A stretch of 64,000 bases of DNA from assembly GCF_009184395.1 (NCBI RefSeq), contig NZ_WEIC01000004.1:124001-188000 (forward strand), written 5' to 3'. Made by a program: the position numbers and the translations under genes. The notes beneath the pieces are model-generated. The model worked only from the letters and a program-made list of their open reading frames with translations, ran no database searches and had not been told where the DNA came from. Positions 1 through 64,000 of the stretch are shown piece by piece. How positions within the stretch are numbered: position 1 is the first letter of the stretch; each line of letters begins with the position of its first letter. Origin of the DNA: Amylibacter sp. SFDW26. GTDB lineage: Bacteria > Pseudomonadota > Alphaproteobacteria > Rhodobacterales > Rhodobacteraceae.

Positions 1-262
1 AGAGCATTCGTGGTTACATGAAATCGGCCGTGCGGAATACGTGTCCATTACTGATGTAGAAGCTTTAGAGGCATTTCAATTGTCATGTCGTACAGAAGGT
101 ATCATTCCTGCGTTAGAGCCATGCCATGCCTTGGCACATGTTGCGAAAATCGCTGGTGACCTGCCAAAAGATCATTTGTTGGTTATGAACATGTGTGGCC
201 GTGGCGATAAAGATATCTTTACGGTGGCAAAGGCACTTGGTTTGGATATGAACGAAGAGTGA
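1..262 (+). CDS. trpB: Tryptophan synthase beta chain, C-terminal end (partial)
   Basis: The frame is already open at the left window edge (codons start at base 2) and ends at a stop at 260-262, so only about the last 86 residues are present. The text contains the typical TrpB tail: a segment ending in the conserved [11 protein letters not shown] stretch, followed by MCGRGDKD, where the glycine-rich loop contacts the PLP phosphate. TrpB condenses indole with serine in the last step of tryptophan synthesis. An internal GTG at 41 is not a real start, because the reading frame is clearly TrpB upstream of it. The catalytic lysine lies outside the window. Confidence 0.93.
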
Positions 263-292
263 TCTACAATCTTGATGTATTGTGTTGTGCTG

Positions 293-1069
293 TCAGATTA
301 TGCGTGACACCCATGATAACGGTAATGTCCGCATCAAGAAGCCAATCAATGCCCAAGGCCAATAAGGGACGTATGCTTTAGCTGGTTTGCGTTCAATCGC
401 TTTAACCAAAAGTTTACACCCTTTTTCGGCATCAATGATAAACGGTGTCTTTGATTTTGGCAGGCCTTGATTGATCTCTGTGCTTATATAGCCAGGGTAA
501 ATTGTACTGACATTGATTTTTGGTTTTCGCAGCATATCTGCACGAATACCTTCGGCTAATGCGGAAACGGCGGCTTTACTTGTTGCATAAGCCGTCATTG
601 CGCTGCGCATGCCCCGCATAGCGGTGATCGATGACATCATGACCAAGTGTCCCTCGTTTTGATCACGGAAGATTTCCATTGCTGCCTCGGATTGTGCCAT
701 GGCAGCGATCAGGTTTGTGTTCATTAGCGTAAGGTTTGTTTCAAATGCACCTTTACCAATTGGGGCGCCTTTACCTATGCCAGCGTTGATGATGATGCGG
801 TCAATTTTGCCAAAGCTGTTGCGAAATTCATTAAAGACGTCGAATACGGATGCATATTCAGTGACATCTAAACGCGCTGTTTCTATGCGTGCTTCTGGAG
901 CGATTTTTTCTATGTCGGCTTTTAATTCATTCACCTGTTCAATACGGCGGGCAGAAAGGGCCAGATCATAGCCACGTTTGGCGAATTCTTTGGCCATACC
1001 TGCGCCCAATCCAGAGCTGGCACCAGTGATCAAGATAACAGGGCGGTTTCTTTTATCTGTAGGTGACAT
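293..1069 (-). CDS. SDR family NAD(P)-dependent oxidoreductase
   Basis: This 258-residue protein has the classical short-chain dehydrogenase plan: a Rossmann glycine motif TGASSGLGAG near residue 16, an NAG motif (INAGIG) near 97, and a catalytic S-Y-K triad (SSITAM...YATSKAA) around residues 148-170. It has a hydrophobic C-terminal tail (WPWALIGFLMRTLPLSWV), which suggests membrane association and is common in SDRs acting on lipid substrates. It is the last gene of a minus-strand run, and its start overlaps the end of the upstream phosphatase gene by 17 bp. The substrate cannot be read from sequence; an acyl or steroid-like substrate is an inference from the acyl-CoA dehydrogenase upstream. 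Confidence 0.88.
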   Translation of the reverse strand: MSPTDKRNRPVILITGASSGLGAGMAKEFAKRGYDLALSARRIEQVNELKADIEKIAPEARIETARLDVTEYASVFDVFNEFRNSFGKIDRIIINAGIGKGAPIGKGAFETNLTLMNTNLIAAMAQSEAAMEIFRDQNEGHLVMMSSITAMRGMRSAMTAYATSKAAVSALAEGIRADMLRKPKINVSTIYPGYISTEINQGLPKSKTPFIIDAEKGCKLLVKAIERKPAKAYVPYWPWALIGFLMRTLPLSWVSRII

Positions 1070-1736
1070 AATGGGCCTCTTGGTTTTGAAGGTGGGCGTG
1101 ACAATTCAAAGTGATCAGACGGGGTGTATTGCCTCGTAACGACAAGCTTGTGACGCCCGTATTTACCATTGTGCGTTCAATTCGGCGTGTTGCGTCTTCG
1201 CTTAAATCTAATGCATCTTGGACAACTGCACTTATAGGGCCGCCAGAACTGAAGATATAAACAGATTTGTCTTCTGGGGTGTCTGCACAGAGGTTTTCTA
1301 ATGCAGTGCGAACGCGTGTGCGAAACGCTGTGCGGCTTTCTGTGTAATCATTGTCATACTCGCCTGAAGCCCACCGCGATACTGCGGCGTCATAAAGTTT
1401 TTGAAATGCTTTGTTTGGGTTGGATGTATTGGCAAACTCTTTGACCAAGGCAGCGTGTGTTTCCATATCTGGGCGGTGTGCTTTGATCACATCGAGATAA
1501 TCAAACTCATTCCACCGTTTATCTTGAGTTATAGAAACAGTTTCTGATTGCTCGGATAAAAAAGCCGTGGCGGTTTGTATATGTCTGCGTAGAGTGCCAC
1601 TGACAGTATTACTGCCATTTACTTTACGTGATTTACCTAAAATACGTCCCTGAAGCATTCCAGTGTCACTGAGTTGGTCGTAATCTGACGCACCAAAGGA
1701 TGCTTGTCCGTGGCGGATTAAATGAACACGTACCAT
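1053..1736 (-). CDS. Histidine phosphatase family protein (phosphoglycerate-mutase-like)
   Basis: The 227-residue protein starts with the RHG signature (LIRHGQASFG, residues 6-15), where the histidine is phosphorylated during catalysis. A second arginine (GTLRRHIQTA, near 47-56) and a C-terminal SSGGPI motif, which replaces the usual S/HGG, complete a histidine-acid-phosphatase fold. It lies between a phosphotransferase gene (1 bp gap upstream) and an SDR (17 bp overlap downstream), so the three are probably translated from one mRNA. A kinase-like/phosphatase pair inside an acyl-CoA operon is seen in other proteobacteria; its substrate is not known to me. Confidence 0.87.
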   Translation of the reverse strand: MVRVHLIRHGQASFGASDYDQLSDTGMLQGRILGKSRKVNGSNTVSGTLRRHIQTATAFLSEQSETVSITQDKRWNEFDYLDVIKAHRPDMETHAALVKEFANTSNPNKAFQKLYDAAVSRWASGEYDNDYTESRTAFRTRVRTALENLCADTPEDKSVYIFSSGGPISAVVQDALDLSEDATRRIERTMVNTGVTSLSLRGNTPRLITLNCHAHLQNQEAHYVTYR

Positions 1737-1737
1737 T

Positions 1738-2808
1738 TTAACGCGCGGCTTTCATGATTTTGCGGCATCGATAGTGTAGGTAATGGATGATAATCCAGAA
1801 ATTTTTGAATGCTGGGTTACGTGTTTGTTTGTGATGGTAACGGTAATAAATTTGTTGCGCGATGGCGGAGAGACGGAACAATCCATAAACCTCGTAAAAT
1901 GCAAAATTATCTTTAGGAAAGCCCATTTCAGAGTGATAATAATTGATCACTTCTTGGCGGGTCATCATGCCATCCAATGTGGTTGGTTGGCGACGTGTGG
2001 CTTTTGCCAAACGATCATCACCTGCCTCGACCCAATAAGCGAGCATGTTGCCTACATCCATCAAAGGATCGCCAATCGTTGCAAGTTCCCAGTCCAATAC
2101 ACCGATCACGCGGGTCGGATCGTTTTCGTCTAAAACAACATTGTCGAACCTAAAATCATTATGCGTTATGCAAAGAGTTTCTTGTTCCGGCATGTTATTT
2201 TCCAGCCAGCGCATGATCTTTTCACCACGTGGTACATTCCATGTGCGGGCATTGCGATACCGTTTGTTCCAACCTGTGATTTGACGCTCTACATACCCTT
2301 TGCCTGCGCCTAATTCCTCTAGGCCAGCCGCTTTGTAATCAACTTTATGCAGGTCAATCAATGTATCCAAAACATTGGTGCACATCTGACGAACTTGGTC
2401 GGCTGACATATCCAAGCCGCGTGGTAAGTTTTTGCGTGGGATAATACCTGCAACACGTTGCATCAGATAGAATTCTGCCCCAATTACATCGTCTTCACCG
2501 TAATAAGCACGCATTTCGGGAACATGTGGAAACACAGGTTTGAGCGCTTTTTGTAAACGATACTCACGGCCCATATCATGGGCTCCTTTGGCGCGTGTTC
2601 CAGCAGGGGGGCGGCGTAAAATCAAATCGTCGTTTTCAAATTCCAAACGATAAGTCCAATTAGATGCGCCACCTGCATATTGTGTGATTTTGGGCGTGCC
2701 TTTGATCTCTGGCAGTTCTTTATCAAGCCATTTTCGCAGAGCTGTGACGTCCAACTCTTCGCCTGAACGCACATCGCCTGCTGTATCTATGATTGCCTTA
2801 CCGCTCAT
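1738..2808 (-). CDS. Phosphotransferase family protein (ACAD10/11-like aminoglycoside-phosphotransferase fold)
   Basis: This 356-residue kinase-fold protein shows the Brenner motif as ITHNDFRFDNVVLD (about residues 214-227; catalytic Asp) and the DFG-like metal site as GVLDWELATIGDPLMD (about 236-251). The N-terminal LRRPPAGTRAKGAHDMGREY segment matches the nucleotide-binding lobe of the APH family fused to acyl-CoA dehydrogenases in eukaryotic ACAD10/11. Here the acyl-CoA dehydrogenase is a separate gene two positions upstream in the same operon. This supports a role in breaking down hydroxylated fatty acids through a phosphorylated hydroxyacyl-CoA, by analogy with ACAD10/11. The start overlaps the upstream SDR stop by 4 bp. 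Confidence 0.88.
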   Translation of the reverse strand: MSGKAIIDTAGDVRSGEELDVTALRKWLDKELPEIKGTPKITQYAGGASNWTYRLEFENDDLILRRPPAGTRAKGAHDMGREYRLQKALKPVFPHVPEMRAYYGEDDVIGAEFYLMQRVAGIIPRKNLPRGLDMSADQVRQMCTNVLDTLIDLHKVDYKAAGLEELGAGKGYVERQITGWNKRYRNARTWNVPRGEKIMRWLENNMPEQETLCITHNDFRFDNVVLDENDPTRVIGVLDWELATIGDPLMDVGNMLAYWVEAGDDRLAKATRRQPTTLDGMMTRQEVINYYHSEMGFPKDNFAFYEVYGLFRLSAIAQQIYYRYHHKQTRNPAFKNFWIIIHYLHYRCRKIMKAAR

Positions 2809-3635
2809 GATTGATCCTTTTCAGGGCGTGCCATACGTTCATCTAGTTTTTTCATTTGCTTGCGGATTTTGTTTAGGAACATTCCAAAAGGCAGATATCG
2901 TTTCATCATCCATGCTTGGCGCGCCTGTGGATGTGTAAAGATGTGTATGTCGCCTTTGGTAATTCCATCTACAACCGCTTTTGAAATCTCTTCCACACCA
3001 ATTCGGGATCGTTCGACAAGACGCTTTGTGACGCGTTCTTGTTCTGGATCACTGGCGCGCATGTTTTTGGCAAGGTTCGTGCGGAAAAAGGCAGGGCAGA
3101 CGACCGAAATATCAATGCCAAAATCCTCTAATTCTAACAGCATAGTTTCAGAGATAGCGACGACAGCAGCCTTGGTCGCGTTATAGGCCGAAGCGTTTGG
3201 CATGTGCAATAAACCAGCCATAGAGGCAATGTTAACGATGCGCCCATGTCCTTGTTTTTTGAGCATTGGTACGAACACGCGGCTGGATTTCGCAATGCTT
3301 AGAATATTGATATCGATGATCCATTGCCAATCTTCAATCGAGGTTTTGTCGATTGGCCCCATTTGGGCTACGCCAGCATTATTTATAATTATGTCAACGC
3401 CACCCCAGTTGTTTTTTAACCAAGAGGCGGCACTGGCAAAGTCGTCTTCTTGGCGAACGTCACAGTGGACGTAATGTGCACTGCCACCCATAGATTGCAA
3501 TTGTGTAAATGTTTCGGCACCAGCTTCATCATCGATATCTGCGATGCAAACCTTGTCACCATTACGCACATAGATTTCCGCCATTGCACGGCCAAGTCCA
3601 GATGCGCCGCCTGTTATGAATATGCGTTGTGTCAT
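2805..3635 (-). CDS. SDR family oxidoreductase
   Basis: The ATG at 3635 (MTQRIFITGGASGLGRAMAE) is preferred over a longer frame reaching 3713, because the Rossmann motif TGGASGLGRA should lie at the N-terminus and the upstream acyl-CoA dehydrogenase gene ends at 3637. The protein is 276 residues long. It has INNAGVA, a catalytic serine (IASMAG) and YNATKAA for the Tyr-Lys pair, then a C-terminal basic region. It sits directly between the dehydrogenase and the phosphotransferase with almost no spacing, so it is operonic. The reaction is presumably oxidation of a hydroxyacyl intermediate; this is inference from context. Confidence 0.88.
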   Translation of the reverse strand: MTQRIFITGGASGLGRAMAEIYVRNGDKVCIADIDDEAGAETFTQLQSMGGSAHYVHCDVRQEDDFASAASWLKNNWGGVDIIINNAGVAQMGPIDKTSIEDWQWIIDINILSIAKSSRVFVPMLKKQGHGRIVNIASMAGLLHMPNASAYNATKAAVVAISETMLLELEDFGIDISVVCPAFFRTNLAKNMRASDPEQERVTKRLVERSRIGVEEISKAVVDGITKGDIHIFTHPQARQAWMMKRYLPFGMFLNKIRKQMKKLDERMARPEKDQS

Positions 3636-3636
3636 A

Positions 3637-4866
3637 TCAGCTGTTCCTACGGTATTTACCGAATTCTTGACGGGCAACCATTGCGCGGTGCACTTCGTCT
3701 GGACCATCTGCATAACGTAGGGCGCGCGCCATCAAATATAAATCCGATAAAGGTGTGTCATGCGATAGACCTGCGCCGCCATGTATTTGCATTGCGCGAT
3801 CAACAACCGATTGTAATACATTCGGGGCAACAACTTTGATGGCAGATATTTCTGTCATGGAAGCTTTGGCGCCGAAGTTGTCGATTTTCCAAGCTGCATA
3901 AAGTGTCAGTAAGCGTGCCTGATCTATTTCCAAACGGGACTGCGCAACGAGATCTGGGTTGCCGCCAAGTTTAATGATTTTTTGACCAAAAGCTTCGCGT
4001 GTACCACCACGTATGATCATTAATTCCAACGCGCGTTCAGCAGCGCCAACAGCACGCATACAGTGATGGATGCGCCCTGGTCCAAGACGCCCCTGAGCTA
4101 TGGCAAAGCCTTTGCCCAAACCAACCAACAGGTTTTTACGGGGTACCCGCACTTTGTCGAACACTACCTGTCCATGACCATAAGGCGGGTCATATTCACC
4201 GAATGTTGGCAGCATACGTTCAATTGTGACACCTGGTGTATCAAGGTCAACGAGCACCATTGAGTGGCGCGAATGTGGTTCGCCATCAGGATCAGAAATA
4301 CCCATGAAGATTGCCAGTTTTGCATCAGGGTGCCCAATGCCAGTAGACCACCATTTGCGGCCATCTAAGATTAAGTCATCACCATCTTCGGTGATGCTGG
4401 CTTGAATATTTCGGGCATCAGATGAGGCTACATCTGGTTCTGTCATGCAGAATACGGACCGAATTTCCCCATTCAACAGTGGTGTAAGCCATTTGTCTTT
4501 CTGAGGTTTTGATCCGAAGTGATACAGTACTTCCATGTTGCCCGTATCAGGTGCGTTGCAGTTGAATATCTCTGGGCTGAATGGTGCACGACCCATGATT
4601 TCTGCAAGAGGTGCGTATTCTAATGTGGTCAGACCTGCACCAAGTTCATCATCAGGTAGAAACAAATTCCATAACCCAGCTGAACGTGCTTTTTCTTTTA
4701 AGTTTTTGATCATGGGCGGGACTTGCCAGCCGTTCCAGTCTTCGCCTGCATTCAAGCGACGGTTTTCTGCTAAGTATTCTTTTTCACGTGGGAAAACCTC
4801 TGCATCCATAAAGGTTTCCAATTTTTCTTGATACTCAAGAGCACGAGGGCTGGGTGAAAAATCCAT
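3637..4866 (-). CDS. Acyl-CoA dehydrogenase family protein
   Basis: This 409-residue flavoprotein is the first gene of the minus-strand operon. It has the acyl-CoA dehydrogenase signatures: FCMTEPDVASSDARNI (FAD and substrate binding, about residues 139-154), GRKWWSTGIGHP, and C-terminal AMQIHGGAGLSHDTPLSDLY (about 361-380). The last matches the long-chain/ACAD11-like subgroup that lacks the glutamate of medium-chain enzymes at the usual place. It introduces a trans double bond into acyl-CoA and passes electrons to ETF. Divergent LysR gene 94 bp away suggests local control. The downstream genes (SDR, APH-like kinase, phosphatase) make an atypical beta-oxidation set. Confidence 0.93.
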   Translation of the reverse strand: MDFSPSPRALEYQEKLETFMDAEVFPREKEYLAENRRLNAGEDWNGWQVPPMIKNLKEKARSAGLWNLFLPDDELGAGLTTLEYAPLAEIMGRAPFSPEIFNCNAPDTGNMEVLYHFGSKPQKDKWLTPLLNGEIRSVFCMTEPDVASSDARNIQASITEDGDDLILDGRKWWSTGIGHPDAKLAIFMGISDPDGEPHSRHSMVLVDLDTPGVTIERMLPTFGEYDPPYGHGQVVFDKVRVPRKNLLVGLGKGFAIAQGRLGPGRIHHCMRAVGAAERALELMIIRGGTREAFGQKIIKLGGNPDLVAQSRLEIDQARLLTLYAAWKIDNFGAKASMTEISAIKVVAPNVLQSVVDRAMQIHGGAGLSHDTPLSDLYLMARALRYADGPDEVHRAMVARQEFGKYRRNS

Positions 4867-4960
4867 TAGTTCATCATCCTGTTGATTTTGTGCAGATATG
4901 TAAATGTGCCTGTAATCTATTGATTAAGCAAATGATGATTGTTAATTATAAAGGATGAAT

Positions 4961-5887
4961 ATGATTCATCATAGAGTGGATCAACTTGATCTGAATTTGC
5001 TAAAAGTTTTTGAAGCGGTTTACCGCGAAAAACACTTAGGCAGGGCGGCTGCAATGTTGTTTTTAACACCATCTGCTGTAAGTCATGCCATGCGCAGATT
5101 GCGTGAACATCTTGGTGATCCGTTATTTGTACGCGATGGAAGATGTATGCGTCCAACGCCTGTTTGTGCCCGTATGGCCCCAGAACTGTTGGAAGAATTG
5201 GCAAACCTACGATCGTTGTTGCAGCGCTGGGGGGTGTTTGAACCTGCAAAGAGCAGGCAACATTTCCGGTTGGCTATGCCTGATGCAATTGAAGTGATGT
5301 TGTTACCTGATCTGGTTAAGTTATTGGCAGAAGAAGCGCCAAATACATCATTAACAACAGCGCATCTTGACCGCCGAGATATGGTATCATCATTGGCGGG
5401 AAACGTTTTGGATGTTGCTATTGATGTTGCGGTCCCAATTGATAGCGATTTACAATTTCAACCTTTGTTTCATGATCAGATGTGCCTTGTGACCCGAAAA
5501 GATCATGCATTGGCCCAAAAAATGACCGCAAAAAGATATCTGAATGCTGAACATATAGCAGTTTCGTCACGTGCAGCGGGAACTGTTATCGAAGATGCAT
5601 CTTTGGCCAAGCTTGGATTAACCCGCAAAGTTGCGTTGCGATGTCAGAACTACCATTCGGCCGTTGCCATTGCAGAAAGTTCTGATTTCGCTTTAACCAT
5701 ACCACTGGCATTGGCGCGTACAATTACGGCTGGCAAAGGGCTCGTTATTTCAAAACTACCGTTTGAATTACCATCTGTTGATCTTAATCTTTATTGGCAT
5801 TCTGACATGGAAAATGATGCTGCTAATGTTTGGTTTCGCAAATTGATTTTAGACCACTTTAGCCTTTCCGATGTGTTTCAGCCTTAA
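4961..5887 (+). CDS. LysR family transcriptional regulator
   Basis: The 308-residue protein has an N-terminal winged HTH (LDLNLLKVFEAVYREKHLGRAA...TPSAVSHAMRRLREHLGDPLF, residues 7-60) and a LysR substrate-binding domain. An in-frame ATG at 4955 is also possible; 4961 has the better-placed AAGGA ribosome site. The gene is divergent from the acyl-CoA dehydrogenase operon, with 94 bp between the two starts, the usual arrangement for a LysR regulator of the neighbouring operon. The long first helix DQLDLNLLK and FVRDGRCMRPT resemble NodD/LeuO-type members. The effector is unknown. It overlaps the convergent reductase gene by 4 bp. Confidence 0.92.
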   Translation: MIHHRVDQLDLNLLKVFEAVYREKHLGRAAAMLFLTPSAVSHAMRRLREHLGDPLFVRDGRCMRPTPVCARMAPELLEELANLRSLLQRWGVFEPAKSRQHFRLAMPDAIEVMLLPDLVKLLAEEAPNTSLTTAHLDRRDMVSSLAGNVLDVAIDVAVPIDSDLQFQPLFHDQMCLVTRKDHALAQKMTAKRYLNAEHIAVSSRAAGTVIEDASLAKLGLTRKVALRCQNYHSAVAIAESSDFALTIPLALARTITAGKGLVISKLPFELPSVDLNLYWHSDMENDAANVWFRKLILDHFSLSDVFQP

Positions 5888-7044
5888 TTTTCAACTTCGA
5901 AAATCAACCCAGCATTCGAACTCACACGTTTTATAATAGCGTCTCCGAATACAGGTGCTGGTGTTAAAATGCCACCATCAGCATTTGCAACGTCTTCCAA
6001 CAAGCATACGGCACATTCTGTAAGGACTTTGCATGTCGATCCATAACCTGGATCGCGGTCACCCTTAACTCCGACGATAAGGCGTTCGCCGTTTTCGGAT
6101 ACACCTGTAAACATCATATCGTAGCTGCCGTTTTCACGCTCTTCTTTAGATGGGCCGTCGCCAGGTTTTAAGTCACTTTGCCCTGCGATAGGGTCTGTAT
6201 CTGCGATGTGTTTTGCCATCGCTTCACCCTTTGGTCCAGGGCCTGTGAAAATCATTTCTTCATATGTAAAATCAGTGCCATACGGATGCCCCATCAACAT
6301 ATTAGAACGATGAACGTTTTTTGTATTCACAGGAGCCATGAAAAAAGGAGCAACCCATGAGCCAAGGTCGATATCTTCATATGGTTTATTTCCATAAGGT
6401 TGTTCAACGCCTTGAAAGCCTGGGGTTAGAGCGAAGGGTGAAAGCAATTTTTGCATGGTTTTGGGGTTGCTCATCGCAGCTTTCATAGTTGCGCGGCCTG
6501 ATGCAGCGGTTCCGCCAGAGAATGTGCCATTCAAGCTTCGTACACGACATCTGACATCTTTTAAGGGCGTACCAAAGCGTTTCGAAGCTTCGGCCTGTAG
6601 AAAGTACACACCCATATCGGATGGAACGCTGTCAAACCCACAAGAATGTACGATACGTGCACCAGATGCTTTGGCCACATCATTATACTTATCAATCATG
6701 TCCCACATAAAGGAAGGCTCGCCTGATAGGTCGACATAATCCGTACCCACTTTTGCGCAGGCTGCTACAAGTGGTTCACCATATAATTGATATGGCCCAA
6801 CAGTTGTGATGATCACTTTGGTTCGTTTGGCCATTGCTTCGATTGATATAGGATCGGACGCATCTGCGGTTACAAGAGCCGTATCACTTGGTAATCCCAT
6901 TTCATCACGTACCGCTATAAGCTTATCAAGGTTACGCCCAGCCATTGCCCATGGTCGGTTCGAGTAATTTGCATTGATGTATTCAGCAACCAAACGTCCT
7001 GTAAAACCAGTTGCACCATAAATAATAATGTCAAATTCAGCCAT
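5884..7044 (-). CDS. Saccharopine dehydrogenase NADP-binding domain protein (trans-acting enoyl reductase-like)
   Basis: The 386-residue protein opens with a Rossmann motif (IIYGATGFTGRLVAEYI, residues 6-22) and continues with TTVGPYQLYGEPLV and YVDLSGEPSFM. It also has SCGFDSVPSDMGVYFLQ, the signature shared by mycobacterial trans-acting enoyl reductases and eukaryotic SCCPDH-like proteins. Length matches that family (about 380-420). It is monocistronic and convergent with the LysR gene. Proximity to the acyl-CoA dehydrogenase operon suggests a lipid role, but this is inference. True saccharopine dehydrogenase is unlikely because lysine-pathway neighbours and the C-terminal domain are absent. 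Confidence 0.87.
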   Translation of the reverse strand: MAEFDIIIYGATGFTGRLVAEYINANYSNRPWAMAGRNLDKLIAVRDEMGLPSDTALVTADASDPISIEAMAKRTKVIITTVGPYQLYGEPLVAACAKVGTDYVDLSGEPSFMWDMIDKYNDVAKASGARIVHSCGFDSVPSDMGVYFLQAEASKRFGTPLKDVRCRVRSLNGTFSGGTAASGRATMKAAMSNPKTMQKLLSPFALTPGFQGVEQPYGNKPYEDIDLGSWVAPFFMAPVNTKNVHRSNMLMGHPYGTDFTYEEMIFTGPGPKGEAMAKHIADTDPIAGQSDLKPGDGPSKEERENGSYDMMFTGVSENGERLIVGVKGDRDPGYGSTCKVLTECAVCLLEDVANADGGILTPAPVFGDAIIKRVSSNAGLIFEVEN

Positions 7045-7421
7045 AATACGTCTCCCTATTGTAAATCAGGTTTATATAAACACTCTTTTAAGCCTAGTGT
7101 TACCTCACGTTATTTCACCATTTATAAATCATGAAAAATATAGCTAGCTAATTCTTTTGAGGGTATGAACCGTATATAAACCTGCGATATATTGCATGTC
7201 TAATCTGGAGCCCAGAAATGCTTTCGCGGCATCGTTCTAAAAACCACTATTTTGAATATTCTGAAACCGATAGGATTGATGAGTTCTGGTTGTAATAGCT
7301 TACTATTTTCGGCCAGTTATGGAAAAGAAAAAACACGTCCTCCAAACCTAATCTGAAGATATCAAGTCACACTAAAAATGAGAATACTGTCTGTTACATA
7401 TTAATGTTGTGTAATCCTAAG
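7045..7421. other. Intergenic region, AT-rich, no gene seen
   Basis: This gap separates the SCCPDH-like gene from the 3' end of the interrupted luxR frame. It is markedly AT-rich. A 25-codon ATG frame at 7218 has a plausible GGAG before it, but the encoded peptide has no recognisable feature. It presumably holds the promoter of the 5884-7044 gene on its left side. I saw no strong terminator or repeat. Confidence 0.5.
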
Positions 7422-8147
7422 TTACATAAAAATATGGTTTTCGGAGATTGCTTTTACGGCTGCTTGTGCACGGGTGTTTGCGTTTAATTTACTACAAGCA
7501 TTACTTATATAAAATGTGATTGTACGCTCTTTGAGATTTAGAATGTTCCCTATTTCCCAAGACGTTTTTCCGACTGAAACCTAATATAAAACCTCTTTTT
7601 CCCGTGGTGATAGTAGATTTTTCATGTCTTTGCGTGCTGTAATTTGAGAGCCAATAATTTCTTCATGAATAAGCATTCCAAAGTAAGGTAGATCTGGAAG
7701 TAAGTGTTGTTTTGTATAGGCCCAATCCTCTTCAGGCATGTCCGTTGATATAGAAAGAAGAGCTAGGTCTTCATAAGCACCGCGTATAGGAATGGTTATA
7801 CCTTTATGTGAAATTCCAAATTCAGAGGCTTCATTGAAAAAAACTTCATTTGTTGCACTTTGTTTTTTGATTTTGCACCAATCCAGAGGTAGAGATGATT
7901 TAACACCTTCAATGATTATCGGGTCATGATTATTATAGTTTCTTGAAAAATAATGATCTTCCCAATCTTCAGAGTATGTTGTGAACAGAATACGTTTTGA
8001 TACAATATCTTTGGGTGACCTGAGGCAAAAGTATGCAATATCTTTTATGCCAAAACTCGACACAAGTTTATTTAGAAAAACGCATTTTTTTTTGCTTCTC
8101 CGAAAGGCTTTGATATTCTTTGTAAGGGTTTCTGAAATTCGTTCCAT
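7422..8147 (-). pseudogene. luxR: LuxR-type autoinducer-binding regulator interrupted by one in-frame amber codon
   Basis: The frame from ATG 8147 encodes an autoinducer-binding domain with the conserved W and Y (WEDHYFSRNY), DP (NHDPII), a second W (LDWCK) and G (FGISHKGITIP) in order. It reaches LSPREKEVLY and then meets a TAG at 7581-7583. Beyond that stop, the same frame continues for 52 codons to a TAA at 7422-7424. Those codons spell an excellent LuxR HTH: VSVGKTSWEIGNILNLKERT, then ITFYISNACSKLNANTRAQA. Family members normally have tryptophan at exactly the stop position, so a single TGG-to-TAG change explains it. As read, the 188-residue product lacks DNA binding. Partner luxI lies 140 bp upstream on the same strand. 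A sequencing error or readthrough cannot be excluded. Confidence 0.85.
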
Positions 8148-8287
8148 CTGTCCTATTATGCCACCACATTGTGTTAAGAGATATTACCTAAGCTTACAGC
8201 AGATTCATGTAACACTTTAATGAATCGTATGAGCAGGCACATTTACGGCGGTAAAATGCTTATTTGTATACCTTAGGCTCTATTAAG

Positions 8288-8926
8288 TTAATTGATATGA
8301 TGCACTGGCTGTAAATTATCTAAATGCGACTTTTCTAATACATTTATATCTTTTGATATTTCGGCACCAAGATTATCTGAAACGTTAAACAGCCCTGCCA
8401 CTGTTTTTAAATCATCATATTTATGTACTGGACCAACACGCTTGAAGATACATCCTGCGCGGCGCAAAACACGTTCGACATAAATATCATAGACCGATAT
8501 TATATCCTTTATGCCTATTGCATTTGCAGTTGTGAATAATCCCGATAAGAGCTGGCTTGTAACAATGTTGATACCTTCGGAACCAAAGAATTTTGCAGCT
8601 TCGGTATCTACACAAAACCGCGAACTTTCTAGAACCAGATGATGCCGTATTATTTTTTTATCACCCATAACTTCAGGAAATACTTCTGATAACATGTGAG
8701 GCTTATTGGTTGGCAACAAGCGCAATGAAGCTAATAGCTTTCCTTTTTTTGAAACAACACAAATATAAAGCGGGTTTTGTTGGTCAAAATGATCGCGTTC
8801 CTGACCGTTTTTAACAACAACACGCCATCCTCTGCGCTCGCTAAATTGGCGAGCTCTCAGTTGGTACATTTGATCTAATATAGTCTGGTGCTTTTCAGTC
8901 TGTTTTGCGTAAATTGTTAGTAACAT
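8288..8926 (-). CDS. luxI: LuxI-family acyl-homoserine-lactone synthase
   Basis: The 212-residue protein has the invariant N-terminal residues of AHL synthases: R at RARQFSERRGW (about 24-34), then FDQQNPLYICVVSKKGKLLASLRLLP, which contains the D and the R of the core fold. Next come LSEVFP and a block ESSRFCV (about 101-107) with the conserved E and R. It makes N-acyl-homoserine lactones from SAM and acyl-ACP. The ATG at 8926 follows GGAGAAAA. A lux-box-like palindrome lies 51 bp upstream of the start. The luxR partner downstream on the same strand carries an amber codon, so autoinduction by the classical loop may be broken. Confidence 0.93.
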   Translation of the reverse strand: MLLTIYAKQTEKHQTILDQMYQLRARQFSERRGWRVVVKNGQERDHFDQQNPLYICVVSKKGKLLASLRLLPTNKPHMLSEVFPEVMGDKKIIRHHLVLESSRFCVDTEAAKFFGSEGINIVTSQLLSGLFTTANAIGIKDIISVYDIYVERVLRRAGCIFKRVGPVHKYDDLKTVAGLFNVSDNLGAEISKDINVLEKSHLDNLQPVHHIN

Positions 8927-9274
8927 TTTTTTTCTCCAATTTAGGTAAAATTGGAAAAGTGGCTGGGTAATGTCATTACTGTAAAAATACAGTACCGAAT
9001 TAAATGCTGATGTTATCTGTACTCGAAGCTTACTCCTGGGGGCTAGGCCTGCAATTTTCCGTTTAACTTCGGCAGTCGTTATTAATTACAAGATTGAACC
9101 TACTTATATTTGAGCCTTTGTGGAAACAACAATACGTAATTTCAACCGTAGTGTAACGCGATAGATATTGGAACACTTTAGTTTGTAGATGGATTGATAA
9201 TTTGAGTCGCGGCCTCTCTGCAATCGAATTGTCAGGTGCATCGCAACCGAAACAATAACCTCAAAGGTGACCCA
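8927..9274. other. Intergenic region between luxI and the divergent oxoamine synthase gene
   Basis: This gap of 348 bp holds the divergent promoters of luxI (minus) and the oxoamine synthase (plus). Its one clear element is the palindrome at 8977-8994, annotated separately. A GTG at 9236 could extend the synthase frame by 13 residues, but the ATG at 9275 has a better ribosome site. Confidence 0.5.
8977..8994. promoter_or_regulatory. Lux-box-like palindrome
   Basis: TACTGTAAAAATACAGTA is a 7-4-7 inverted repeat, 51 bp before the luxI start codon. The half-site CTGTA/TACAG is that of lux and tra boxes. Total length 18 bp equals the tra-box type of LuxR-family operators rather than the 20-bp Vibrio lux box. 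It is 281 bp from the divergent oxoamine synthase start and could serve both. Function is inferred from shape and position. Confidence 0.6.
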
Positions 9275-10540
9275 ATGCTAAAAAACGCCCCAGTGACCGA
9301 GCGTGGTCGATATAGAAATACAAAATACGTTATAGACACTTCTCATCCTCATTTCGAAAAGGCCTACCAACTCGATGTCATGGGAGTAACTGCTAAAGTT
9401 AGAGAAGGACGGAATGTACTTTGGCAACATCCAAAGCAGTCAACCGCTACTTCCAAAGAGCTTATAGATTTTGCACGTTGCTCTTATTTAGGACTTGATA
9501 ACCACCCCAAGATTGTAAATGGGGCTATCGATATGGTTCAGCAAAACCAAGCTTTACATTGGTCTTGTGCAAGGACACGCCTAAATTTCGAACATCTAAG
9601 GGTGTTAGAAGGAGCTCTTTCCTCACTCTTTAGTGCAAGAGTGGTAGCATTCTCGTCGGTCTGGTTGGCAAACTTAGGTGTGATGCCTTTGTTGGCCTCT
9701 GGTCATTTAACAAATGGCGTTAAACCTGTGATCGTATTTGATAGGTCGTGTCACGTGTCTTTAGCTTATCACAAACCGGTAGTGGCTGACGAAACAGAAG
9801 TCATGACGATCCCACATAATGATATGAATGCATTAGAGGATATTTGCCGCAATCATGAGTGTGTAGCTTATGTTGCCGATGGTGTTTACTCGATGGGAGG
9901 TTCAGCACCTGTCGCAGATATTCAAAAGCTCCAAGAAAAATATGGTCTTTTCGCATACATTGATGATGCTCACGGTATTTCGATTCACGGTGAAAATGGC
10001 GAAGGTTATGTACGCAGTCAATATCCGACTGAACTTGGTGATCGTACAATAATTGCTGCATCTATGGGTAAGGGCTTTGGTGCTTCTGGTGGAATTCTAA
10101 TGTTAGGAACGCCTCAACAAGAAGAAATCTTCCGACGTTATGCACCTCCTTATGCTTTTTCTGCTGCTCCTAATTTGGCCGCCGTCGGTGGTGCGCTTGG
10201 GTCTGTTGATATCCATAATTCTCCTGAATTAGCTCAAAGACAAAAGCTGCTGCGTGATAGCATTGCAGTGTTTGATGAGGTGATCGAAACGCCACAAACT
10301 GGTGAGCCATTTCCAATTCGTGTGGTTGCCGTTGGGTCTGAGCAAACGACGATTGAAAGCGCGCGATTCTTAATGGAGCAAGGGTTTTATGCATCAGCGG
10401 TGTTCTTCCCGACGGTTGGGAGAGGTCTATCAGGACTGCGAATTTGCCCTACTGCAGCGCATGAGCACGAGGATATCAGACGTCTTGGTTCACTGATTGA
10501 TGACTTGAAAAAAGGCTGGGCAACTAAAAAGGCCAGCTAA
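9275..10540 (+). CDS. PLP-dependent alpha-oxoamine synthase family protein (KBL/AONS/SPT/CqsA-like)
   Basis: The 421-residue protein follows the alpha-oxoamine synthase plan: FARCSYLGLDNHP (about residues 59-71), a glycine-rich/aromatic substrate region, then YSMGGSAPVADI. PLP-ring Asp and the following His are in FAYIDDAHGISIHG, and the Schiff-base lysine is in ASMGKGFGASGG (about 264-275). Such enzymes condense an acyl-CoA or acyl-ACP with an amino acid and decarboxylate; products include 8-amino-7-oxononanoate, 3-ketosphinganine, and the Vibrio autoinducer precursor made by CqsA. No biotin, haem or sphingolipid genes are nearby. Instead it sits divergent from luxI and 48 bp before a DMT exporter-like gene. 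A small-molecule role is therefore more likely. ATG 9275 follows AGGTGA. Confidence 0.85.
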   Translation: MLKNAPVTERGRYRNTKYVIDTSHPHFEKAYQLDVMGVTAKVREGRNVLWQHPKQSTATSKELIDFARCSYLGLDNHPKIVNGAIDMVQQNQALHWSCARTRLNFEHLRVLEGALSSLFSARVVAFSSVWLANLGVMPLLASGHLTNGVKPVIVFDRSCHVSLAYHKPVVADETEVMTIPHNDMNALEDICRNHECVAYVADGVYSMGGSAPVADIQKLQEKYGLFAYIDDAHGISIHGENGEGYVRSQYPTELGDRTIIAASMGKGFGASGGILMLGTPQQEEIFRRYAPPYAFSAAPNLAAVGGALGSVDIHNSPELAQRQKLLRDSIAVFDEVIETPQTGEPFPIRVVAVGSEQTTIESARFLMEQGFYASAVFFPTVGRGLSGLRICPTAAHEHEDIRRLGSLIDDLKKGWATKKAS

Positions 10541-10588
10541 TGCAATTTAGGCTCACATAGCTTTTGTGAAATATTTGGGAGATTTCCT

Positions 10589-11500
10589 ATGGCTTTGATT
10601 GAGTCACTTCAATCTCAATATAAAGCAAGGCATATTGTTCATCTTAATGGTATACTTTATTGCCTTGCCGCTACCTTCTTTTTTTGGCTTGCTAATGTTG
10701 TTGGCAAAATTACAGCAGAAGCTTACCCCATTCCGCTGATTATCTTTTTCCGTAGTGCGTTTGCTCTTATGGCCTGTACGATCTTTGCAGTTGTTTACTG
10801 TGAAAAAAACCCAATTAAAACTAAAAGACCTCGAACACTTATATTGAGGGGTATCGTTTGGATGTCTATGCTCGCCTGCTCAATCACGAGTTACCATCTG
10901 TTACCTCTGACCGACGCTGCAGCAATTGAATTTACGGGGCCAATAATGGTTGCAATTCTTGCGGGTTTGATTTTGCACGAAACCGTTGGTTTTCGAAAAT
11001 GGCTTGCAATATTAATCGGATTTTCTGGAGTAATAATGATTGTGCAGCCAGGTATGGGAAGCGGTGGTCTTGGGGTTGTTTTTGCTCTTGGGAATGCATT
11101 CCTTTATGCCATAGGAAGCTTAATGGTACGTAACCTTGGCCGTGCGGAAGATAGTATTACGATTGTTTTCTATTGTTGTTTGGTTGCTGTTGTCATCTCT
11201 GGTGTATTTGTCCCTGTGTTTTGGGAAACTCCAGATATAAGGACTTTAGGGTTACTTTGTTTACTGGGTGTTTTCGGAGGTGTTGCACAACTTCTAATGA
11301 CCAAATCTTTGCAATGTGCGCCAGCATCAGTTGTTTCTCCTATTTCATATAGTGGTTTAATCTGGGTGCTCATCTTTGGCTTTTTGTTTTGGAATGAAAT
11401 TCCTGATATAATTGGAGTAACGGGCGCTGTTTTAATCGTGATAAGCGGAATATACATAGCAATTGATGGCAAAAGACGTAAAGGAAGAAGTCAATCTTGA
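10589..11500 (+). CDS. DMT (EamA) family transporter
   Basis: This 303-residue membrane protein has about ten hydrophobic segments in two EamA repeats, starting LYCLAATFFFWLANVVGKI (about residues 22-40). The repeat hinge has the typical PLTDAAAIEFTGPIMVAILAG text. The family exports metabolites or amino-acid-like compounds. It follows the oxoamine synthase by 48 bp on the same strand, so export of that enzyme's product is an attractive but unproved idea. Its C-terminus is basic (GKRRKGRSQS), consistent with a cytoplasmic end. Confidence 0.88.
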   Translation: MALIESLQSQYKARHIVHLNGILYCLAATFFFWLANVVGKITAEAYPIPLIIFFRSAFALMACTIFAVVYCEKNPIKTKRPRTLILRGIVWMSMLACSITSYHLLPLTDAAAIEFTGPIMVAILAGLILHETVGFRKWLAILIGFSGVIMIVQPGMGSGGLGVVFALGNAFLYAIGSLMVRNLGRAEDSITIVFYCCLVAVVISGVFVPVFWETPDIRTLGLLCLLGVFGGVAQLLMTKSLQCAPASVVSPISYSGLIWVLIFGFLFWNEIPDIIGVTGAVLIVISGIYIAIDGKRRKGRSQS

Positions 11501-11806
11501 ATTCAATTCATGTATTTGTATCCGCATAGTATTGTTTGTTTAAGGGTGTTGTTTTTGCAAAAAATTTTCGACATTCCCGATATCAAACAAGTGTCTAATT
11601 AATATCCGTACTATTTTGCCATTCTTTCCTCTTTTGTAGCTCATGACAGAGAGTGTCATATTTTTGTTGCAATGATATTTTTGATGTTTTATATATCAAA
11701 AATATCATTGCGCTGGGAGAGATAATCCCTTTCGTGAACCCAAAAGCGATGAATTAGAACAAAGCTAGTTATATTAGTTAGTAAAATCTTCTGGGGGGAA
11801 GAAATA
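11501..11806. other. Intergenic region with a long inverted repeat upstream of tctA
   Basis: AT-rich spacer between the DMT transporter and tctA. Apart from the 17-bp inverted repeat at 11669-11711 and a GGGGGGAAG ribosome site just before tctA, I see no gene. Confidence 0.5.
11669..11711. repeat. Perfect 17-bp inverted repeat, possible operator
   Basis: Left arm 11669-11685 and right arm 11695-11711 are exact reverse complements (arm GCAATGATATTTTTGAT), separated by 9 bases. The right arm and spacer include TATATCAAA, part of the TTGATATATCAA motif found before tctC, gntR and the aminotransferase gene. No T-run follows, so a simple terminator is unlikely on the plus strand. It lies 96 bp before tctA and probably controls it, as DNA operator or mRNA hairpin. 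Confidence 0.55.
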
Positions 11807-13351
11807 ATGGATATTGTATTAAACGCCGTTCAAACGGTATTCGCGCTGGAAAACTTAATCTTTCTTGTCGGGGGTGTTGCGTCTGGTGTTATTTTGGGTG
11901 CCATACCAGGGCTTTCAGCAACGATGGGGATTGCGCTTATCATACCATTCACGCTTACTTTGGGGCCAGTTCCAGCACTCTTGATGATGATGGGCGCCTA
12001 TAAGGGCGGAATTTATGGGGGCTCAGTTGCAGCAATATTGGTTAAAGCACCAGGAACATCTGCTGCTGCTGCCACAGTCGCCGATGGGTATTCATTAGCC
12101 AAAAAAGGTAAGGGGATTAAGGCCCTTAAGGTTTCCTTAGTTGCGTCTGTGATAGGGGATACATTTAGTGATATTGTTCTAATTCTTTCTGCTGCACAGC
12201 TCGCAAGAGTAGCGTTGGAGTTTGGTGCCGTAGAGTACACGGCAGTAGCAATTGTAGCTCTTACAATTGTTGGATCAGCTTCAGGGAAATCTCTTATTAA
12301 GGGTATTTTTGCCGCGGCAGCAGGCCTCTCCGTTGCTTTGATCGGATTGGATCCAACAAGCGGATTGCCTCGACTTTCATTCAGTGTGATTGAGTTTTAT
12401 GGAGGGTTGCATCTGCTTCCTATGCTTATTGGGCTTTTGATTATGTCGGAGCTTATTATACAGATGGAGCAAGTGAAAAGTGTTTCGGTGGCCCATTTGC
12501 CCAATTCTACCGAACGTGATGATAACCGGATTACAAAATCTGATGCAAAGTTAATGGCTCGGCCGATTTTCGGTGGCTCAATCATAGGTACAATTATTGG
12601 GATTATTCCAGGCCTGGGCCCAACATTAGGTGCTTTCCTTGGTTACGACAGTGCGTATCGATTTTCAAAGAAGCCAGAGCTATTCGGTAAGGGGTCAGTC
12701 GAAGGAATTGCGGGCGCTGAATCTGGGAACAATGCAGTTAGTGGTGCAAATCTAATCCCTCTCATGGGGCTTGGGATACCTGGTGATATTGAAGCTGCCA
12801 TTCTTGTTGGAGCTTTTCTTATTCACGGTTTGACGCCTGGCCCATTAATCTTTCAGGAAGCTCCAGATGTTGTTTATGGGATATATGTAGGTTTGCTATT
12901 TGCAAACGTTGCGTTGCTAATGATTGGCTGGACCTTAATTCCTGTCTTTGTGAAGGCTGCTAAAATTCGCGTTGGGCTCCTTTTCCCAGCTGTGTTTGTA
13001 CTGTCTCTAGTTGGTGCTTACTCATTTCAGCAAAGTGTATTTGATGTTGGTATCGCGCTTGTTTTTGCTGCGGTTGGCTATTTGATGGCTAAATTACATG
13101 TTCCTAAAACAAGTTTTCTAATTGGTTTTATTCTTGCGACACTGCTTGAGGATAATTTCCGTAGATCACTCCAGCTTTCAGATGGCGCATATTCAACATT
13201 TTTCTCAAGCAGTCTTGGTAATGTGCTTTGGGTTCTTGCTCTCGTATCAGTGATATCGGCTATCCTGCAGCGCAAATCGAGGCGCGATAAAAAAGAGGCC
13301 ATGATGTCTAATAGAGAAATAGAAACTATCGCTTCGAATGGAAAAGTATAA
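11807..13351 (+). CDS. tctA: Tripartite tricarboxylate transporter permease, large subunit
   Basis: The 514-residue protein has about 11-12 hydrophobic segments and the TctA signatures: GAIPGLSATMGIALIIPFT (near residue 29), a GGIYGGSVAAIL motif (about 65-76), and a second copy IIGIIPGLGPTLGAFLGYD (about 262-280). Internal symmetry of the PGLxAT/PGLGPT motifs is typical for the family. It uses the proton or sodium gradient to import a carboxylate captured by the periplasmic TctC. tctB begins inside its stop codon (TAATG). Gene order A-B-C is the reverse of the classical tctCBA. Confidence 0.94.
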   Translation: MDIVLNAVQTVFALENLIFLVGGVASGVILGAIPGLSATMGIALIIPFTLTLGPVPALLMMMGAYKGGIYGGSVAAILVKAPGTSAAAATVADGYSLAKKGKGIKALKVSLVASVIGDTFSDIVLILSAAQLARVALEFGAVEYTAVAIVALTIVGSASGKSLIKGIFAAAAGLSVALIGLDPTSGLPRLSFSVIEFYGGLHLLPMLIGLLIMSELIIQMEQVKSVSVAHLPNSTERDDNRITKSDAKLMARPIFGGSIIGTIIGIIPGLGPTLGAFLGYDSAYRFSKKPELFGKGSVEGIAGAESGNNAVSGANLIPLMGLGIPGDIEAAILVGAFLIHGLTPGPLIFQEAPDVVYGIYVGLLFANVALLMIGWTLIPVFVKAAKIRVGLLFPAVFVLSLVGAYSFQQSVFDVGIALVFAAVGYLMAKLHVPKTSFLIGFILATLLEDNFRRSLQLSDGAYSTFFSSSLGNVLWVLALVSVISAILQRKSRRDKKEAMMSNREIETIASNGKV

Positions 13352-13818
13352 TGTTTAGTAATCTTAATCGAATGGGAAATATTGCTGCGGCAACTGTGCT
13401 TTTAGTTGTTGGGATTGTATTGGTTCAATTCATCTTCCCATCACAAATTCCTGAAGGACTTGAGGGGGACATATCATCAGGCCAATACCCTAAATTTATC
13501 ATGTTTATTTGGATACTTTCCGCAATAGCGTGGTTGGTATCTGCGTTGCTGGGGCAAATGGATGATGAAGGAAGTGATGAAGCTAGCTGGATTACAAAAC
13601 GCAGTGCATTAATCATATTTATCGTAGCTATAGGATACGGTGTCTTTGCGACTGTTGGTTTTTTGGCAGCTGGTTTCATGTTGATTGCCTCTTTGTCGTA
13701 TGTTTGTGGGGAGAGAGGAGTGGGGCCTTGGGTCTTGGCGGCTATAATGCCACCAGCTGTATTTCTATTTTTAGATTTTTTCTTAGATGTCACTTTGCCT
13801 ACAATTTTATTGAGTTAA
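13351..13818 (+). CDS. tctB: Tripartite tricarboxylate transporter small permease
   Basis: The 155-residue protein has four predicted membrane segments (about 10-28, 50-65, 85-105, 115-150), the usual TctB architecture. The start ATG overlaps the tctA stop by one base, indicating translational coupling. Sequence of TctB proteins is poorly conserved, and the call rests chiefly on size, topology and its place between tctA and tctC. The C-terminal half (SALIIFIVAIGYGVFATVGF) fits the family consensus. Confidence 0.88.
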   Translation: MFSNLNRMGNIAAATVLLVVGIVLVQFIFPSQIPEGLEGDISSGQYPKFIMFIWILSAIAWLVSALLGQMDDEGSDEASWITKRSALIIFIVAIGYGVFATVGFLAAGFMLIASLSYVCGERGVGPWVLAAIMPPAVFLFLDFFLDVTLPTILLS

Positions 13819-13856
13819 CGAATTACTTGCATAATTTAAGTATTTGATATATTATC

Positions 13857-13870
13857 TTTGATATATCAAA
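13857..13870. promoter_or_regulatory. TTTGATATATCAAA palindrome (candidate GntR operator)
   Basis: A perfect 14-bp palindrome 37 bp before the tctC start, preceded by a half-copy (TTTGATATAT) at 13843. The same core occurs before gntR and the aminotransferase gene. Position between tctB and tctC suggests a separate, regulated promoter for the binding protein. Confidence 0.55.
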
Positions 13871-13906
13871 TTGATATCCGTATTTAGTATCCAAAGGGAG
13901 GGAACT

Positions 13907-14869
13907 ATGAACATTAAACTGAAAAAAATCGCTCTATCTGCCGCTATTGGTCTTGCTGCTTTAACATCGGGCATGGCGCAGGCTGAAACTTTTCCAGAAA
14001 AAGAAGTCACAGTCGTTGTAAACTACGGAGCAGGCGGGGGCACAGACCTTTCTACTCGATCACTTGCTGAAGCTATGGAGGAGGCTTTAGGTAAACCTTT
14101 AAAGGTCGTGAATCGTAGTGGCGGCTCAGGCACAGTAGGACCTACATTTGTCGCATTCGCAGACAATGATGGCTATACGATTGGGGTGACAAGTTTTTCA
14201 CCTATGGCTGTAACGCCTCACATGCAAGACGTTCCGTATAAAGTAGATTCTTTTCGTTATCTGGGTGGGTTCGCGCGTTACTTAACGGGTATCGCTGTAC
14301 CTGCAGATTCACCATATAAAACGACACAAGATTTGATTGATGCAGCTAAATCGGGAGCAAATATTAAATACGGTGCTGCCAGTTCAATAGAATCTGTTGC
14401 AATTACAAGGTTGGCAACCGCAGCTGGCGTGGAGTTTAAGTGGATTCGCTACAAATCAGGTCAAGAAGTGTCAACAGCAGCCCTTAGCAAAGAAGTGGAT
14501 GTGATTGTTGGAGATCCTAAAGAGATTGCGCCGTTTGTGAAAACTGGCGAAATGAGAGCGATTGCTTCGGCGAGCAATGTACGACTTCCAGGGCTTCCAG
14601 ATGTGTTGACATTAAAAGAGCAGGGTTTTGATGTGGCAACCGAGAGTTATGCTGGAATCGCTGCGCCAGCAGGTATTGATGAAGATAAGGCTGCTATATT
14701 GGAAGCTGCGATGAAAGAGGCGTTTAAGGCGCAATCATTTCAGGACACGTTGACAAAGTTAGGTCTGGAACCAGCGTATTTTTCAGGTGCCGAGTATCAA
14801 AAGCTGATAGAAGATGGTTTTGCTGATATGGGTGCTGATTTGGCAGCTTTGGGTATAACTAAAAAGTAG
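13907..14869 (+). CDS. tctC: Tripartite tricarboxylate transporter substrate-binding protein
   Basis: The ATG at 13907 (MNIKLKKIALSAAIGLAALT) follows GGGAGGG and starts a clear signal peptide cleaved after AQA, residues 1-26; a longer frame from 13871 is rejected. The mature part has the Bug/TctC motifs: PEKEVTVVVNYGAGGGTDLSTR (about 30-51), NRSGGSGTVG, and DVIVGDPKEIAPFVKTGEMRAI. Family length is about 320, as here. It captures a carboxylate in the periplasm and delivers it to TctAB. The ligand cannot be predicted; the neighbouring aminotransferase suggests an amino or keto acid. Confidence 0.93.
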   Translation: MNIKLKKIALSAAIGLAALTSGMAQAETFPEKEVTVVVNYGAGGGTDLSTRSLAEAMEEALGKPLKVVNRSGGSGTVGPTFVAFADNDGYTIGVTSFSPMAVTPHMQDVPYKVDSFRYLGGFARYLTGIAVPADSPYKTTQDLIDAAKSGANIKYGAASSIESVAITRLATAAGVEFKWIRYKSGQEVSTAALSKEVDVIVGDPKEIAPFVKTGEMRAIASASNVRLPGLPDVLTLKEQGFDVATESYAGIAAPAGIDEDKAAILEAAMKEAFKAQSFQDTLTKLGLEPAYFSGAEYQKLIEDGFADMGADLAALGITKK

Positions 14870-14898
14870 ATAACTGACTGTCAGTTTTGATAATAATG

Positions 14899-14927
14899 AA
14901 ACCCTGGCTTTGTGCTGGGGTTTTTTT
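14899..14927 (+). terminator. Rho-independent terminator after tctC
   Basis: AAACCCtGGC / GCtgGGGTTT arms around a short loop are followed by seven Ts, 30 bp after the tctC stop. It separates the transporter operon from gntR. Confidence 0.75.
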
Positions 14928-14948
14928 AATTTACCAAGAATGTGCAAC

Positions 14949-14960
14949 TTGATATATGAA
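14949..14960. promoter_or_regulatory. TTGATATATGAA, imperfect copy of the candidate GntR operator
   Basis: Eleven of twelve bases match TTGATATATCAA. It lies 72 bp before the gntR start codon, in a position fitting autoregulation. Confidence 0.45.
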
Positions 14961-15031
14961 ATATAACTCTATAAATGTAACTTAGAGCAAGTCTGCTAAG
15001 TTGTTGAAATTTAATTAAATGGAGTTTCTAA

Positions 15032-15706
15032 ATGAGTATTGACGGTATAGCGCCTGTTGCCAGACACAAGACACTGGCTGAAGATACTTACGATAGGTTA
15101 CGGCAGGCGATTAAGACTGGTAATGTGATGCCAGGGGAAAAAATTTCTGCACGCTCGGTGGCAGATTCTGCAAAGGTCAGCTTTACTCCTGCCCGCGAAG
15201 CCGTTGCGCGCCTGATATCTGAGGGTGCTTTGGAGCAGAGTGGACCCAAAACGGTCGTTGTCCCTACACTTACAATACAAGACTTGGCGGAAATAAACGC
15301 AATCCGTAGAAACGTAGAGGGCCTTGCTGCCGAGCTTGCTGTAGCAAATTTTCAGAATGCCGATATTGAGGAACTTGAAGCGATCCAAACGCTCTACGAG
15401 AATACTCGTAAGAGTACCAGCTTTCAGGAATCGCTACGGTTGAATGAGAAGTTTCATTTTAAAATCTACAGGGCGTGCGGATTGCCCCGCTTGGTTGCCA
15501 TAATTGAAACTTTGTGGATACAGATAGGCCCTTCCTTCAACCTTTTGAATTCTGCAGACCCATTGCCAGAAAATCCACATCAGTTTCATCGCGACGTTAT
15601 TCAAGGGATGAAGGATAAGGATGTTATAAAGGTGCGCCAAGCTATTCAAACAGATCTTGAATTCGGATATGAACGTCTTGTGGGGTTATACAAACAAAAA
15701 GAATAA
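15032..15706 (+). CDS. GntR family transcriptional regulator, FCD (FadR-type) subfamily
   Basis: The 224-residue protein has an N-terminal winged HTH (YDRLRQAIKTGNVMPGEKISARSVADSAKVSFTPAREAVARL, about residues 19-60). The FCD effector domain carries the metal-ligand pattern: FHFKIY (near 147) and HQFHRDVI (near 189). FCD regulators usually respond to organic acids. It stands between the tct transporter operon and the aminotransferase-led catabolic operon. TTGATATATCAA-type palindromes precede both sides and the gene itself, so it is probably the shared local regulator. Confidence 0.92.
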   Translation: MSIDGIAPVARHKTLAEDTYDRLRQAIKTGNVMPGEKISARSVADSAKVSFTPAREAVARLISEGALEQSGPKTVVVPTLTIQDLAEINAIRRNVEGLAAELAVANFQNADIEELEAIQTLYENTRKSTSFQESLRLNEKFHFKIYRACGLPRLVAIIETLWIQIGPSFNLLNSADPLPENPHQFHRDVIQGMKDKDVIKVRQAIQTDLEFGYERLVGLYKQKE

Positions 15707-15746
15707 AATGGCTTGAAAAGAGTATATTAATTTTGCGTTTTAATTA

Positions 15747-15758
15747 TTGATATATCAA
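15747..15758. promoter_or_regulatory. TTGATATATCAA palindrome (candidate GntR operator)
   Basis: A perfect 12-bp palindrome 56 bp upstream of the aminotransferase start. It is the best conserved copy on this side of gntR and would place the catabolic operon under the same control as the transporter. Confidence 0.55.
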
Positions 15759-15813
15759 ATATTATGTTGTAAAAAATATTTACATTAATTTTACTTACAT
15801 ATGAAGGTCTATC

Positions 15814-17265
15814 ATGCGGCAGCCACCTATCGGATTAGAAATAGTTAAAGAGCAAACCGATGATGAGGAATTTGCCCCTGAGAACAGTTCGAGTGTTTCT
15901 GTAAGGCGGGAGAGCAATCAGTTTTCACTGCAAGAATCTGAAAGTCATTACCAAAAAGCAAATCGTGTTCTGCCGGGCGGAACGACACGCGTTACTGTGA
16001 AGAGAATGCCTGTTCCCATCTATATGGATCATGGTGAAGGGGCATATTTGGTCGATGTTGATGGCAATAGGTATCTAGATCTCGTCAATAATTATACCGT
16101 TCTAGTACATGGTCACGCGTTTGATCCAGTTTCAACTGCGGTTAAGCAGCAGATCGAAAAGGGAAGCTGTTATGCTAATCCAACCGATTCAGAAATAAAG
16201 TTGGCTAATATTCTAACCGAACGTGTGCCTGCTGTTGAAAAGGTTCGTTTTACCAATTCTGGAACTGAAGCTGTCCTGTTTGCGGTTAAGGCCGCTAGAG
16301 CATACACGGGGCGCGCTAAAATTGCCAAGCTGGAAGGCGCCTATCATGGCGCATATGATTGGGTTGAGGTAAGTGAAAACAGTACGCCAGACAATTGGGG
16401 GGATAAGGAACCTTTATCTACGCCGTTTTGTGCGGGGGTGCCTGAATCGGTTCTTTCTGAGACAATTGTATTACCTATGAATGATGTGGAGACATCTCGT
16501 GAATTGCTTTTACGTAATTCAGAAGATCTGGCCTGTATCATAGTTGACGTAATGCCAAGTCGAGCTGGGCTGATTCAGCTCTCACAAGATTATCTGATTA
16601 TGTTGCGCGAGGTAGCTACAGAGAAAAATATTGTTTTGATTTCGGACGAAGTGCTTAACTTCAGATATGCTTATGATGGTATTTCTGCTGCCTTTTCATT
16701 TGAACCTGACCTTATAACTTTTGGTAAGGTTATCGGTGGAGGTTTGCCGATAGGCGCTGTGGGAGGAGTGACTGATATAATGTCAGTTTTTGATTCCTCT
16801 AAGGGTCGTCCCAAATTGCCACACGGTGGTACTTTCGCTGCTAATCCAATTTCGATGGTGGCGGGGGTTGCTTGTATGGAATATCTTACAGAAGAGAGCT
16901 TTCTGCACCTGAATGCCCTTGGAGATCGTGCTCGGTCAGGAATTGAAGAACTGGCAAAGCGTAGGAAATTACCTATCTCTGTGACGGGTGTGGGTTCGAT
17001 GTTTCGGTTCCATTTGGTTGAGAACGCACCAACATCAAACAGAGCAGCTTTTGTTCCACCAAAGGCAGACAGTATCCATAAAGAAATTAGCGAACGTTTG
17101 TTAGCACATGGCGTGATGATACCAAGTGATACATCCGCCTGTTGTTCTACAGTAATGACATTCGCTGATATTGATCATCTTTTAACATCTCTTGAAGCAG
17201 TCATTGATGAGATGCCTGACTTCGCCACGCGCTTAAAGGCGTCTCAGATAGAAAGAGAGAGTTAG
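15814..17265 (+). CDS. Class III aminotransferase (glutamate-1-semialdehyde aminomutase-like)
   Basis: The 483-residue protein has an unusual polar N-terminal extension of about 45 residues, then the fold-type I PLP plan: LPGGTTRVTVKR, VDVDGNRYLDLVNNYTVLVHGHA, FTNSGTEAVLFAVKAARAYTGR (about 150-170), DEVLNFRY, and the Schiff-base lysine in TFGKVIGGGLPIGAVGG (about 305-321). It belongs with COG0001-type enzymes, but the catabolic setting argues against a haem role. It likely moves the amino group of the imported compound. It is the first gene of a run with SDR (2 bp gap), TPP enzyme and aldehyde dehydrogenase. Confidence 0.88.
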   Translation: MRQPPIGLEIVKEQTDDEEFAPENSSSVSVRRESNQFSLQESESHYQKANRVLPGGTTRVTVKRMPVPIYMDHGEGAYLVDVDGNRYLDLVNNYTVLVHGHAFDPVSTAVKQQIEKGSCYANPTDSEIKLANILTERVPAVEKVRFTNSGTEAVLFAVKAARAYTGRAKIAKLEGAYHGAYDWVEVSENSTPDNWGDKEPLSTPFCAGVPESVLSETIVLPMNDVETSRELLLRNSEDLACIIVDVMPSRAGLIQLSQDYLIMLREVATEKNIVLISDEVLNFRYAYDGISAAFSFEPDLITFGKVIGGGLPIGAVGGVTDIMSVFDSSKGRPKLPHGGTFAANPISMVAGVACMEYLTEESFLHLNALGDRARSGIEELAKRRKLPISVTGVGSMFRFHLVENAPTSNRAAFVPPKADSIHKEISERLLAHGVMIPSDTSACCSTVMTFADIDHLLTSLEAVIDEMPDFATRLKASQIERES

Positions 17266-17267
17266 AT

Positions 17268-18062
17268 ATGCATTCAAACGGAAAAACAATGCCTAAAATT
17301 CAAGCTAATGCCATTGTAACAGGTGGTTCCACTGGCATTGGGTTAGCAATAGTAAAGCAGCTTTTGAGTAATGGATTCAATGTTGGTTTCTTTGGAAGTA
17401 CGGCATCTCGTGTAGAGGCCGCGCAAGAGGAGTTGCTGCAGTTAGGTTTCTCACCAAATACATTTTTGGGGCGAACACTTGATTTGCGTGATGAGAAGGC
17501 TGTCATCGGTTTTTTTGATGACTATGAAGGCGTTTATGGGCCAGCTGGTGCTCTTGTAAATAATGCGGCAATTTCCCCGAAGCAGGATGGGAAACGTATT
17601 CCGATACATGAAACAAAACGATCTCAGTGGTCGGATGTCTTAAATGTAAATCTAACATCTGCTTTTTGTTGCACTCAACGTGTTTTGCCTGGAATGCTTG
17701 AGGCCAAATTCGGCCGTATTGTAATGGTTGGATCGATTGCTGCTCGTGCTTTGCCAAGATTTGCAGGTGCCGCATACGTTGCATCAAAAGCAGGTCTTAA
17801 TGGATTGGCGCGCTCTATTACGTCGGAGTATGCCAGCAATGGTATAGTAGCAAACTCCGTTGCTCCTGGTAACATAGCAACAGTTATGACTGGCGGAACG
17901 TTATCAGAGCAAAATATTGCTGCTGCTAAGAATATTCCAACGGGACGGATTGGTGAACCAGAAGATTTGGCTGGAATAGTTGCATTCCTTTGCTCAAAAC
18001 AGGCTGCTTTTATCAATGGTGCAACAATCGATGTGACTGGCGGTGAATATATCAGTCCCTGA
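17268..18062 (+). CDS. SDR family oxidoreductase
   Basis: This 264-residue protein has TGGSTGIGLAIVKQL (about residues 17-31), VNNAAIS, catalytic Ser in MVGSIAAR, YVASKAGLNGL for the Tyr-Lys pair, and a C-terminal GATIDVTGG typical of 3-ketoacyl-ACP-reductase-like SDRs. It begins 2 bp after the aminotransferase stop with GAGAGAG as ribosome site, so it is cotranscribed. An alternative ATG at 17289 would remove seven residues. It probably interconverts a hydroxy and keto intermediate of the pathway. Confidence 0.9.
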   Translation: MHSNGKTMPKIQANAIVTGGSTGIGLAIVKQLLSNGFNVGFFGSTASRVEAAQEELLQLGFSPNTFLGRTLDLRDEKAVIGFFDDYEGVYGPAGALVNNAAISPKQDGKRIPIHETKRSQWSDVLNVNLTSAFCCTQRVLPGMLEAKFGRIVMVGSIAARALPRFAGAAYVASKAGLNGLARSITSEYASNGIVANSVAPGNIATVMTGGTLSEQNIAAAKNIPTGRIGEPEDLAGIVAFLCSKQAAFINGATIDVTGGEYISP

Positions 18063-18140
18063 TCAAAACAACATCCCAAATATAATCTAACATTGGGTCG
18101 CAGTTATTGCTGACCCACATTAAAACATGAGAAGATAAAA

Positions 18141-19871
18141 ATGCCCAAACCTAAAATTCAAACAGTCGCACAACGTATTGCCCAATTACTTGAGGCTTAT
18201 GGCGTTACAGAAATGTTTAGCCAAAGCTTACCTAGTGCTGTTGTGTTAGCATGTGAAGACACAGGTATTCGTCAAATAACTTATAGAACAGAGAATGCAG
18301 CTGGTACTATGGCGGATGCCTACGCTAGGACATCCAGTAGAATTGGTGTGGTTTGCGCTCAAAATGGTCCAGCAGCAACATTGCTTGTACCGCCTTTGGC
18401 AGAAGCACAAAAAGTAAGTGTTCCTGTATTGGCTATTGTACAAGACGTCCCAAGAAACCAGACTGATAAGAACGCATTTCAAGAGCTTGATCATTTAACA
18501 CTTTTTGCATCTTGTACGAAATGGGCGCGCATTGCAAACGACCCAAACCGCATTGATGATTATGTTCGACAAGCTATTACCGCGGCAACGACAGGTCGAC
18601 CTGGGCCAGTGGCTTTGATGTTGCCAGCAGATGTTTTGCTTGAGAAAATCGAAGTGCGTGACATTGATGTATCAGGCGCATTCGGTACGTGGCCATTAGA
18701 TCGGTCGGTCGCTGCTCCTGATTTGATTGAAAAAGCTGCTACTCTTATTGCACAAGCATCAGCTCCTCTTATTATTGCAGGGGGCGGTGTGCATTGTTCA
18801 AATGCAGCAGGAGATCTTGCAGAACTACAAGAAGCGGCAAGCCTACCTGTTGGTACAACAATGATGGGTAAAGGCAGTGTCGATGAACGTCACCCTTTAT
18901 CACTTGGTATTATTGGGAATGTAATGGGGTCCAACTCCACTGGGAAACATCTGAAACACTTAATAGATAATGCTGATGTTATTTTACTTGTTGGCACACG
19001 AACCAATCAAAACGGAACTGACAGTTGGTCATTATACCCAGAAACCGCAAAAATCATCCATGTTGATGTCGACGGAACGGAAGTTGGGCGAAATTACTCA
19101 GCACTTCGCTTAATTGGAGATGCTAAACTTACACTTGAAGCTTTAAATTTAGCAATTGCTTCTAAGGATTTGGGAAAACGTAATCAGGGTCGTCATAGGG
19201 TTGTAGAAGATATCGAAGCTGCGCGTGGGCAACGTAATCAGGAAGCATCTGATGTTGTTACAAGTGATCAATCACCAATTCGCCCAGAACGTATTTTGTC
19301 AGAAGTAGAAAAAGTCATGACTTCTGATACCACTCTTGTCGCCGATGCAAGCTACTCGTCTGTCTGGATCAATTCTTATCTACCATCATTGAAACCCGGT
19401 ATGCGTTTTATTACACCGCGTGGCCTTGCTGGCCTTGGTTGGGGATTTCCAATGGCCCTAGGAGCTAAGCTAGCCGATCCAACAAAAACCGTGATCTGCT
19501 TCGCTGGTGATGGTGGATTTGGACATGTTTGGTCAGAGTTGGAGACCGCAGTTCGTGAGAACATACCTGTTATAATGCTTGTTCTAAACAATGGTACATT
19601 GGGTTACCAAAAAGACGCGGAAGATGTGAAATTTGGCCGCCACACAGGCGCCTGTTATTTCAACCCTGTTGATCATGCACAAATCGCAAAAGCTTGTGGT
19701 TGTGATGCTTACACAGTTTCTGACCCAAGTGATTTGCATAAGACGCTTAAAGCAGCAATTCAATCAGAGCATCCAGTACTTATAGATATCATCACAGACC
19801 CAACGGCTTATCCGCCATTAACAATGATGGAGACTACTTTGGAAGAGGTTCGCCTCTCAAAGGTTTCTTAA
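18141..19871 (+). CDS. Thiamine pyrophosphate-dependent enzyme (acetolactate synthase/decarboxylase-like)
   Basis: The 576-residue protein has the three TPP-enzyme domains. The N-terminal part carries the activating glutamate in YRTENAAGTMADAYAR (about residues 51-66). The middle part has APLIIAGGGVHCS and DVILLVGTRTNQNGT. The C-terminal part has the diphosphate/Mg motif GDGGFGHVWSELETA ending in LVLNNGTLG (about 455-487). It resembles 2-keto acid decarboxylases and acetolactate synthase large subunits, but no small subunit is near. Between an aminotransferase and an aldehyde dehydrogenase, a 2-keto acid decarboxylase role is the simplest reading. Confidence 0.9.
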   Translation: MPKPKIQTVAQRIAQLLEAYGVTEMFSQSLPSAVVLACEDTGIRQITYRTENAAGTMADAYARTSSRIGVVCAQNGPAATLLVPPLAEAQKVSVPVLAIVQDVPRNQTDKNAFQELDHLTLFASCTKWARIANDPNRIDDYVRQAITAATTGRPGPVALMLPADVLLEKIEVRDIDVSGAFGTWPLDRSVAAPDLIEKAATLIAQASAPLIIAGGGVHCSNAAGDLAELQEAASLPVGTTMMGKGSVDERHPLSLGIIGNVMGSNSTGKHLKHLIDNADVILLVGTRTNQNGTDSWSLYPETAKIIHVDVDGTEVGRNYSALRLIGDAKLTLEALNLAIASKDLGKRNQGRHRVVEDIEAARGQRNQEASDVVTSDQSPIRPERILSEVEKVMTSDTTLVADASYSSVWINSYLPSLKPGMRFITPRGLAGLGWGFPMALGAKLADPTKTVICFAGDGGFGHVWSELETAVRENIPVIMLVLNNGTLGYQKDAEDVKFGRHTGACYFNPVDHAQIAKACGCDAYTVSDPSDLHKTLKAAIQSEHPVLIDIITDPTAYPPLTMMETTLEEVRLSKVS

Positions 19872-19899
19872 GCTGCAAAACTAAATGTAGGAATGAATA

Positions 19900-21330
19900 A
19901 TGACGAACCCCATACGAACGCAATGTTTTGTGAATGGTGCTTGGGTTGGGAATGGCAGTATTGCTGTTACCAACCCTGCGACAGATCAGGAGCTTGCCAA
20001 GGTGCCAAACTTTGGCTTTGATGAAACGAATGAGGCGATTGCGGTTGCGAAGGTTGCTTTTGGATCATGGTCAAAAACCCTTGCTAAAGAGCGATCTCAG
20101 ATACTGCGGCGTTGGTATGATCTGCTTGTTGAACATGCGGATGAGCTTGCGCATATTTTGACCTCAGAACAGGGGAAACCCTTGGCCGAAGCCAAAGGGG
20201 AAATCCTTTATGCAGCTTCCTTTATTGAGTTTTATGCGGAAGAAGCAAAACGTATATATGGGGAAACTATACCGTCTCATATTCAAGACGGACGTATTAT
20301 AGTTACGCGCCAGCCCATTGGTGTTGTTGCGGCTATAACGCCTTGGAATTTTCCAGCAGCTATGATTACCCGTAAAGTCGGGCCAGCTTTGGCAGCAGGT
20401 TGTACTTGCGTCGTAAAACCAGCAATGGAAACGCCATTGACTGCATTCGCCTTGGCGCAGTTAGGGCAAAAAGCAGGGCTTCCTGATGGTGTCTTGAATG
20501 TGATTACAGGGGATTCAAAAGAAATAGGCAAAGCTCTGTGTGATAGCCCAGATGTACGGACACTAACATTCACAGGATCTACACCTGTAGGGAAACTATT
20601 GATGCAACAATGTGCATCTACTGTGAAGAAACTTGGCCTTGAGCTTGGTGGCAATGCTCCTTTTATCGTGTTTGATGATGCCGATCTTGATGCCGCTGTG
20701 GTTGGGGCAATGGCTTCGAAGTTCCGCAATGCAGGACAAACATGTGTTTGTGCTAATCGTATTTATGTACATGATGCTGTCTATGATGCTTTTGCAGAAA
20801 AACTTGCAACCGCAGTTAGGGCTTTGAAGGTTGGTAATGGACAGGATGCGGCGACGACACAAGGCCCTTTGATCACAGAAAATGCCGTGCAAAAAGTAGA
20901 AGAGCATATTGCCGATGCAGTTTCTAAAGGTGCTTCTACTATTGAAGGCGGGCAGCGGCATGAAATGGGGGGTACCTTCTTCCAACCTACAGTGCTTCGG
21001 GATGTAACACAGTCTATGGTTATTGCAAAAGAAGAGACCTTTGGTCCTATTGCACCACTCTTCAGGTTTAAGGCCGATAACGAAGTTATTGCTATGGCGA
21101 ATGACACAGAGTTTGGCTTAGCGGCTTATTTCTATTCCCGTGATATTGGGCGTGTTTGGCGTGTTGCGGAACAGCTTGAATATGGGATGGTCGCGATCAA
21201 CAGCGGGATGCTTTCAACAGAAGTTGCCCCATTTGGCGGTGTAAAAGAATCTGGTATTGGGCGTGAGGGATCATCACATGGAATGGATGAATTTACTGAA
21301 ATCAAATACATGCTTATGGCTGGGCTGTAG
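19900..21330 (+). CDS. NAD(P)-dependent aldehyde dehydrogenase, succinate-semialdehyde dehydrogenase type
   Basis: The 476-residue protein has the aldehyde dehydrogenase landmarks: TPWNFPAAMITRKVGPALAAG (about residues 148-168), the cofactor motif FTGSTPVGK, catalytic Glu in LELGGNAPFIVF, and catalytic Cys in NAGQTCVCANR (about 282-292). The adjacent second cysteine in CVC is characteristic of GabD-type SSADHs. It would oxidise the aldehyde made by the TPP enzyme 28 bp upstream. Naming it gabD is tempting but the neighbours do not form a GABA operon. Confidence 0.92.
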   Translation: MTNPIRTQCFVNGAWVGNGSIAVTNPATDQELAKVPNFGFDETNEAIAVAKVAFGSWSKTLAKERSQILRRWYDLLVEHADELAHILTSEQGKPLAEAKGEILYAASFIEFYAEEAKRIYGETIPSHIQDGRIIVTRQPIGVVAAITPWNFPAAMITRKVGPALAAGCTCVVKPAMETPLTAFALAQLGQKAGLPDGVLNVITGDSKEIGKALCDSPDVRTLTFTGSTPVGKLLMQQCASTVKKLGLELGGNAPFIVFDDADLDAAVVGAMASKFRNAGQTCVCANRIYVHDAVYDAFAEKLATAVRALKVGNGQDAATTQGPLITENAVQKVEEHIADAVSKGASTIEGGQRHEMGGTFFQPTVLRDVTQSMVIAKEETFGPIAPLFRFKADNEVIAMANDTEFGLAAYFYSRDIGRVWRVAEQLEYGMVAINSGMLSTEVAPFGGVKESGIGREGSSHGMDEFTEIKYMLMAGL

Positions 21331-21689
21331 ATATTAATAACGCCGCCGTAATCTCCCACGGCGGAATGTAGGCCCAGTAGTACGCTTCCTGATACTGCTG
21401 GGCCTCGTGAATGAATGTTGGTTTATGTTGCTGTCGGTATTGCTGAAACAGATGATGTTGGCGTCCAAACTGTTGCACGTAAAGCTGATGAGAATAATTT
21501 TATTCAGTGGTCATCTTACTGTCGGGCAAGCGGTTTGTATAAACTTGATAACAATACGAAAAATGGCATATTTTCCTTGGGCAAAGCACGAGAAGAAACT
21601 TATCTGTAGAAGCCGTGTTGCGTAAAGTAGGCACTATGTTTCGAAACTTGTGAGCAATGAACGCATTACGAAATATCTGGTAGGGGTGA
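21331..21689. other. Intergenic region with tandem hairpins and a possible gene remnant
   Basis: Two strong hairpins follow the aldehyde dehydrogenase. The first is CCGCCGT/ACGGCGG at 21343-21364. The second has arms at 21371-21380 and 21395-21404 (GGCCCAGTAG/CTGCTGGGCC, one G-T pair). Neither is followed by a T-run, but together they may stop transcription. The remainder holds a short unassigned frame (see next entry) and ends at tRNA-Arg. Confidence 0.5.
21415..21609 (+). pseudogene. Short unassigned frame, possible gene remnant
   Basis: A 64-residue frame (MLVYVAVGIAETDDVGVQ...) with no good ribosome site and no recognised family. Its amino-acid composition looks protein-like, with a plausible start of a beta strand followed by polar text. 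It overlaps another plus-strand frame of similar size, so the coding status is doubtful. A decayed 3' fragment of a larger gene next to the tRNA is one explanation. Confidence 0.2.
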
Positions 21690-21766
21690 TGGCGGACCGA
21701 GGAGGATTCGAACCCCCGACCCCCTGATTCGTAGTCAGGTACTCTATCCAGCTGAGCTATCGGTCC
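21690..21766 (-). tRNA. tRNA-Arg (anticodon ACG)
   Basis: On the minus strand the acceptor stem GGACCGA pairs with TCGGTCC, followed by discriminator G and an encoded CCA (21690-21692). The D arm (GCTCAGCTGGATAGAGT), the anticodon stem-loop CCTGA-CTACGAA-TCAGG giving ACG, and the T arm GGGGGTTCGAATCCT are all present. Position 34 A is presumably converted to inosine by TadA. Confidence 0.95.
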
Positions 21767-21831
21767 GTGAGGGTGGGATTTAGTCTGCTTTGCGAAGCTT
21801 TGCAAGTGGCAAATCACAATATTGCAAACAA

Positions 21832-23433
21832 TTACGTAGTTCCAGATTTTGCTTTCAAATCGATTGCGGCTGCGATCAATGCACGTGTATATTCTGTCGT
21901 TGGATTATTAAATATATCTTCACCACGACCGATTTCCACAACATCACCTTGGCGCATTACAATCACTTTATGGCTTAATGCGCGAACCACTTTAAGGTCG
22001 TGACTGATGAAGAGGTAAGCAAGACCGTATTTTTGTTGTAAGTCGCGCAAGAGTTCTACAATTTGAACTTGGACAGTCATATCTAATGCGGATGTTGGTT
22101 CATCCAAAACTACTAGCTTAGGCTTTAAGATCATGGCGCGTGCAATTGCGATGCGTTGGCGTTGGCCGCCCGAAAATTCATGTGGGTAACGATCAATCAT
22201 TTCGGCTTCTAAGCCGACTTCTACAAGGATATCTTTGACCAATTGGCGACTGTCTTGGCCTGGCTCCAAACCATGAACGCCAAGCCCTTCGGAAACGATC
22301 TGTTCTACTGTCATGCGTGGGCTGAGTGATCCATAAGGGTCTTGGAAAACCATTTGCATGTCGCGTCGTAGGGGACGGATTGCTTTTGATTTCAAGCCAT
22401 CAATGTTCTTGCCTAAAAACAAGATGGATCCTTTGGAGGAGATTAAGCGCATTACAGCAAGAGCTAATGTGGTTTTACCCGAACCACTTTCGCCGACAAT
22501 ACCTAAGGTCTCGCCTGCGCGAATTGTAAAGCTTGCATCATTCACAGCCTTGACATGACCAGCTGTTCTGCGCATGAGGCCACGTTTAATTGGAAACCAG
22601 ACGCGCAGGTTTTTTGTACTTACGATTTCTTGCGCATTCTCTGCGGCTGCTTCGGGAATTCCTGAAGGTTCTGCCGAGAGCAGCATTTTGGTGTACTCGT
22701 GCTGCGGGTTGTCAAAAATGCTATGTGTTGGGCCTGTTTCAACAATTTCACCGTTTTGCATCACGCAAACACGATCTGCGATTTTACGTACAACGCCTAA
22801 ATCATGGGTGATAAACAACATGCCCATTCCTTCGGCCTTTTGCACCTCAGCCAGCAGGTCCAAAATTTGCGCTTGGATTGTTACATCTAGTGCTGTGGTC
22901 GGTTCATCTGCAATTAACAGGTCTGGGCCATTGGCAAGTGCCATAGCAATCATCACGCGTTGACGCTGGCCGCCTGATAATGTGTGTGGGTAATCGTTTA
23001 ATCGTGTTTCTGGATCGCGAATACCCACCTTATGCAATAGCTCTAAAATGCGGGGACGAGCCTCTTTACCTCTTACGCCCTGATGTAGGGCGAGACTTTC
23101 ACCCAATTGCCGCTCAATCGTGTGAAGCGGGTTTAAAGATGTCATTGGTTCTTGAAAGATAAAACTAATGTCATTGCCACGGACACGTTGCAATGTCGTT
23201 GCGTCTGCGCCAACCATTTCCGTCCCGCGATATGTGATTGATCCAGATTTGCGTGCACTGCTTGGTAATAGATCTACCGTTGAAAGTGCGGTTATGGATT
23301 TACCTGACCCGCTTTCACCAACAAGGGCCACTGTTTCACCTGCGCTCACATGAAAGCTAACATTTTTGACCGCGTCTTTGCCATTGCCAAACTCAATACA
23401 TAGGTTGGATATTTCCAATACTTTTTCGGTCAT
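21832..23433 (-). CDS. yejF: Microcin C/oligopeptide ABC transporter, dual ATP-binding protein
   Basis: The 533-residue protein contains two ABC ATPase domains. The first has Walker A GESGSGKS, signature LSGGQRQR and Walker B LLIADEPT. The second has [16 protein letters not shown] and LVVLDEPT (about residues 310-470). Each ends in an oligopeptide-ABC C-terminal extension. The fused double domain is the YejF arrangement. It energises import through YejBE. The start overlaps the yejE stop by 4 bp. tRNA-Arg lies 65 bp downstream. Confidence 0.94.
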
Positions 23434-24536
23434 TTGAATGTCTTTCTTGGATCAAAAGCATCGCGTAGACCTTCAAAGATAAACACCAGAAGGGATAGCA
23501 TGACGGAAATGGTAAGGAAGGCTGCAAAAGCCAGCCAAGGTGCTTGGAGGTTGTTCTTTGCTTGTAAGGATAATTCACCCAATGATGGATAAGATGGTGG
23601 TAATCCAAAGCCTAAGAAATCTAGGGAGGTTAATGTGCCGATGGCACCTGTGACTGCAAATGGTAGAAAGGTTAAGGTTGCGATCATTGCATTTGGTAAC
23701 AAGTGGCGCAGCATAATTTTCCAATCTGGAACACCCATAGCACGAGCTGCACGAACATATTCGAAATTTCTTGCACGTAGGAATTCTGCACGTACCAGAC
23801 CGACTAACCCTGTCCACCCGAATAGAATAACAATCAAGGTAAGAATGAAGAAATTCATTTTCAAAATAGCTGCCAAAATAATGATGACATACAGCATAGG
23901 CATACTGGACCAAATTTCTACAAAGCGTTGGAACAGCAGGTCGGTTAATCCGCCAAAATAGCCTTGAGCTGCACCTGCCATAATACCGAGTATTGAAGAC
24001 GTGATAACGACAATCATTGCGAAGACGATAGATATACGAAAGCCGTATATTATGCGTGCAAGAACATCGCGTGTTTGGTCGTCCGTGCCCAGTAAATGGT
24101 TGCTGTCTGGTGCTGATGGGGCTGTTTGAACATCATAGTTGATGGTGTTGAAACTATAGGGGATTGGAGCCCAAATTAACCATCCTTTTTCTATAGGTTG
24201 GTCCTCGAACGTTCCATCTAATATATCCTCGGCTACGCTTTCTGGGTCATCTAAACAAGCCTCTAATCCACCTGATTTTATTAAACACTGAACCTCGGGT
24301 GAGGGGTACTCTGCCTCTGTTTCAAACTCACCGCCAAAATCTGTTTCTGTGTAAAAACTAAAAGCTGGAGTGTAGAAATCGCCTTTATAGCTGACCAAAA
24401 GAGGTTTGTCGTTTGCAACGAGTTCTGCGAAAGCACAAATAACAAAGAGAACGCTAAAGATTATTAATGACCAATAGGCGCGGCGATTGGCTTTGAAATT
24501 AGCAAACCTGCGTTTTGTAAGTGGGGAGTTGAACAT
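23430..24536 (-). CDS. yejE: Microcin C/oligopeptide ABC transporter permease
   Basis: A 368-residue permease with an N-terminal membrane helix (about 19-38), a long periplasmic insert of about 110 residues rich in acidic residues, and five further helices. The binding-protein-dependent transport motif is ARAMGVPDWKIMLRHLLPNAM, near residue 265. The insert plus YejE-like WLIWAPIPYSFNTINYD are characteristic. It pairs with YejB and overlaps yejF by 4 bp. Confidence 0.93.
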   Translation of the reverse strand: MFNSPLTKRRFANFKANRRAYWSLIIFSVLFVICAFAELVANDKPLLVSYKGDFYTPAFSFYTETDFGGEFETEAEYPSPEVQCLIKSGGLEACLDDPESVAEDILDGTFEDQPIEKGWLIWAPIPYSFNTINYDVQTAPSAPDSNHLLGTDDQTRDVLARIIYGFRISIVFAMIVVITSSILGIMAGAAQGYFGGLTDLLFQRFVEIWSSMPMLYVIIILAAILKMNFFILTLIVILFGWTGLVGLVRAEFLRARNFEYVRAARAMGVPDWKIMLRHLLPNAMIATLTFLPFAVTGAIGTLTSLDFLGFGLPPSYPSLGELSLQAKNNLQAPWLAFAAFLTISVMLSLLVFIFEGLRDAFDPRKTFK

Positions 24537-24538
24537 GC

Positions 24539-25621
24539 TTATGTCTCCCTACTTTCAAAGTCGATGCGGGGATCAATCCAAACGTACATCAAATCAGAGA
24601 TTAATCCGACAACGAGTGACATTAAGCCAAAGATATAGAGTGTGCCGAAGAACACAGGGTAATCGCGATTTACGGCGGCTTCAAACCCTAAGCGGCCCAA
24701 GCCATCTAATGAGAATACGATTTCGATAATCAGGGACGCGCCAAAGAAAACCCCGATAAAAGCGCCAGGGAAACCAGCGATAACAATCAACATAGCATTT
24801 CGAAACACGTGGCCATAAAAGACTTTGTTTTCCGCTAACCCTTTGGCACGCGCCGTAGTAACATATTGTTTGTTAATCTCATCTAGGAATGAGTTTTTGG
24901 TCAATAATGTAAGGGTTGCAAATGCACCGATTGTTGCGGCTGTGACTGGCAATACAATATGCCAAAGGTAATCTTTGAGCTGTCCAAGGAATGTGAGATT
25001 GTCGAAACCATCAGATGTTAGTCCACGTAGTGGGAATATTTTCCAATACGAACCACCTGCAAATAGAACCATTAACATAATCGCAAATAGAAAGCCCGGA
25101 ACGGCATAAGCTGCAATGATGATACCCGATGACCATGTGTCGAATTTACTGCCGTCATGGACAGCTTTACGGATGCCAAGCGGGATAGATATGAGATAAG
25201 CGAGTAATGTAGACCATAAGCCGAGTGTGACCGATACGGGTAGTTTTTCAAGAACGAGGTCGATTACGGTGATTGATCTGAAATAACTTTCACCAAAGTC
25301 GAATTGCAAATACCCAAGCATCATATTGATAAAACGCTCATGGGCAGGCTTATCAAAGCCAAATTGTTTCTCTAGTTCCTTAATATATTCTTCGGGCAGA
25401 CCACGGCTGCCTTGGTACTGATCTGAATTACCCGCAGGGCTGGATGTTTCAGATCCGCCGCCAGAAATACGATCTGTTGCGCCTGCTTCATTTTCAACTT
25501 GTGCAAGAATAGTTTCAATTGGACCACCTGGCACAAATTGTATGAGCGCAAAGTTGATGATCATGATCCCAAGTAATGTTGGGATCATCAGCATTAGCCG
25601 TCTTAGGATATAAGAACCCAT
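24539..25621 (-). CDS. yejB: Microcin C/oligopeptide ABC transporter permease
   Basis: The 360-residue permease begins MGSYILRRLMLMIPTLLGIMI, the standard DppB/YejB first helix. It has a periplasmic segment with a Gly/Ser-rich insert (SGGGSETSSPAGN, about residues 53-65), then QFGFDKPAHERF. The EAA-type coupling motif is TTARAKGLAENKVFYGHVFRNAM (about residues 245-267). It is 8 bp after yejA and 2 bp before yejE. Confidence 0.94.
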   Translation of the reverse strand: MGSYILRRLMLMIPTLLGIMIINFALIQFVPGGPIETILAQVENEAGATDRISGGGSETSSPAGNSDQYQGSRGLPEEYIKELEKQFGFDKPAHERFINMMLGYLQFDFGESYFRSITVIDLVLEKLPVSVTLGLWSTLLAYLISIPLGIRKAVHDGSKFDTWSSGIIIAAYAVPGFLFAIMLMVLFAGGSYWKIFPLRGLTSDGFDNLTFLGQLKDYLWHIVLPVTAATIGAFATLTLLTKNSFLDEINKQYVTTARAKGLAENKVFYGHVFRNAMLIVIAGFPGAFIGVFFGASLIIEIVFSLDGLGRLGFEAAVNRDYPVFFGTLYIFGLMSLVVGLISDLMYVWIDPRIDFESRET

Positions 25622-25629
25622 ATATGTGT

Positions 25630-27489
25630 TTACTCGCCGCTTCTGTTTATGTTTATGCGTGCACCTGCGGCCTTAAGTTTATCTGCTTTTTCCTGATCCC
25701 ACCACCAAAAATCTGAAAACCCCAATGCATAAGGTGGAATCGTTTCTGGACGCCCGTATACATCCCAATATGCAACCCAGTGGTTTGCATTATACCAACG
25801 TGGTACCATTATATGTAATGAACGTAATCCACGATCTAATGCCTTGATTGTGATTGTCATCTCTTCGTGGTTTTTTGCTGCAAGCGCCTTGTCGATCAAA
25901 GCATCAACACCAGGATTTTTAATGCCAGTGAAATTACGAGATGGTACATCAGCACTTCCAGATCCAAACCATTGATATAGACTAACATCAGGGACAAGGG
26001 ATGTCTCATGTCGTGTCGTTAGGATGTCGTAGTCATGTTTGTTCCGCCGCTCCACAAATTGCGTAACGTCGATTGTTTTAACGGCTGCTTTGATCCCGAT
26101 TTTGCGAAGGTTCTCAATATATGGATTGATAAAACGTTCTGCTATGTCGCTCGCCAACATGAACTCAATAGTCAATTGCTCGCCATTCTTTACACGAATG
26201 CCATTTTCCAATTGCCAGCCAGCTTCATCCAATAGCTTGTTTGCTGTCCGTAGACGTTTGCGGTCAATCTGGCGCTTGCCGGAAACGGGTTGTATTACAG
26301 CAGGCTCTGATAAAAGTGTGTTAGGGAAATACTCTTTGTATGGTTCTAGAATTGCGATTTCTTCTGCAGAGGGTAAATCAGTAGCTTCTAATGCACTGTT
26401 CTCCCAAAAAGAATCTAATCGATTGTAATAGCCGTGAAATAATGTGTTGTTTGACCATTCAAAGTTGAACATTTCACTAACAGCTTTGCGGACACGAATG
26501 TCCTTGAATTTTTCTTTACGTAGATTGAAGTAGAATCCCGAAGAAACAGGAAGGGCACCGTCAGGTATCTCTTCGCGTTTGACCCAGCCTTTTTCAACTG
26601 CGGGAAAGTTATAGCCAGTCGCCCACTTTTGTGATTCACCTTCAACGCGAGATAATATGGTACCTGCTTTAAAGGCCTCGAATGCTGCGTTGGCATCACC
26701 ATAATATTCTTCGCGTATATAATCGAAATTGTTGCGGCCTTTATTAATAGGCAAATCCTTGCCCCAATAATTTGGATCACGCTTTAGAACAATTGAGCGA
26801 CCTACATCGATTTTGTCTAAAACATATGGGCCAGAGCCAAGGCCAGGAACTAAAGTTGATTCTGAAAAATCTTTTCCTTCCCAATGTTTTCTGGAAAATG
26901 CAGGCATACTAGCCGCGAGTTTTGGCAAACCTCTTGTTGCAGCACCTTCGCGAAATGTGAATTTTACGCGATGTTTTTCGAGGGCTTCTACTTTAATAAT
27001 ATCTGCGAAAACTTTTCGAAGGGACGGAATGCCTTTTTCAAGTAAGATATTAAATGTGAATACAATATCATCAGCGGTCACTTCACTCCCGTCTGAAAAA
27101 CGGGCTTCTGGGCGCAAATTAAAGATCGCCCACTGACGGCTTTCTGGGTATTCGATTGTTTCTGCCAAAAGGCCGTAAAGAGCATCGGGGTCATCAGCAA
27201 CAGAAGTCATCAAATCTTCAAAGAAAACGATCGTAATATGCCCACCTTTACCTTTAATCGTATAGGGGTGCATTGAATCAAAAGTACCTAAGGCAGGGGT
27301 TGTATATGTCCCCCCTTTAGGTGCATTAGGATTTACATAATCGAGGTGTTTGAAGTCTGGACCGTATTTCAAATCGCCATAGGTTGAAACACCGTGGGAT
27401 TTTATGATTGTTTCTTCGCTAAGAGCAGGGGATTGTATGAACCAAAGTGCACTTAGGAATGTAATAATCAGTTGTACGGTCTTTTTCAT
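25630..27489 (-). CDS. yejA: Extracellular solute-binding protein of oligopeptide/microcin C transporter
   Basis: The ATG at 27489 (MKKTVQLIITFLSALWFIQSPALS) opens a signal peptide of about 23 residues; an upstream extension to 27585 is not needed. The 619-residue protein is of the SBP_bac_5 type with family text HGVSTYGDLKYGPDFKHLDYVNPNAPKGG, then RPEARFSDGSEVTADDIVFTF and LGSGPYVLDKIDVGRSIVLKRDPNYWG. YejA proteins bind peptides and peptide-like antibiotics. First gene of yejABEF, with a bidirectional terminator-like hairpin 99 bp upstream. Confidence 0.94.
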   Translation of the reverse strand: MKKTVQLIITFLSALWFIQSPALSEETIIKSHGVSTYGDLKYGPDFKHLDYVNPNAPKGGTYTTPALGTFDSMHPYTIKGKGGHITIVFFEDLMTSVADDPDALYGLLAETIEYPESRQWAIFNLRPEARFSDGSEVTADDIVFTFNILLEKGIPSLRKVFADIIKVEALEKHRVKFTFREGAATRGLPKLAASMPAFSRKHWEGKDFSESTLVPGLGSGPYVLDKIDVGRSIVLKRDPNYWGKDLPINKGRNNFDYIREEYYGDANAAFEAFKAGTILSRVEGESQKWATGYNFPAVEKGWVKREEIPDGALPVSSGFYFNLRKEKFKDIRVRKAVSEMFNFEWSNNTLFHGYYNRLDSFWENSALEATDLPSAEEIAILEPYKEYFPNTLLSEPAVIQPVSGKRQIDRKRLRTANKLLDEAGWQLENGIRVKNGEQLTIEFMLASDIAERFINPYIENLRKIGIKAAVKTIDVTQFVERRNKHDYDILTTRHETSLVPDVSLYQWFGSGSADVPSRNFTGIKNPGVDALIDKALAAKNHEEMTITIKALDRGLRSLHIMVPRWYNANHWVAYWDVYGRPETIPPYALGFSDFWWWDQEKADKLKAAGARININRSGE

Positions 27490-27587
27490 GTCTTCTACCT
27501 TGCAAATTTCCCTTAATATGTAGGTAAAATAAGACATAGGTAAACAGCAATTAGCTTTTCCGTGATGATATTGAAATGTTTCCAATA

Positions 27588-27615
27588 AAAAAGCCGCCCA
27601 AAAGAGCGGCTTTTT
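27588..27615 (-). terminator. Rho-independent terminator of the cytochrome c gene
   Basis: AAAAAGCCGC and GCGGCTTTTT form a perfect 10-bp stem with an 8-base loop, 20 bp past the cytochrome c stop on the minus strand. The arms are A/T-tailed on both sides, so it may work in both directions and also insulate yejA. Confidence 0.88.
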
Positions 27616-27634
27616 ATAAAATATGCGGTGTCGA

Positions 27635-28156
27635 TTATTTGATTGTTTGTAAATATGCGATCAAGTTTGCACGATCAGCATCTTTTTTCAAACCGCCAAA
27701 ACTCATTTTTGTGTCTGCGATCAGTTCTTTTGGTTTTTTGATGAATGCGTTCAGTGTCGCAATATCCCAAATTCCACCAATACCAGACATGCCACCCGAG
27801 TAGCTAAAGCCAGCGGTCTTACCGATTTCACGGTCAACAATGTTAAACAGGTGTGGGCCTGTGCCATTCGCACCGTCATCTAGTTTGTGACAAGCTTTAC
27901 ACTTTGAAAATACTTTTTTGCCTTTAGCGACATCAGCTGATGCAAGTAATTCTTCAAATGATGGACCATCGGCTGGATCACCTGTGGCAGTTGTGTCTGC
28001 AACTTCGATTTTGTAACCTTGTGCGTGTTCTTCACCGTGTGCACCGTGACCACCACCTGTGTGGTACAATGTTTCTGCGCCCCAGTGGATCATCAGGTAG
28101 ATTAATAAGGCTCCACATAGGCCGCCGACTATTTTGGTTATGTTCATTGTATCCAT
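27635..28156 (-). CDS. Membrane-anchored cytochrome c (c552/CycM type)
   Basis: The 173-residue protein has an uncleaved N-terminal helix (ITKIVGGLCGALLIYLMIHW, about residues 6-25), then a His/Gly/Glu-rich linker. A class I cytochrome c domain follows, with haem motif CKACH (about 94-98), GPHLFNIVDREIG, and an axial Met in TKMSFGG (about 150). This is the layout of membrane-bound cytochrome cy/c552, which carries electrons from the bc1 complex to terminal oxidases. It is divergent from pheA, a common pairing in Rhodobacterales. Confidence 0.93.
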   Translation of the reverse strand: MDTMNITKIVGGLCGALLIYLMIHWGAETLYHTGGGHGAHGEEHAQGYKIEVADTTATGDPADGPSFEELLASADVAKGKKVFSKCKACHKLDDGANGTGPHLFNIVDREIGKTAGFSYSGGMSGIGGIWDIATLNAFIKKPKELIADTKMSFGGLKKDADRANLIAYLQTIK

Positions 28157-28282
28157 GGCTTATTCACCTTCGTTGCACGAATTTTTAGAAATCGCTGATT
28201 CATTTGCAACCTTCTAAGCGTTCCTATAAATGCTTTCAAGGTAAAGAACCGCGACGAAACGCCCATTCTGGCAGGAAACAAG

Positions 28283-29131
28283 ATGAATATATCCCCTAAA
28301 AAAGTAGCATTCCAAGGTGTCATGGGTGCTTATTCACACCAAGCGTGCACCGAAGCCTTTCCAGAAGCACAGGCAATTGCCTGTAATACTTTCGAAGGTG
28401 CTATTGCTGCGGTTAAGAATGGCAAGGCTGATGTTGCTATGTTGCCAGTGGAAAACTCTACATATGGGCGTGTTGCCGATATCCATAGTTTGCTACCAGA
28501 ATCAGGTTTGCACATTGTGGGTGAACACTTTGTAAGAGTGCATATTGATTTGATGGCTAAAAAAGGTGCGGAATTAGAACAAGTCAAATCGGCTATGAGC
28601 CATACTGTTTTACTGGGGCAGTGTCGTAAGTTTCTAAAACAGCACGATATTGCGCCAGTTGCGGGACCTGATACTGCAGGTTCAGCCCAAGCTGTTGCAG
28701 AAAACGATGATCTATCTATGGGAGCTCTTGCATCACCTTTGGCGGCGGAAATCTATGGCTTAGACGTGCTTGCCCATCATATCGAAGATAATCAGCATAA
28801 TACGACGCGTTTTTTGGTCATGTCGCCAGAAAAAGATCTACCCGAAAATGGTGAAGATGAATATCTGACGACTTTTGTTTTTCAGGTTCGGAATATCCCT
28901 GCTGCTTTATATAAAGCCATGGGCGGTTTTGCCACGAACGGCTTAAATATGGTTAAATTGGAGAGTTATATGATCAACGGCTCTTTTACTGCGACACAAT
29001 TTTATGCTGATGTAATTGGTCACCCAGAAGATCCAGCCCTAAAACGCGCGTTAGAAGAACTTGAATATTTCACGACGCATCTGGATATTCTGGGGGTTTA
29101 TAAAACAGATATCTTCCGCCAAACGGCATAG
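28283..29131 (+). CDS. pheA: Prephenate dehydratase
   Basis: The 282-residue monofunctional enzyme starts KVAFQGVMGAYSHQACTEAF and has VENSTYGRV (about residues 75-83), CRKFL and the catalytic TTRF motif (HNTTRFLVM, about 171-179). A C-terminal ACT domain carries GLNMVKLESYM, where the canonical phenylalanine-binding text is ESRP; feedback inhibition could therefore differ from E. coli PheA. It makes phenylpyruvate. ATG 28283 follows AGGAAAC. Confidence 0.93.
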   Translation: MNISPKKVAFQGVMGAYSHQACTEAFPEAQAIACNTFEGAIAAVKNGKADVAMLPVENSTYGRVADIHSLLPESGLHIVGEHFVRVHIDLMAKKGAELEQVKSAMSHTVLLGQCRKFLKQHDIAPVAGPDTAGSAQAVAENDDLSMGALASPLAAEIYGLDVLAHHIEDNQHNTTRFLVMSPEKDLPENGEDEYLTTFVFQVRNIPAALYKAMGGFATNGLNMVKLESYMINGSFTATQFYADVIGHPEDPALKRALEELEYFTTHLDILGVYKTDIFRQTA

Positions 29132-29132
29132 T

Positions 29133-29594
29133 TTAGACGTAGTATTTATCTTCGATCTTTTTGGCAAAATCATGTATACGACCATCGAATTTGCGATCAA
29201 GCGTCTTTTTTGCAAGCCGTGCAGATTGCAAGGCGACACGTGCAGATAAGCCTTTTGCCTGTATATCAATGGATGCTTTTAGGCGCGTTTCTTTTTTACT
29301 TAAAGGGATCACGGTAAAGCCAACGATTGCGTCTAAAGAATTTGACACGCAGAGATATGATAAGCTTTCCACTGGATTGTAGCTATCAAGTGTTAACTCA
29401 ACATTACGGGCTTTGCCGCGTAAAACTCCGGAAATATTCCAGCACATACCAGGTTGCGGATGCTCGTAGTTGTCGATGCGTTCTACCTGTGCACCTAAAC
29501 GCATTGCATAAGATTCGTAGAAATCAAAGTCTGCCAACTGAAGGAAAACGTGCTCTGCGGGTGCAATAATATCTTGTTTACTGGTGAAATTCAT
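29133..29594 (-). CDS. SRPBCC (START-like) family protein
   Basis: A 153-residue protein with the helix-grip START-like profile: N-terminal FTSKQDIIAPAEHVFLQLADFDFYESYAMR, then PGMCWNISGVLRGKARNVELTLDSYNP and a long C-terminal helix. Such proteins bind hydrophobic ligands or lipids in a cavity; the ligand is unknown. It is convergent with pheA (1 bp gap) and lies downstream of nudC on the same strand, 30 bp apart. Confidence 0.8.
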   Translation of the reverse strand: MNFTSKQDIIAPAEHVFLQLADFDFYESYAMRLGAQVERIDNYEHPQPGMCWNISGVLRGKARNVELTLDSYNPVESLSYLCVSNSLDAIVGFTVIPLSKKETRLKASIDIQAKGLSARVALQSARLAKKTLDRKFDGRIHDFAKKIEDKYYV

Positions 29595-29624
29595 CTTTGG
29601 CCTGCGGTTTTATTGTTATTTTCG

Positions 29625-30572
29625 TTACGATATACTGTCTTTTAGCCAATTTTCTATTAAAAATTGTGCAATAGAGCCCTTTCTTGCAGGAAGAATATCA
29701 TCACTGTTGCCGCAGAGACTCTCTATAAGGTCTTCCTTGGTGGCCCAAAGGGCATCTTCCAATTCATTTTCATCTAATTTGATCTCTGTTGTGGCTGCAA
29801 TTCCTTCACAACCGATCATCAGGGACGATGGAAAAGGCCATGGCTGGCTGGTCATATAGCCAACGGTTCCAACTTCTATTCCACTTTCCTCAATCACTTC
29901 GCGGCGCACGGCTGCTTCTATTGTTTCACCTGGTTCCATAAAGCCTGCCAAAAGCGAATACATCTTTTCCGGCCAGTGTGGGGAGCGACCCAGCAGTACT
30001 TTATTACCATGGGTGATCAACATAATGACACATGGGTCTGTTCTGGGGAAATGGGAAGCACTACATGTGCCGCAATTCCGTTGCCAGCCAGCTTCGGTCA
30101 TATCAGAGGGCGCGCCGCATTTCGCACAAAACTTATGACTTTCATGCCAACTTAAAATGCCTTTTGCAGCGGCAACTAACTCTGCACCATCACGCGATAA
30201 TAATGCCATGATTGCACGTGTTTCTTGGAAGGCGCAGATATCTGGTGCGTCTGGGTGATTTTGAAGTGTTTGGTCTATGAATGACACGTCATCTGGGTCA
30301 GCATCAGGTTCCCATGATGAGATATCATAGGCAAAAACGGGGCCATTTTCGCCCAAGCCCAAGAATATGCGCGCGTCAGGGTTCTTGAGAATCGGATGGG
30401 ACATCGGGAAATGCGCGACTTTGACTGTTTTTGTTTCGATCAAAGGTTTGCCGCGCCACATGACGATGGCTTGGGCTGTTGGATCTTTAGCCAATTTATC
30501 CGCTGATTTTCGTAAATGTGCGGCGCGATCAAGGGTTGAGGCCCCAAAGGTCACCGTTTCTGCGTTTCGCAT
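29625..30572 (-). CDS. nudC: NAD(+) diphosphatase / NADH pyrophosphatase
   Basis: The 315-residue protein has an N-terminal NudC-like domain, a zinc ribbon (CAKCGAP...CGTCSASHFPRTDPCVI, about residues 153-187), and a Nudix box GFMEPGETIEAAVRREVIEE (about 210-229). The NADH-specific SQPWPFPSSLM motif follows at about 244-254. It cleaves NAD(H) to NMN(H) and AMP and removes NAD caps from RNA. The zinc ribbon has all four cysteines. It is divergent from the SRP RNA gene. Confidence 0.95.
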   Translation of the reverse strand: MRNAETVTFGASTLDRAAHLRKSADKLAKDPTAQAIVMWRGKPLIETKTVKVAHFPMSHPILKNPDARIFLGLGENGPVFAYDISSWEPDADPDDVSFIDQTLQNHPDAPDICAFQETRAIMALLSRDGAELVAAAKGILSWHESHKFCAKCGAPSDMTEAGWQRNCGTCSASHFPRTDPCVIMLITHGNKVLLGRSPHWPEKMYSLLAGFMEPGETIEAAVRREVIEESGIEVGTVGYMTSQPWPFPSSLMIGCEGIAATTEIKLDENELEDALWATKEDLIESLCGNSDDILPARKGSIAQFLIENWLKDSIS

Positions 30573-30657
30573 CGCTAAAATCCTGCTTGGCTTGCTGTCG
30601 TATTTTTTATGTTAGAGCATCTTGAAGCTTAGAATAGAAGCCTATAAATAGGGTATC

Positions 30658-30751
30658 GAGAGGTTGGCGCGGGCGAGCGCCTCGCCAACCCGGTCAGGTC
30701 CGGAAGGAAGCAGCCGTAACGAGTCCCGTTTGGGTCGTTGTCCAGCCTCTC
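30658..30751 (+). ncRNA. ffs: Signal recognition particle RNA, small bacterial type
   Basis: The conserved hairpin text GGTCAGGTCCGGAAGGAAGC followed by AGCCGTAACGA is present at 30692-30722, including the GGAA tetraloop that binds Ffh M domain. Flanking sequences close a rod: GAGAGGTTGG at the 5' end pairs with CCAGCCTCTC at the 3' end. About 94 nt, the usual 4.5S-like size in alphaproteobacteria. Exact ends are judged by the closing stem. Confidence 0.96.
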
Positions 30752-30868
30752 ACTTTCCATAGGTATCGACGTTGTTTTGGAAATGTCCCAATTGGGACGT
30801 TGGTTTAAGTATTTGATATCATTAAATTAACATAGATTTTTATTGGTTTGAAACATTATTAGTTCGAT

Positions 30869-31606
30869 CTAAAGTTCATGACCATCAACCAAATGATCAT
30901 AGAGTGTGGTAAGAATACTTGTGCCTATTATCGACCATAAGCCATATAAAATATGAATGCAGACACCTGTTAGAATTGTGTCAAAATAAGCCCAATTCAA
31001 TTCTTGTAATGTCATAAAAGGTACAATGAAAATAATGCTTAACAGCCAAAGTGAGCGCGATATTTCTGCAGTACTATTCCAGGAAACTCCTAATGGAATG
31101 GAGCTACCTATTGCTGTTGCAGGAAGAACAAGGCCCAAACGAAAAGAATAGTAAGAGAAAATTACACAGAATAGTATTATGACTGGCATATCATATGCAT
31201 CGCTTCCATCATAATTCAGTGCAAAAAACAGGATTATAATCAGCGTGATCGGTAGACCTACAATAAGTGTGATTATTATACTTTTCCCAACATAACTTAA
31301 TATTCTACCGCCATGCCATTTAGGAAAAAATGCATTCGGTTGTTCTTGAAGTAAAATGAACCGATGCCACCCTATCAATACCCACAAAAAGAAAAGTGCC
31401 TCAATAATAATTGGTATTAAGAATTGTATGCCCTCTATGTCTTCCATTTGAAGACTCGTTGGAATTATTCTCCCGTGTTGGAGGAAATTGTATGTAAATT
31501 GTGTAAAGGTTACAATCAACCAAGGAAGCAAAGCGATACGTAAAACTATTGGAAAATTATTAATAAGCATTCTGTAGGAGTGTATTAATATCTTTAATGT
31601 CATCAA
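30869..31606 (-). CDS. Hypothetical integral membrane protein
   Basis: The 245-residue protein has about six hydrophobic segments (near residues 20-38, 64-82, 105-128, 139-160, 188-205, 212-235) and no recognised motif. A conserved-looking GWHRFILL after the second helix is the most distinctive piece. Similar proteins of unknown role occur in roseobacters. The gene is AT-rich compared with the dnaX operon beside it and stands alone between the SRP RNA and dnaX. Confidence 0.7.
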   Translation of the reverse strand: MMTLKILIHSYRMLINNFPIVLRIALLPWLIVTFTQFTYNFLQHGRIIPTSLQMEDIEGIQFLIPIIIEALFFLWVLIGWHRFILLQEQPNAFFPKWHGGRILSYVGKSIIITLIVGLPITLIIILFFALNYDGSDAYDMPVIILFCVIFSYYSFRLGLVLPATAIGSSIPLGVSWNSTAEISRSLWLLSIIFIVPFMTLQELNWAYFDTILTGVCIHILYGLWSIIGTSILTTLYDHLVDGHEL

Positions 31607-31876
31607 TGAATTCTTTCAAAATTATGAATTGGAAAACTATTTTTACTTCAGTTTGTCATTAAAGAATTAGTCTATTTTATGACATATTCCAACGGTTAAG
31701 GCTCCCCGTTATTTAGTGGAGTTGAATTGTGCGAATTAATTCTTTGTTGTGTTTTGAAGTGATTTAATATGCTGTCTCTGACAGCTCCTCAACTTTCCCT
31801 CTATTCTCCCAATCTTAATCTAGCATTTCCCCCAAACACTGAGTAATGTCTTTAAGATCATGGGAGCACCGACTTA

Positions 31877-33661
31877 ATGTCCAACGAATCTGAAAACGCT
31901 TATCAAGTCCTCGCGCGGAAATACCGTCCTGCGACTTTTGAGGATTTGATTGGGCAGGATGCTATGGTGCAGACGTTGCAAAATGCGTTTGAGGCGGATC
32001 GGATTGCCCATGCGTTTGTGATGACAGGTGTGCGCGGTGTGGGGAAAACCACGACGGCGCGGATTATTGCCAAGGGTATGAATTGTGTGGGGCCTGATGG
32101 GACAGGTGGGCCGACGATTGCACCTTGTGGAGTTTGTGATAACTGCGTTTCCATTGCAGATGGGCGCCATGTTGATGTGATGGAAATGGATGCCGCCAGC
32201 CGAACGGGTGTGGGCGATATTCGTGAGATTATTGACAGTGTGCATTACCGTGCGGCCTCTGCCAGATACAAGATTTACATCATTGATGAGGTTCACATGC
32301 TATCGACCAGTGCGTTTAATGCGCTGTTGAAAACGTTGGAAGAACCGCCAGAGCATGTGAAATTTATCTTTGCAACGACTGAAATTCGCAAAATTCCCGT
32401 TACGGTGATGTCGCGGTGTCAGCGGTTTGATTTGCGCCGTATCGAGCCAGAGGTGATGATCGCGCATTTGCAAAAGATTGCTGGGCTGGAAAATGCTGCC
32501 GTGGCTGAGGATGCTTTGGCCTTGATTACCCGTGCTGCAGAGGGTTCTGTGCGCGATGCGTTATCCCTATTGGATCAAGCGATTGCGCATGGGGCAGGGG
32601 AAACCTCGGTTGATCAAGTGCGGGCTATGTTGGGTTTGGCGGATCGTGGGCGTGTTTTAGACTTGTTTGATATGATCATGCGCGGTGATGCGGCGGGGGC
32701 GTTGAATGAGCTGTCTTCGCAATATGCCGAGGGCGCTGACCCTATGGCTGTGCTGCGCGATATGGCTGAGATTACCCATTGGGTTTCTGTGATTAAGCTG
32801 TCGCCCGATGCGGCAGAGGATCCGACGGTGGCACCTGATGAGCGGGAACGTGGGAAACAAGCGGCGATTGATTTGCCGATGCGGTCGTTGACGCGTATGT
32901 GGCAGATGCTGCTGAAAGCCTTGGAAGAGGTGGGTGCGGCACCCAATGCAATGATGGCAGCGGAAATGGCGATCATCCGTTTGACGCATGTGGCAGAACT
33001 GCCAAGTCCCGAAGAATTGGTGCGTAAGCTGCAAGATATGCCACCTGTGCCACCAACGGGTGGCGGCGGCGGTGCTGGTGCGCCTATGGGTGGTGGTGTT
33101 GAGGCTGCTGGTGCTTCGGTTTCTGTGTCTGGTACGGTTGGGACTGCACCAACGGCTATGGTTGCAGGCGGTGGGCAAGTTGCAGCGCCGCAATCCAATG
33201 CGGAAGTGGCTTTGGCGCGGTACACGGAATTTAACCATGTGATTGAGCTGATCAAATCACGTCGTGATATGAAGCTTTTGGTTGAAGTGGAAACATTTCT
33301 GCGGTTGGCGAAATATTCCCCAGGACGGATAGAGTTTCAGCCGACAGAAGATGCACCGAATGATTTGGCGACGCGGTTGTCGAACCGTTTGATGGCATGG
33401 ACGGGTGTGCGCTGGGGTGTCACTGTTGTGTCTGACGGTGGTAAGGCCACATTGGCAGAGGAACGTGCGGCACACCGTGATGATTTACAAGGTCAAGCGA
33501 TGCAGCATGATTTGGTGAAGGCGGTTTTGTTGGCGTTTCCAGGTGCCGAAATTCGCGATGTGAAAACATTAGAAGACATAAATGCGGCAACAGATGCAGC
33601 TGTGGAATATTTAGATACGGGCGAAGACGATGATGATTGGGACCCGTTTGATGATGATTAA
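31877..33661 (+). CDS. dnaX: DNA polymerase III subunit gamma/tau
   Basis: The 594-residue clamp-loader ATPase begins YQVLARKYRPATFEDLIGQ. It has Walker A GVRGVGKTTTAR (about residues 50-61), a four-cysteine zinc module including CGVCDNC, Walker B IIDEVHML (about 135-142), and sensor motifs SRCQRFDLRRI. A glycine/alanine-rich linker (about 395-440) leads to the tau-specific C-terminal domain ending in an acidic tail (GEDDDDWDPFDDD). I did not see an E. coli-style slippery heptamer. It forms an operon with ybaB and recR. Confidence 0.96.
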   Translation: MSNESENAYQVLARKYRPATFEDLIGQDAMVQTLQNAFEADRIAHAFVMTGVRGVGKTTTARIIAKGMNCVGPDGTGGPTIAPCGVCDNCVSIADGRHVDVMEMDAASRTGVGDIREIIDSVHYRAASARYKIYIIDEVHMLSTSAFNALLKTLEEPPEHVKFIFATTEIRKIPVTVMSRCQRFDLRRIEPEVMIAHLQKIAGLENAAVAEDALALITRAAEGSVRDALSLLDQAIAHGAGETSVDQVRAMLGLADRGRVLDLFDMIMRGDAAGALNELSSQYAEGADPMAVLRDMAEITHWVSVIKLSPDAAEDPTVAPDERERGKQAAIDLPMRSLTRMWQMLLKALEEVGAAPNAMMAAEMAIIRLTHVAELPSPEELVRKLQDMPPVPPTGGGGGAGAPMGGGVEAAGASVSVSGTVGTAPTAMVAGGGQVAAPQSNAEVALARYTEFNHVIELIKSRRDMKLLVEVETFLRLAKYSPGRIEFQPTEDAPNDLATRLSNRLMAWTGVRWGVTVVSDGGKATLAEERAAHRDDLQGQAMQHDLVKAVLLAFPGAEIRDVKTLEDINAATDAAVEYLDTGEDDDDWDPFDDD

Positions 33662-33673
33662 AAGGAGCATGAC

Positions 33674-34018
33674 ATGCTAAAAGGAATGGGCCAGCTGGGC
33701 GATATGGCAAAGCTGATGAAACAAGCGCAAGAAATGCAAGGCAAGATGAAAGACGCCCAAGATGCATTGGAACAGATCGAAGTCACAGGTGATGCGGGTG
33801 CTGGATTGGTCGAGGCAACGGTGACAGCTAAGGGCGTGTTGAAACGTTTGAATGTTGATCCATCCATTATGGTGCCAAGTGAAAAAGAAGTTGTGGAAGA
33901 TTTGATCGTTGCGGCGATTAAAGACGCCCAAGACAAAGCGGCAGAGACAGCAAAAGCGGAAATGGCAAAGATTACTGAAGGTTTGAATTTGCCTGCAGGT
34001 ATGGAATTGCCGTTCTAA
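33674..34018 (+). CDS. ybaB: YbaB/EbfC family nucleoid-associated protein
   Basis: The 114-residue protein has the family's helical N-terminus rich in Met, Lys and Gln (MGQLGDMAKLMKQAQEMQGKM), a central GDAGAGLVEATVTAKGVLKRLNVDPS and C-terminal AEMAKITEGLNLPAG. It binds DNA as a dimer. Location 12 bp after dnaX and before recR is the near-universal bacterial arrangement and supports the call. The ATG follows AAAGGAGC. Confidence 0.95.
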   Translation: MLKGMGQLGDMAKLMKQAQEMQGKMKDAQDALEQIEVTGDAGAGLVEATVTAKGVLKRLNVDPSIMVPSEKEVVEDLIVAAIKDAQDKAAETAKAEMAKITEGLNLPAGMELPF

Positions 34019-34039
34019 GATCATACGGGCAGAGCAGCA

Positions 34040-34639
34040 GTGAACAGCAATAATTCAGACATCGACGATTTGATTGCTTTGATGGCTAAACTTCCTGGGC
34101 TTGGCCCAAGGTCGGCGCGTCGTGCTGTTCTGCATTTGATTAAGAAACGTACGATATTGCTGAACCCATTGGCGGATGCGCTGTTTTCGGTGGCGCAAAC
34201 GGCGCGTGAATGTGTGTTGTGTGGGAATATCGGCACGGCTGATCGGTGCGAGATTTGCACGAATGGCAAACGGATGAACCGCCAAATTTGTGTGGTTGAA
34301 GATGTGTCGGATTTATGGGCTATGGAACGCGCCTCTGTTTTCAAGGGACGTTATCATGTTTTGGGTGGATCGCTTTCAGCCTTGGATGGGGTTGGTCCCG
34401 AAGAATTGCGTATCCCGCTTTTGATTGAGCGGGTTAAGGATGAAGAGATCACCGAAGTCATCTTGGCGTTGAACGCAACTGTCGATGGGCAAACGACGGC
34501 GCATTATATTGCGGATCAGTTGGAAGATATGGATGTTGAAATCAGCCTGTTGGCGCAAGGTGTGCCGATTGGGGGCGAGTTGGACTATCTGGACGACGGG
34601 ACCATTTCGGCAGCTTTGGCTGCACGTAAATCTATTTAG
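34040..34639 (+). CDS. recR: Recombination mediator protein
   Basis: The 199-residue protein has an N-terminal HhH ([18 protein letters not shown]), a four-cysteine zinc finger ([16 protein letters not shown], about residues 55-70), a Toprim domain starting [12 protein letters not shown], and [14 protein letters not shown]. It works with RecFO to load RecA on gaps. The start is GTG at 34040, 21 bp after ybaB. Its last 8 bases overlap a convergent transporter gene. Confidence 0.95.
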
Positions 34640-35561
34640 CCTTTTTCAACATTGCCTCGCGCCGTGCGATATAAAGCGTTGAGCCAATGATGATTGTTGC
34701 ACCAAGAACTGTCGGCCAATCAGGGATTTCGCCAAACATGAAATAAGCAGCGATGCCGATAAACACGAGGCGCGTGTATGCGGCTGGTGCCAAAATACCT
34801 GCTTCGCCGTATCTATAGGCGTATATATCAGCGACACCGCGTAGCATGCTCATCAGAGCAACAACAAACAACAATATCCATGTTGCGCTTTCTGTTGGGA
34901 TGCCTGAGCCATCGAACATCAGTGGTAAAGTTGCCAGCCCTGTGATCACGACAGAGGATAAATATGTGCTGAGCGGGCCATCTGCCTGTGCAATGCCTCG
35001 GGTCATTGCCAATGCTAATGCAAAGGTAATTGAACTGCCTATGGCTGTGAGCATACCAAAGCTTAATTCACTAAAGCCTGGGCGTAAAACAACCACTGCC
35101 CCCAAAAAACCTGCGAATATAGCTGCAATGCGGCGGGGGCCAATACTTTCGCCATGTACGAAAATGGAAAGAACTGTTGCAAAGATAGGGGCGGTGAAAA
35201 ACAATACAGTTGCCGTGGCCAATGGAATATGTGCGATGGTGTAGAACCCAAAATGAGTTGCTGCTGCTACCAATATGCCACGGATTAAATGCGTATATGG
35301 CTTTGAGAATGAAAGCTGTTTGCGCATCGGTGATATTAGGACCAATGCAGTGCAAACCAGTGCGGTTGCTATGATAGAGCGGTAAAACACAACTTCGATA
35401 CTGCTGACATCTGCAGAGGCCAACCGTACCATAACGGTCATAACACTTGCGCCAATGACAGACACCATCATCCATAAAATACCGCGAAGGTTATCGCGTT
35501 CTTCGGTTTGCGGTGTTTGCGTTCTTATGGCCTCTATTGGCGCGCTGTGTGGACTTGGCAT
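34632..35561 (-). CDS. DMT (EamA) family transporter
   Basis: A 309-residue protein with about ten membrane helices in two EamA repeats. First repeat text is [23 protein letters not shown], with [27 protein letters not shown] at the repeat end; the second ends [20 protein letters not shown]. It is unrelated in context to the DMT gene at 10589. Substrate unknown. The stop overlaps recR by 8 bp in convergent orientation. Confidence 0.9.
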
Positions 35562-35714
35562 GTGCTATTTCTCACTTTCCATAATTGGTAGGCTTGCGAT
35601 TTTTGAATGGCAACTGAGAAAGTGAAAATTGGTACAATAAAAAAATTCAAAATATGGCATTTGTAATATTTACAATCGCTGCTGAAAAAGCGAATGTGCG
35701 CCGACGTCAGGCAG

Positions 35715-35798
35715 GCCCGCGTGATGGAATGGTAGACATAAGAGACTTAAAATCTCTGGGCGAAAGCCGTGCCGGTTCGAGTCCGGCCGCGGGTACCA
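35715..35798 (+). tRNA. tRNA-Leu (anticodon TAA)
   Basis: Acceptor GCCCGCG pairs with CGCGGGT (one G-U). The anticodon stem-loop AGAGA-CTTAAAA-TCTCT gives TAA. A long variable arm (TGGGCGAAAGCCGT), a T arm GCCGGTTCGAGTCCGGC and an encoded CCA at 35796-35798 complete a class II tRNA. No integrated element follows it. Confidence 0.95.
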
Positions 35799-35839
35799 CT
35801 TTTCAGGAATGGAAAGCGATTGTCTGACGTCTTATTCTT

Positions 35840-36181
35840 TTAAGATGTGATGATAAGTTTGGCCTTCATGTGTGGATGATACACACAGTAATATTTGCCA
35901 GACATCTCTGTTGTGATCGTGAGAGTTTGAGATTGTTTTTTGCCCAACTCATCTGTTGTCCAGCTGTCGTCATTGGCTGTGGCTGTATGGGGCGCGATAT
36001 CTTTGTTTAGCCACGTGATTGTATCACCGATGCGGACATCCAATGTGTCAGGTACGAATTTGAAGCGACTAATTGTGATATCATGATGGGCTGGTGTTTT
36101 TGTTGTGGCATGTATCGCCGATGATGAACCCGTGACAGCAAGCGCTGCCACAGATGTTTGTAAGAAGTGACGTCGCTGCAT
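35840..36181 (-). CDS. Cupredoxin (pseudoazurin/amicyanin-like copper protein)
   Basis: The 113-residue protein starts MQRRHFLQTSVAALAVTGSS, a short Tat-like signal with RR. The mature chain has the type 1 copper ligands: His in DIAPHTAT and Cys/His/Met in YYCVYHPHMKAKL (about residues 98-110). It should be a periplasmic electron carrier. The start codon overlaps the stop of the upstream DUF4142 gene by one base, so the two are translated together. Confidence 0.9.
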   Translation of the reverse strand: MQRRHFLQTSVAALAVTGSSSAIHATTKTPAHHDITISRFKFVPDTLDVRIGDTITWLNKDIAPHTATANDDSWTTDELGKKQSQTLTITTEMSGKYYCVYHPHMKAKLIITS

Positions 36182-36708
36182 CAGTTGACTTTTTTGACCA
36201 TCATTTCAGCATGGCTTTCATGTGCTTTGAAAATTTCAAGGCCAGCTTCGAATAGGCTTTTGACTTCGGCATTTTCGATGTTTGGAATGAATGCCGTTTC
36301 GACCAAGTTATTTACGGCCTTATGATATGCCAGCTCGTTTTCTGCATAACGTTTGTCAAAAGCATCGCCGCGCAGTTGGCTCATTTCGGTGATCAGTTCT
36401 TCGGCACCTTTTTGCAATGACTGACTTAAGAAGTTGTCTTGTGGTTGCGCATTTAATTTACCCAATAATGCCAAGGCTTGTTCATTTACAGCCTCATGAT
36501 CACGGATCATAGTTTTAGCAAATTCATGGATGTCTGGGTTCGAAGATATAGCAAGTGCAAGATGGGCATAACGAATATCGATTACATCTGCGACATAAGC
36601 CACATGGGCAATTTCTAAGTCGTTTAATTTTGAAGGATCATCTGCTTTGGCGGTTCCTGTCATAGACACGATCAGGCTGGCAGCGAGTAAAGTCATTTTA
36701 AGTTTCAT
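36181..36708 (-). CDS. DUF4142 domain-containing periplasmic protein
   Basis: ATG 36708 (MKLKMTLLAASLIVSMTGTAKA) follows GGAG and opens a clean signal peptide; a longer frame to 36762 is less likely. The 175-residue protein has a four-helix bundle profile with NPDIHEFAKTMIRDHEAVNEQAL and a C-terminal IFKAHESHAEMMVKK. These histidines and glutamates recall ferritin-like/DUF305-type metal-binding bundles. It precedes a cupredoxin gene (1 bp overlap) and follows a diheme cytochrome c gene, which suggests an extracytoplasmic redox or copper role. Confidence 0.85.
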   Translation of the reverse strand: MKLKMTLLAASLIVSMTGTAKADDPSKLNDLEIAHVAYVADVIDIRYAHLALAISSNPDIHEFAKTMIRDHEAVNEQALALLGKLNAQPQDNFLSQSLQKGAEELITEMSQLRGDAFDKRYAENELAYHKAVNNLVETAFIPNIENAEVKSLFEAGLEIFKAHESHAEMMVKKVN

Positions 36709-36876
36709 TTGAGGCTCCATAAGGTTTGTTTCCGAGGCATCAATCGGTATCAATGCGAGCACTCATGCTAGGATGTGAATGAAAACCTTATAATGGTCAG
36801 TCATTCATAATTATTGCTAGATCGTACAGAGAATCCTGCATTTGACTTAAATCGTATAGATTGGGGCCGTATCAGA

Positions 36877-37782
36877 TCATTCTGTTGTGATTGCTGGGAT
36901 AGATTTTAAGTATTTAGCAATTGCCGATAAATCCTGGTCTGACAGTCGAGATGTATTGTCTATGACAGCAACCATGGATCCGCCTACGCTATCGAAGTCA
37001 GGCGTGAACCCAGTTTTTAGATAATTCACGATTTCACCTTCTGACCATGATCCTATACCTGTGTCATGCGGGGTGATGTTTGGTATTTTCCCGTCACCAT
37101 CAGGATTAGGGCCACCTGCCAGCCAGTAATCTGTTTGTAGGCCGCCAATCATATTGCGCGGTGTATGGCATTCTGAGCAATGCCCAGCACCCTCAACCAG
37201 ATATTGCCCGCGTTGGATTTGTGGATCATTTGATGCTGCGATTACGGGCGTGTCATTCAGGTATAATTGTTTCCACAACCCAAGCCCGCGGCGGATATTG
37301 AATGGGAAAGAGGTTTGATGTGGTTGATTTGGTTCTTCGGATTTTGGCAGTGTTTGCATGTAGGCATAGAGATCGACAGCGTCAGTTGTCGTCATGCGGG
37401 CATAGGATGTAAATGGAAAGGCAGGGTAATAATGCTGCCCTTTTGGTGAGACGCCTTTTTTCAATGCATTGATGAACTCATAAACGGTCCAATCGCCGAT
37501 ACCGTGAATGTTGGATGGGCTGATGTTGGGGGCTATGAATGTGCCAAAATCAGTTCTGAAGTGCTGCCCTCCTGATAAAACATTTTTTGTTTCACCCTTT
37601 GCATCAGGTGCTGCGTGGCATGATGCGCAACCGCTTTGATAATACACATGTTCGCCATTTGCGATATCGCCTGATTGCGTGGGGATGCTAGTTGCGGGCA
37701 GATAAGAGGGGGCAGATATAAACCAGCCCATACCGCCTGCGACGATGCCTAGTAGAACCACACCTTTTAATGCTTTACGCAT
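36877..37782 (-). CDS. Diheme c-type cytochrome
   Basis: The 301-residue protein has an N-terminal signal anchor (residues 5-22) and two class I cytochrome c domains. Haem motifs are CASCH (about residue 52) and CSECH (about 203), with candidate axial methionines in YARMTTTD and GSMVAV. The text PNISPSNIHGIGDWTVYEFINALKKGVSPKGQHYYPAFPFTSY is the pattern of cytochrome subunits of membrane alcohol/aldehyde dehydrogenases. No dehydrogenase partner is adjacent. It lies 168 bp upstream of the DUF4142 start on the same strand. Confidence 0.9.
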   Translation of the reverse strand: MRKALKGVVLLGIVAGGMGWFISAPSYLPATSIPTQSGDIANGEHVYYQSGCASCHAAPDAKGETKNVLSGGQHFRTDFGTFIAPNISPSNIHGIGDWTVYEFINALKKGVSPKGQHYYPAFPFTSYARMTTTDAVDLYAYMQTLPKSEEPNQPHQTSFPFNIRRGLGLWKQLYLNDTPVIAASNDPQIQRGQYLVEGAGHCSECHTPRNMIGGLQTDYWLAGGPNPDGDGKIPNITPHDTGIGSWSEGEIVNYLKTGFTPDFDSVGGSMVAVIDNTSRLSDQDLSAIAKYLKSIPAITTE

Positions 37783-37849
37783 ACGATCAACCTATCCATG
37801 TTTCAGGAATAGCGTGGCGGAAATTTAATGTAAAATCAAGTGGGTAGGG

Positions 37850-38038
37850 TTAACCCAAGCGTACGACACGGCGTTTTTGTGGAACCAGTGAAAACCGCAA
37901 GTCTGTGTTTTCTAAAGCTTCCATAACGGCCTCTGGACGTTGGACTAATGAGCGCAACAACTTTGTTGATCTGTCTTTTGCAAAGGCTGTGTCTTTTACA
38001 GGGACCATGTGTTTCGCTTCCAATTTGAACGGTTTCAT
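37850..38038 (-). CDS. Small basic hypothetical protein
   Basis: A 62-residue protein (MKPFKLEAKHMVPVKDTAFA...) with a good ribosome site (TGGAGTAAATT before ATG 38038). It is rich in Lys and Arg, has a Leu-rich helix (STKLLRSLVQRPEAVMEALE), and ends in RRVVRLG. There is no signal peptide. No family recognised. It stands alone between the diheme cytochrome and a secreted hypothetical protein. Confidence 0.55.
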   Translation of the reverse strand: MKPFKLEAKHMVPVKDTAFAKDRSTKLLRSLVQRPEAVMEALENTDLRFSLVPQKRRVVRLG

Positions 38039-38206
38039 AATTTACTCCATTTACTAGTTACTGTTTCCAATTTGGCAACAAAACATGTGCTGGAAAGGTC
38101 CGAAATGTGGCAATTTTGGGGTAATTTAACGAAATATTAAGGCGCGTATTTGGTGCATGAAATACAATGTGTCATGTAAAGGTATTCAATATCAGTATGT
38201 TATGGA

Positions 38207-38503
38207 TTATTTGTTGGCTCTAGACCGTTTGTAATGTAATGCGTTTTCAAAGCCATGGTTTATGTAGCCACCGCCAGATTTCACTTCGAACGGGGACTTT
38301 GAGACGCGTACGTGCACTTCGTATTGGTCATCATCTGAAGCGTCCAAATAAGTGTCCGAATGAGCTGCGTTTACGAAAGAAACATCTTTGATATCAATGA
38401 TTTGATAGGATGGTTTTTGATTAGGTATAGAAATGATAGCAGTTAACGCAAGCGTGGCTGCGCCTGCAATTACGATACCGAGTGTTTTGTTTAAAGCGTG
38501 CAT
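38207..38503 (-). CDS. Small secreted or anchored hypothetical protein
   Basis: A 98-residue protein with an N-terminal hydrophobic helix (TLGIVIAGAATLALTAIISI, about residues 8-27) serving as signal or anchor. The remaining polar domain contains an Asp run (LDASDDDQYEVHVRVSKSPFEVKSGGG). Family not recognised. A 48-bp repeat copy lies 123 bp upstream of its start. Confidence 0.5.
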   Translation of the reverse strand: MHALNKTLGIVIAGAATLALTAIISIPNQKPSYQIIDIKDVSFVNAAHSDTYLDASDDDQYEVHVRVSKSPFEVKSGGGYINHGFENALHYKRSRANK

Positions 38504-38625
38504 GGTGGGAGATCCATATAGCTGTGTTTCAAGTTACCTCTAATATGCGCCTATCACCATTCAGGGGCAATATCAGTACCGCGCAACTTTGTTCACATCG
38601 GCGTGCGCAAACTGTGAAAAACTGT

Positions 38626-38673
38626 GTATGATCCATGTGCACCACGCGTGCACAGGGCGTATGACAATTGTCA
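38626..38673. repeat. 48-bp intergenic repeat, copy 1
   Basis: Matches 39632-39679 at 42 of 48 positions over the full length without gaps. It contains two GTGCAC hexamers five bases apart and ends in the palindrome TATGACAATTGTCATA (38660-38675). It is 123 bp before the start of the 38207-38503 gene and abuts the terminator of the 38712-38993 gene. Confidence 0.75.
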
Positions 38674-38703
38674 TAAAAAAGGCGGGTTCGATATGACCCG
38701 CCT
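38674..38703 (-). terminator. Rho-independent terminator of the His-rich protein gene
   Basis: AGGCGGGT and ACCCGCCT form an 8-bp stem with an 8-base loop. On the minus strand it is followed by six to seven Ts, nine bases after the gene's stop. Confidence 0.88.
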
Positions 38704-38711
38704 GATTGGTA

Positions 38712-38993
38712 TTAGTGTCTAAATCTGCGTTTAAACGTGTTGTGTCTGAAATGACCACGACTATGTTTGAATGATCGGTGGCTGCGTTTATAGGCATGTC
38801 TGTTGTGGCGCTTTTTCTTGAATACGAAATGCGTAACACCGTGATGGCGTTTTGCGTGATAATTCGTGCCACCTTGGGCTGCAAAAATGATCTTTTGCCC
38901 CGTGTGGGTTTTCAAGATGCCAGCCGAGGCTGGTGCGGTGATCGCCATGGCCACTGCGACAGCGGCCATTTGGACTTTATGTCTGTACTTCAT
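38712..38993 (-). CDS. Small secreted histidine/lysine-rich protein
   Basis: A 93-residue protein with signal peptide MKYRHKVQMAAVAVAMAITAPASA and a mature part exceptionally rich in His, Lys, Arg and Phe (for example HFVFKKKRHNRHAYKRSHRS). A strong ribosome site (AAGGAGAG) precedes ATG 38993 and a terminator follows, so it is a complete single-gene unit. Metal or nucleic-acid binding in the periplasm is possible from composition. No family recognised. Confidence 0.65.
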   Translation of the reverse strand: MKYRHKVQMAAVAVAMAITAPASAGILKTHTGQKIIFAAQGGTNYHAKRHHGVTHFVFKKKRHNRHAYKRSHRSFKHSRGHFRHNTFKRRFRH

Positions 38994-39092
38994 CGATACT
39001 CTCCTTACTGGGTTACGGATTGAGTATAGGATGAAGCCAATCAGGCAGATTTCAACAAACAGATAGTCAAATGCATGTGTGTGCGACGTGAC

Positions 39093-39536
39093 TTATGCCA
39101 CGGACAGACAGGCACATGTGGCCAAGTGGCTAACGCGTTGGCTGGTGCTGCCCAGAACCAAACTGCCAACGGCACCCAAGCCGCGACGACCTGTTATGAT
39201 CAGATCGGCACCGCAATCTTCGGCGCAATGCAGGATTTGATCGGCGGTGTTTCCGTGGGTCAAATGCGTTTCAACCTTTTTGCAGCCAGCACTGCCTGCG
39301 ATCTCTTCGCCGTTTTTTAACACGGCTTTTCCCGCTTCATCCATTTCCTCTTGGCGGGGTGAGGCGGCGACGGTTGCATAGCCTGTTGTGGCGCCTACAA
39401 CGACAACTGTTTCGGGTTCGGGGGTGTGCACCAGATGGATTTCCGATTTGTATTTCTTGCCCAAATCACAGGCCACGCGCAGGGCGTTTTCGGATGGGTC
39501 AGAGCCGTCTAGGCCAACGACGATTTTTTTAAACAT
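39093..39536 (-). CDS. Universal stress protein (UspA family)
   Basis: ATG 39536 (MFKKIVVGLDGSDPSENALRVACDLG) follows GGAGACCC; the longer frame to 39659 is not used. The 147-residue protein has the ATP-binding USP motif near its end: ITGRRGLGAVGSLVLGSTSQRVSHLATC (about 113-140). The G-2x-G-9x-G-S/T pattern places it with ATP-binding Usp proteins. An FNR-like box lies 59 bp upstream, so induction under low oxygen is likely. Confidence 0.93.
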   Translation of the reverse strand: MFKKIVVGLDGSDPSENALRVACDLGKKYKSEIHLVHTPEPETVVVVGATTGYATVAASPRQEEMDEAGKAVLKNGEEIAGSAGCKKVETHLTHGNTADQILHCAEDCGADLIITGRRGLGAVGSLVLGSTSQRVSHLATCACLSVA

Positions 39537-39594
39537 ATTGGGTCTCCTATTGATTGCTATGACTATAGGATAGGAGATTGCGCAGATCATTGCT

Positions 39595-39608
39595 TTGATC
39601 TGGGTCAA
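39595..39608. promoter_or_regulatory. FNR/FnrL-like box
   Basis: TTGATCTGGGTCAA matches TTGAT-N4-ATCAA at nine of ten fixed positions. It is upstream of the universal stress protein gene with its centre about 66 bp from the start codon, a position suited to activation. Confidence 0.6.
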
Positions 39609-39631
39609 TAGGATTATCGCTGGAAATCGGC

Positions 39632-39679
39632 GTATGATCGGCGTGCACCACACGTGCACAGGGCGTATGACTTTTGTCA
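39632..39679. repeat. 48-bp intergenic repeat, copy 2
   Basis: Partner of 38626-38673 (six substitutions, no gaps). It begins 96 bp upstream of the universal stress protein start and ends two bases before the stop of the small gene at 39682. The GTGCAC pair and TATGAC...GTCA end are conserved. Confidence 0.75.
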
Positions 39680-39681
39680 GA

Positions 39682-39882
39682 TCACCGAAACACCAAACGC
39701 AACCTGTTTCTGATCCGCACTTCGCCCATATTGGGCTGGTTTAGGAAAGCTTGGACCATGGGCATCAATGGATCGTCAGGATCAAGATGGCCTTCGTCGA
39801 AGAGCATTTGCATCACCAAGTGCCGTGTGCGTTTCGTAATATAGACGGTGTGCATAGCACTGCTGGTTGGAAATATCATCAT
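39682..39882 (-). CDS. Small hypothetical protein
   Basis: A 66-residue frame (MMIFPTSSAMHTVYITKRTRH...) without signal peptide. It has a helical middle (HLVMQMLFDEGHLDPDDPLMPMVQAFL) and a basic end (RIRNRLRLVFR). The nearest purine-rich site (GGGAGC) is rather far from the ATG. No family recognised; coding status is moderate. Confidence 0.4.
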   Translation of the reverse strand: MMIFPTSSAMHTVYITKRTRHLVMQMLFDEGHLDPDDPLMPMVQAFLNQPNMGEVRIRNRLRLVFR

Positions 39883-40251
39883 GGCGTAATTGCCGCTCCC
39901 TTAAATCAAATCATCAAATGAAAACGGCCGTCGGATGATCCGACAGCCGGGGAGTTCGTTAGCCGCTCAAACACGACTGCTATGACCTTTAGGCCGAAAC
40001 CCTGGACATACGTCATAACCTCCCCGACCATTAAATCGAGAAGGTATCATTTCAGCTGACACCAGCTGGTTTGAGAGGGGTAACGACACCCCGAGGCCAA
40101 CAATGCGCTGACCCTATGTGAGAGGATAAGCGAGGTTGGGGGCTAGGGGAAGGGGGAAGTTGTTAATAGGGAATATGAAAGATATCACAGTCTGATGCTG
40201 GCAAATTACCAGTCTGAAATAATGGGGATTCATATGTCCCTTTAGCAAAAG
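39883..40251. other. Gene-free stretch downstream of the reverse transcriptase
   Basis: No frame of useful size. The part 39925-40140 is GC-rich and dense in hairpins (annotated separately as a possible RNA). The part 40141-40251 next to the reverse transcriptase stop is AT-rich and shows nothing clear. Confidence 0.5.
39925..40140 (-). ncRNA. Putative structured RNA of unknown family
   Basis: Several complementary segments nest here. TATGAC (39981-39986) pairs with GTCATA (40012-40017). CGGGGAG (39948-39954) pairs with CTCCCCG (40020-40026) around it. CAGCTG-ACAC-CAGCTG lies near 40053-40068. GGGGT-AACGAC-ACCCC lies at 40077-40092. A terminator-like stem (39925-39949, one mismatch) is followed on the minus strand by TTTT, so minus is the likely sense. 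It lies on the same strand as, and just downstream of, the reverse transcriptase. I could not match it to tmRNA, 6S, RNase P or a known riboswitch. Confidence 0.35.
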
Positions 40252-41802
40252 TTAAATTGCAGAAGCTATAAGAGAATTTATCTCTGAATGTCCTTTCCAT
40301 GCTGTGCGCATTGTGGCTTTTTCTGCGGAAATAAAATACTGAGCTGAATATAGGATTGCTGCGCGTACATATGGGTCTTCATTGTCATATTTTGCTCGTA
40401 TAGCCCTCCTATCGCGCGCTGTACCAAACTTTGCTATAAATATTGCTGCTATCGCACGAGTCGCCGATCCCACCATTGGGCTATTAAACCATGTTGTTAC
40501 ATGGCGAACTGTCCTTGCATCAACACTTTCACAAGGCAAAACACCTGCCATATAGTACATTTTTTGATAATCTAAATGAAAACCATTCTTTCTAATAAGT
40601 TCTTCAATTCGATTTTGTACATCTAGATTTATTTTAGCAAAATGATTCAAATATGAAAAATACAGGCGAGTTAGATGTGGTCTAGAAATTAAACCATTAA
40701 AAGCACGTTCAACGCCATAATCATCTCCTGAAGCTCGTAAATATGGCAAGCAAAAACGGTCGATTTTTTCAGCTTGATCTTCACTCTCATAAACAAAATC
40801 TATTAGGCTTCTTACAGCGAGGAGTTCTATTTCATCGTCTTCATCTAAAGCGGCTTCGACATCATCAGAATTAATCCAATCTCCTTGAAAACCGTATCCA
40901 CCCTCTTCTACGAAATCTTTAATCGAATCTAGCTCATCTCGAGCCGCGTCAAACAATAAATCGACTTCTTTTTGTTCGAAAAGAAGATCTGATGCTTGAG
41001 TGATTTTTGTTTTATCGGGATTTAAGCTCAAACCTACTTTTCTTAAATCTTCAACCATTGAGTTGAGGTATGTCTTCGCTTGAAGTTCATCAGGAAAACC
41101 GACGTAAATGTCATCCACATATCTTGCCGATGCTAAGTTAGCTAAGCTAAAATTTGCGTCAAAATCAGTTAAGTAAAAGTTTCCAAGCACATCTGATGGG
41201 TAGACGCCCTGTATTATCCCTTGAGAACTTTTTTGTCTAAAAATAGATAAAACTTTTTCAAGCAGCCTGACGGCTTCAGTTCTACTTCCACAGCCTTCGA
41301 GAGCATTTATTAAATTATGCTGCGGCAAGGTTTCAAAGAAGTTCGCAACATCGCATTGCAATACAAAAGCGTTGTTACCACATATGCTTTCGATTTGTTC
41401 TTGGAACTGCCCCCAGCATTCGTGTGATGGTTTGAATAACTCTCCATCTTTATCTGAAGGTATGTGGCTAAAAGCAATATTTCTATCAAATTGAGATTCT
41501 ATTTGAGGCAACATGTCTTCTACTAGGCCTTGATATAACAACCTATCTTGAGGCAATAATATACTTCCTGGACGAGTTAGAATCCCCTTTTTGGGGACAC
41601 TTATAGTCATTGGGAGTTGTGGTTCATATGAACCCGATGTTAAAGCTGAACATAGTTGCTGTATTAATTCACCGCCTTTTTCTCGGTATATGACGTCTAG
41701 GTGAGGTGAAAGGATGAAATCTGTACGGCTATCTACTGCAATATTTTTAATTGCTGATGACCATTCAATTTCTTTTACAACAGTTTTGTCCAAGCCAGGC
41801 AT
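40252..41802 (-). CDS. Reverse transcriptase, unknown-group/defence-associated (DRT-like)
   Basis: From ATG 41802 (site GGAAG) this is a 516-residue protein. RT motifs are in order: a fingers region with RPGSILLPQDRLLYQGL (about 78-94), motif A LQCDVANFFETLP (catalytic D151), motif B GIIQGVYPSDVLGN (about 195-208), motif C ARYVDDIYVG (YVDD at 228-231) and motif D LSLNPDKTKI. After about residue 280 follows a 230-residue acidic then helical, HEAT-like region ending GSATRAIAAIFIAKFGTARDRR. No maturase or HNH domain is present, and no intron or retron msr-msd is evident. This resembles the UG/Abi-type RTs used in phage defence. The gene is AT-rich against its neighbours, which suggests transfer. 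Confidence 0.9.
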   Translation of the reverse strand: MPGLDKTVVKEIEWSSAIKNIAVDSRTDFILSPHLDVIYREKGGELIQQLCSALTSGSYEPQLPMTISVPKKGILTRPGSILLPQDRLLYQGLVEDMLPQIESQFDRNIAFSHIPSDKDGELFKPSHECWGQFQEQIESICGNNAFVLQCDVANFFETLPQHNLINALEGCGSRTEAVRLLEKVLSIFRQKSSQGIIQGVYPSDVLGNFYLTDFDANFSLANLASARYVDDIYVGFPDELQAKTYLNSMVEDLRKVGLSLNPDKTKITQASDLLFEQKEVDLLFDAARDELDSIKDFVEEGGYGFQGDWINSDDVEAALDEDDEIELLAVRSLIDFVYESEDQAEKIDRFCLPYLRASGDDYGVERAFNGLISRPHLTRLYFSYLNHFAKINLDVQNRIEELIRKNGFHLDYQKMYYMAGVLPCESVDARTVRHVTTWFNSPMVGSATRAIAAIFIAKFGTARDRRAIRAKYDNEDPYVRAAILYSAQYFISAEKATMRTAWKGHSEINSLIASAI

Positions 41803-41807
41803 AAGTA

Positions 41808-41838
41808 CTTCCAAATATAAATAAAATATATTTGGAAG
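41808..41838 (-). promoter_or_regulatory. Inverted repeat covering the reverse transcriptase ribosome-binding site
   Basis: CTTCCAAATATA (41808-41819) and TATATTTGGAAG (41827-41838) are perfect reverse complements with a 7-base loop. In the mRNA sense the downstream arm ends in GGAAG, the ribosome site, five bases before ATG 41802. A folded hairpin would hide that site. Confidence 0.7.
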
Positions 41839-41910
41839 CTAATCGTCTATCTTTGTTATTGCAATATTTAGCTTATAGAAACGCTGGTTTAGACTAGTGT
41901 GTCCATGAAC

Positions 41911-43566
41911 TTACCGAGTAAACTTCTTATATTTCACCCGTGTTGGCTCCAATGCGTCTGGCCCCAGTCTACGTTTCTTGTCTTCTTCGTAGTCTTCAAA
42001 GTTGCCTTCGAACCATTCGACGTGGCTGTTGCCCTCGAACGCCAGCATGTGGGTACATATGCGGTCTAGGAAAAAGCGGTCGTGGGAAATGACCACGGCG
42101 CAGCCTGCGAAGTCGCTGATGGCGGCCTCTAATGCGCTGAGTGTTTCGACGTCCAGATCGTTTGTTGGCTCGTCGAGCAGCAATACGTTTCCGCCGTCTT
42201 TCAGCAATTTCGCCATGTGGACACGGTTGCGTTCACCGCCTGACAACAGGCCAAGTGGTTTTTGTTGATCGCCGCCTTTGAAGTTGAACGACGAGCAATA
42301 GGCGCGGCTGTTCATTTCGGCGTCGCCTAACATGATGATGTCTTGGCCACCGCTGATTTCATCCCATACGGTTTTTTTGTCGTCCAGCGCATCGCGGGAT
42401 TGGTCGACGTAGGAGAGTTTGACTGTATCGCCCAGCTCGATTGTGCCGCTGTCAGGGGTTTCTTGGCCTGTGAGCATGCGGAAGAGGGTGGATTTACCCG
42501 CGCCGTTGGGGCCGATGACGCCGACGATACCGCCCGGTGGGAGGGAGAAGGACAGGTTGTCGATCAAAAGGTTATCGCCGTAAGCTTTGGAAATGCCGTT
42601 CACATCGATCGCTTTGTTGCCCAGACGAGGGCCGTTCGGGATGATGATCTGGGCTTTGCCGATTTTATCGAGTTCGGATTGGCCTGCCAGTTCGTTATAG
42701 GCGTTGATACGCGCCTTTTGTTTGGCTTGGCGGGCTTTTTGACCACGGCGCATCCATTCCAATTCGCGTGCGAGTGTTTTGGATTTGGATTTGTCTTCGC
42801 GGGCTTCTTGTTCCATGCGTTTGGCTTTTTGTTCCAGCCATGCAGAGTAGTTGCCTTCGTATGGGATGCCGCGACCGCGGTCGAGTTCAAGAATCCATGA
42901 TGTGATGCTATCAAGGAAGTAGCGGTCGTGGGTGACGATCAGGCAGGTGCCTTTGTAATCGATCAGGTGGTTTTGCAGCCATGCGATTGTTTCAGCGTCA
43001 AGGTGGTTGGTCGGCTCGTCGAGGAGCAGCATGTCTGGTTTTTCTAAGAGCAGTTTACACAGGGCAACGCGGCGGCGTTCACCGCCTGAAAGGGTTGCTG
43101 TGTCTGCGTCATCTGCGGGGCAACGTAGGGCTTCCATCGCGATGTCGATGGATGCGTCTAGGTTCCACAGGTCGTCTGCATCGATTTCATCTTGAAGTTT
43201 GGCCATTTCATCGGCGGTTTCTTCGGAGTAGTTCATCGCCAATTCGTTGTATTTGTCGAGGATGGCTTTTTTCTCGGCCACGGCCAGCATGACGTTATCG
43301 CGTACGTTTAAGCTGTCGTCCAATTCAGGTTCTTGGGACAGGTAGCCGATTGTAGCCCCTTTGGCGGCCCATGCTTCACCGCTGAAGTCTTTGTCTTGGC
43401 CTGACATGATGCGCATGAGGGTGGATTTACCTGTGCCGTTCACACCGACAACGCCGATTTTTACGCCTGGGAGGAAGGACAGATGGATGTTCTCAAAGCA
43501 TTTCTTGCCACCTGGGTAAGTTTTGGAAACGCCTTCCATGTGGTATACGTATTGATAAGATGCCAT
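41911..43566 (-). CDS. ettA: Energy-dependent translational throttle protein
   Basis: The 551-residue ABC-F protein has two ATPase domains: Walker A GVNGTGKST (about residue 39) with LSGGERRRV and LLLDEPTNHLD, and GPNGAGKST (about 353) with LSGGERNRVH and LLLDEPTNDLD. The charged linker and EttA-type start YQYVYHMEGVSKTYPGGKK identify the subfamily. It binds the ribosomal E site and gates elongation by ADP/ATP ratio. High GC and regular codon use fit a well-expressed core gene. Confidence 0.95.
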   Translation of the reverse strand: MASYQYVYHMEGVSKTYPGGKKCFENIHLSFLPGVKIGVVGVNGTGKSTLMRIMSGQDKDFSGEAWAAKGATIGYLSQEPELDDSLNVRDNVMLAVAEKKAILDKYNELAMNYSEETADEMAKLQDEIDADDLWNLDASIDIAMEALRCPADDADTATLSGGERRRVALCKLLLEKPDMLLLDEPTNHLDAETIAWLQNHLIDYKGTCLIVTHDRYFLDSITSWILELDRGRGIPYEGNYSAWLEQKAKRMEQEAREDKSKSKTLARELEWMRRGQKARQAKQKARINAYNELAGQSELDKIGKAQIIIPNGPRLGNKAIDVNGISKAYGDNLLIDNLSFSLPPGGIVGVIGPNGAGKSTLFRMLTGQETPDSGTIELGDTVKLSYVDQSRDALDDKKTVWDEISGGQDIIMLGDAEMNSRAYCSSFNFKGGDQQKPLGLLSGGERNRVHMAKLLKDGGNVLLLDEPTNDLDVETLSALEAAISDFAGCAVVISHDRFFLDRICTHMLAFEGNSHVEWFEGNFEDYEEDKKRRLGPDALEPTRVKYKKFTR

Positions 43567-43710
43567 TTTGAGAGCCCTTTTGTGCGAATTTTCTATGGGT
43601 TGTTGTATTTTTTAATGGTGTGATGTGCAAACGGGAAATCGCATTGTATTGCGGAAAAATCTGGTGTTTTAAGGGGGAAATCCGAAATATCTGGATAAAG
43701 GTGATTTGAT

Positions 43711-43833
43711 ATGAAGATAAGCTCTTTGATTTTGGTTGTTGTGTTGGCTGGCTGTGCATCATCGGCTGGTGTGACGCAGACGAGTACGTTGGATGCGTTT
43801 CCATCCAATGAAGAATTCTTTTTGGACGAATGA
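43711..43833 (+). CDS. Small lipoprotein (40 residues)
   Basis: The frame MKISSLILVVVLAGCASSAG begins a lipoprotein signal with lipobox LAGC (Cys at residue 15). After lipidation, 26 residues remain (ending in the acidic NEEFFLDE). An AAGGTG site precedes the ATG. Such tiny lipoproteins are common in Rhodobacterales and their function is unknown. It is followed 108 bp later by another tiny lipoprotein gene. Confidence 0.6.
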   Translation: MKISSLILVVVLAGCASSAGVTQTSTLDAFPSNEEFFLDE

Positions 43834-43940
43834 TAAACTTTTCATAACGGGTATTTGAAGTTTTGCTATGGCTTGTTGATTCATCATTTTTGGAAAGCTC
43901 TATTAGGGTCTGGGGGCAGATATTTAATAGGAGACTGGAA

Positions 43941-44069
43941 ATGATTGATTACGCAATGAGCATGGCAAACGGCAAAGTAGGCACGGTTGCAAAATGTTTG
44001 GTGGTTCTGGGTTTGGTTGCTGCTTGTGGTGACGTGGGCGGCGGTGATTTCATCAACGCAGGTAGCTAA
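43941..44069 (+). CDS. Small lipoprotein-like protein (42 residues)
   Basis: ATG 43941 follows GGAGACTG. The 42-residue product MIDYAMSMANGKVGTVAKCL continues into VVLGLVAACGDVGGGD, giving a lipobox-like VAAC (Cys about residue 29) and leaving a tail of about 14 residues. A strong terminator sits eight bases past the stop, which supports a real transcript. A frame extending to 43863 is less likely. Confidence 0.5.
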   Translation: MIDYAMSMANGKVGTVAKCLVVLGLVAACGDVGGGDFINAGS

Positions 44070-44076
44070 TCACGAA

Positions 44077-44101
44077 GGGGGCTTTTAGCCCCCGTTTTTT
44101 T
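44077..44101 (+). terminator. Rho-independent terminator
   Basis: GGGGGC-TTTTA-GCCCCC followed by G and at least seven Ts, directly after the 42-residue lipoprotein gene. Confidence 0.9.
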
Positions 44102-44174
44102 ATTATAATAACCGATATAACCTACAGACCTAGCCCAATGCCAATCTGTGGTTTTTTCATGTAAGGATATATCG

Positions 44175-44966
44175 ATGACAAAACCTAAGAAGCCTGCGCC
44201 CCGTATACTAACAGTTAAAGACGCGTTTTATCTAACGCCGCATATGATCCGTGTGGTGTTTCAGGGGCCTGAATTGGCAAGCGTATATGCTGGTTGTGCT
44301 GGGGCGAATTGTAAGATTTTTGTGCCCGAGATTGGACAAACACGAGCCGATTTTGAGGCGTGTTTTGTGGATGGGCCAGCGCCCGTGAAGCGGACGTATA
44401 CTGTGCGTAGTTTTGATCCTGACACATTGGAAATGGTAATTGATTTTGTGGCGCATGGTGATGAAGGTCCTGCGAGTGCTTGGGCGATGCGTGCTGAAAC
44501 TGGATCATTCCTTGGGTTTGCGGGGCCAAGTGAAGTTAAGATCAAAGAGTTCTATGCGGATTGGTATTTGGTGGCGGCAGATATGTCGGCGTTGCCCGTA
44601 GCAGGTGCTGCATTGGAAGCGATGCCACGAGATGCAAAGGGCGTTGCAATCTTTGAGGTGCAATCGGCAGAAGATGCGCAGGATTTGGATGTGCCTGCTG
44701 GGATTGATGTGCATTGGTTGGTGCAGGCGAACCCGCATAAACCGTCAACAGCACAAGAAGAATTTATGCGTAATATGGTTTGGCCTGAAGGTGTGGTGCA
44801 AACCTGTGTGGCTGGGGAAAGTGGCGTGATCAAAGCTATTCGGGGGTACTTTACAAAAGAACGAGAATTGCCGCGTGATGATGTTTATATCTCTGGTTAT
44901 TGGAAAATAGGATTGATTGAAGATGAGCACCAATTGGTTAAACGCCAAGAGGCGGCGGCTGTCTAA
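44175..44966 (+). CDS. Siderophore-interacting protein (FAD/NAD(P)H ferric-siderophore reductase family)
   Basis: From ATG 44175 (AAGGA site) the protein has 263 residues. It has an FAD-binding domain with the motif KRTYTVRSFDPDTLEMVIDFVAHGDEGPASAWA (about 77-109), then a SIP domain with YLVAADMSALPVAGAALE (about 132-149) and a C-terminal YISGYWKIG, the family signature. It reduces ferric siderophore complexes in the cytoplasm (ViuB/YqjH type). No siderophore transporter or Fur box was seen nearby. Confidence 0.9.
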   Translation: MTKPKKPAPRILTVKDAFYLTPHMIRVVFQGPELASVYAGCAGANCKIFVPEIGQTRADFEACFVDGPAPVKRTYTVRSFDPDTLEMVIDFVAHGDEGPASAWAMRAETGSFLGFAGPSEVKIKEFYADWYLVAADMSALPVAGAALEAMPRDAKGVAIFEVQSAEDAQDLDVPAGIDVHWLVQANPHKPSTAQEEFMRNMVWPEGVVQTCVAGESGVIKAIRGYFTKERELPRDDVYISGYWKIGLIEDEHQLVKRQEAAAV

Positions 44967-45047
44967 GCAATTACGCTACGTTTTCGTAGACACAATATGC
45001 CCTTATACATAGCATTTACGCAATCTGTTTAAGGGTATGGGGGCGTG

Positions 45048-46502
45048 ATGCGAAAGATATTTTTGCGAATAACGGGTGTTTTATTACTGCTGGTTATAGG
45101 TTTGTCTGTCGTCATAGGGATAAATACTGCGCGGTATAAACCTGCGGATCATAGCAATGCAGAGGCTTTTGCATTGGGTGCTGACTTAGATCAAGCGGTG
45201 CAAAACCTATCGCGTGCTGTGCAATATCAAACAATTTCTGCAAAGCGTGATCAGATTGAGTTTGATGGGTTCCTATCGTTCTTGGAAACGGCTTACCCCG
45301 TTGTTCACGAGAAGATGGAAATGGTAAAGTTGGATGCTGATACCCCTTTGTTTAAATGGGTGGGGACGGACGAAAGCTTACAGCCTGTATTATTAGCGGC
45401 GCATTATGATGTTGTGCCAATTGCGCCTTGGTCTTTGGATAAATGGGACTATGACCCGTTTTCAGGGGCTGTTGAAGGTGGTTATGTTTGGGGACGTGGC
45501 ACATTGGATGATAAAGGTGCGTTGATTGCCATTTTGTCGGCCGTTGAACATTTGATTTCAACAGGATTTACCCCCAAACGCACGATTTATCTAAGCTTTG
45601 GTGGTGATGAAGAGGTGGGTGGTCTTGGTGCCAAAGCTGTCGCTGAGTATTTAAACGAGAATGATATTCAATTGGCTTGGACTTTGGATGAAGGGTCGTT
45701 TGTCTTGGATAAGATTGTTCCCGGGTTGGATGTGCCTGTGGCCAGTATTAATCTGTCTGAAAAAGGTTATGTGACGGTTAAATTGGTAGCAGAGGCTGAC
45801 GGAGGACATTCAGCATTGCCGCCACGTGTGACGACTGTTGGACGTATTGCGCGTGCGGTAAGCCGTTTGCAGGATGAGCCTGTTTCAGGTGGATTGGATG
45901 GTGTTTCCGCTGAATTTTTTGATGGGTTAGGTCGGCATTTTTCATTGGAAAAACGCGCATTATTTGCAAACCGTTGGTTGTTTAACCCGTTATTGGAAGC
46001 AATTTTGTCGGGCTCAGCGTCTACAGATGCAATGCTACGAACAACCACGGCGCCGACTATGGTGACGGGATCGAATAAAGAGAATGTTTTGGCGTCACAA
46101 GCGACAGCAACAATTAACTTTCGCATCCATCCAAGGGATACGGTTGATGATATCGTTAGCCATGTGATTGACGTGATTGACGATGAAAATATCAAAGTCA
46201 TCGTCGACAGAGATGCGGCATCTGAGGCATCCCCTGTTGCGAGTAAAACCGCAGATGGATACCGTGATATTGAGACATCTATTGTATCTGTATTTGGACC
46301 GATTGCATCTGTGCCTGGTTTAACAATCGCGGCAACTGATGCCCGTCATTATGCGAAAGCGTCGGACGCGGCTTACAGGATTAACCCGTTCATTGTGAAT
46401 AGCGATGATATCGCGCGCTTTCACGGTATTAATGAAAGGCTTTCTATTGAGAATTTAGGACGTGGGATTGATTTTTATGGGTCGTTGCTGAGTAAGCAAT
46501 AA
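45048..46502 (+). CDS. M20 family metallopeptidase (carboxypeptidase PM20D1-like)
   Basis: The 484-residue protein has an N-terminal membrane anchor (ITGVLLLLVIGLSVVIGI, about 7-24) and metal-site motifs: LLAAHYDVVPI (about 116-126), VWGRGTLDDKGALIA (about 149-163) and the catalytic FGGDEEVGG (about 185-193). A dimerisation domain follows. Anchored M20 enzymes of this size, including human PM20D1, hydrolyse or form N-acyl amino acids. The start is ATG 45048 rather than the GTG one codon earlier. Confidence 0.92.
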   Translation: MRKIFLRITGVLLLLVIGLSVVIGINTARYKPADHSNAEAFALGADLDQAVQNLSRAVQYQTISAKRDQIEFDGFLSFLETAYPVVHEKMEMVKLDADTPLFKWVGTDESLQPVLLAAHYDVVPIAPWSLDKWDYDPFSGAVEGGYVWGRGTLDDKGALIAILSAVEHLISTGFTPKRTIYLSFGGDEEVGGLGAKAVAEYLNENDIQLAWTLDEGSFVLDKIVPGLDVPVASINLSEKGYVTVKLVAEADGGHSALPPRVTTVGRIARAVSRLQDEPVSGGLDGVSAEFFDGLGRHFSLEKRALFANRWLFNPLLEAILSGSASTDAMLRTTTAPTMVTGSNKENVLASQATATINFRIHPRDTVDDIVSHVIDVIDDENIKVIVDRDAASEASPVASKTADGYRDIETSIVSVFGPIASVPGLTIAATDARHYAKASDAAYRINPFIVNSDDIARFHGINERLSIENLGRGIDFYGSLLSKQ

Positions 46503-46525
46503 TAGACTGAATTCTGGGGGAGGTT

Positions 46526-46563
46526 CCCCAGCAGATTAAGGGAAAAGGGAGCACCTGCTGGGG
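46526..46563. repeat. Inverted repeat between convergent genes
   Basis: CCCCAGCAG (46526-46534) and CTGCTGGGG (46555-46563) form a perfect 9-bp stem with a 20-base purine-rich loop, between the convergent peptidase and small secreted protein genes. It probably ends transcription from one or both sides, although no T-run follows. Confidence 0.55.
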
Positions 46564-46577
46564 TCAAGGATACGGAC

Positions 46578-46787
46578 CTAATTGTCCGCGTCTTGTTCTG
46601 TTTTCGCTTTAACAGCGATGATTTTAGGGGAAGCTGTATCTTCTTTGGTAACTGATGCTTTATCTGTGTCTTGGGTGAACTCTGCATAGAAATCAGGAAC
46701 ATATACAGGGATGTCAAAATCCCCTGCAAACGATGCAGTTGGAGTTAGTGTTAAAGCGGCTGTTGCGGCTATGATTAAAGTTCTCAT
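46578..46787 (-). CDS. Small secreted hypothetical protein
   Basis: From ATG 46787 (GGAAAGAAA site) this is a 69-residue protein with signal peptide MRTLIIAATAALTLTPTASFA, then an acidic mature part (GDFDIPVYVPDFYAEFTQDTD...). No family recognised. Longer frame to 46832 would disrupt the signal peptide and is rejected. Confidence 0.6.
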   Translation of the reverse strand: MRTLIIAATAALTLTPTASFAGDFDIPVYVPDFYAEFTQDTDKASVTKEDTASPKIIAVKAKTEQDADN

Positions 46788-46938
46788 TTTCTTTCCTTTT
46801 CGTTGCGCTGGGAGGTGCGCGATTGAAAACAAGTGATCAGTTGTGATCGCTGTTACGTAACGTTAGAATGAGTCGCATTGATCGGGTATACTAAATAAAG
46901 TTATTTCATTATTTTGAAAAATCGCATAATGTAGTTTC

Positions 46939-47874
46939 ATGTTACCAAATCTTAAATCACTGGCGGTTTTCGCCAAAGTTGCTGAGACGGGATCTTTTTC
47001 TGGGGCAGCAAATGTGTTGGGTATATCTGCACCTGTTGTCAGTCAGCATATTTCCCAGCTTGAAGAAACATTGGATACGGCACTGGTGTATCGCTCTACG
47101 CGGTCTTTGACGCTGACAGATGCTGGGCAGAAGTTGTCCAAATATGCGCATGATATGTTGGATGCTGCGGAAACAGGGTTGGAAGAACTGCAAAATGTGA
47201 TGGTCAGCCCACGTGGTAAGTTATCTGTGTCTATGCCAAGTTTTATGGCATCTCCGAAGTTTACGGCACTTTTGGCAAACTTCATGGATACATATCCTGA
47301 TATTCTGTTAGAGGTTTGCTATGAAACGGGACATCATAACCTGAATGAAAGTGGTTATGATCTTGCTATTCAATTGGGCGATATTTCGGATAGCAACTTT
47401 ATGGTACGTAAATTAACCGAAGGGCATGCGTGTTTATATGCGAGCCCAGATTTAATTGAAAAGCTTGGACCTATTACTGAACCTGAAGACTTTGAGCGAT
47501 TGGCATATCCTTTTATTTGTGAAGCGGGGTGGCCCAAGATGACTTTGCATAAATTGGGGAATGATGGTGAGGTGTTCGAGCGTGGGTTTGATCCCAAGGA
47601 ATGGCCGCAAAATAAATTTTGGTGCAATAATGGTGAAGCAAAGAAGCAAATGGCTTTGCTTGGGCGTGGCATTACATGGTTACCAGAGATGTATGTTATG
47701 AATGAAGTTGCTGTTGGCACATTGGTGCGTGTTTTGCCTGAATGGACCAGCGAGCGTATTGGTGTTTATGCCGTTTGGCCGCGTAATGCGGGTAGTCGTA
47801 GTCTAACGCGTCTATTTTTGGAGTTTATGGTTGAGAAGTTTATTAAAGGTATGAAGCGCGATAACGCGGCTTAA
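46939..47874 (+). CDS. LysR family transcriptional regulator
   Basis: The 311-residue protein has HTH text MLPNLKSLAVFAKVAETGSF and SAPVVSQHISQLEETLDTALVYRSTRSLTLTDAG (residues 1-64), then a substrate-binding domain. It resembles the DsdC/PA0477-like CrgA group with FMASPKFTALLANFMDTYPDILLEV. It lies 86 bp before nadA on the same strand, but control of the nad operon is only a possibility. Confidence 0.92.
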   Translation: MLPNLKSLAVFAKVAETGSFSGAANVLGISAPVVSQHISQLEETLDTALVYRSTRSLTLTDAGQKLSKYAHDMLDAAETGLEELQNVMVSPRGKLSVSMPSFMASPKFTALLANFMDTYPDILLEVCYETGHHNLNESGYDLAIQLGDISDSNFMVRKLTEGHACLYASPDLIEKLGPITEPEDFERLAYPFICEAGWPKMTLHKLGNDGEVFERGFDPKEWPQNKFWCNNGEAKKQMALLGRGITWLPEMYVMNEVAVGTLVRVLPEWTSERIGVYAVWPRNAGSRSLTRLFLEFMVEKFIKGMKRDNAA

Positions 47875-47960
47875 ATAGCCGTTTTTGCGAAATATGCCTT
47901 CTAATTCTTTAAATTAGCACTTAGTTAAGTATCAACTGAACATATTCTAAAGGGTATATC

Positions 47961-49004
47961 ATGATTATTCCTGGTAGCGCCGAAATGAAATCGCAATTGG
48001 AAGCGGCTTTTGATCTGGAGCCATCTTTGGCTTTGGCTAAAGAAACGCGTCATTTGCATGAACGATGTGACCGTGTGATCCCAGATGCGGATTGGGCCCG
48101 TCATGCGCCGTATATCGTTGCGATTAATAAGCTGAAAAAAGAAAAAGATGCTGTGATTTTGGCGCATAATTATATGACGCCAGATATTTTCCACGGTGTT
48201 GCCGATATTGTGGGCGACAGCCTGCAATTGGCGATTGAAGCCACGAAGGTTAAGGAAAGCACCATCATTCAGGGCGGTGTGCATTTTATGGCGGAAACGT
48301 CTAAAATCCTGTCCCCTGAAAAGACGGTTCTGATCCCTGACAGCCGTGCGGGCTGTTCTTTGGCGGAAAGCATTACAGCGGCGGATATTGCCAAGATGCG
48401 CGAAGCCAATCCAGGGGCGCCTGTTGTATCTTATGTGAACACAACTGCGGAAGTGAAAGCAGCGTCTGATATTTGTTGCACATCGTCCAATGCGGTTCAG
48501 ATCATTGACAGCATGGACAGCGATATTGTGATCATGACACCAGACGGTCATTTGGCGCAAAACGTTGCCAAGCAAACGAAGAAGAAGATCGTTTATTGGG
48601 AAGGTGCTTGCGAGGTTCATATCGAGTTTAAGGCGGATGAACTGCGTGAATACCGTAAATACGAGCCTGACGCGGTGATCATTGCACACCCTGAATGTCC
48701 GACAGATGTTGTGGATGAGGCTGATTTCAGCGGCTCTACATCTGGGATGATTAACTTTGTGCGTGAAAACCAGCCAGAGAAGGTTCTGCTGATTACGGAA
48801 TGTTCCATGGGCTCGAATATTGCGGATGAGGTGCCAGAGGTAAATTTCCTTGGGCCGTGTAATTTGTGCCCGCATATGCAGCGCATCACTTTGGAGAAAA
48901 TCCTTTGGTCTTTGCATACTGGTACAGAAGAAGTGACAGTTGATCCTGATTTGGCTGAAAAAGCCCGTTTGGCTGTGCAGCGCATGATTGACGTGAAGAT
49001 TTAA
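47961..49004 (+). CDS. nadA: Quinolinate synthase
   Basis: The 347-residue enzyme uses a 4Fe-4S cluster. Cluster cysteines are in [10 protein letters not shown] (about residue 120), in [12 protein letters not shown] (about 218) and in GPCNLCPHM (about 303-311). Family text also includes [41 protein letters not shown] and HPECP. It condenses iminoaspartate with dihydroxyacetone phosphate. First gene of nadA-nadB-nadC-nadD. A long antisense frame here is a shadow. Confidence 0.96.
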
Positions 49005-49006
49005 TC

Positions 49007-50554
49007 TTGAACGATCAACATAATATTTTGATTATTGGCGCAGGCCTTGCGGGCCTGTATGCCGCGCTAAGTTTGGCACCACGTCCTGTGACTGTGTTGT
49101 CGCCGAAACCACTTGGTTATGGTGCATCGAGTGCTTGGGCGCAGGGCGGTGTTGCGGCAGCGATGCATAAGAATGACACGCCCGAAGCGCATGCTGTAGA
49201 TACGGTGAATGCGGGTGATGGGATTGTGGATGCGGATATTGCATCTTTTGTGACATCACAGGCGAAAGAACATGTTTTAGAGTTGGCCGAGGTTGGCACA
49301 CCGTTTGACCGTACGGATGACGGCGGTTTTGTGATGTCCAAAGAAGCTGCACATGGGTTTGCCCGCGTTGTACGGGTGAAGGGCGATCAGGCAGGTGCTG
49401 CGATCATGGAAACCCTGATCAAGGAAGTGGCGGAAACGCCGTCGATTACTGTGATCGAAGGGGCGACTGCACTAGAGTTGTTGGTCGAGAATAATGAAAT
49501 GCAAGGCGTTGTGGTGTCAGAGGACAATACGACGCCTTATGTGATTCAGGCCAAAGCTTATTTACTGGCCGCTGGTGGGGCAGGGAGCCTGTATCTAAAA
49601 ACAACCAATCCACCATCTGTGCGTGGTTTGGCTGTGGGAATGGCTGCGCGTGCGGGTGCTGTGATTGCTGATGCAGAGTTTGTGCAGTTTCACCCGACGG
49701 CTATGGATGTTGGAATTGATCCAAACCCACTGGCAACCGAAGCGTTGCGTGGGGAAGGGGCGATCCTGATCAACAAGCATGGTGAACGTTATATGCTGGA
49801 TGTGCATCCAGATGCAGAGCTGGCACCACGTGATATTGTGGCACGTGAGAATTTTCGCCAACATCAAATGGGCAATGTGCCGATGTTGGATACACGCGAA
49901 GCGATTGGCGAACATATCAAGGATGAGTTCATTTCGGTTTATCGGTATTGCCAGCAATCTGGGATTGATCCAGTTAAGGAACCCATCCCGATTGTGCCAG
50001 CCGCACATTATCACATGGGTGGTGTGGCGACAGATAAGGCTGGCAAGTCTTCGATCAAAGGGCTTTGGGTTTCTGGTGAGGCGTCTTCAACAGGGTTACA
50101 TGGGGCTAACCGATTGGCATCAAACGGTTTGTTGGAAGCTTTGGTTTATGCTGCTACGGCGGCAGACGGTATGATTAAGGCGATTAAATCTAATGGCGGG
50201 CAGCCCTATGTCGATGGGCTGAAGACACCTGATATTGGATTTAAATACGTTGATGAAGATGCTGTTATGGAACTGCGTGCGATTATGTCATCTAAAGTTG
50301 GTGTGATGCGCGATGGGGATGGTATTGCGCAGGCCTTGCGGGATTTACGTGAGTTAGCAGATCGTCATGGTGATGTTTCGACAAATTTCGATAATATGTT
50401 GGCAGCGGCAACATTGATTGCGGCTGCTGCGTATAATCGTAAAGAGTCCCGTGGGGGGCATTATCGTACGGATTACCCTGATAAGGACGACAGTTTGCAG
50501 CACCGTACCGAGATTACTTATGAAGAAGCGATTGCTTTGCGGGATCGTTTGTAA
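49007..50554 (+). CDS. nadB: L-aspartate oxidase
   Basis: The 515-residue flavoprotein starts at TTG 49007, two bases after nadA. It has the FAD motif ILIIGAGLAGLYAALSLA (about residues 6-23), SSAWAQGGVAAA, EFVQFHPTAM (about 228-237) and HYHMGGVATD, then GLHGANRLASNGLLEA (about 363-378), which are all diagnostic of the succinate dehydrogenase/aspartate oxidase family. It supplies iminoaspartate to NadA. The protein is a little shorter than E. coli NadB at its C-terminus. Confidence 0.95.
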   Translation: MNDQHNILIIGAGLAGLYAALSLAPRPVTVLSPKPLGYGASSAWAQGGVAAAMHKNDTPEAHAVDTVNAGDGIVDADIASFVTSQAKEHVLELAEVGTPFDRTDDGGFVMSKEAAHGFARVVRVKGDQAGAAIMETLIKEVAETPSITVIEGATALELLVENNEMQGVVVSEDNTTPYVIQAKAYLLAAGGAGSLYLKTTNPPSVRGLAVGMAARAGAVIADAEFVQFHPTAMDVGIDPNPLATEALRGEGAILINKHGERYMLDVHPDAELAPRDIVARENFRQHQMGNVPMLDTREAIGEHIKDEFISVYRYCQQSGIDPVKEPIPIVPAAHYHMGGVATDKAGKSSIKGLWVSGEASSTGLHGANRLASNGLLEALVYAATAADGMIKAIKSNGGQPYVDGLKTPDIGFKYVDEDAVMELRAIMSSKVGVMRDGDGIAQALRDLRELADRHGDVSTNFDNMLAAATLIAAAAYNRKESRGGHYRTDYPDKDDSLQHRTEITYEEAIALRDRL

Positions 50555-50564
50555 GGAGGGCATT

Positions 50565-50876
50565 ATGGTTTTACAAAATATTGCTAAGGTATGTTTACTG
50601 ACGAGCGTTTTTTTCGTTTTGGGAGCATGTCAAGAAGATCAAGATACCGTGCAAAAGAACGCAGTGAGGGAAACGCCCGCCATTTCACCGCAATGCCCTG
50701 CGGGTGATTATATTGATCTTATTGGTGAAAAATCAGACGCATTAAAGGCGCTTGAATTGCCTAAGCTACACCGTATCATCCACCCAAATACAATAGTTAC
50801 CGCAGATTATATCGAAACCAGGGTTAACTTTTTGATCAATGAGGCTGGTTTGATCGATAATATTAAGTGCTATTGA
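50565..50876 (+). CDS. I78-type peptidase-inhibitor-like lipoprotein
   Basis: ATG 50565 follows TAAGGAGGG. The 103-residue protein has a lipoprotein signal with lipobox LGAC (Cys about residue 20). The mature part matches the I78 inhibitor pattern: CPAGDYIDLIGEKSDALKAL, then HRIIHPNTIVTADYIETRVNFLINEAGLIDNIKCY. I78 proteins inhibit serine proteases. It lies between nadB (10 bp gap) and nadC (23 bp gap), so it is cotranscribed with NAD synthesis genes. Confidence 0.8.
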   Translation: MVLQNIAKVCLLTSVFFVLGACQEDQDTVQKNAVRETPAISPQCPAGDYIDLIGEKSDALKALELPKLHRIIHPNTIVTADYIETRVNFLINEAGLIDNIKCY

Positions 50877-50899
50877 CTGATAAGATGAGGGATATTCCA

Positions 50900-51748
50900 A
50901 TGAACCACGCTTCTATTCCAGATTTTTTACTACAGGATTTAATCTCTCGCTCTTTAGATGAAGATTTAGGCGGCGCAGGCGATGTGACCAGCCGTGCAGT
51001 TATTCCTGATGGTACTGTATATGGTGCGCGAATGAATGCGCGTGATGCTGGGGTTATTTCTGGTATGCAATTGGCGCGTTTGTCTTTTCATACGGTTGAT
51101 CCATCTTTGAAAGTGGAAACGCTTATCCCTGATGGTGGCGTTGCAAAAGCTGGTGATGTGACGATGACAATTACGGGTGATGCCAAAGCGATTTTGATGG
51201 GGGAGCGTGTGGCGTTGAACCTTGCAGGGCGTCTGTCTGGAATTGCAACGATGACGGCTGCTTTTGTTGCGGAAACTAAGGGTACAAAAGCCAAGATCAC
51301 CTGTACGCGCAAAACGACACCTGGTTTGCGGTTGGTGGAAAAAGAAGCTGTGCGTCATGGGGGGGGATCGAACCACCGTTTTGGATTGAATGATGCGATT
51401 ATGATTAAGGACAATCATATTGCAGCAGCGGGGTCTATTGAGGATGTACTGACACGTGCACGCGAGTTTGCATCGCACATGCGCCGTATTGAGATTGAGG
51501 TGGATAACTTGAGCCAACTTGAAGAAGTGTTAAAGGTTGGTGTCGCTGATGTGGTGTTGTTAGATAATATGAGTAATGCGGATATGACATCGGCAGTTGG
51601 TATTGTTGACGGTGCTATGGTCGTTGAAGCTAGTGGGAATATGCGGTTGGAACGGATTGCGGAAGTGTCGGCAACAGGTGTGGATTACATTTCGGTTGGG
51701 GCGCTAACGCATACTGTGACGAACCTTGATTTGGGTTTGGATTTTTAA
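50900..51748 (+). CDS. nadC: Nicotinate-nucleotide pyrophosphorylase (carboxylating)
   Basis: Start ATG 50900 (MNHASIPDFLLQDLISRSLDEDLGG) follows GAGGGA; upstream in-frame starts at 50867 and 50885 are less likely. The 282-residue enzyme has TCTRKTTPGLRLVEKEAVRHGGG, motif MIKDNHI, IEIEVDNLSQLEE and VVLLDNMSN, then VEASGNM and ISVGALTH at the phosphate-binding end. It converts quinolinate and PRPP to nicotinate mononucleotide. Confidence 0.95.
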   Translation: MNHASIPDFLLQDLISRSLDEDLGGAGDVTSRAVIPDGTVYGARMNARDAGVISGMQLARLSFHTVDPSLKVETLIPDGGVAKAGDVTMTITGDAKAILMGERVALNLAGRLSGIATMTAAFVAETKGTKAKITCTRKTTPGLRLVEKEAVRHGGGSNHRFGLNDAIMIKDNHIAAAGSIEDVLTRAREFASHMRRIEIEVDNLSQLEEVLKVGVADVVLLDNMSNADMTSAVGIVDGAMVVEASGNMRLERIAEVSATGVDYISVGALTHTVTNLDLGLDF

Positions 51749-51751
51749 GCT

Positions 51752-52348
51752 TTGAAGAATGGGTTTCCGATAGCAACCTCTGGTCTGCGTGTAGGCCTTT
51801 TGGGGGGATCGTTTGATCCGCCACATAATGGGCATTTGCATATTTCTAAGTGGGCTTTGAAAGAGTTTGGCTTGGATCAAGTTTGGTGGCTTGTATCGCC
51901 TGGAAACCCCTTGAAAAAACGAGGACCTGCATCGCTTGAACGGCGCATGGCAGCTTGTGAAGAATTGGTGCAACACCCTCGGATTAAGGTCACAGATTTA
52001 GAATGTCAGTTGGGCACGCGGTATACGGCGGAAACGTTGGAACGGTTGTTGGCAATTTATTCTGATGTGCGGTTTGTTTGGTTAATGGGTGCAGATAATC
52101 TGGCAAATTTCCATAAATGGGATCGCTGGGATGATATTATGATGACATTACCAATTGGTGTTTTAGCGCGTCCAGAAGAACAAGTTATGGCGGGCAGTTC
52201 ACCTGCGGCGCGACGGTTTTCAAAGTCGCGTTTGTCTGCGCGGCGCTCTACGGCTTTGCCATTTCGTTCAGCACCGTGTTGGAGCCTGTTGAATGGACCG
52301 ATGGTCGATATGTCATCCACAGAGATCAGAAAACGTGGTGATTGGTAA
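51752..52348 (+). CDS. nadD: Nicotinate-nucleotide adenylyltransferase
   Basis: The 198-residue protein contains the nucleotidyltransferase motif LLGGSFDPPHNGHLHIS (about residues 17-33, H-x-G-H) and WLMGADNLANFHKW (about 109-122), and ends in MSSTEIRKRG, the ISSTxIR signature. The start is TTG 51752, only 3 bp after nadC; the first ten residues before GLRVGLLGG may be an extension. It makes nicotinate adenine dinucleotide and completes the operon. Confidence 0.94.
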   Translation: MKNGFPIATSGLRVGLLGGSFDPPHNGHLHISKWALKEFGLDQVWWLVSPGNPLKKRGPASLERRMAACEELVQHPRIKVTDLECQLGTRYTAETLERLLAIYSDVRFVWLMGADNLANFHKWDRWDDIMMTLPIGVLARPEEQVMAGSSPAARRFSKSRLSARRSTALPFRSAPCWSLLNGPMVDMSSTEIRKRGDW

Positions 52349-52392
52349 AAAGTGAATTGCCATAGAGGTGGTCGCCCGTTTACTGTGTTGTT

Positions 52393-53856
52393 ATGAATGA
52401 TATTTTATCAAGTTTAAAACCGAACAGACGCCATATTTTGGCATTTGCTTTCGCTGCTTTGGCTGCTGTGCCTGTATTTGGGCAAGATCTGAAGATTAAG
52501 AACTCAATTGGTACGATTGTTGCAGGCGCTGGTCTGTCTGGATCGAAAAGCATTGTGGTGATGGATGCTGTTACTGGGCGTGTTTTGGAAAGCCATAATG
52601 GGTCGAAAGCTTTACCGCCTGCAAGTGTGACGAAAGCGGCAACAGCACTTTATGCGATGTCTACTTTGGGTTCGGAAAGCACATATAAGACGCGTTTGTT
52701 AACGACAGGATCGATTCAAAACGGTGTTTTAAGAGGCAACCTGATTTTAGAGGGCTCTGGTGACCCGCGTTTGGATACAGACGCGTTGGGATCTTTGGTT
52801 GGTCAGTTGAAAAAGGCTGGTGTGAAATCGGTTAAGGGTAAGTTTTTAGTCTATTCTGGGGCATTGCCATATCAGCCGCAAATTGATGAAACACAACCCA
52901 GTCATGTTGGGTATAACCCGACGATTTCTGGATTGAATCTGAACTTTAACCGTGTGTTTTTCCAATGGAAACGCAGTACCAAAGGCTATGATGTGGATAT
53001 GTTTGCGCGGGCGAAGAAATATTCACCCAATGTGCGCGGTATTAAAATGGCAGTGAAAAACCGTGATTTGCCCGTTTTCAAATACCGTTCTGTGAATGGG
53101 GCGGATCATTGGTCGGTTGCACAATCGGCCCTTGGCAAAGGGGGCAGTCGTTGGTTGCCTGTACGCCAACCTGCGGATTATGCGGGTGAGGTGTTTCAAT
53201 CTGTGGCTGCGATCAATGGTATTCGTGTGCCAAAGCATAAAGTGGTGACGCGGCAAGTTTCTGGGACGCCAATTGCGGTTTGGGAAAGTAGCACCGTTCG
53301 TCAGTTATCAAAGTCGATGATTAAATATTCTACGAATATGACGGCAGAAACGCTTGGTCTGTCTGCGAGTGTGAAACGTGGGGCAAAGGCCCATAATCTG
53401 CGTAATTCCGGTAAAGCAATGACAGATTGGTTGGAGGCGACTTACGGTGTGCGCGGTGCGCGGTTTGTGGATCATTCGGGACTTGGATCTGACAGCCGAA
53501 TTTCTGCGCATGAAATGGCGCGGTTGCTGGTGAATGCGAAATGGAATGGGCCACTGCGACCTATTATGAAAGAGATTACACTGCGTAATGCACAGTTTAA
53601 AAAGGCACCTATTAAAGGGGCCAAGGTTGTTGTCAAAACAGGGACTTTGAATTTTGCGAGTGCGTTGTCTGGATACATTACGTGCCCGAATGGGCGCAAA
53701 TTGGCATTTGCTGTGTTTACTGCGGATCAAAAAAAACGTGGTCAGATTGCGAAAAAGGATCGTGAACGGCCTACGGGTGGTAAAGCTTGGGCACGTAAGT
53801 CACGCGTGATGCAACATCAGTTGATCAGGCATTGGGTGCAAACTTATGGGACATAA
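52393..53856 (+). CDS. dacB: D-alanyl-D-alanine carboxypeptidase/endopeptidase (PBP4, S13 family)
   Basis: The 487-residue penicillin-binding protein has a signal peptide (about residues 1-29), the SxxK motif PPASVTKAATALYAM (about 77-91), SxN in KYSTNMTAETLG (about 315), and KTG in VVKTGTLNFASALSGY (about 415-430). A long insert follows the SxxK motif, as in S13 enzymes. It trims or cleaves peptidoglycan cross-links in the periplasm. It is 11 bp before an ACT-domain gene. Confidence 0.94.
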   Translation: MNDILSSLKPNRRHILAFAFAALAAVPVFGQDLKIKNSIGTIVAGAGLSGSKSIVVMDAVTGRVLESHNGSKALPPASVTKAATALYAMSTLGSESTYKTRLLTTGSIQNGVLRGNLILEGSGDPRLDTDALGSLVGQLKKAGVKSVKGKFLVYSGALPYQPQIDETQPSHVGYNPTISGLNLNFNRVFFQWKRSTKGYDVDMFARAKKYSPNVRGIKMAVKNRDLPVFKYRSVNGADHWSVAQSALGKGGSRWLPVRQPADYAGEVFQSVAAINGIRVPKHKVVTRQVSGTPIAVWESSTVRQLSKSMIKYSTNMTAETLGLSASVKRGAKAHNLRNSGKAMTDWLEATYGVRGARFVDHSGLGSDSRISAHEMARLLVNAKWNGPLRPIMKEITLRNAQFKKAPIKGAKVVVKTGTLNFASALSGYITCPNGRKLAFAVFTADQKKRGQIAKKDRERPTGGKAWARKSRVMQHQLIRHWVQTYGT

Positions 53857-53867
53857 AGGGCGCGTAT

Positions 53868-54266
53868 ATGTCTGGTGAGATGGATTTAGATACACTGATC
53901 GGGTCTATGGAACCAGTTTTATACCCTGAACACTATGTTTTCGCGACAACAACGGATACGGAAATTGTTACGCGCGCAAAGGCGAAGATGGTTTTTGAAG
54001 AGGCAGAAGGGACGACTTTGATTGTTCTCAAAGAAGAGGCTGAACGGCTGGGATTAGAAGGCGAGTTTTTGTGCCAGATGATCACATTGAACATTCATTC
54101 ATCGCTAGAGGCTGTTGGATTTATGGCGCGGATTGCGACACATCTGAGCAAGTTAGATATGGGCGTGAACCCTGTTGCGGGGTTTTACCATGACCATTTG
54201 TTTATTCAGGTGGAAAAAGTGCCCGCTGCAATGGGTGGTTTACGGGAATTGATTGCATCTGTTTGA
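53868..54266 (+). CDS. ACT domain-containing protein
   Basis: ATG 53868 begins a 132-residue protein (MSGEMDLDTLIGSMEPVLYP) of the two-ACT-module type: EHYVFATTTDTEI... and a second module with FLCQMITLNIHSSLEAVGFMARIATHLSKL. The C-terminal text VNPVAGFYHDHLFIQVEKVPAAM fits the DUF2241-like ACT_3/ACT_7 proteins. Amino-acid binding is likely; the partner enzyme is not evident. It follows dacB by 11 bp and ends 1 bp from a convergent regulator. Confidence 0.88.
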   Translation: MSGEMDLDTLIGSMEPVLYPEHYVFATTTDTEIVTRAKAKMVFEEAEGTTLIVLKEEAERLGLEGEFLCQMITLNIHSSLEAVGFMARIATHLSKLDMGVNPVAGFYHDHLFIQVEKVPAAMGGLRELIASV

Positions 54267-54267
54267 T

Positions 54268-55242
54268 TTACAAGTTTTCTGTGGGCGCAAATCGTTTTTG
54301 GTATGCCCCAACAGTTGTCATGAGATGTCGTTTGAAAGCACGTTGCATACGTTGAAAGTCGCCAAATCCGCAGTGTTCGATTGTTTTACCAACGGACATG
54401 CCCGCATTTAAGACATCGCAAGCCTGTTTGACCCTGACTTGTTCTAGAAAATTCACAGGTGATGCACCCAGTTCAGATTTAAAACGGCGGGATAATGTGC
54501 GGGGCGTCATATTTATATGATCTGCCATCATTGCCAAATCCCATGGGTGGTTGGGCTGCTGTATGATCTGTTCTACCAATTTGCTTAGCATACCTTCTGT
54601 ATTGAACTGAGCTTGCAAGATATTGGCGAATTGGCTTTGCCCGCCAGACCGTTGCAAATAGACGACCAATTCACGCGCGACTGATAAAGCCACTTGCGGG
54701 CCGCAATCTTTGCGGATGATTGCAAGTGTTAAGTCGATGCCAGAGGTTATCCCTGCGGAGGTCATAATGGTATCTTCGATTGTATAAAGCTGGTTGAGGA
54801 GCCAATTCACTTTTGGGAATAAGTTTGTTGCCTGTGCTTCTCTGCTCCAGTGTGTTGTGGCTTTCTGTCCGTCTAGCAGTCCTGTGTTCGCCAATAGTAA
54901 AGCGCCTGAACAGATTGAGATGAGGCGTCTATTCTGGCTTGTTTTCTGCCAATCTGTAATCAATGCCTTAAGATTAGTATTTTTAAGCATATGATCTGTG
55001 CCTTTGCCTCCAGGAATGATCAGGTCATTGGCAAAGCTGTTTGTACTGGCTACAGCATCTGGACATAGTGTTAAACCGCATGATGATTTAACGGGTCTGC
55101 CATCCATAGAAACGAAACGTGTTTTGTAGAATGCATTCTGCCCTTCATTTGCCGCTTCATAAGCTTGTGCAGGGCCTGCGATGTCTAGGATACTGACGTT
55201 GTCGAATAATAAGATATCAATGTGGCGATGAGGTTTGTCCAT
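54268..55242 (-). CDS. GlxA family transcriptional regulator (DJ-1/PfpI plus AraC HTH)
   Basis: The 324-residue protein has an N-terminal DJ-1/PfpI domain (IDILLFDNVSILDIAGPAQAYEAA; cysteine elbow in LISICSGALLLANTGLLDG, about 105-123) and a C-terminal AraC HTH (PWDLAMMADHINMTPRTLSRRFKSELG and VGKTIEHCGFGDFQRMQRAFKRH). GlxA-type regulators respond to small molecules. It is divergent from an MFS transporter gene, 74 bp apart, which is probably its target. Confidence 0.92.
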   Translation of the reverse strand: MDKPHRHIDILLFDNVSILDIAGPAQAYEAANEGQNAFYKTRFVSMDGRPVKSSCGLTLCPDAVASTNSFANDLIIPGGKGTDHMLKNTNLKALITDWQKTSQNRRLISICSGALLLANTGLLDGQKATTHWSREAQATNLFPKVNWLLNQLYTIEDTIMTSAGITSGIDLTLAIIRKDCGPQVALSVARELVVYLQRSGGQSQFANILQAQFNTEGMLSKLVEQIIQQPNHPWDLAMMADHINMTPRTLSRRFKSELGASPVNFLEQVRVKQACDVLNAGMSVGKTIEHCGFGDFQRMQRAFKRHLMTTVGAYQKRFAPTENL

Positions 55243-55316
55243 AATTGACTATCATATGACATTTACGCCAATAAGCAATCTGATAAATTTACAGCTAACT
55301 TATTTGGAAAACGATA

Positions 55317-56492
55317 ATGCTGAATCGAAATTTTGTATTGATCTTGATCTCTAATATCATACTTGGTGCGCCTATGCCGATGTTGATCATTCTAGGTGGT
55401 TTGGCTGGTGGGTATTTATCCCCCATTCCCACAGCAGCGACTTTACCACCATCTGTACAAATGATTGCAGGTATATTGGTTGCTGCTCCTATGTCACTTT
55501 ATATGGGGCGGGCTGGGCGTAAAAAGGGCTTTTTACTGAGTGCAGTTATGATCATTGTCGGTGGACTATGTGGTGTTACCGCATTGATGTCTGGAAGTTT
55601 CATATTGTTGTGTGTCGCCCATTTATTATTGGGTGGCGCATTAGTAGGTATTAACTTTTTCCGTTTTGCATCGGCTGAAGCTGTTGATGAAAAGTACAAA
55701 GCTAAAGCGATTTCATATACTTTGGCGTCTGGCTTGGTTGCGGCCTTTATAGGGCCAGAGATATTCTCTTATTCCAAAGATTTGTTGTCTCCAGTTCTGT
55801 TTGCAGGGGCTTATATGGCTGTTGCTGTATTAGGCGTTATTGGTCTGTTGCCTGTATTAGCGATTGGGCAGCTTGCAACCGTTTCCGTTATGCCAAAAGG
55901 ACAAGCGTCTAAGGATGTACGTAAAGCATTGTTTCGCAGGCCTGTTGTTATTTTCGCGATTGCTGCAGCGGCAGTTTCACAAGGTGTTATGTTGTTGATT
56001 ATGACGCCAACAGCACTGGCTATGGTTGGATGCGGATTTGCGGATGATCAAGCCGCTGATGTTATCAAATGGCATGTGGTTGCGATGTTTGCACCTGGGT
56101 TTTTCACGGGATCACTGATCCAACGGTTTGGTGTGTCAAAGGTTATTGCGACGGGTATGATAATCCTTGCGGGGTCAGCTATGACGGCTATTGCGGGAAT
56201 TGAGCTGACACATTTTTATATGTCGCTTGTTCTGTTGGGCATCGGTTGGAACTTTGGGTTTATTGGTGCGACGCATTTGTTGCAGATATCGTTAAGCGCA
56301 GAAGAAAAGCCATTGGTGCAAGGAACGAACGATACGATTTTAGCCATTGCGGGGTCTGTTGCATCACTCGCATCTGGTGCGCTGTATGTGGGTATCGGTT
56401 GGACCGCGATTGCTATCTCTGTATTGCCAGTGATTGCAGTGTCTATGTTGCTTTGGTTTGTTGTTGCTCAGAAGGTGCAATTACAAAGTTAA
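55317..56492 (+). CDS. MFS transporter
   Basis: The 391-residue protein has about 12 hydrophobic segments. The loop after helix 2 has the MFS motif A-like MGRAGRKKGFLLSAVMIIVGG (about 62-82). The GxxxD-type R-rich loop and FRFASAEAVDEKYKAKAISYTLASGLVAAFIGPE fit the YjgB/NNP-like drug and metabolite exporter group. It is divergent from the GlxA-type regulator and likely controlled by it. It overlaps the convergent TerB gene by 4 bp. Confidence 0.9.
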   Translation: MLNRNFVLILISNIILGAPMPMLIILGGLAGGYLSPIPTAATLPPSVQMIAGILVAAPMSLYMGRAGRKKGFLLSAVMIIVGGLCGVTALMSGSFILLCVAHLLLGGALVGINFFRFASAEAVDEKYKAKAISYTLASGLVAAFIGPEIFSYSKDLLSPVLFAGAYMAVAVLGVIGLLPVLAIGQLATVSVMPKGQASKDVRKALFRRPVVIFAIAAAAVSQGVMLLIMTPTALAMVGCGFADDQAADVIKWHVVAMFAPGFFTGSLIQRFGVSKVIATGMIILAGSAMTAIAGIELTHFYMSLVLLGIGWNFGFIGATHLLQISLSAEEKPLVQGTNDTILAIAGSVASLASGALYVGIGWTAIAISVLPVIAVSMLLWFVVAQKVQLQS

Positions 56493-56911
56493 GCTGTCAT
56501 ATGACGCGCACGAGCGCCGCGCTCGATTGCTGCCGTACACAGGCGATCTAAGTTCAATTCGTAGCGTGTTTCTTGTAGAAAGCGTAACTCTTCTTCACGT
56601 AAACGCCCATCAGACGCTGCAACATCGCAGCATAGAGCATAGGATGTTTCGTATAGTTTTTCTGGCAGTGCTGCGCGGACAAGGCCAAATAGGGCATCTA
56701 AGCCGTCCTCTTCTTCAAAAAGATCGAAAACAGTTTGAGAAATTGTTTTAAGACGTGCTTCATCATAGTCTGCAAAAATTGGCAAATGATCGACGATACG
56801 TTGAATAGACAACATTTCTAGCGTTTTGATGGCTTCGTCTGAGACAGCGCCAGCCACCATCATGGCAACTAATGCGTCTTGGTGGGTCCATGGAGCATGT
56901 GTTTGTGTCAT
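56489..56911 (-). CDS. TerB-like (tellurite-resistance) family protein
   Basis: The 140-residue helical protein has the TerB-like core ALVAMMVAGAVSDEAIKTLEMLSIQRIVDHLP and AASDGRLREEELRFLQETRYELNLDR (about 104-130), where DGRLREEE is the acidic metal-binding loop of the family. Role in tellurite resistance is not implied by the fold; single TerB-like genes occur widely. It is convergent with the MFS gene and divergent from lysK. Confidence 0.85.
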   Translation of the reverse strand: MTQTHAPWTHQDALVAMMVAGAVSDEAIKTLEMLSIQRIVDHLPIFADYDEARLKTISQTVFDLFEEEDGLDALFGLVRAALPEKLYETSYALCCDVAASDGRLREEELRFLQETRYELNLDRLCTAAIERGARARHMTA

Positions 56912-57010
56912 CTTTGTCGACTCTTTATATGAATTACCCCCCGATATTATTGACCAACCTCGTTTGGAGCAATAGGTGAGTGTTTGAAAACAACCTTAAT
57001 GGATAGAACA

Positions 57011-58660
57011 ATGTCTGAATTGCGCGAAATTGCGATGAAATCTAAAGCTTGGCCCTTTGATGAGGCGCGCAAGCTTTTGAAACGATTCAAAAAGGGCACA
57101 CCTGAAAAGGGGTATGTTTTATTCGAAACGGGTTATGGCCCATCTGGTTTGCCACATATCGGCACGTTTGGTGAGGTTGCGCGGACTGCGATGATCCAGC
57201 ATGCGTTTACGGTGTTGAGTGATATTCCAACGAAGCTGGTTTCCTTTTCCGATGATTTGGATGGGATGCGCAAAGTGCCGGGCAATGTTCCACAGCAAGA
57301 GATGATGGAAGAACATTTGCAAAAGCCATTAACGGATGTGCCTGATCCGTTTGGCACGCATGACAGTTTTGGTGCGCATAACAATGCGATGCTGCGCCGT
57401 TTCTTGGATACTTTTGGGTTTGAATACGAGTTTTATTCATCAACAGAGTATTACCGTTCGGGTGCTTTTGATCAGGTGCTTTTACGCGCTGTTGAAAAGT
57501 ATGATGAGATCATGGCTGTGATGTTGGAAAGCTTGCGGGCTGAACGTGCGCAGACATATTCGATTTTCCTGCCTATTTCACCAAAATCTGGTCGTGTGTT
57601 GTACGTGCCAATGAAGTCTGTGAATGCTGTGGATGGTACGATCACGTTTGATGATGAAGATGGCGAAGAAACAACGCTGCCTGTGACAGGTGGCAATGTG
57701 AAGTTGCAATGGAAACCAGACTTTGGCGCACGTTGGGCCGCTTTGGGCGTGGATTTCGAGATGTATGGTAAGGACCATTCAACGAATACGCATATTTACG
57801 ATAAGATTTGCCGTATCTTGGGTGCGCCTGCGCCTGCACATTATTTCTATGAAATGTTCTTGGATGAAAAAGGCGAGAAGATATCGAAATCTAAAGGCAA
57901 CGGTGTTTCGATTGATGAATGGCTGACATATGCGTCTGCTGAAAGCCTGTCATATTTCATGTATCAAAAACCGAACACGGCAAAGCGGATGCATTTTGAT
58001 GTGATCCCTAAGGCCGTGGATGAGTATCATCAGCAATTGCGGGCTTATGTGGATCAGGAGCCAGCGCAACAGTTGAACAATCCTGTGTATCACATTCACA
58101 AGGGTGATGTGCCCCAATCCGATATGGTTGTGCCGTTTGCGATGTTGTTGAATTTGGCCTCTGTTTCGAGTGCCGAGACAAAGGATGCGATGTGGGGTTT
58201 TATCAATAAATATGCGCCTGATGCATCACCAGAGGCAAACCCTGTGATGGATGAAGCGGCTGGTTTTGCGGTGCGGTATTACCATGACTTTGTGAAGCCA
58301 ACGAAGGTGTTCCGCACGCCAAGTGATCAGGAACGTGCAGCGTTGACAGATTTGATGGCAGGTTTGAAAGATGTCGATGTGGCGAAAGCTATGATCGACA
58401 AAAAGAACGCTGATATGGGGAAAGAGCCTGCTGATTTATCGGCCTATGCTTTGGACAATGGGGATGATTTGCAAGCGTTGGTTTTTGCTGTGGGTAAGAA
58501 CCATGGGTTTGAAAACCTGCGTGATTGGTTCCAAGCGATTTATGAAGTTCTGTTGGGTGCATCCCAAGGGCCACGCTTTGGTGGTTTTGCAGCGCTTTAC
58601 GGTGTTGATGAAACCATTGCGTTGATCGAAAGCGGTTTGAAAGGCGAATTACTCGCCTAA
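57011..58660 (+). CDS. lysK: Lysine--tRNA ligase, class I
   Basis: From ATG 57011 ([26 protein letters not shown]) this is a 549-residue class I synthetase. HIGH motif is [13 protein letters not shown] and the KMSKS motif is [11 protein letters not shown] (about residues 292-302). Frames starting at 56984 or 56999 add up to nine residues with poorer ribosome sites. Class I LysRS is found in archaea, spirochaetes and many alphaproteobacteria, including Rhodobacterales. High GC and codon use fit a core gene. Confidence 0.95.
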
Positions 58661-59089
58661 GCCAAGCAAACGCAGTCTTGGTTTGTGGCGTGCTTTGTAT
58701 ATGAAGCGCGCCCATAAAACGAAGATGGGGGTCATAAGCCCCGCATCAATTTCAATTGTATCTGTTAGACGTGATCCTGTTTTTGTGGGGGTCACGTGCA
58801 TATTGTGGCGCCAACTTTTCACACCTGCGCCACGTTCAAACGATTGTGCGATCATTTGGTCGTGATTGCAGGACACGACTTCCATGTAATAAGGCTGTTT
58901 TGGGAGCCTGCCGAATAGAGACACTTCGATATCCATTTTTTGACCTGCTTGAAGTTGTCCGCTTGGGGTGCCTGTATAGCTGACGATGCCTTTCATCACT
59001 TGCTCTAAGGCATCGTAGTCTGTGACCAAGTCCCATAGTTTTTTTGGTGGAACTGCGTAATCGTGAATGATCTGGATTGTTTTCGGCAT
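58649..59089 (-). CDS. SRPBCC (START-like) family protein
   Basis: ATG 59089 ([28 protein letters not shown]) begins a 146-residue helix-grip protein with [22 protein letters not shown] and a long C-terminal helix with Arg/Lys residues. It belongs to the polyketide cyclase/dehydrase-like SRPBCC group. It follows chrA (4 bp overlap of the gene ends) on the same strand and overlaps lysK by 12 bp in convergent orientation. Ligand unknown. Confidence 0.82.
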
Positions 59090-59093
59090 GGCT

Positions 59094-60362
59094 TTACCCG
59101 ATTTGTGAAACACCTAGGGCGAGTATAGCGGACAGGGCTAGGACGCCAACCACATTCCAATGACGCTTGAGCAATAAATATCCTGACAGGATTGCGAGAG
59201 CCATGACGATTGGGTTGATGGTTGAAAGCTCTGGTAGCCAGAGTGTGAGCAGGCCTGTTTTGGTTTTCGTTACTGTGTCGAAAAATACATGGAGTGCGAA
59301 CCAGATTGAGAGGTTTAGGATGACACCAACGACTGCCGCTGTGATGGCAGATAATGCACCACGCAGGCGGGGCTGTGTGCCGATCCAGTCAATGTAGGGA
59401 GCACCTGCGAATATCCATAGGAAACAGGGGGTGAAGGTGACCCATAGGGTGACGATGGCTGCTGCTACGCCCAGCCACAAACCGCCTGCGGCGAAGCCTG
59501 CTAGGAAACCTACGAATTCGGTGACGAGAATTAGGGGGCCAGGGGTGGTTTCGGCTAAACCTAAGCCATCCATCATCTGACCTGCTGTGAGCCAGCCTTT
59601 GAGCGTTACGACGTCTTGGCCCATATAAGCAAGAACAGCATAGGCGCCGCCGAAAGTTACGACTGCAAGCTTAGAGAAGAAATAGGCGATTTCATTTAAG
59701 ATGCTGGTTTCTGTGATTATATCGAGCAATAGGATGGGTGCCCACCAGATGGCGAGCCAAATTGCGATGGTTTTCAAGGTTTTGGTAATAGGTTGCCTGT
59801 GTTGGATTTCTTCTTCGGGTTCCGATGATTTGTCATTGAAGAATAGGCCGTAGAGGGCTGCGATTAAGACAATCAATGGGTAGGGGATGTTTAGGAAGAA
59901 TATGCCTACGAAAGACAGGCCAGCTATGATCCAATGATCGGTTCGTTTTAAAGCTTTCTTTGAGACACGCAGTAATGCTTCGATTACTATCACGACGACG
60001 GTGGCTTTGATGCCGAGGAAAAGCGCCTCTACGATTGGGACTGTACCAAGGTAGGCATAAAGTGTTGCTAGAGCTAGGATGACCAGAGCGCCGGGGATGA
60101 CAAAGAGGAGCCCAGCGATAAGACCGCCCAATAGTCCGTTGATACGCCACCCTGCATAGGTGGCGAGTTGCATGGCTTCTGGACCTGGTAGGAGCATGCA
60201 AAAGCTGAGTGCATTTAAGAACTGTTTTTCTGTGAGCCATTTTTTGTCGTCAACAACTTCACGGTGCATCATTGCAATTTGGGCGGCTGGGCCGCCAAAA
60301 GAAAGCACGCCGATTTTGCCCCAGACGCGAAAGGCTTCGGATAAGGTCGGTTTGGTCGTCAT
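59094..60362 (-). CDS. chrA: Chromate transporter, fused two-domain ChrA
   Basis: From ATG 60362 (MTTKPTLSEAFRVWGKIGVLSFGG) this is a 422-residue membrane protein with two CHR domains. Each begins with an FGGP/FGGAY motif and carries the LPGPE/TTPGP signature: SFCMLLPGPEAMQLATY (about 60-76) and GLAETTPGPLILVTEF (about 265-280). LCHR proteins of this size export chromate. The gene is 4 bp downstream of chrB. A longer frame to 60479 overlaps chrB and is rejected. Confidence 0.93.
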   Translation of the reverse strand: MTTKPTLSEAFRVWGKIGVLSFGGPAAQIAMMHREVVDDKKWLTEKQFLNALSFCMLLPGPEAMQLATYAGWRINGLLGGLIAGLLFVIPGALVILALATLYAYLGTVPIVEALFLGIKATVVVIVIEALLRVSKKALKRTDHWIIAGLSFVGIFFLNIPYPLIVLIAALYGLFFNDKSSEPEEEIQHRQPITKTLKTIAIWLAIWWAPILLLDIITETSILNEIAYFFSKLAVVTFGGAYAVLAYMGQDVVTLKGWLTAGQMMDGLGLAETTPGPLILVTEFVGFLAGFAAGGLWLGVAAAIVTLWVTFTPCFLWIFAGAPYIDWIGTQPRLRGALSAITAAVVGVILNLSIWFALHVFFDTVTKTKTGLLTLWLPELSTINPIVMALAILSGYLLLKRHWNVVGVLALSAILALGVSQIG

Positions 60363-60366
60363 CGTC

Positions 60367-61182
60367 TTATCCTTTTGCGCCATTCGTAGGCCAATCGTGC
60401 GTTTCATCCGAGGCATCACGGGTCCAACGATAGAAGGCATCATATAGCAGCATACCTGCATCCAGTTGCGCGATATCATCTTTGTACATGCGTGACAGCC
60501 CTAAAGAAGCTGCCATCAGGCCTGCCGCTTCTGGTGCGATGTCATGGCGGTCTGTGTCTGCACCGCGTACGATTGTTGCGAGTCTTTTTAGGGCAGGGAT
60601 TTTGAGATCGAATTCTGTGACCATTTTATCAAATGTGCAGGCGTCACCATCGTGTGTCCAAAAACAATCTTCGACGTCAAACGGTGTGGCGTTGAATTTT
60701 TCAGAGACGTTTAGGACTTGGGATGGTGAAACGAATAGAAACTTTGCCTTTGGGTCGATGAAACGGCGGATCAACCATGGGCAGGCGATGCGGTCTATTT
60801 TTGGGCGGTGGCGTGTCACCCATAGGGTGCTGCCATCAGGTTGAAAAGGTACCTTATTTGTGGGGATTAGGGGAAGGTTAGCATCACGCCAACCGACGAT
60901 GCCACCTTGGACGGTTTCGCATTGAATGCCGTGGTGACGTAACAATGCAGCGGCACCTTGGCTGAGTTTTAGACCTTTGTGGCATATCAGGACGGTCTTC
61001 TGTCCTTGTAGTTCTGGAATGAGTTCTTCGATTTTGGTGAAACAATGACGACGTGCACTTGGGATCAGGCGGGGGTCTTGGTTGAAATCTTCGTCGGTGC
61101 AGACGTCGATGATGATTGGGCAGTCTGGGGTGCCGATTAGACGGTTCAGTTGGCTTGGTGTGATTTCTGTTGGGGCGGGCAT
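60367..61182 (-). CDS. chrB: Chromate resistance protein ChrB with N-terminal rhodanese domain
   Basis: The 271-residue protein combines a rhodanese-like domain (PIIIDVCTDEDF; cysteine in VLICHKGLKLSQGAA, about residues 83-97) with a ChrB C-terminal domain (WVTRHRPKIDRIACPWLIRRFID, about 119-141, and EDCFWTHDGDACTFDKM). ChrB regulates or supports ChrA. The fused rhodanese part is a known variant and may make it a chromate-responsive sulfurtransferase. ATG 61182 follows GGAAGGATG. Confidence 0.92.
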   Translation of the reverse strand: MPAPTEITPSQLNRLIGTPDCPIIIDVCTDEDFNQDPRLIPSARRHCFTKIEELIPELQGQKTVLICHKGLKLSQGAAALLRHHGIQCETVQGGIVGWRDANLPLIPTNKVPFQPDGSTLWVTRHRPKIDRIACPWLIRRFIDPKAKFLFVSPSQVLNVSEKFNATPFDVEDCFWTHDGDACTFDKMVTEFDLKIPALKRLATIVRGADTDRHDIAPEAAGLMAASLGLSRMYKDDIAQLDAGMLLYDAFYRWTRDASDETHDWPTNGAKG

Positions 61183-61359
61183 AGCGCATCCTTCCTTTGG
61201 TTAGGGTTATCGGATGCGAAACTTGGGCTGGCGCCTCACGGGGCATTCGCGGTCCCCATGTAGGCAGTTTTTACAGAATATGGTCTTTCGTCAAGGGGGA
61301 GGATTTGACAGCTAGCATTTTAAAACTAATTTTAAACGGTATCGTGTGGAGGGAAAGTT

Positions 61360-61752
61360 ATGATGTTATTGCGGGCATTTTTTATTTTTGTGGTCATGGC
61401 GTTTCCTGTGAAAGCGCAAGAGACAGATATTCAAAGGGTGATATCTGGCCAGATTAATGCGTTTTTAGCAGATGATTTTGACACGGCATTTACCTTTGCT
61501 GCCCCCAATATTGTTCGTTTGTTTGGAACCGCTGACCGATTTGGCACGATGGTGCAACGTGGGTACCCCATGGTGCATAGACCAGCATCATTTCGATTCG
61601 CGAAATTAAGTGATGAGGCTGGTGAATGGTTGCAGAAGGTTGAGTTGAAAGATGAGGCTGGGCGGTTGTTTATTGCGCATTATGTCATGGAGCAGACTGA
61701 AACAGGCTGGAAAATCAAAGGCGTAAGCGTTTCAGAAGCCCCTAAAGCCTAA
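61360..61752 (+). CDS. DUF4864 domain-containing periplasmic protein
   Basis: The 130-residue protein has a signal peptide (MMLLRAFFIFVVMAFPVKA), then an NTF2-like fold segment: IQRVISGQINAFLADDFDTAFTFAAPNIVRLF and MVQRGYPMVHRPASFRF. This matches DUF4864, common in alphaproteobacteria. Ribosome site GGAGGGAAAG precedes ATG 61360. The gene stands alone between chrB and the beta-helix gene. Function unknown. Confidence 0.85.
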   Translation: MMLLRAFFIFVVMAFPVKAQETDIQRVISGQINAFLADDFDTAFTFAAPNIVRLFGTADRFGTMVQRGYPMVHRPASFRFAKLSDEAGEWLQKVELKDEAGRLFIAHYVMEQTETGWKIKGVSVSEAPKA

Positions 61753-61847
61753 GCAGCGTACGCTGGTCAAATTTTGCATTAATATTTCATAGATAAATTC
61801 AACTTCGGAGTGATGACCCGTTTGGGTGTGTTCGAAGAGGAATTATT

Positions 61848-64000
61848 ATGAACAAAGTTATTACAGAAGGTATCATCTTAACGCCACCTGCATTTGGGGA
61901 TGGATTAGATGTATGGTCTAGCGAAGATGGTTTGGCGGGCGACCCAACTTATGATGGGGCGCCTAATGCCAGTTTGATTGCTGCGGATGCGGATTTTGGC
62001 ACTTGTTTAGAGTTGGTCAAAACACAAGACGTACAAAAATTACGTGCTTTGTATGAGACGCCAATAGAGACAGGATGTTATTTACGGGTGCGCGTACGTG
62101 TGAAGGCGATATCTGGCGTTTTGCCTGCTGTGCGTATAGGCGCTTGGGCTGGGGGATCAAATGGTACGCATTTGAACGGGGTTGTTGAGATTGGTGCTGC
62201 TGAACAGTTGACGACTTACGGTGAGGTTGTTGAGGTGAGCGCGATTGTTGGGTCTGGATCACGCACTGGCGTGGATATGGTTTGGGGGCGGAATGCAACC
62301 TTTGGCCACTTTGGTTTAGATCTAACTGGGAATACGGGAGGTGTTGTCCGTATTGAGGATATTATTGTTGAAGATGTGACCTCAGTATTTCAATCAGATC
62401 TATTAGACGTGGTAGATGTGAAAGATTTTGGGGCCGTTGGGGATGGTACCACAGATGATACAGCTGCATTTGAAGCGGCTGATCAAGCTGCCAACGGACG
62501 GGATGTGTTAATTTCTGAGGGGACATTCTACTTGGCTCGTACAGTGACCTTTGCATCGCGAGTGCGTTTTCAAGGAACTTTGGTGATGCCTGATGCCGCT
62601 ATTTTACAGATTACACAAAATTATTCTTATGGGGCGTACTTAGATGCTTTTGGGAATGAGACCTTAGCCTTTAAGAAAGCTTTCCAAGCGCTGTTGAATT
62701 TTACCGATCATGACACATTAGACCTAGATGGATATAGCATAGTCTTGGATGAACCTATTGATTTACATGCAGCGGTTGGGAATAGGGATACGTTTGCATC
62801 GCGCCGTGTGGTTTGTAATGGACAATTTGAAGCTAGGAACAATGCGAGTTGGGGTGATGAGATTACCACTTCAACCGCATCTTATTCGGCAAGTGACCCC
62901 AACCGCTTAACAGATGTTGCAAATATTGCATCTATCCCAGTTGGAGCATTGATAGAAGGTGTTGGTGTTGGTGTTGAAATTTATGTACGTGCTGTTGATG
63001 TGGGCAGTGGCACGATCACATTGAGCAACCCGCTTTGGGGGGCACCTGCATCGCAGACGTATACGTTTACGCGGTTCAAATATATGATGGACTTTAGTGG
63101 GTTTACACGTATAGCAAGATTTACATTCGATAGTGTCGACTTCAATGGACGTAGTTTGGCGAGTGCTGTTATGATTTCGCCAAATGGGCTAATTTATCAT
63201 TTCAAAGACTGCTTCTTTTCTAATAATAAGGACCGCTGTATCACATCCATTGGTAGCGGGTGCTCTGGTATGTTGATTGACCGGTGCCAGTTTTTGTCAG
63301 ATGAACAAGCTTTGGATGTTGGAGATCGCAAGTCTATTGCTTTTAATTGTAATGCGAATGATATCAAATGCCGCGACAATCGTGCAATAAGATACAAACA
63401 TTTTGGTGTGATTGGCGGAACTGGAAACATCATTACTGGGAACCATTTCTTTCAAGGCGATAATGCGGGGGTTGGGGACCGTACAGCGGGTATGATTTTC
63501 ACAATTGCGAATTGTAAAAATACGTTTCAGGGCAATTACGTTGATAATTGCTATCTGCAGTGGACGAATGAGTATGATCCGACGCCAGATTTGGTGACGG
63601 GATTTTCATTTGGGTCTTTTACCCTGACAGGGAATATCTTCTTTTCGACTGGCGTAGACAAATGGTTCCGTTTTATTCAGTTAAAGCCGTTTGGAACGAA
63701 CCATTATCTAAATGGTTTCACAGTTGCGAATAACTTGTTCAAGGCGGTGAATGGACCTTCTTTAGATCGAGTTGAGACGGTTGATACGACGCACGCGGAA
63801 TTAAACCACACCAGAGCCAGAAACGTAACAGTAACTGGTAATACATATCATTCTGTGAGTGATCGTATGGAAAACCCTGTAACTGTAAGTGTTTCACGGA
63901 CGAGCCCCAGCCAATCGTGGGCGAATGATGTTTCGGATCATTTACCATTTGGTGGGCACACAAAGACGGTAACGGCAATTGTTCCAGAAGGGCAAATTTT
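61848..64000 (+). CDS. Right-handed beta-helix (pectate-lyase-superfamily, tailspike-like) protein, partial
   Basis: ATG 61848 follows AAGAGGAAT. The frame is open for at least 717 residues to the window end, so the C-terminus is missing. After an N-terminal domain of about 180 residues with no clear signal peptide, residues about 187-240 carry VKDFGAVGDGTTDDTAAFEAA, the pectate-lyase-3 entry motif of beta-helix glycosidases and phage tailspikes. Later text (GNIITGNHFFQGDN, ANCKNTFQGNYVDN) is repeat-like. Proteins of this kind act on polysaccharide or on cell surfaces. Absence of a signal peptide leaves phage-like or type I secretion open. Confidence 0.85.
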   Translation, partial: MNKVITEGIILTPPAFGDGLDVWSSEDGLAGDPTYDGAPNASLIAADADFGTCLELVKTQDVQKLRALYETPIETGCYLRVRVRVKAISGVLPAVRIGAWAGGSNGTHLNGVVEIGAAEQLTTYGEVVEVSAIVGSGSRTGVDMVWGRNATFGHFGLDLTGNTGGVVRIEDIIVEDVTSVFQSDLLDVVDVKDFGAVGDGTTDDTAAFEAADQAANGRDVLISEGTFYLARTVTFASRVRFQGTLVMPDAAILQITQNYSYGAYLDAFGNETLAFKKAFQALLNFTDHDTLDLDGYSIVLDEPIDLHAAVGNRDTFASRRVVCNGQFEARNNASWGDEITTSTASYSASDPNRLTDVANIASIPVGALIEGVGVGVEIYVRAVDVGSGTITLSNPLWGAPASQTYTFTRFKYMMDFSGFTRIARFTFDSVDFNGRSLASAVMISPNGLIYHFKDCFFSNNKDRCITSIGSGCSGMLIDRCQFLSDEQALDVGDRKSIAFNCNANDIKCRDNRAIRYKHFGVIGGTGNIITGNHFFQGDNAGVGDRTAGMIFTIANCKNTFQGNYVDNCYLQWTNEYDPTPDLVTGFSFGSFTLTGNIFFSTGVDKWFRFIQLKPFGTNHYLNGFTVANNLFKAVNGPSLDRVETVDTTHAELNHTRARNVTVTGNTYHSVSDRMENPVTVSVSRTSPSQSWANDVSDHLPFGGHTKTVTAIVPEGQI

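Follow-up and report, generated by a model that had tools for sequence, protein, structure and literature searches.

UG classes of reverse transcriptases (RTs) were reportedly defined by Mestre et al. in 2022, and the described family closest to the gene reported here is RT_UG20 of PADLOC (PDLC03758, UG/Abi RTs), on whose function a single search of the open literature found no study. Class 1 systems typically carry an alphaRep domain, and those that have been studied need no nucleic acid template, according to PMC13174585. In PMC11077055, the priming tyrosines of AbiA lie in a loop between the RT and helical domains and those of AbiK in the fingers, and PMC13213688 describes single-gene DRT4 as making random ssDNA that is toxic upon infection. 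A second described element of relevance is sRNA-Xcc1 (RF02221), which precedes symE in the most widespread integron cassette of Xanthomonas (PMC12444791); the title of reference 82 of that paper calls it integron-encoded and transposon- and plasmid-transferred. We analysed a window of 64,000 nucleotides (the whole stretch of DNA under study) from Amylibacter sp. SFDW26, and our main reading, to which we attach a probability of roughly 0.6, is that it holds a single-gene UG20 antiphage RT, carried as exchangeable cargo by a variable slot that has ettA on one side and a dispersed RNA element on the other.

The initial annotation had listed motif A (D151), a QG-containing motif B and a YVDD motif C, in that order, and the translation puts them at residues 151, 198-199 and 228-231. 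The open reading frame can also be read from a TTG start (40252..41814, minus strand); the ATG at 41802 is preferred here. The features of the gene are as follows:

40252..41802, minus strand: UG20-type RT gene, 516 aa from the ATG, stop codon included
41350..41352, minus strand: motif A, catalytic Asp151 (translation; invariant in 8 UG20 sequences)
41206..41211, minus strand: motif B, QG, residues 198-199 (translation; invariant in 8 UG20 sequences)
41110..41121, minus strand: motif C, YVDD, residues 228-231 (translation; invariant in 8 UG20 sequences)
40876..40896, minus strand: acidic-linker motif YGFQ-x-x-W, residues 303-309 (Y303, G304, F305, Q306 and W309 invariant in 8 UG20 sequences)
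40255..40833, minus strand: predicted helical alphaRep/HEAT-like C-terminal domain, about residues 324-516 (AlphaFold2 secondary structure and alphaRep profile match)
41808..41838, no strand: perfect 12-bp AT-rich inverted repeat directly upstream of the RT start (sequence)

The linker motif of the window RT reads YGFQGDW. The gene is AT-rich beside ettA, as had been noted by eye, with a GC content of 38.2% (GC3 26.9%) vs 53.2% (GC3 63.0%) for ettA and 45.2% for the whole window. Elsewhere in the window, low-GC stretches (35-37%) at 7001-9000 and 31001-32000 may be further acquired islands, and a chrB-a RNA (a known cis-regulatory RNA family) scores above its cut-off at 61180-61262 (minus strand). 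The inverted repeat at 41808-41838 is a possible operator or terminator, judging by its sequence. It is a private AT-rich palindrome that causes the fold z of -3.17 of the region upstream of the RT; not being seen upstream of the UG20 orthologs compared, it was rejected as an RT-linked feature, and the corresponding regions of four orthologs show no excess of folding over shuffled sequence (z +1.12, -0.26, +2.21 and -1.02).

The initial annotation had called the protein a UG/DRT-type RT and could not assign a UG class by eye. Comparison with the PADLOC profiles, for which no curated cut-off is supplied, puts RT_UG20 first at 682.7 bits, the match covering all 511 positions of the profile; this score is far beyond chance and about 456 bits ahead of every other family. 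The runners-up are UG21 (226.3), Drt8 (181.3), UG22 (166) and UG19 (147.6 bits), with further side-scores for Drt5 (69.6), UG17 (66.9), Drt3a (62.3) and Drt4 (54.2 bits); AbiK is not among the best 25 of the 85 families, and the side-scores give no preference to Class 1. The window RT resembles RT_UG20 in its full-length match, its motifs, its RT plus helical C-terminus and its single gene, and we regard its identity as a UG20 RT as practically certain. The Pfam model RVT_1 scores above its threshold (54.2 vs 29.6 bits), and the gene is the sole RVT_1 match in its genome at E 0.001. That it might be the RT of a group II intron, a retron or another mobile element is suggested by its best NCBIfam match, a group II maturase model at 86.5 bits (cut-off 300), and by PDB matches led by retron-type and group II RT chains, which also head the profile matches of the RT half at 50.9 bits and below. 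None of the nine NCBIfam models listed reaches its own cut-off, however, and the lead of RT_UG20 over all PADLOC families and its separation in the tree from two group II rows both speak against such an origin. Maturase, HNH and integrase families, reported missing by the initial annotation, have no match at cut-off in the RT (Pfam and NCBIfam scans); Rfam gives no intron RNA at gathering score within the window and nothing at that score in the 5-kb stretch around the gene. A mobile-element RT is therefore scarcely credible, and for group II the reading is already contradicted.

The tree was built from 23 RT domains (237 columns), with no named retron included and DRT4 absent. Nine UG20 rows form one group (support 87/92), within which the window RT and four Rhodobacterales orthologs make up a subclade (98/99), and the UG rows split from the group II (two rows), RT-Cas1 and phage RT rows at 96/91. 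The comparison with group II and retron clades that had been proposed as a check thus places the protein outside group II, the retron side being judged by family scores (St85 retron RT model 35.1 bits, below its cut-off of 235). UG21 and DRT8, the next-best families over nearly the whole length, are yet not joined to UG20. AbiK, Drt3b and two Drt6 cluster at 97/96, as the one well-supported group of Class 1 type, with UG20 outside; the tree, which has many long end branches and drew long-branch warnings, gives no firm position of UG20 relative to other UG classes and no firm order of the UG groups. An RT domain that falls with AbiK, Drt3b and their relatives defines the Class 1 clade, and UG20 does not show this placement. 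Because the AbiK-Drt3b-Drt6 group excludes UG20, we infer that it should not be filed as Class 1, just as Class 1-like in its working.

The helical C-terminal extension described by the initial annotation is supported by structure prediction and by a profile match. The polymerase half stops near residue 272 and is followed by a helix and acidic linker and then by a helical region. AlphaFold2 on five sequences gave a model of the RT too poor for a fold search (mean pLDDT 46.7), but one that shows 12 helices beyond the linker, starting at residue 324 and better modelled over 331-400 and 431-480. A profile of 8 UG20 proteins over residues 349-486 matches a designed alphaRep protein in PDB (E 2.1e-4), so that an alphaRep/HEAT-like C-terminal domain, a typical trait of Class 1 UG RTs, is predicted to be present. 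Against the same family profile, the Abi/DRT chains of PDB score highest for AbiK (42.1 bits), Drt3a (29.9 bits) and 7r08, which we take to be Abi-P2 (29.2 bits). Lower matches are UG15 (26.2 bits), chain 9ioa (23.7 bits; DRT9 by the PDB codes in PMC12483538) and Drt2 (19.7 bits).

A defence role of the UG20 RT is likely by analogy, given its family and neighbourhood. UG20 is like the untemplated enzymes of Class 1 type (AbiK, DRT4, DRT6) in its one-gene RT plus alphaRep-type domain with no RNA gene seen, and differs from AbiK and DRT6 in that its RT domain falls outside their group. Because this layout resembles that of the single-gene enzymes, and from what is described in PMC13174585, PMC11077055 and PMC13213688, untemplated protein-primed chemistry may be expected at about even odds. 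The enzyme would polymerise DNA without an RNA template, and synthesis would start from a hydroxyl of the RT protein itself, most likely that of Tyr303 in the acidic linker between the polymerase and helical domains. Tyr303 is a tentative candidate for the primer because the AbiA priming loop holds the same inter-domain position; eight other tyrosines are also invariant across the 8 UG20 proteins. The product would be held by an oligomer assembled through the alphaRep domain; with so poor a structure model, both this oligomerisation and the reach of Tyr303 are guesses. Upon infection, a DNA or DNA-protein product would accumulate and could sequester phage or host DNA-binding factors so that phage growth stops, as proposed for AbiK-type and DRT4-type enzymes.

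UG20 is sparsely distributed. A pattern scan of genome contigs (5 loci) gave four orthologs with 64-67% identity, in Pseudophaeobacter, Pseudosulfitobacter, Pararhodobacter and Tateyamaria; L016 was not counted as UG20 (28% identity over 107 residues). Three plasmid records reach at least 80% coverage, from Rhizobium acidisoli (43% identity), Candidatus Manganitrophus (33%) and Sinorhizobium medicae (33%). Whole-genome searches, with the window's own genome counted each time, found UG20 in 2 of 385 genomes for the class and in 2 of 398 for the phylum. No ortholog was found in the 32 other genomes of the genus (part of a set of 101 relatives, some incomplete), two of which gave just distant RT matches (20-23% identity), and the RT matches at E 0.001 in 10 of the 101 relatives are, apart from the window's own, all partial and 20-30% identical. 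Seven RT-like ORFs were extracted from relatives and the five given to PADLOC comprise two Drt8, one Drt5, one UG13a and one RT-Cas1; two RT-like ORFs of L007 lie outside both the PADLOC scan and the tree. Three protein queries found no viral relative in IMG/VR, the 20 loci from the alignment query being rejected as distant RTs (21-34% over part of the query), and none of the 10 GenBank phage records matched spans 80% of the RT query. Because no same-genus ortholog was found, UG20 occurs in so few class genomes and the composition is anomalous, the gene looks, on sequence grounds, horizontally gained, which agrees with the initial annotation. Conserved presence at this site across the order with a housekeeping role, named there as one of the findings that would count against it, was not found.

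The alignment of 8 UG20 proteins (A1; seven of them 34-67% identical to the window RT) is invariant at 116 positions, which include the catalytic residues and Y303-G-F-Q-x-x-W. The window RT and its Rhodobacterales homologs differ from the three other aligned proteins (34-35% identity), which have an insert of 13-14 residues ahead of the RPGSIL motif and an N-terminal extension of 8 residues, the latter in two of the three as cut. The Rhizobium acidisoli protein (L018), intermediate at 43% identity to the window RT, was excluded from the alignment and the tree since its gene matched in two pieces. This plasmid gene (L018:8001-9552) is annotated on its 3' part alone, which suggests a frameshift.

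The neighbours of UG20 genes vary between loci. In the PADLOC scan, L018 adjoins SIR2, HerA, DarG and DarT-like proteins, and L112 a type II methylase, a DpdB-like and a mad2-like protein; L019 sits among annotated toxin-antitoxin-type genes and, judged by eye, phage tail-type ORFs come after L015. The single scanned neighbour of each of L012, L013 and L015 has no PADLOC match, and the neighbours of L014, L019, L020 and L113 lie outside the scan. Some loci, then, show no defence neighbour among the ORFs examined, and the L018 copy, in two pieces and partly annotated, hints that some copies may decay, as might be expected of a degenerate or domesticated RT with a non-defence role (e.g., repair) that came to lie in a variable slot by chance. 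Such a role is nevertheless improbable, with the reading frame and catalytic motifs intact in all 8 aligned proteins, a spread (2/385 and 2/398 genomes) ill-suited to housekeeping, and defence genes adjoining L018 and L112.

The slot and its RNA border are the unexpected part of the finding, and an antiphage RT as interchangeable cargo fits the way this slot is occupied. Its features are:

41911..43566, minus strand: ettA, conserved upstream border of the slot
39890..40167, minus strand: dispersed structured RNA at the far border of the slot, about 270 nt (core 39948-40094)
39921..39949, minus strand: terminator-like hairpin plus T-run ending the RNA element (sequence; paired in the consensus fold)
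39682..39882, minus strand: 66-aa ORF after the RNA element (no Pfam match)
39093..39533, minus strand: universal stress protein gene (Pfam Usp), backbone beyond the slot here and in the sister genome G032
C7 3751-4018, 50096-50362, 115611-115871 and 163890-164251, and C8 190448-190642: RNA copies in the window's genome (G000)

An insertion beside ettA had been proposed from the sequence, and comparison of the locus across relatives supports it, the slot holding other genes or none. G032 carries a DUF2806 gene, unrelated to the RT, in the same slot (an 81-aa ORF there was left out of the scans), G020 a DarT and G001 a MauJ-like protein, with matches below cut-off to DUF3800 in G006 and to PIN in G035 (another genus). 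A universal stress protein gene follows ettA after 229 and 286 bp in two of 30 loci (G013 and G009); the other 28 have none within the flank (short in two), nor have G020, G014, G006 and G001 in longer stretches. Because the same stress gene lies beyond the insert in the window and in G032, G013 and G009 come closest to an unoccupied site.

Copies of the RNA element number five in the window's genome, five in G032, nine in G024, three in G025 and one (weak) in G006, with short weak matches in G061 and G069, and 5 of the 33 genomes of the genus carry the core pattern (0 for the reversed control). Searches with the model R1 found the RNA in 12 of 295 genomes for the family and in 13 of 299 for the phylum (the window's own is counted each time), with a patchy spread in Pseudomonadota; an exact-pattern search of IMG/VR did not find the element. 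Twenty-one of 22 copies (alignment A3; L089 left out as truncated) share a fold of 67 pairs, 28 of them with two-sided change. In the core, 98.7% of cells pair (88.3% in shuffles), and two-sided change affects 23 pairs, a level that 0 of 500 shuffles reach; these shuffle numbers are optimistic, the sequences being related, and sliding the partners abolishes the signal. The terminator-like hairpin is followed in most copies by a small ORF, and a TxYxTxKT...DDP...IRIRN pattern is common to the small ORFs behind several other copies; for the 66-aa ORF of the window, a fold search (pLDDT 64.4) gave no meaningful PDB match (best E 0.9).

Rfam sRNA-Xcc1, at E 1 or better, gives 16 hits in 7 of 11 genomes, 15 of them on R1 elements, and no hit at that level in the window's genome or G032; 2 of 14 control genomes also give sub-cut-off hits, and the Rfam matches of the window's own copy (E 0.59-4.1) were taken as chance. 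Because the best score, found in relatives, is 33.3 bits vs a gathering score of 53, the element, judged by its sequence, is a distant relative of sRNA-Xcc1 and not a member. A mobile context is common to both RNAs, and the window RNA differs in a longer 5' part and in the ORF of about 66 aa in place of symE.

This strongly structured RNA of about 270 nt, directly 3' of the RT and on the same strand, raises the question of whether UG20 could instead be an RNA-templated (Class 2-like) RT whose template lies in its flanks. DRT3 does have a downstream ncRNA (PMC13174585), and the UG20 RT domain lies outside the AbiK/Drt3b/Drt6 group. But the element has five copies in this genome and occurs in same-genus genomes that have no UG20 ortholog, it resembles sRNA-Xcc1, and it gave 0 matches in the 191,926 bases searched at 13 loci, nine of them other UG20 loci and four ettA loci. 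Conservation of the flanks points the same way. In the two closest UG20 pairs, DNA similarity stops 1-7 nt past the stop codon and reaches 39-112 nt ahead of the aligned start, a stretch to which the coding N-terminal extension contributes in the second pair, and the sole other flank match among nine UG20 loci, 21 nt between the downstream flanks of L018 and L113, was taken as chance. A conserved cis ncRNA, the Class 2 criterion, was not found beside the UG20 loci compared, a comparison of few close pairs in which a small or fast-evolving RNA could be missed. Given the five copies, the end of flank conservation at the gene and the absence around other UG20 loci, the neighbouring RNA is unlikely as the RT's template and is probably not part of the RT system, and we consider an RNA-templated UG20 quite unlikely overall.

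The genes next to the RNA are different in the window's genome and in G032 at all five sites (G032 equivalents L071-L075). A collinear stretch of 267 kb shared with G032 has 29 variable gaps of at least 300 bp, 15 with differing content in both genomes, and all four RNA elements within it abut a gap of this kind, similarity resuming at the 5' edge of the element; the chance of this was estimated at 2e-6, a rough value that treats the elements as random intergenic points with a 12% intergenic fraction. The fifth pair of sites, on another contig, has variable genes on its 3' side. By eye, one RNA site lies inside an apparent S10 ribosomal operon, between rplB and rplW. The slot genes here are the UG20 RT, TIR_2, RmrA, RmrT, PDC-M36A and a 254-aa protein without a match over cut-off, and those in G032 are Drt6 (376 bits), an AHJR-like nuclease with RusA, DUF2806, an unassigned 292-aa protein and small ORFs. 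The Drt6 RT of G032 (L072:2257-3891, plus strand) lies at the yidD-side RNA site, where the window's genome has a TIR-domain protein.

At the four collinear sites, 4 of 10 scanned slot proteins match PADLOC at 1e-10 (UG20, RmrT, RmrA and Drt6), compared with apparently 3 or 4 of 70 control proteins from RNA-free variable gaps (proteins of at least 120 aa, 70 of 71 scanned, one 2,960-aa ORF left out). Of the 13 families listed for the controls, 11 trace to one helicase, the rest being mad3 (2 members) and CSD_V (1). The Fisher test (p 0.004 for 3 control matches and 0.012 for 5) is small and after the fact, covering two genomes and hand-picked slot proteins, and two of the three small ORFs at L075 were left out of the scans. 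As a general marker of defence genes, the RNA is not supported: G024 and G025 lack a clear pattern, the neighbours of the nine G024 copies being mostly ordinary by eye (with HTH-type ORFs at L141 and L142) and the three G025 copies showing no evident defence neighbour by eye. Copies of a mobile sRNA-Xcc1-like RNA with an ORF of about 66 aa might nonetheless act as fixed landing marks at whose 5' edge genes, many of them antiphage (UG20 RT, Drt6, TIR, RmrA/RmrT and the AHJR-like nuclease), are repeatedly replaced. We put forward this gene-capture arrangement, which would be an unrecognised one, as a speculation that is rather doubtful.

UG20 is a candidate defence class, and the window provides a divergent, compact, single-gene member of it that comes with a specific prediction, namely protein priming from Tyr303 without RNA. 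Sister genomes with different genes, several of them of defence type, at fixed positions bordered by an RNA with kinship to an integron-associated sRNA point to a possible route for swapping immune genes. If the gene-capture arrangement is true, it would be a dispersed, integrase-less counterpart of the integron defence library, with the RT as one payload.
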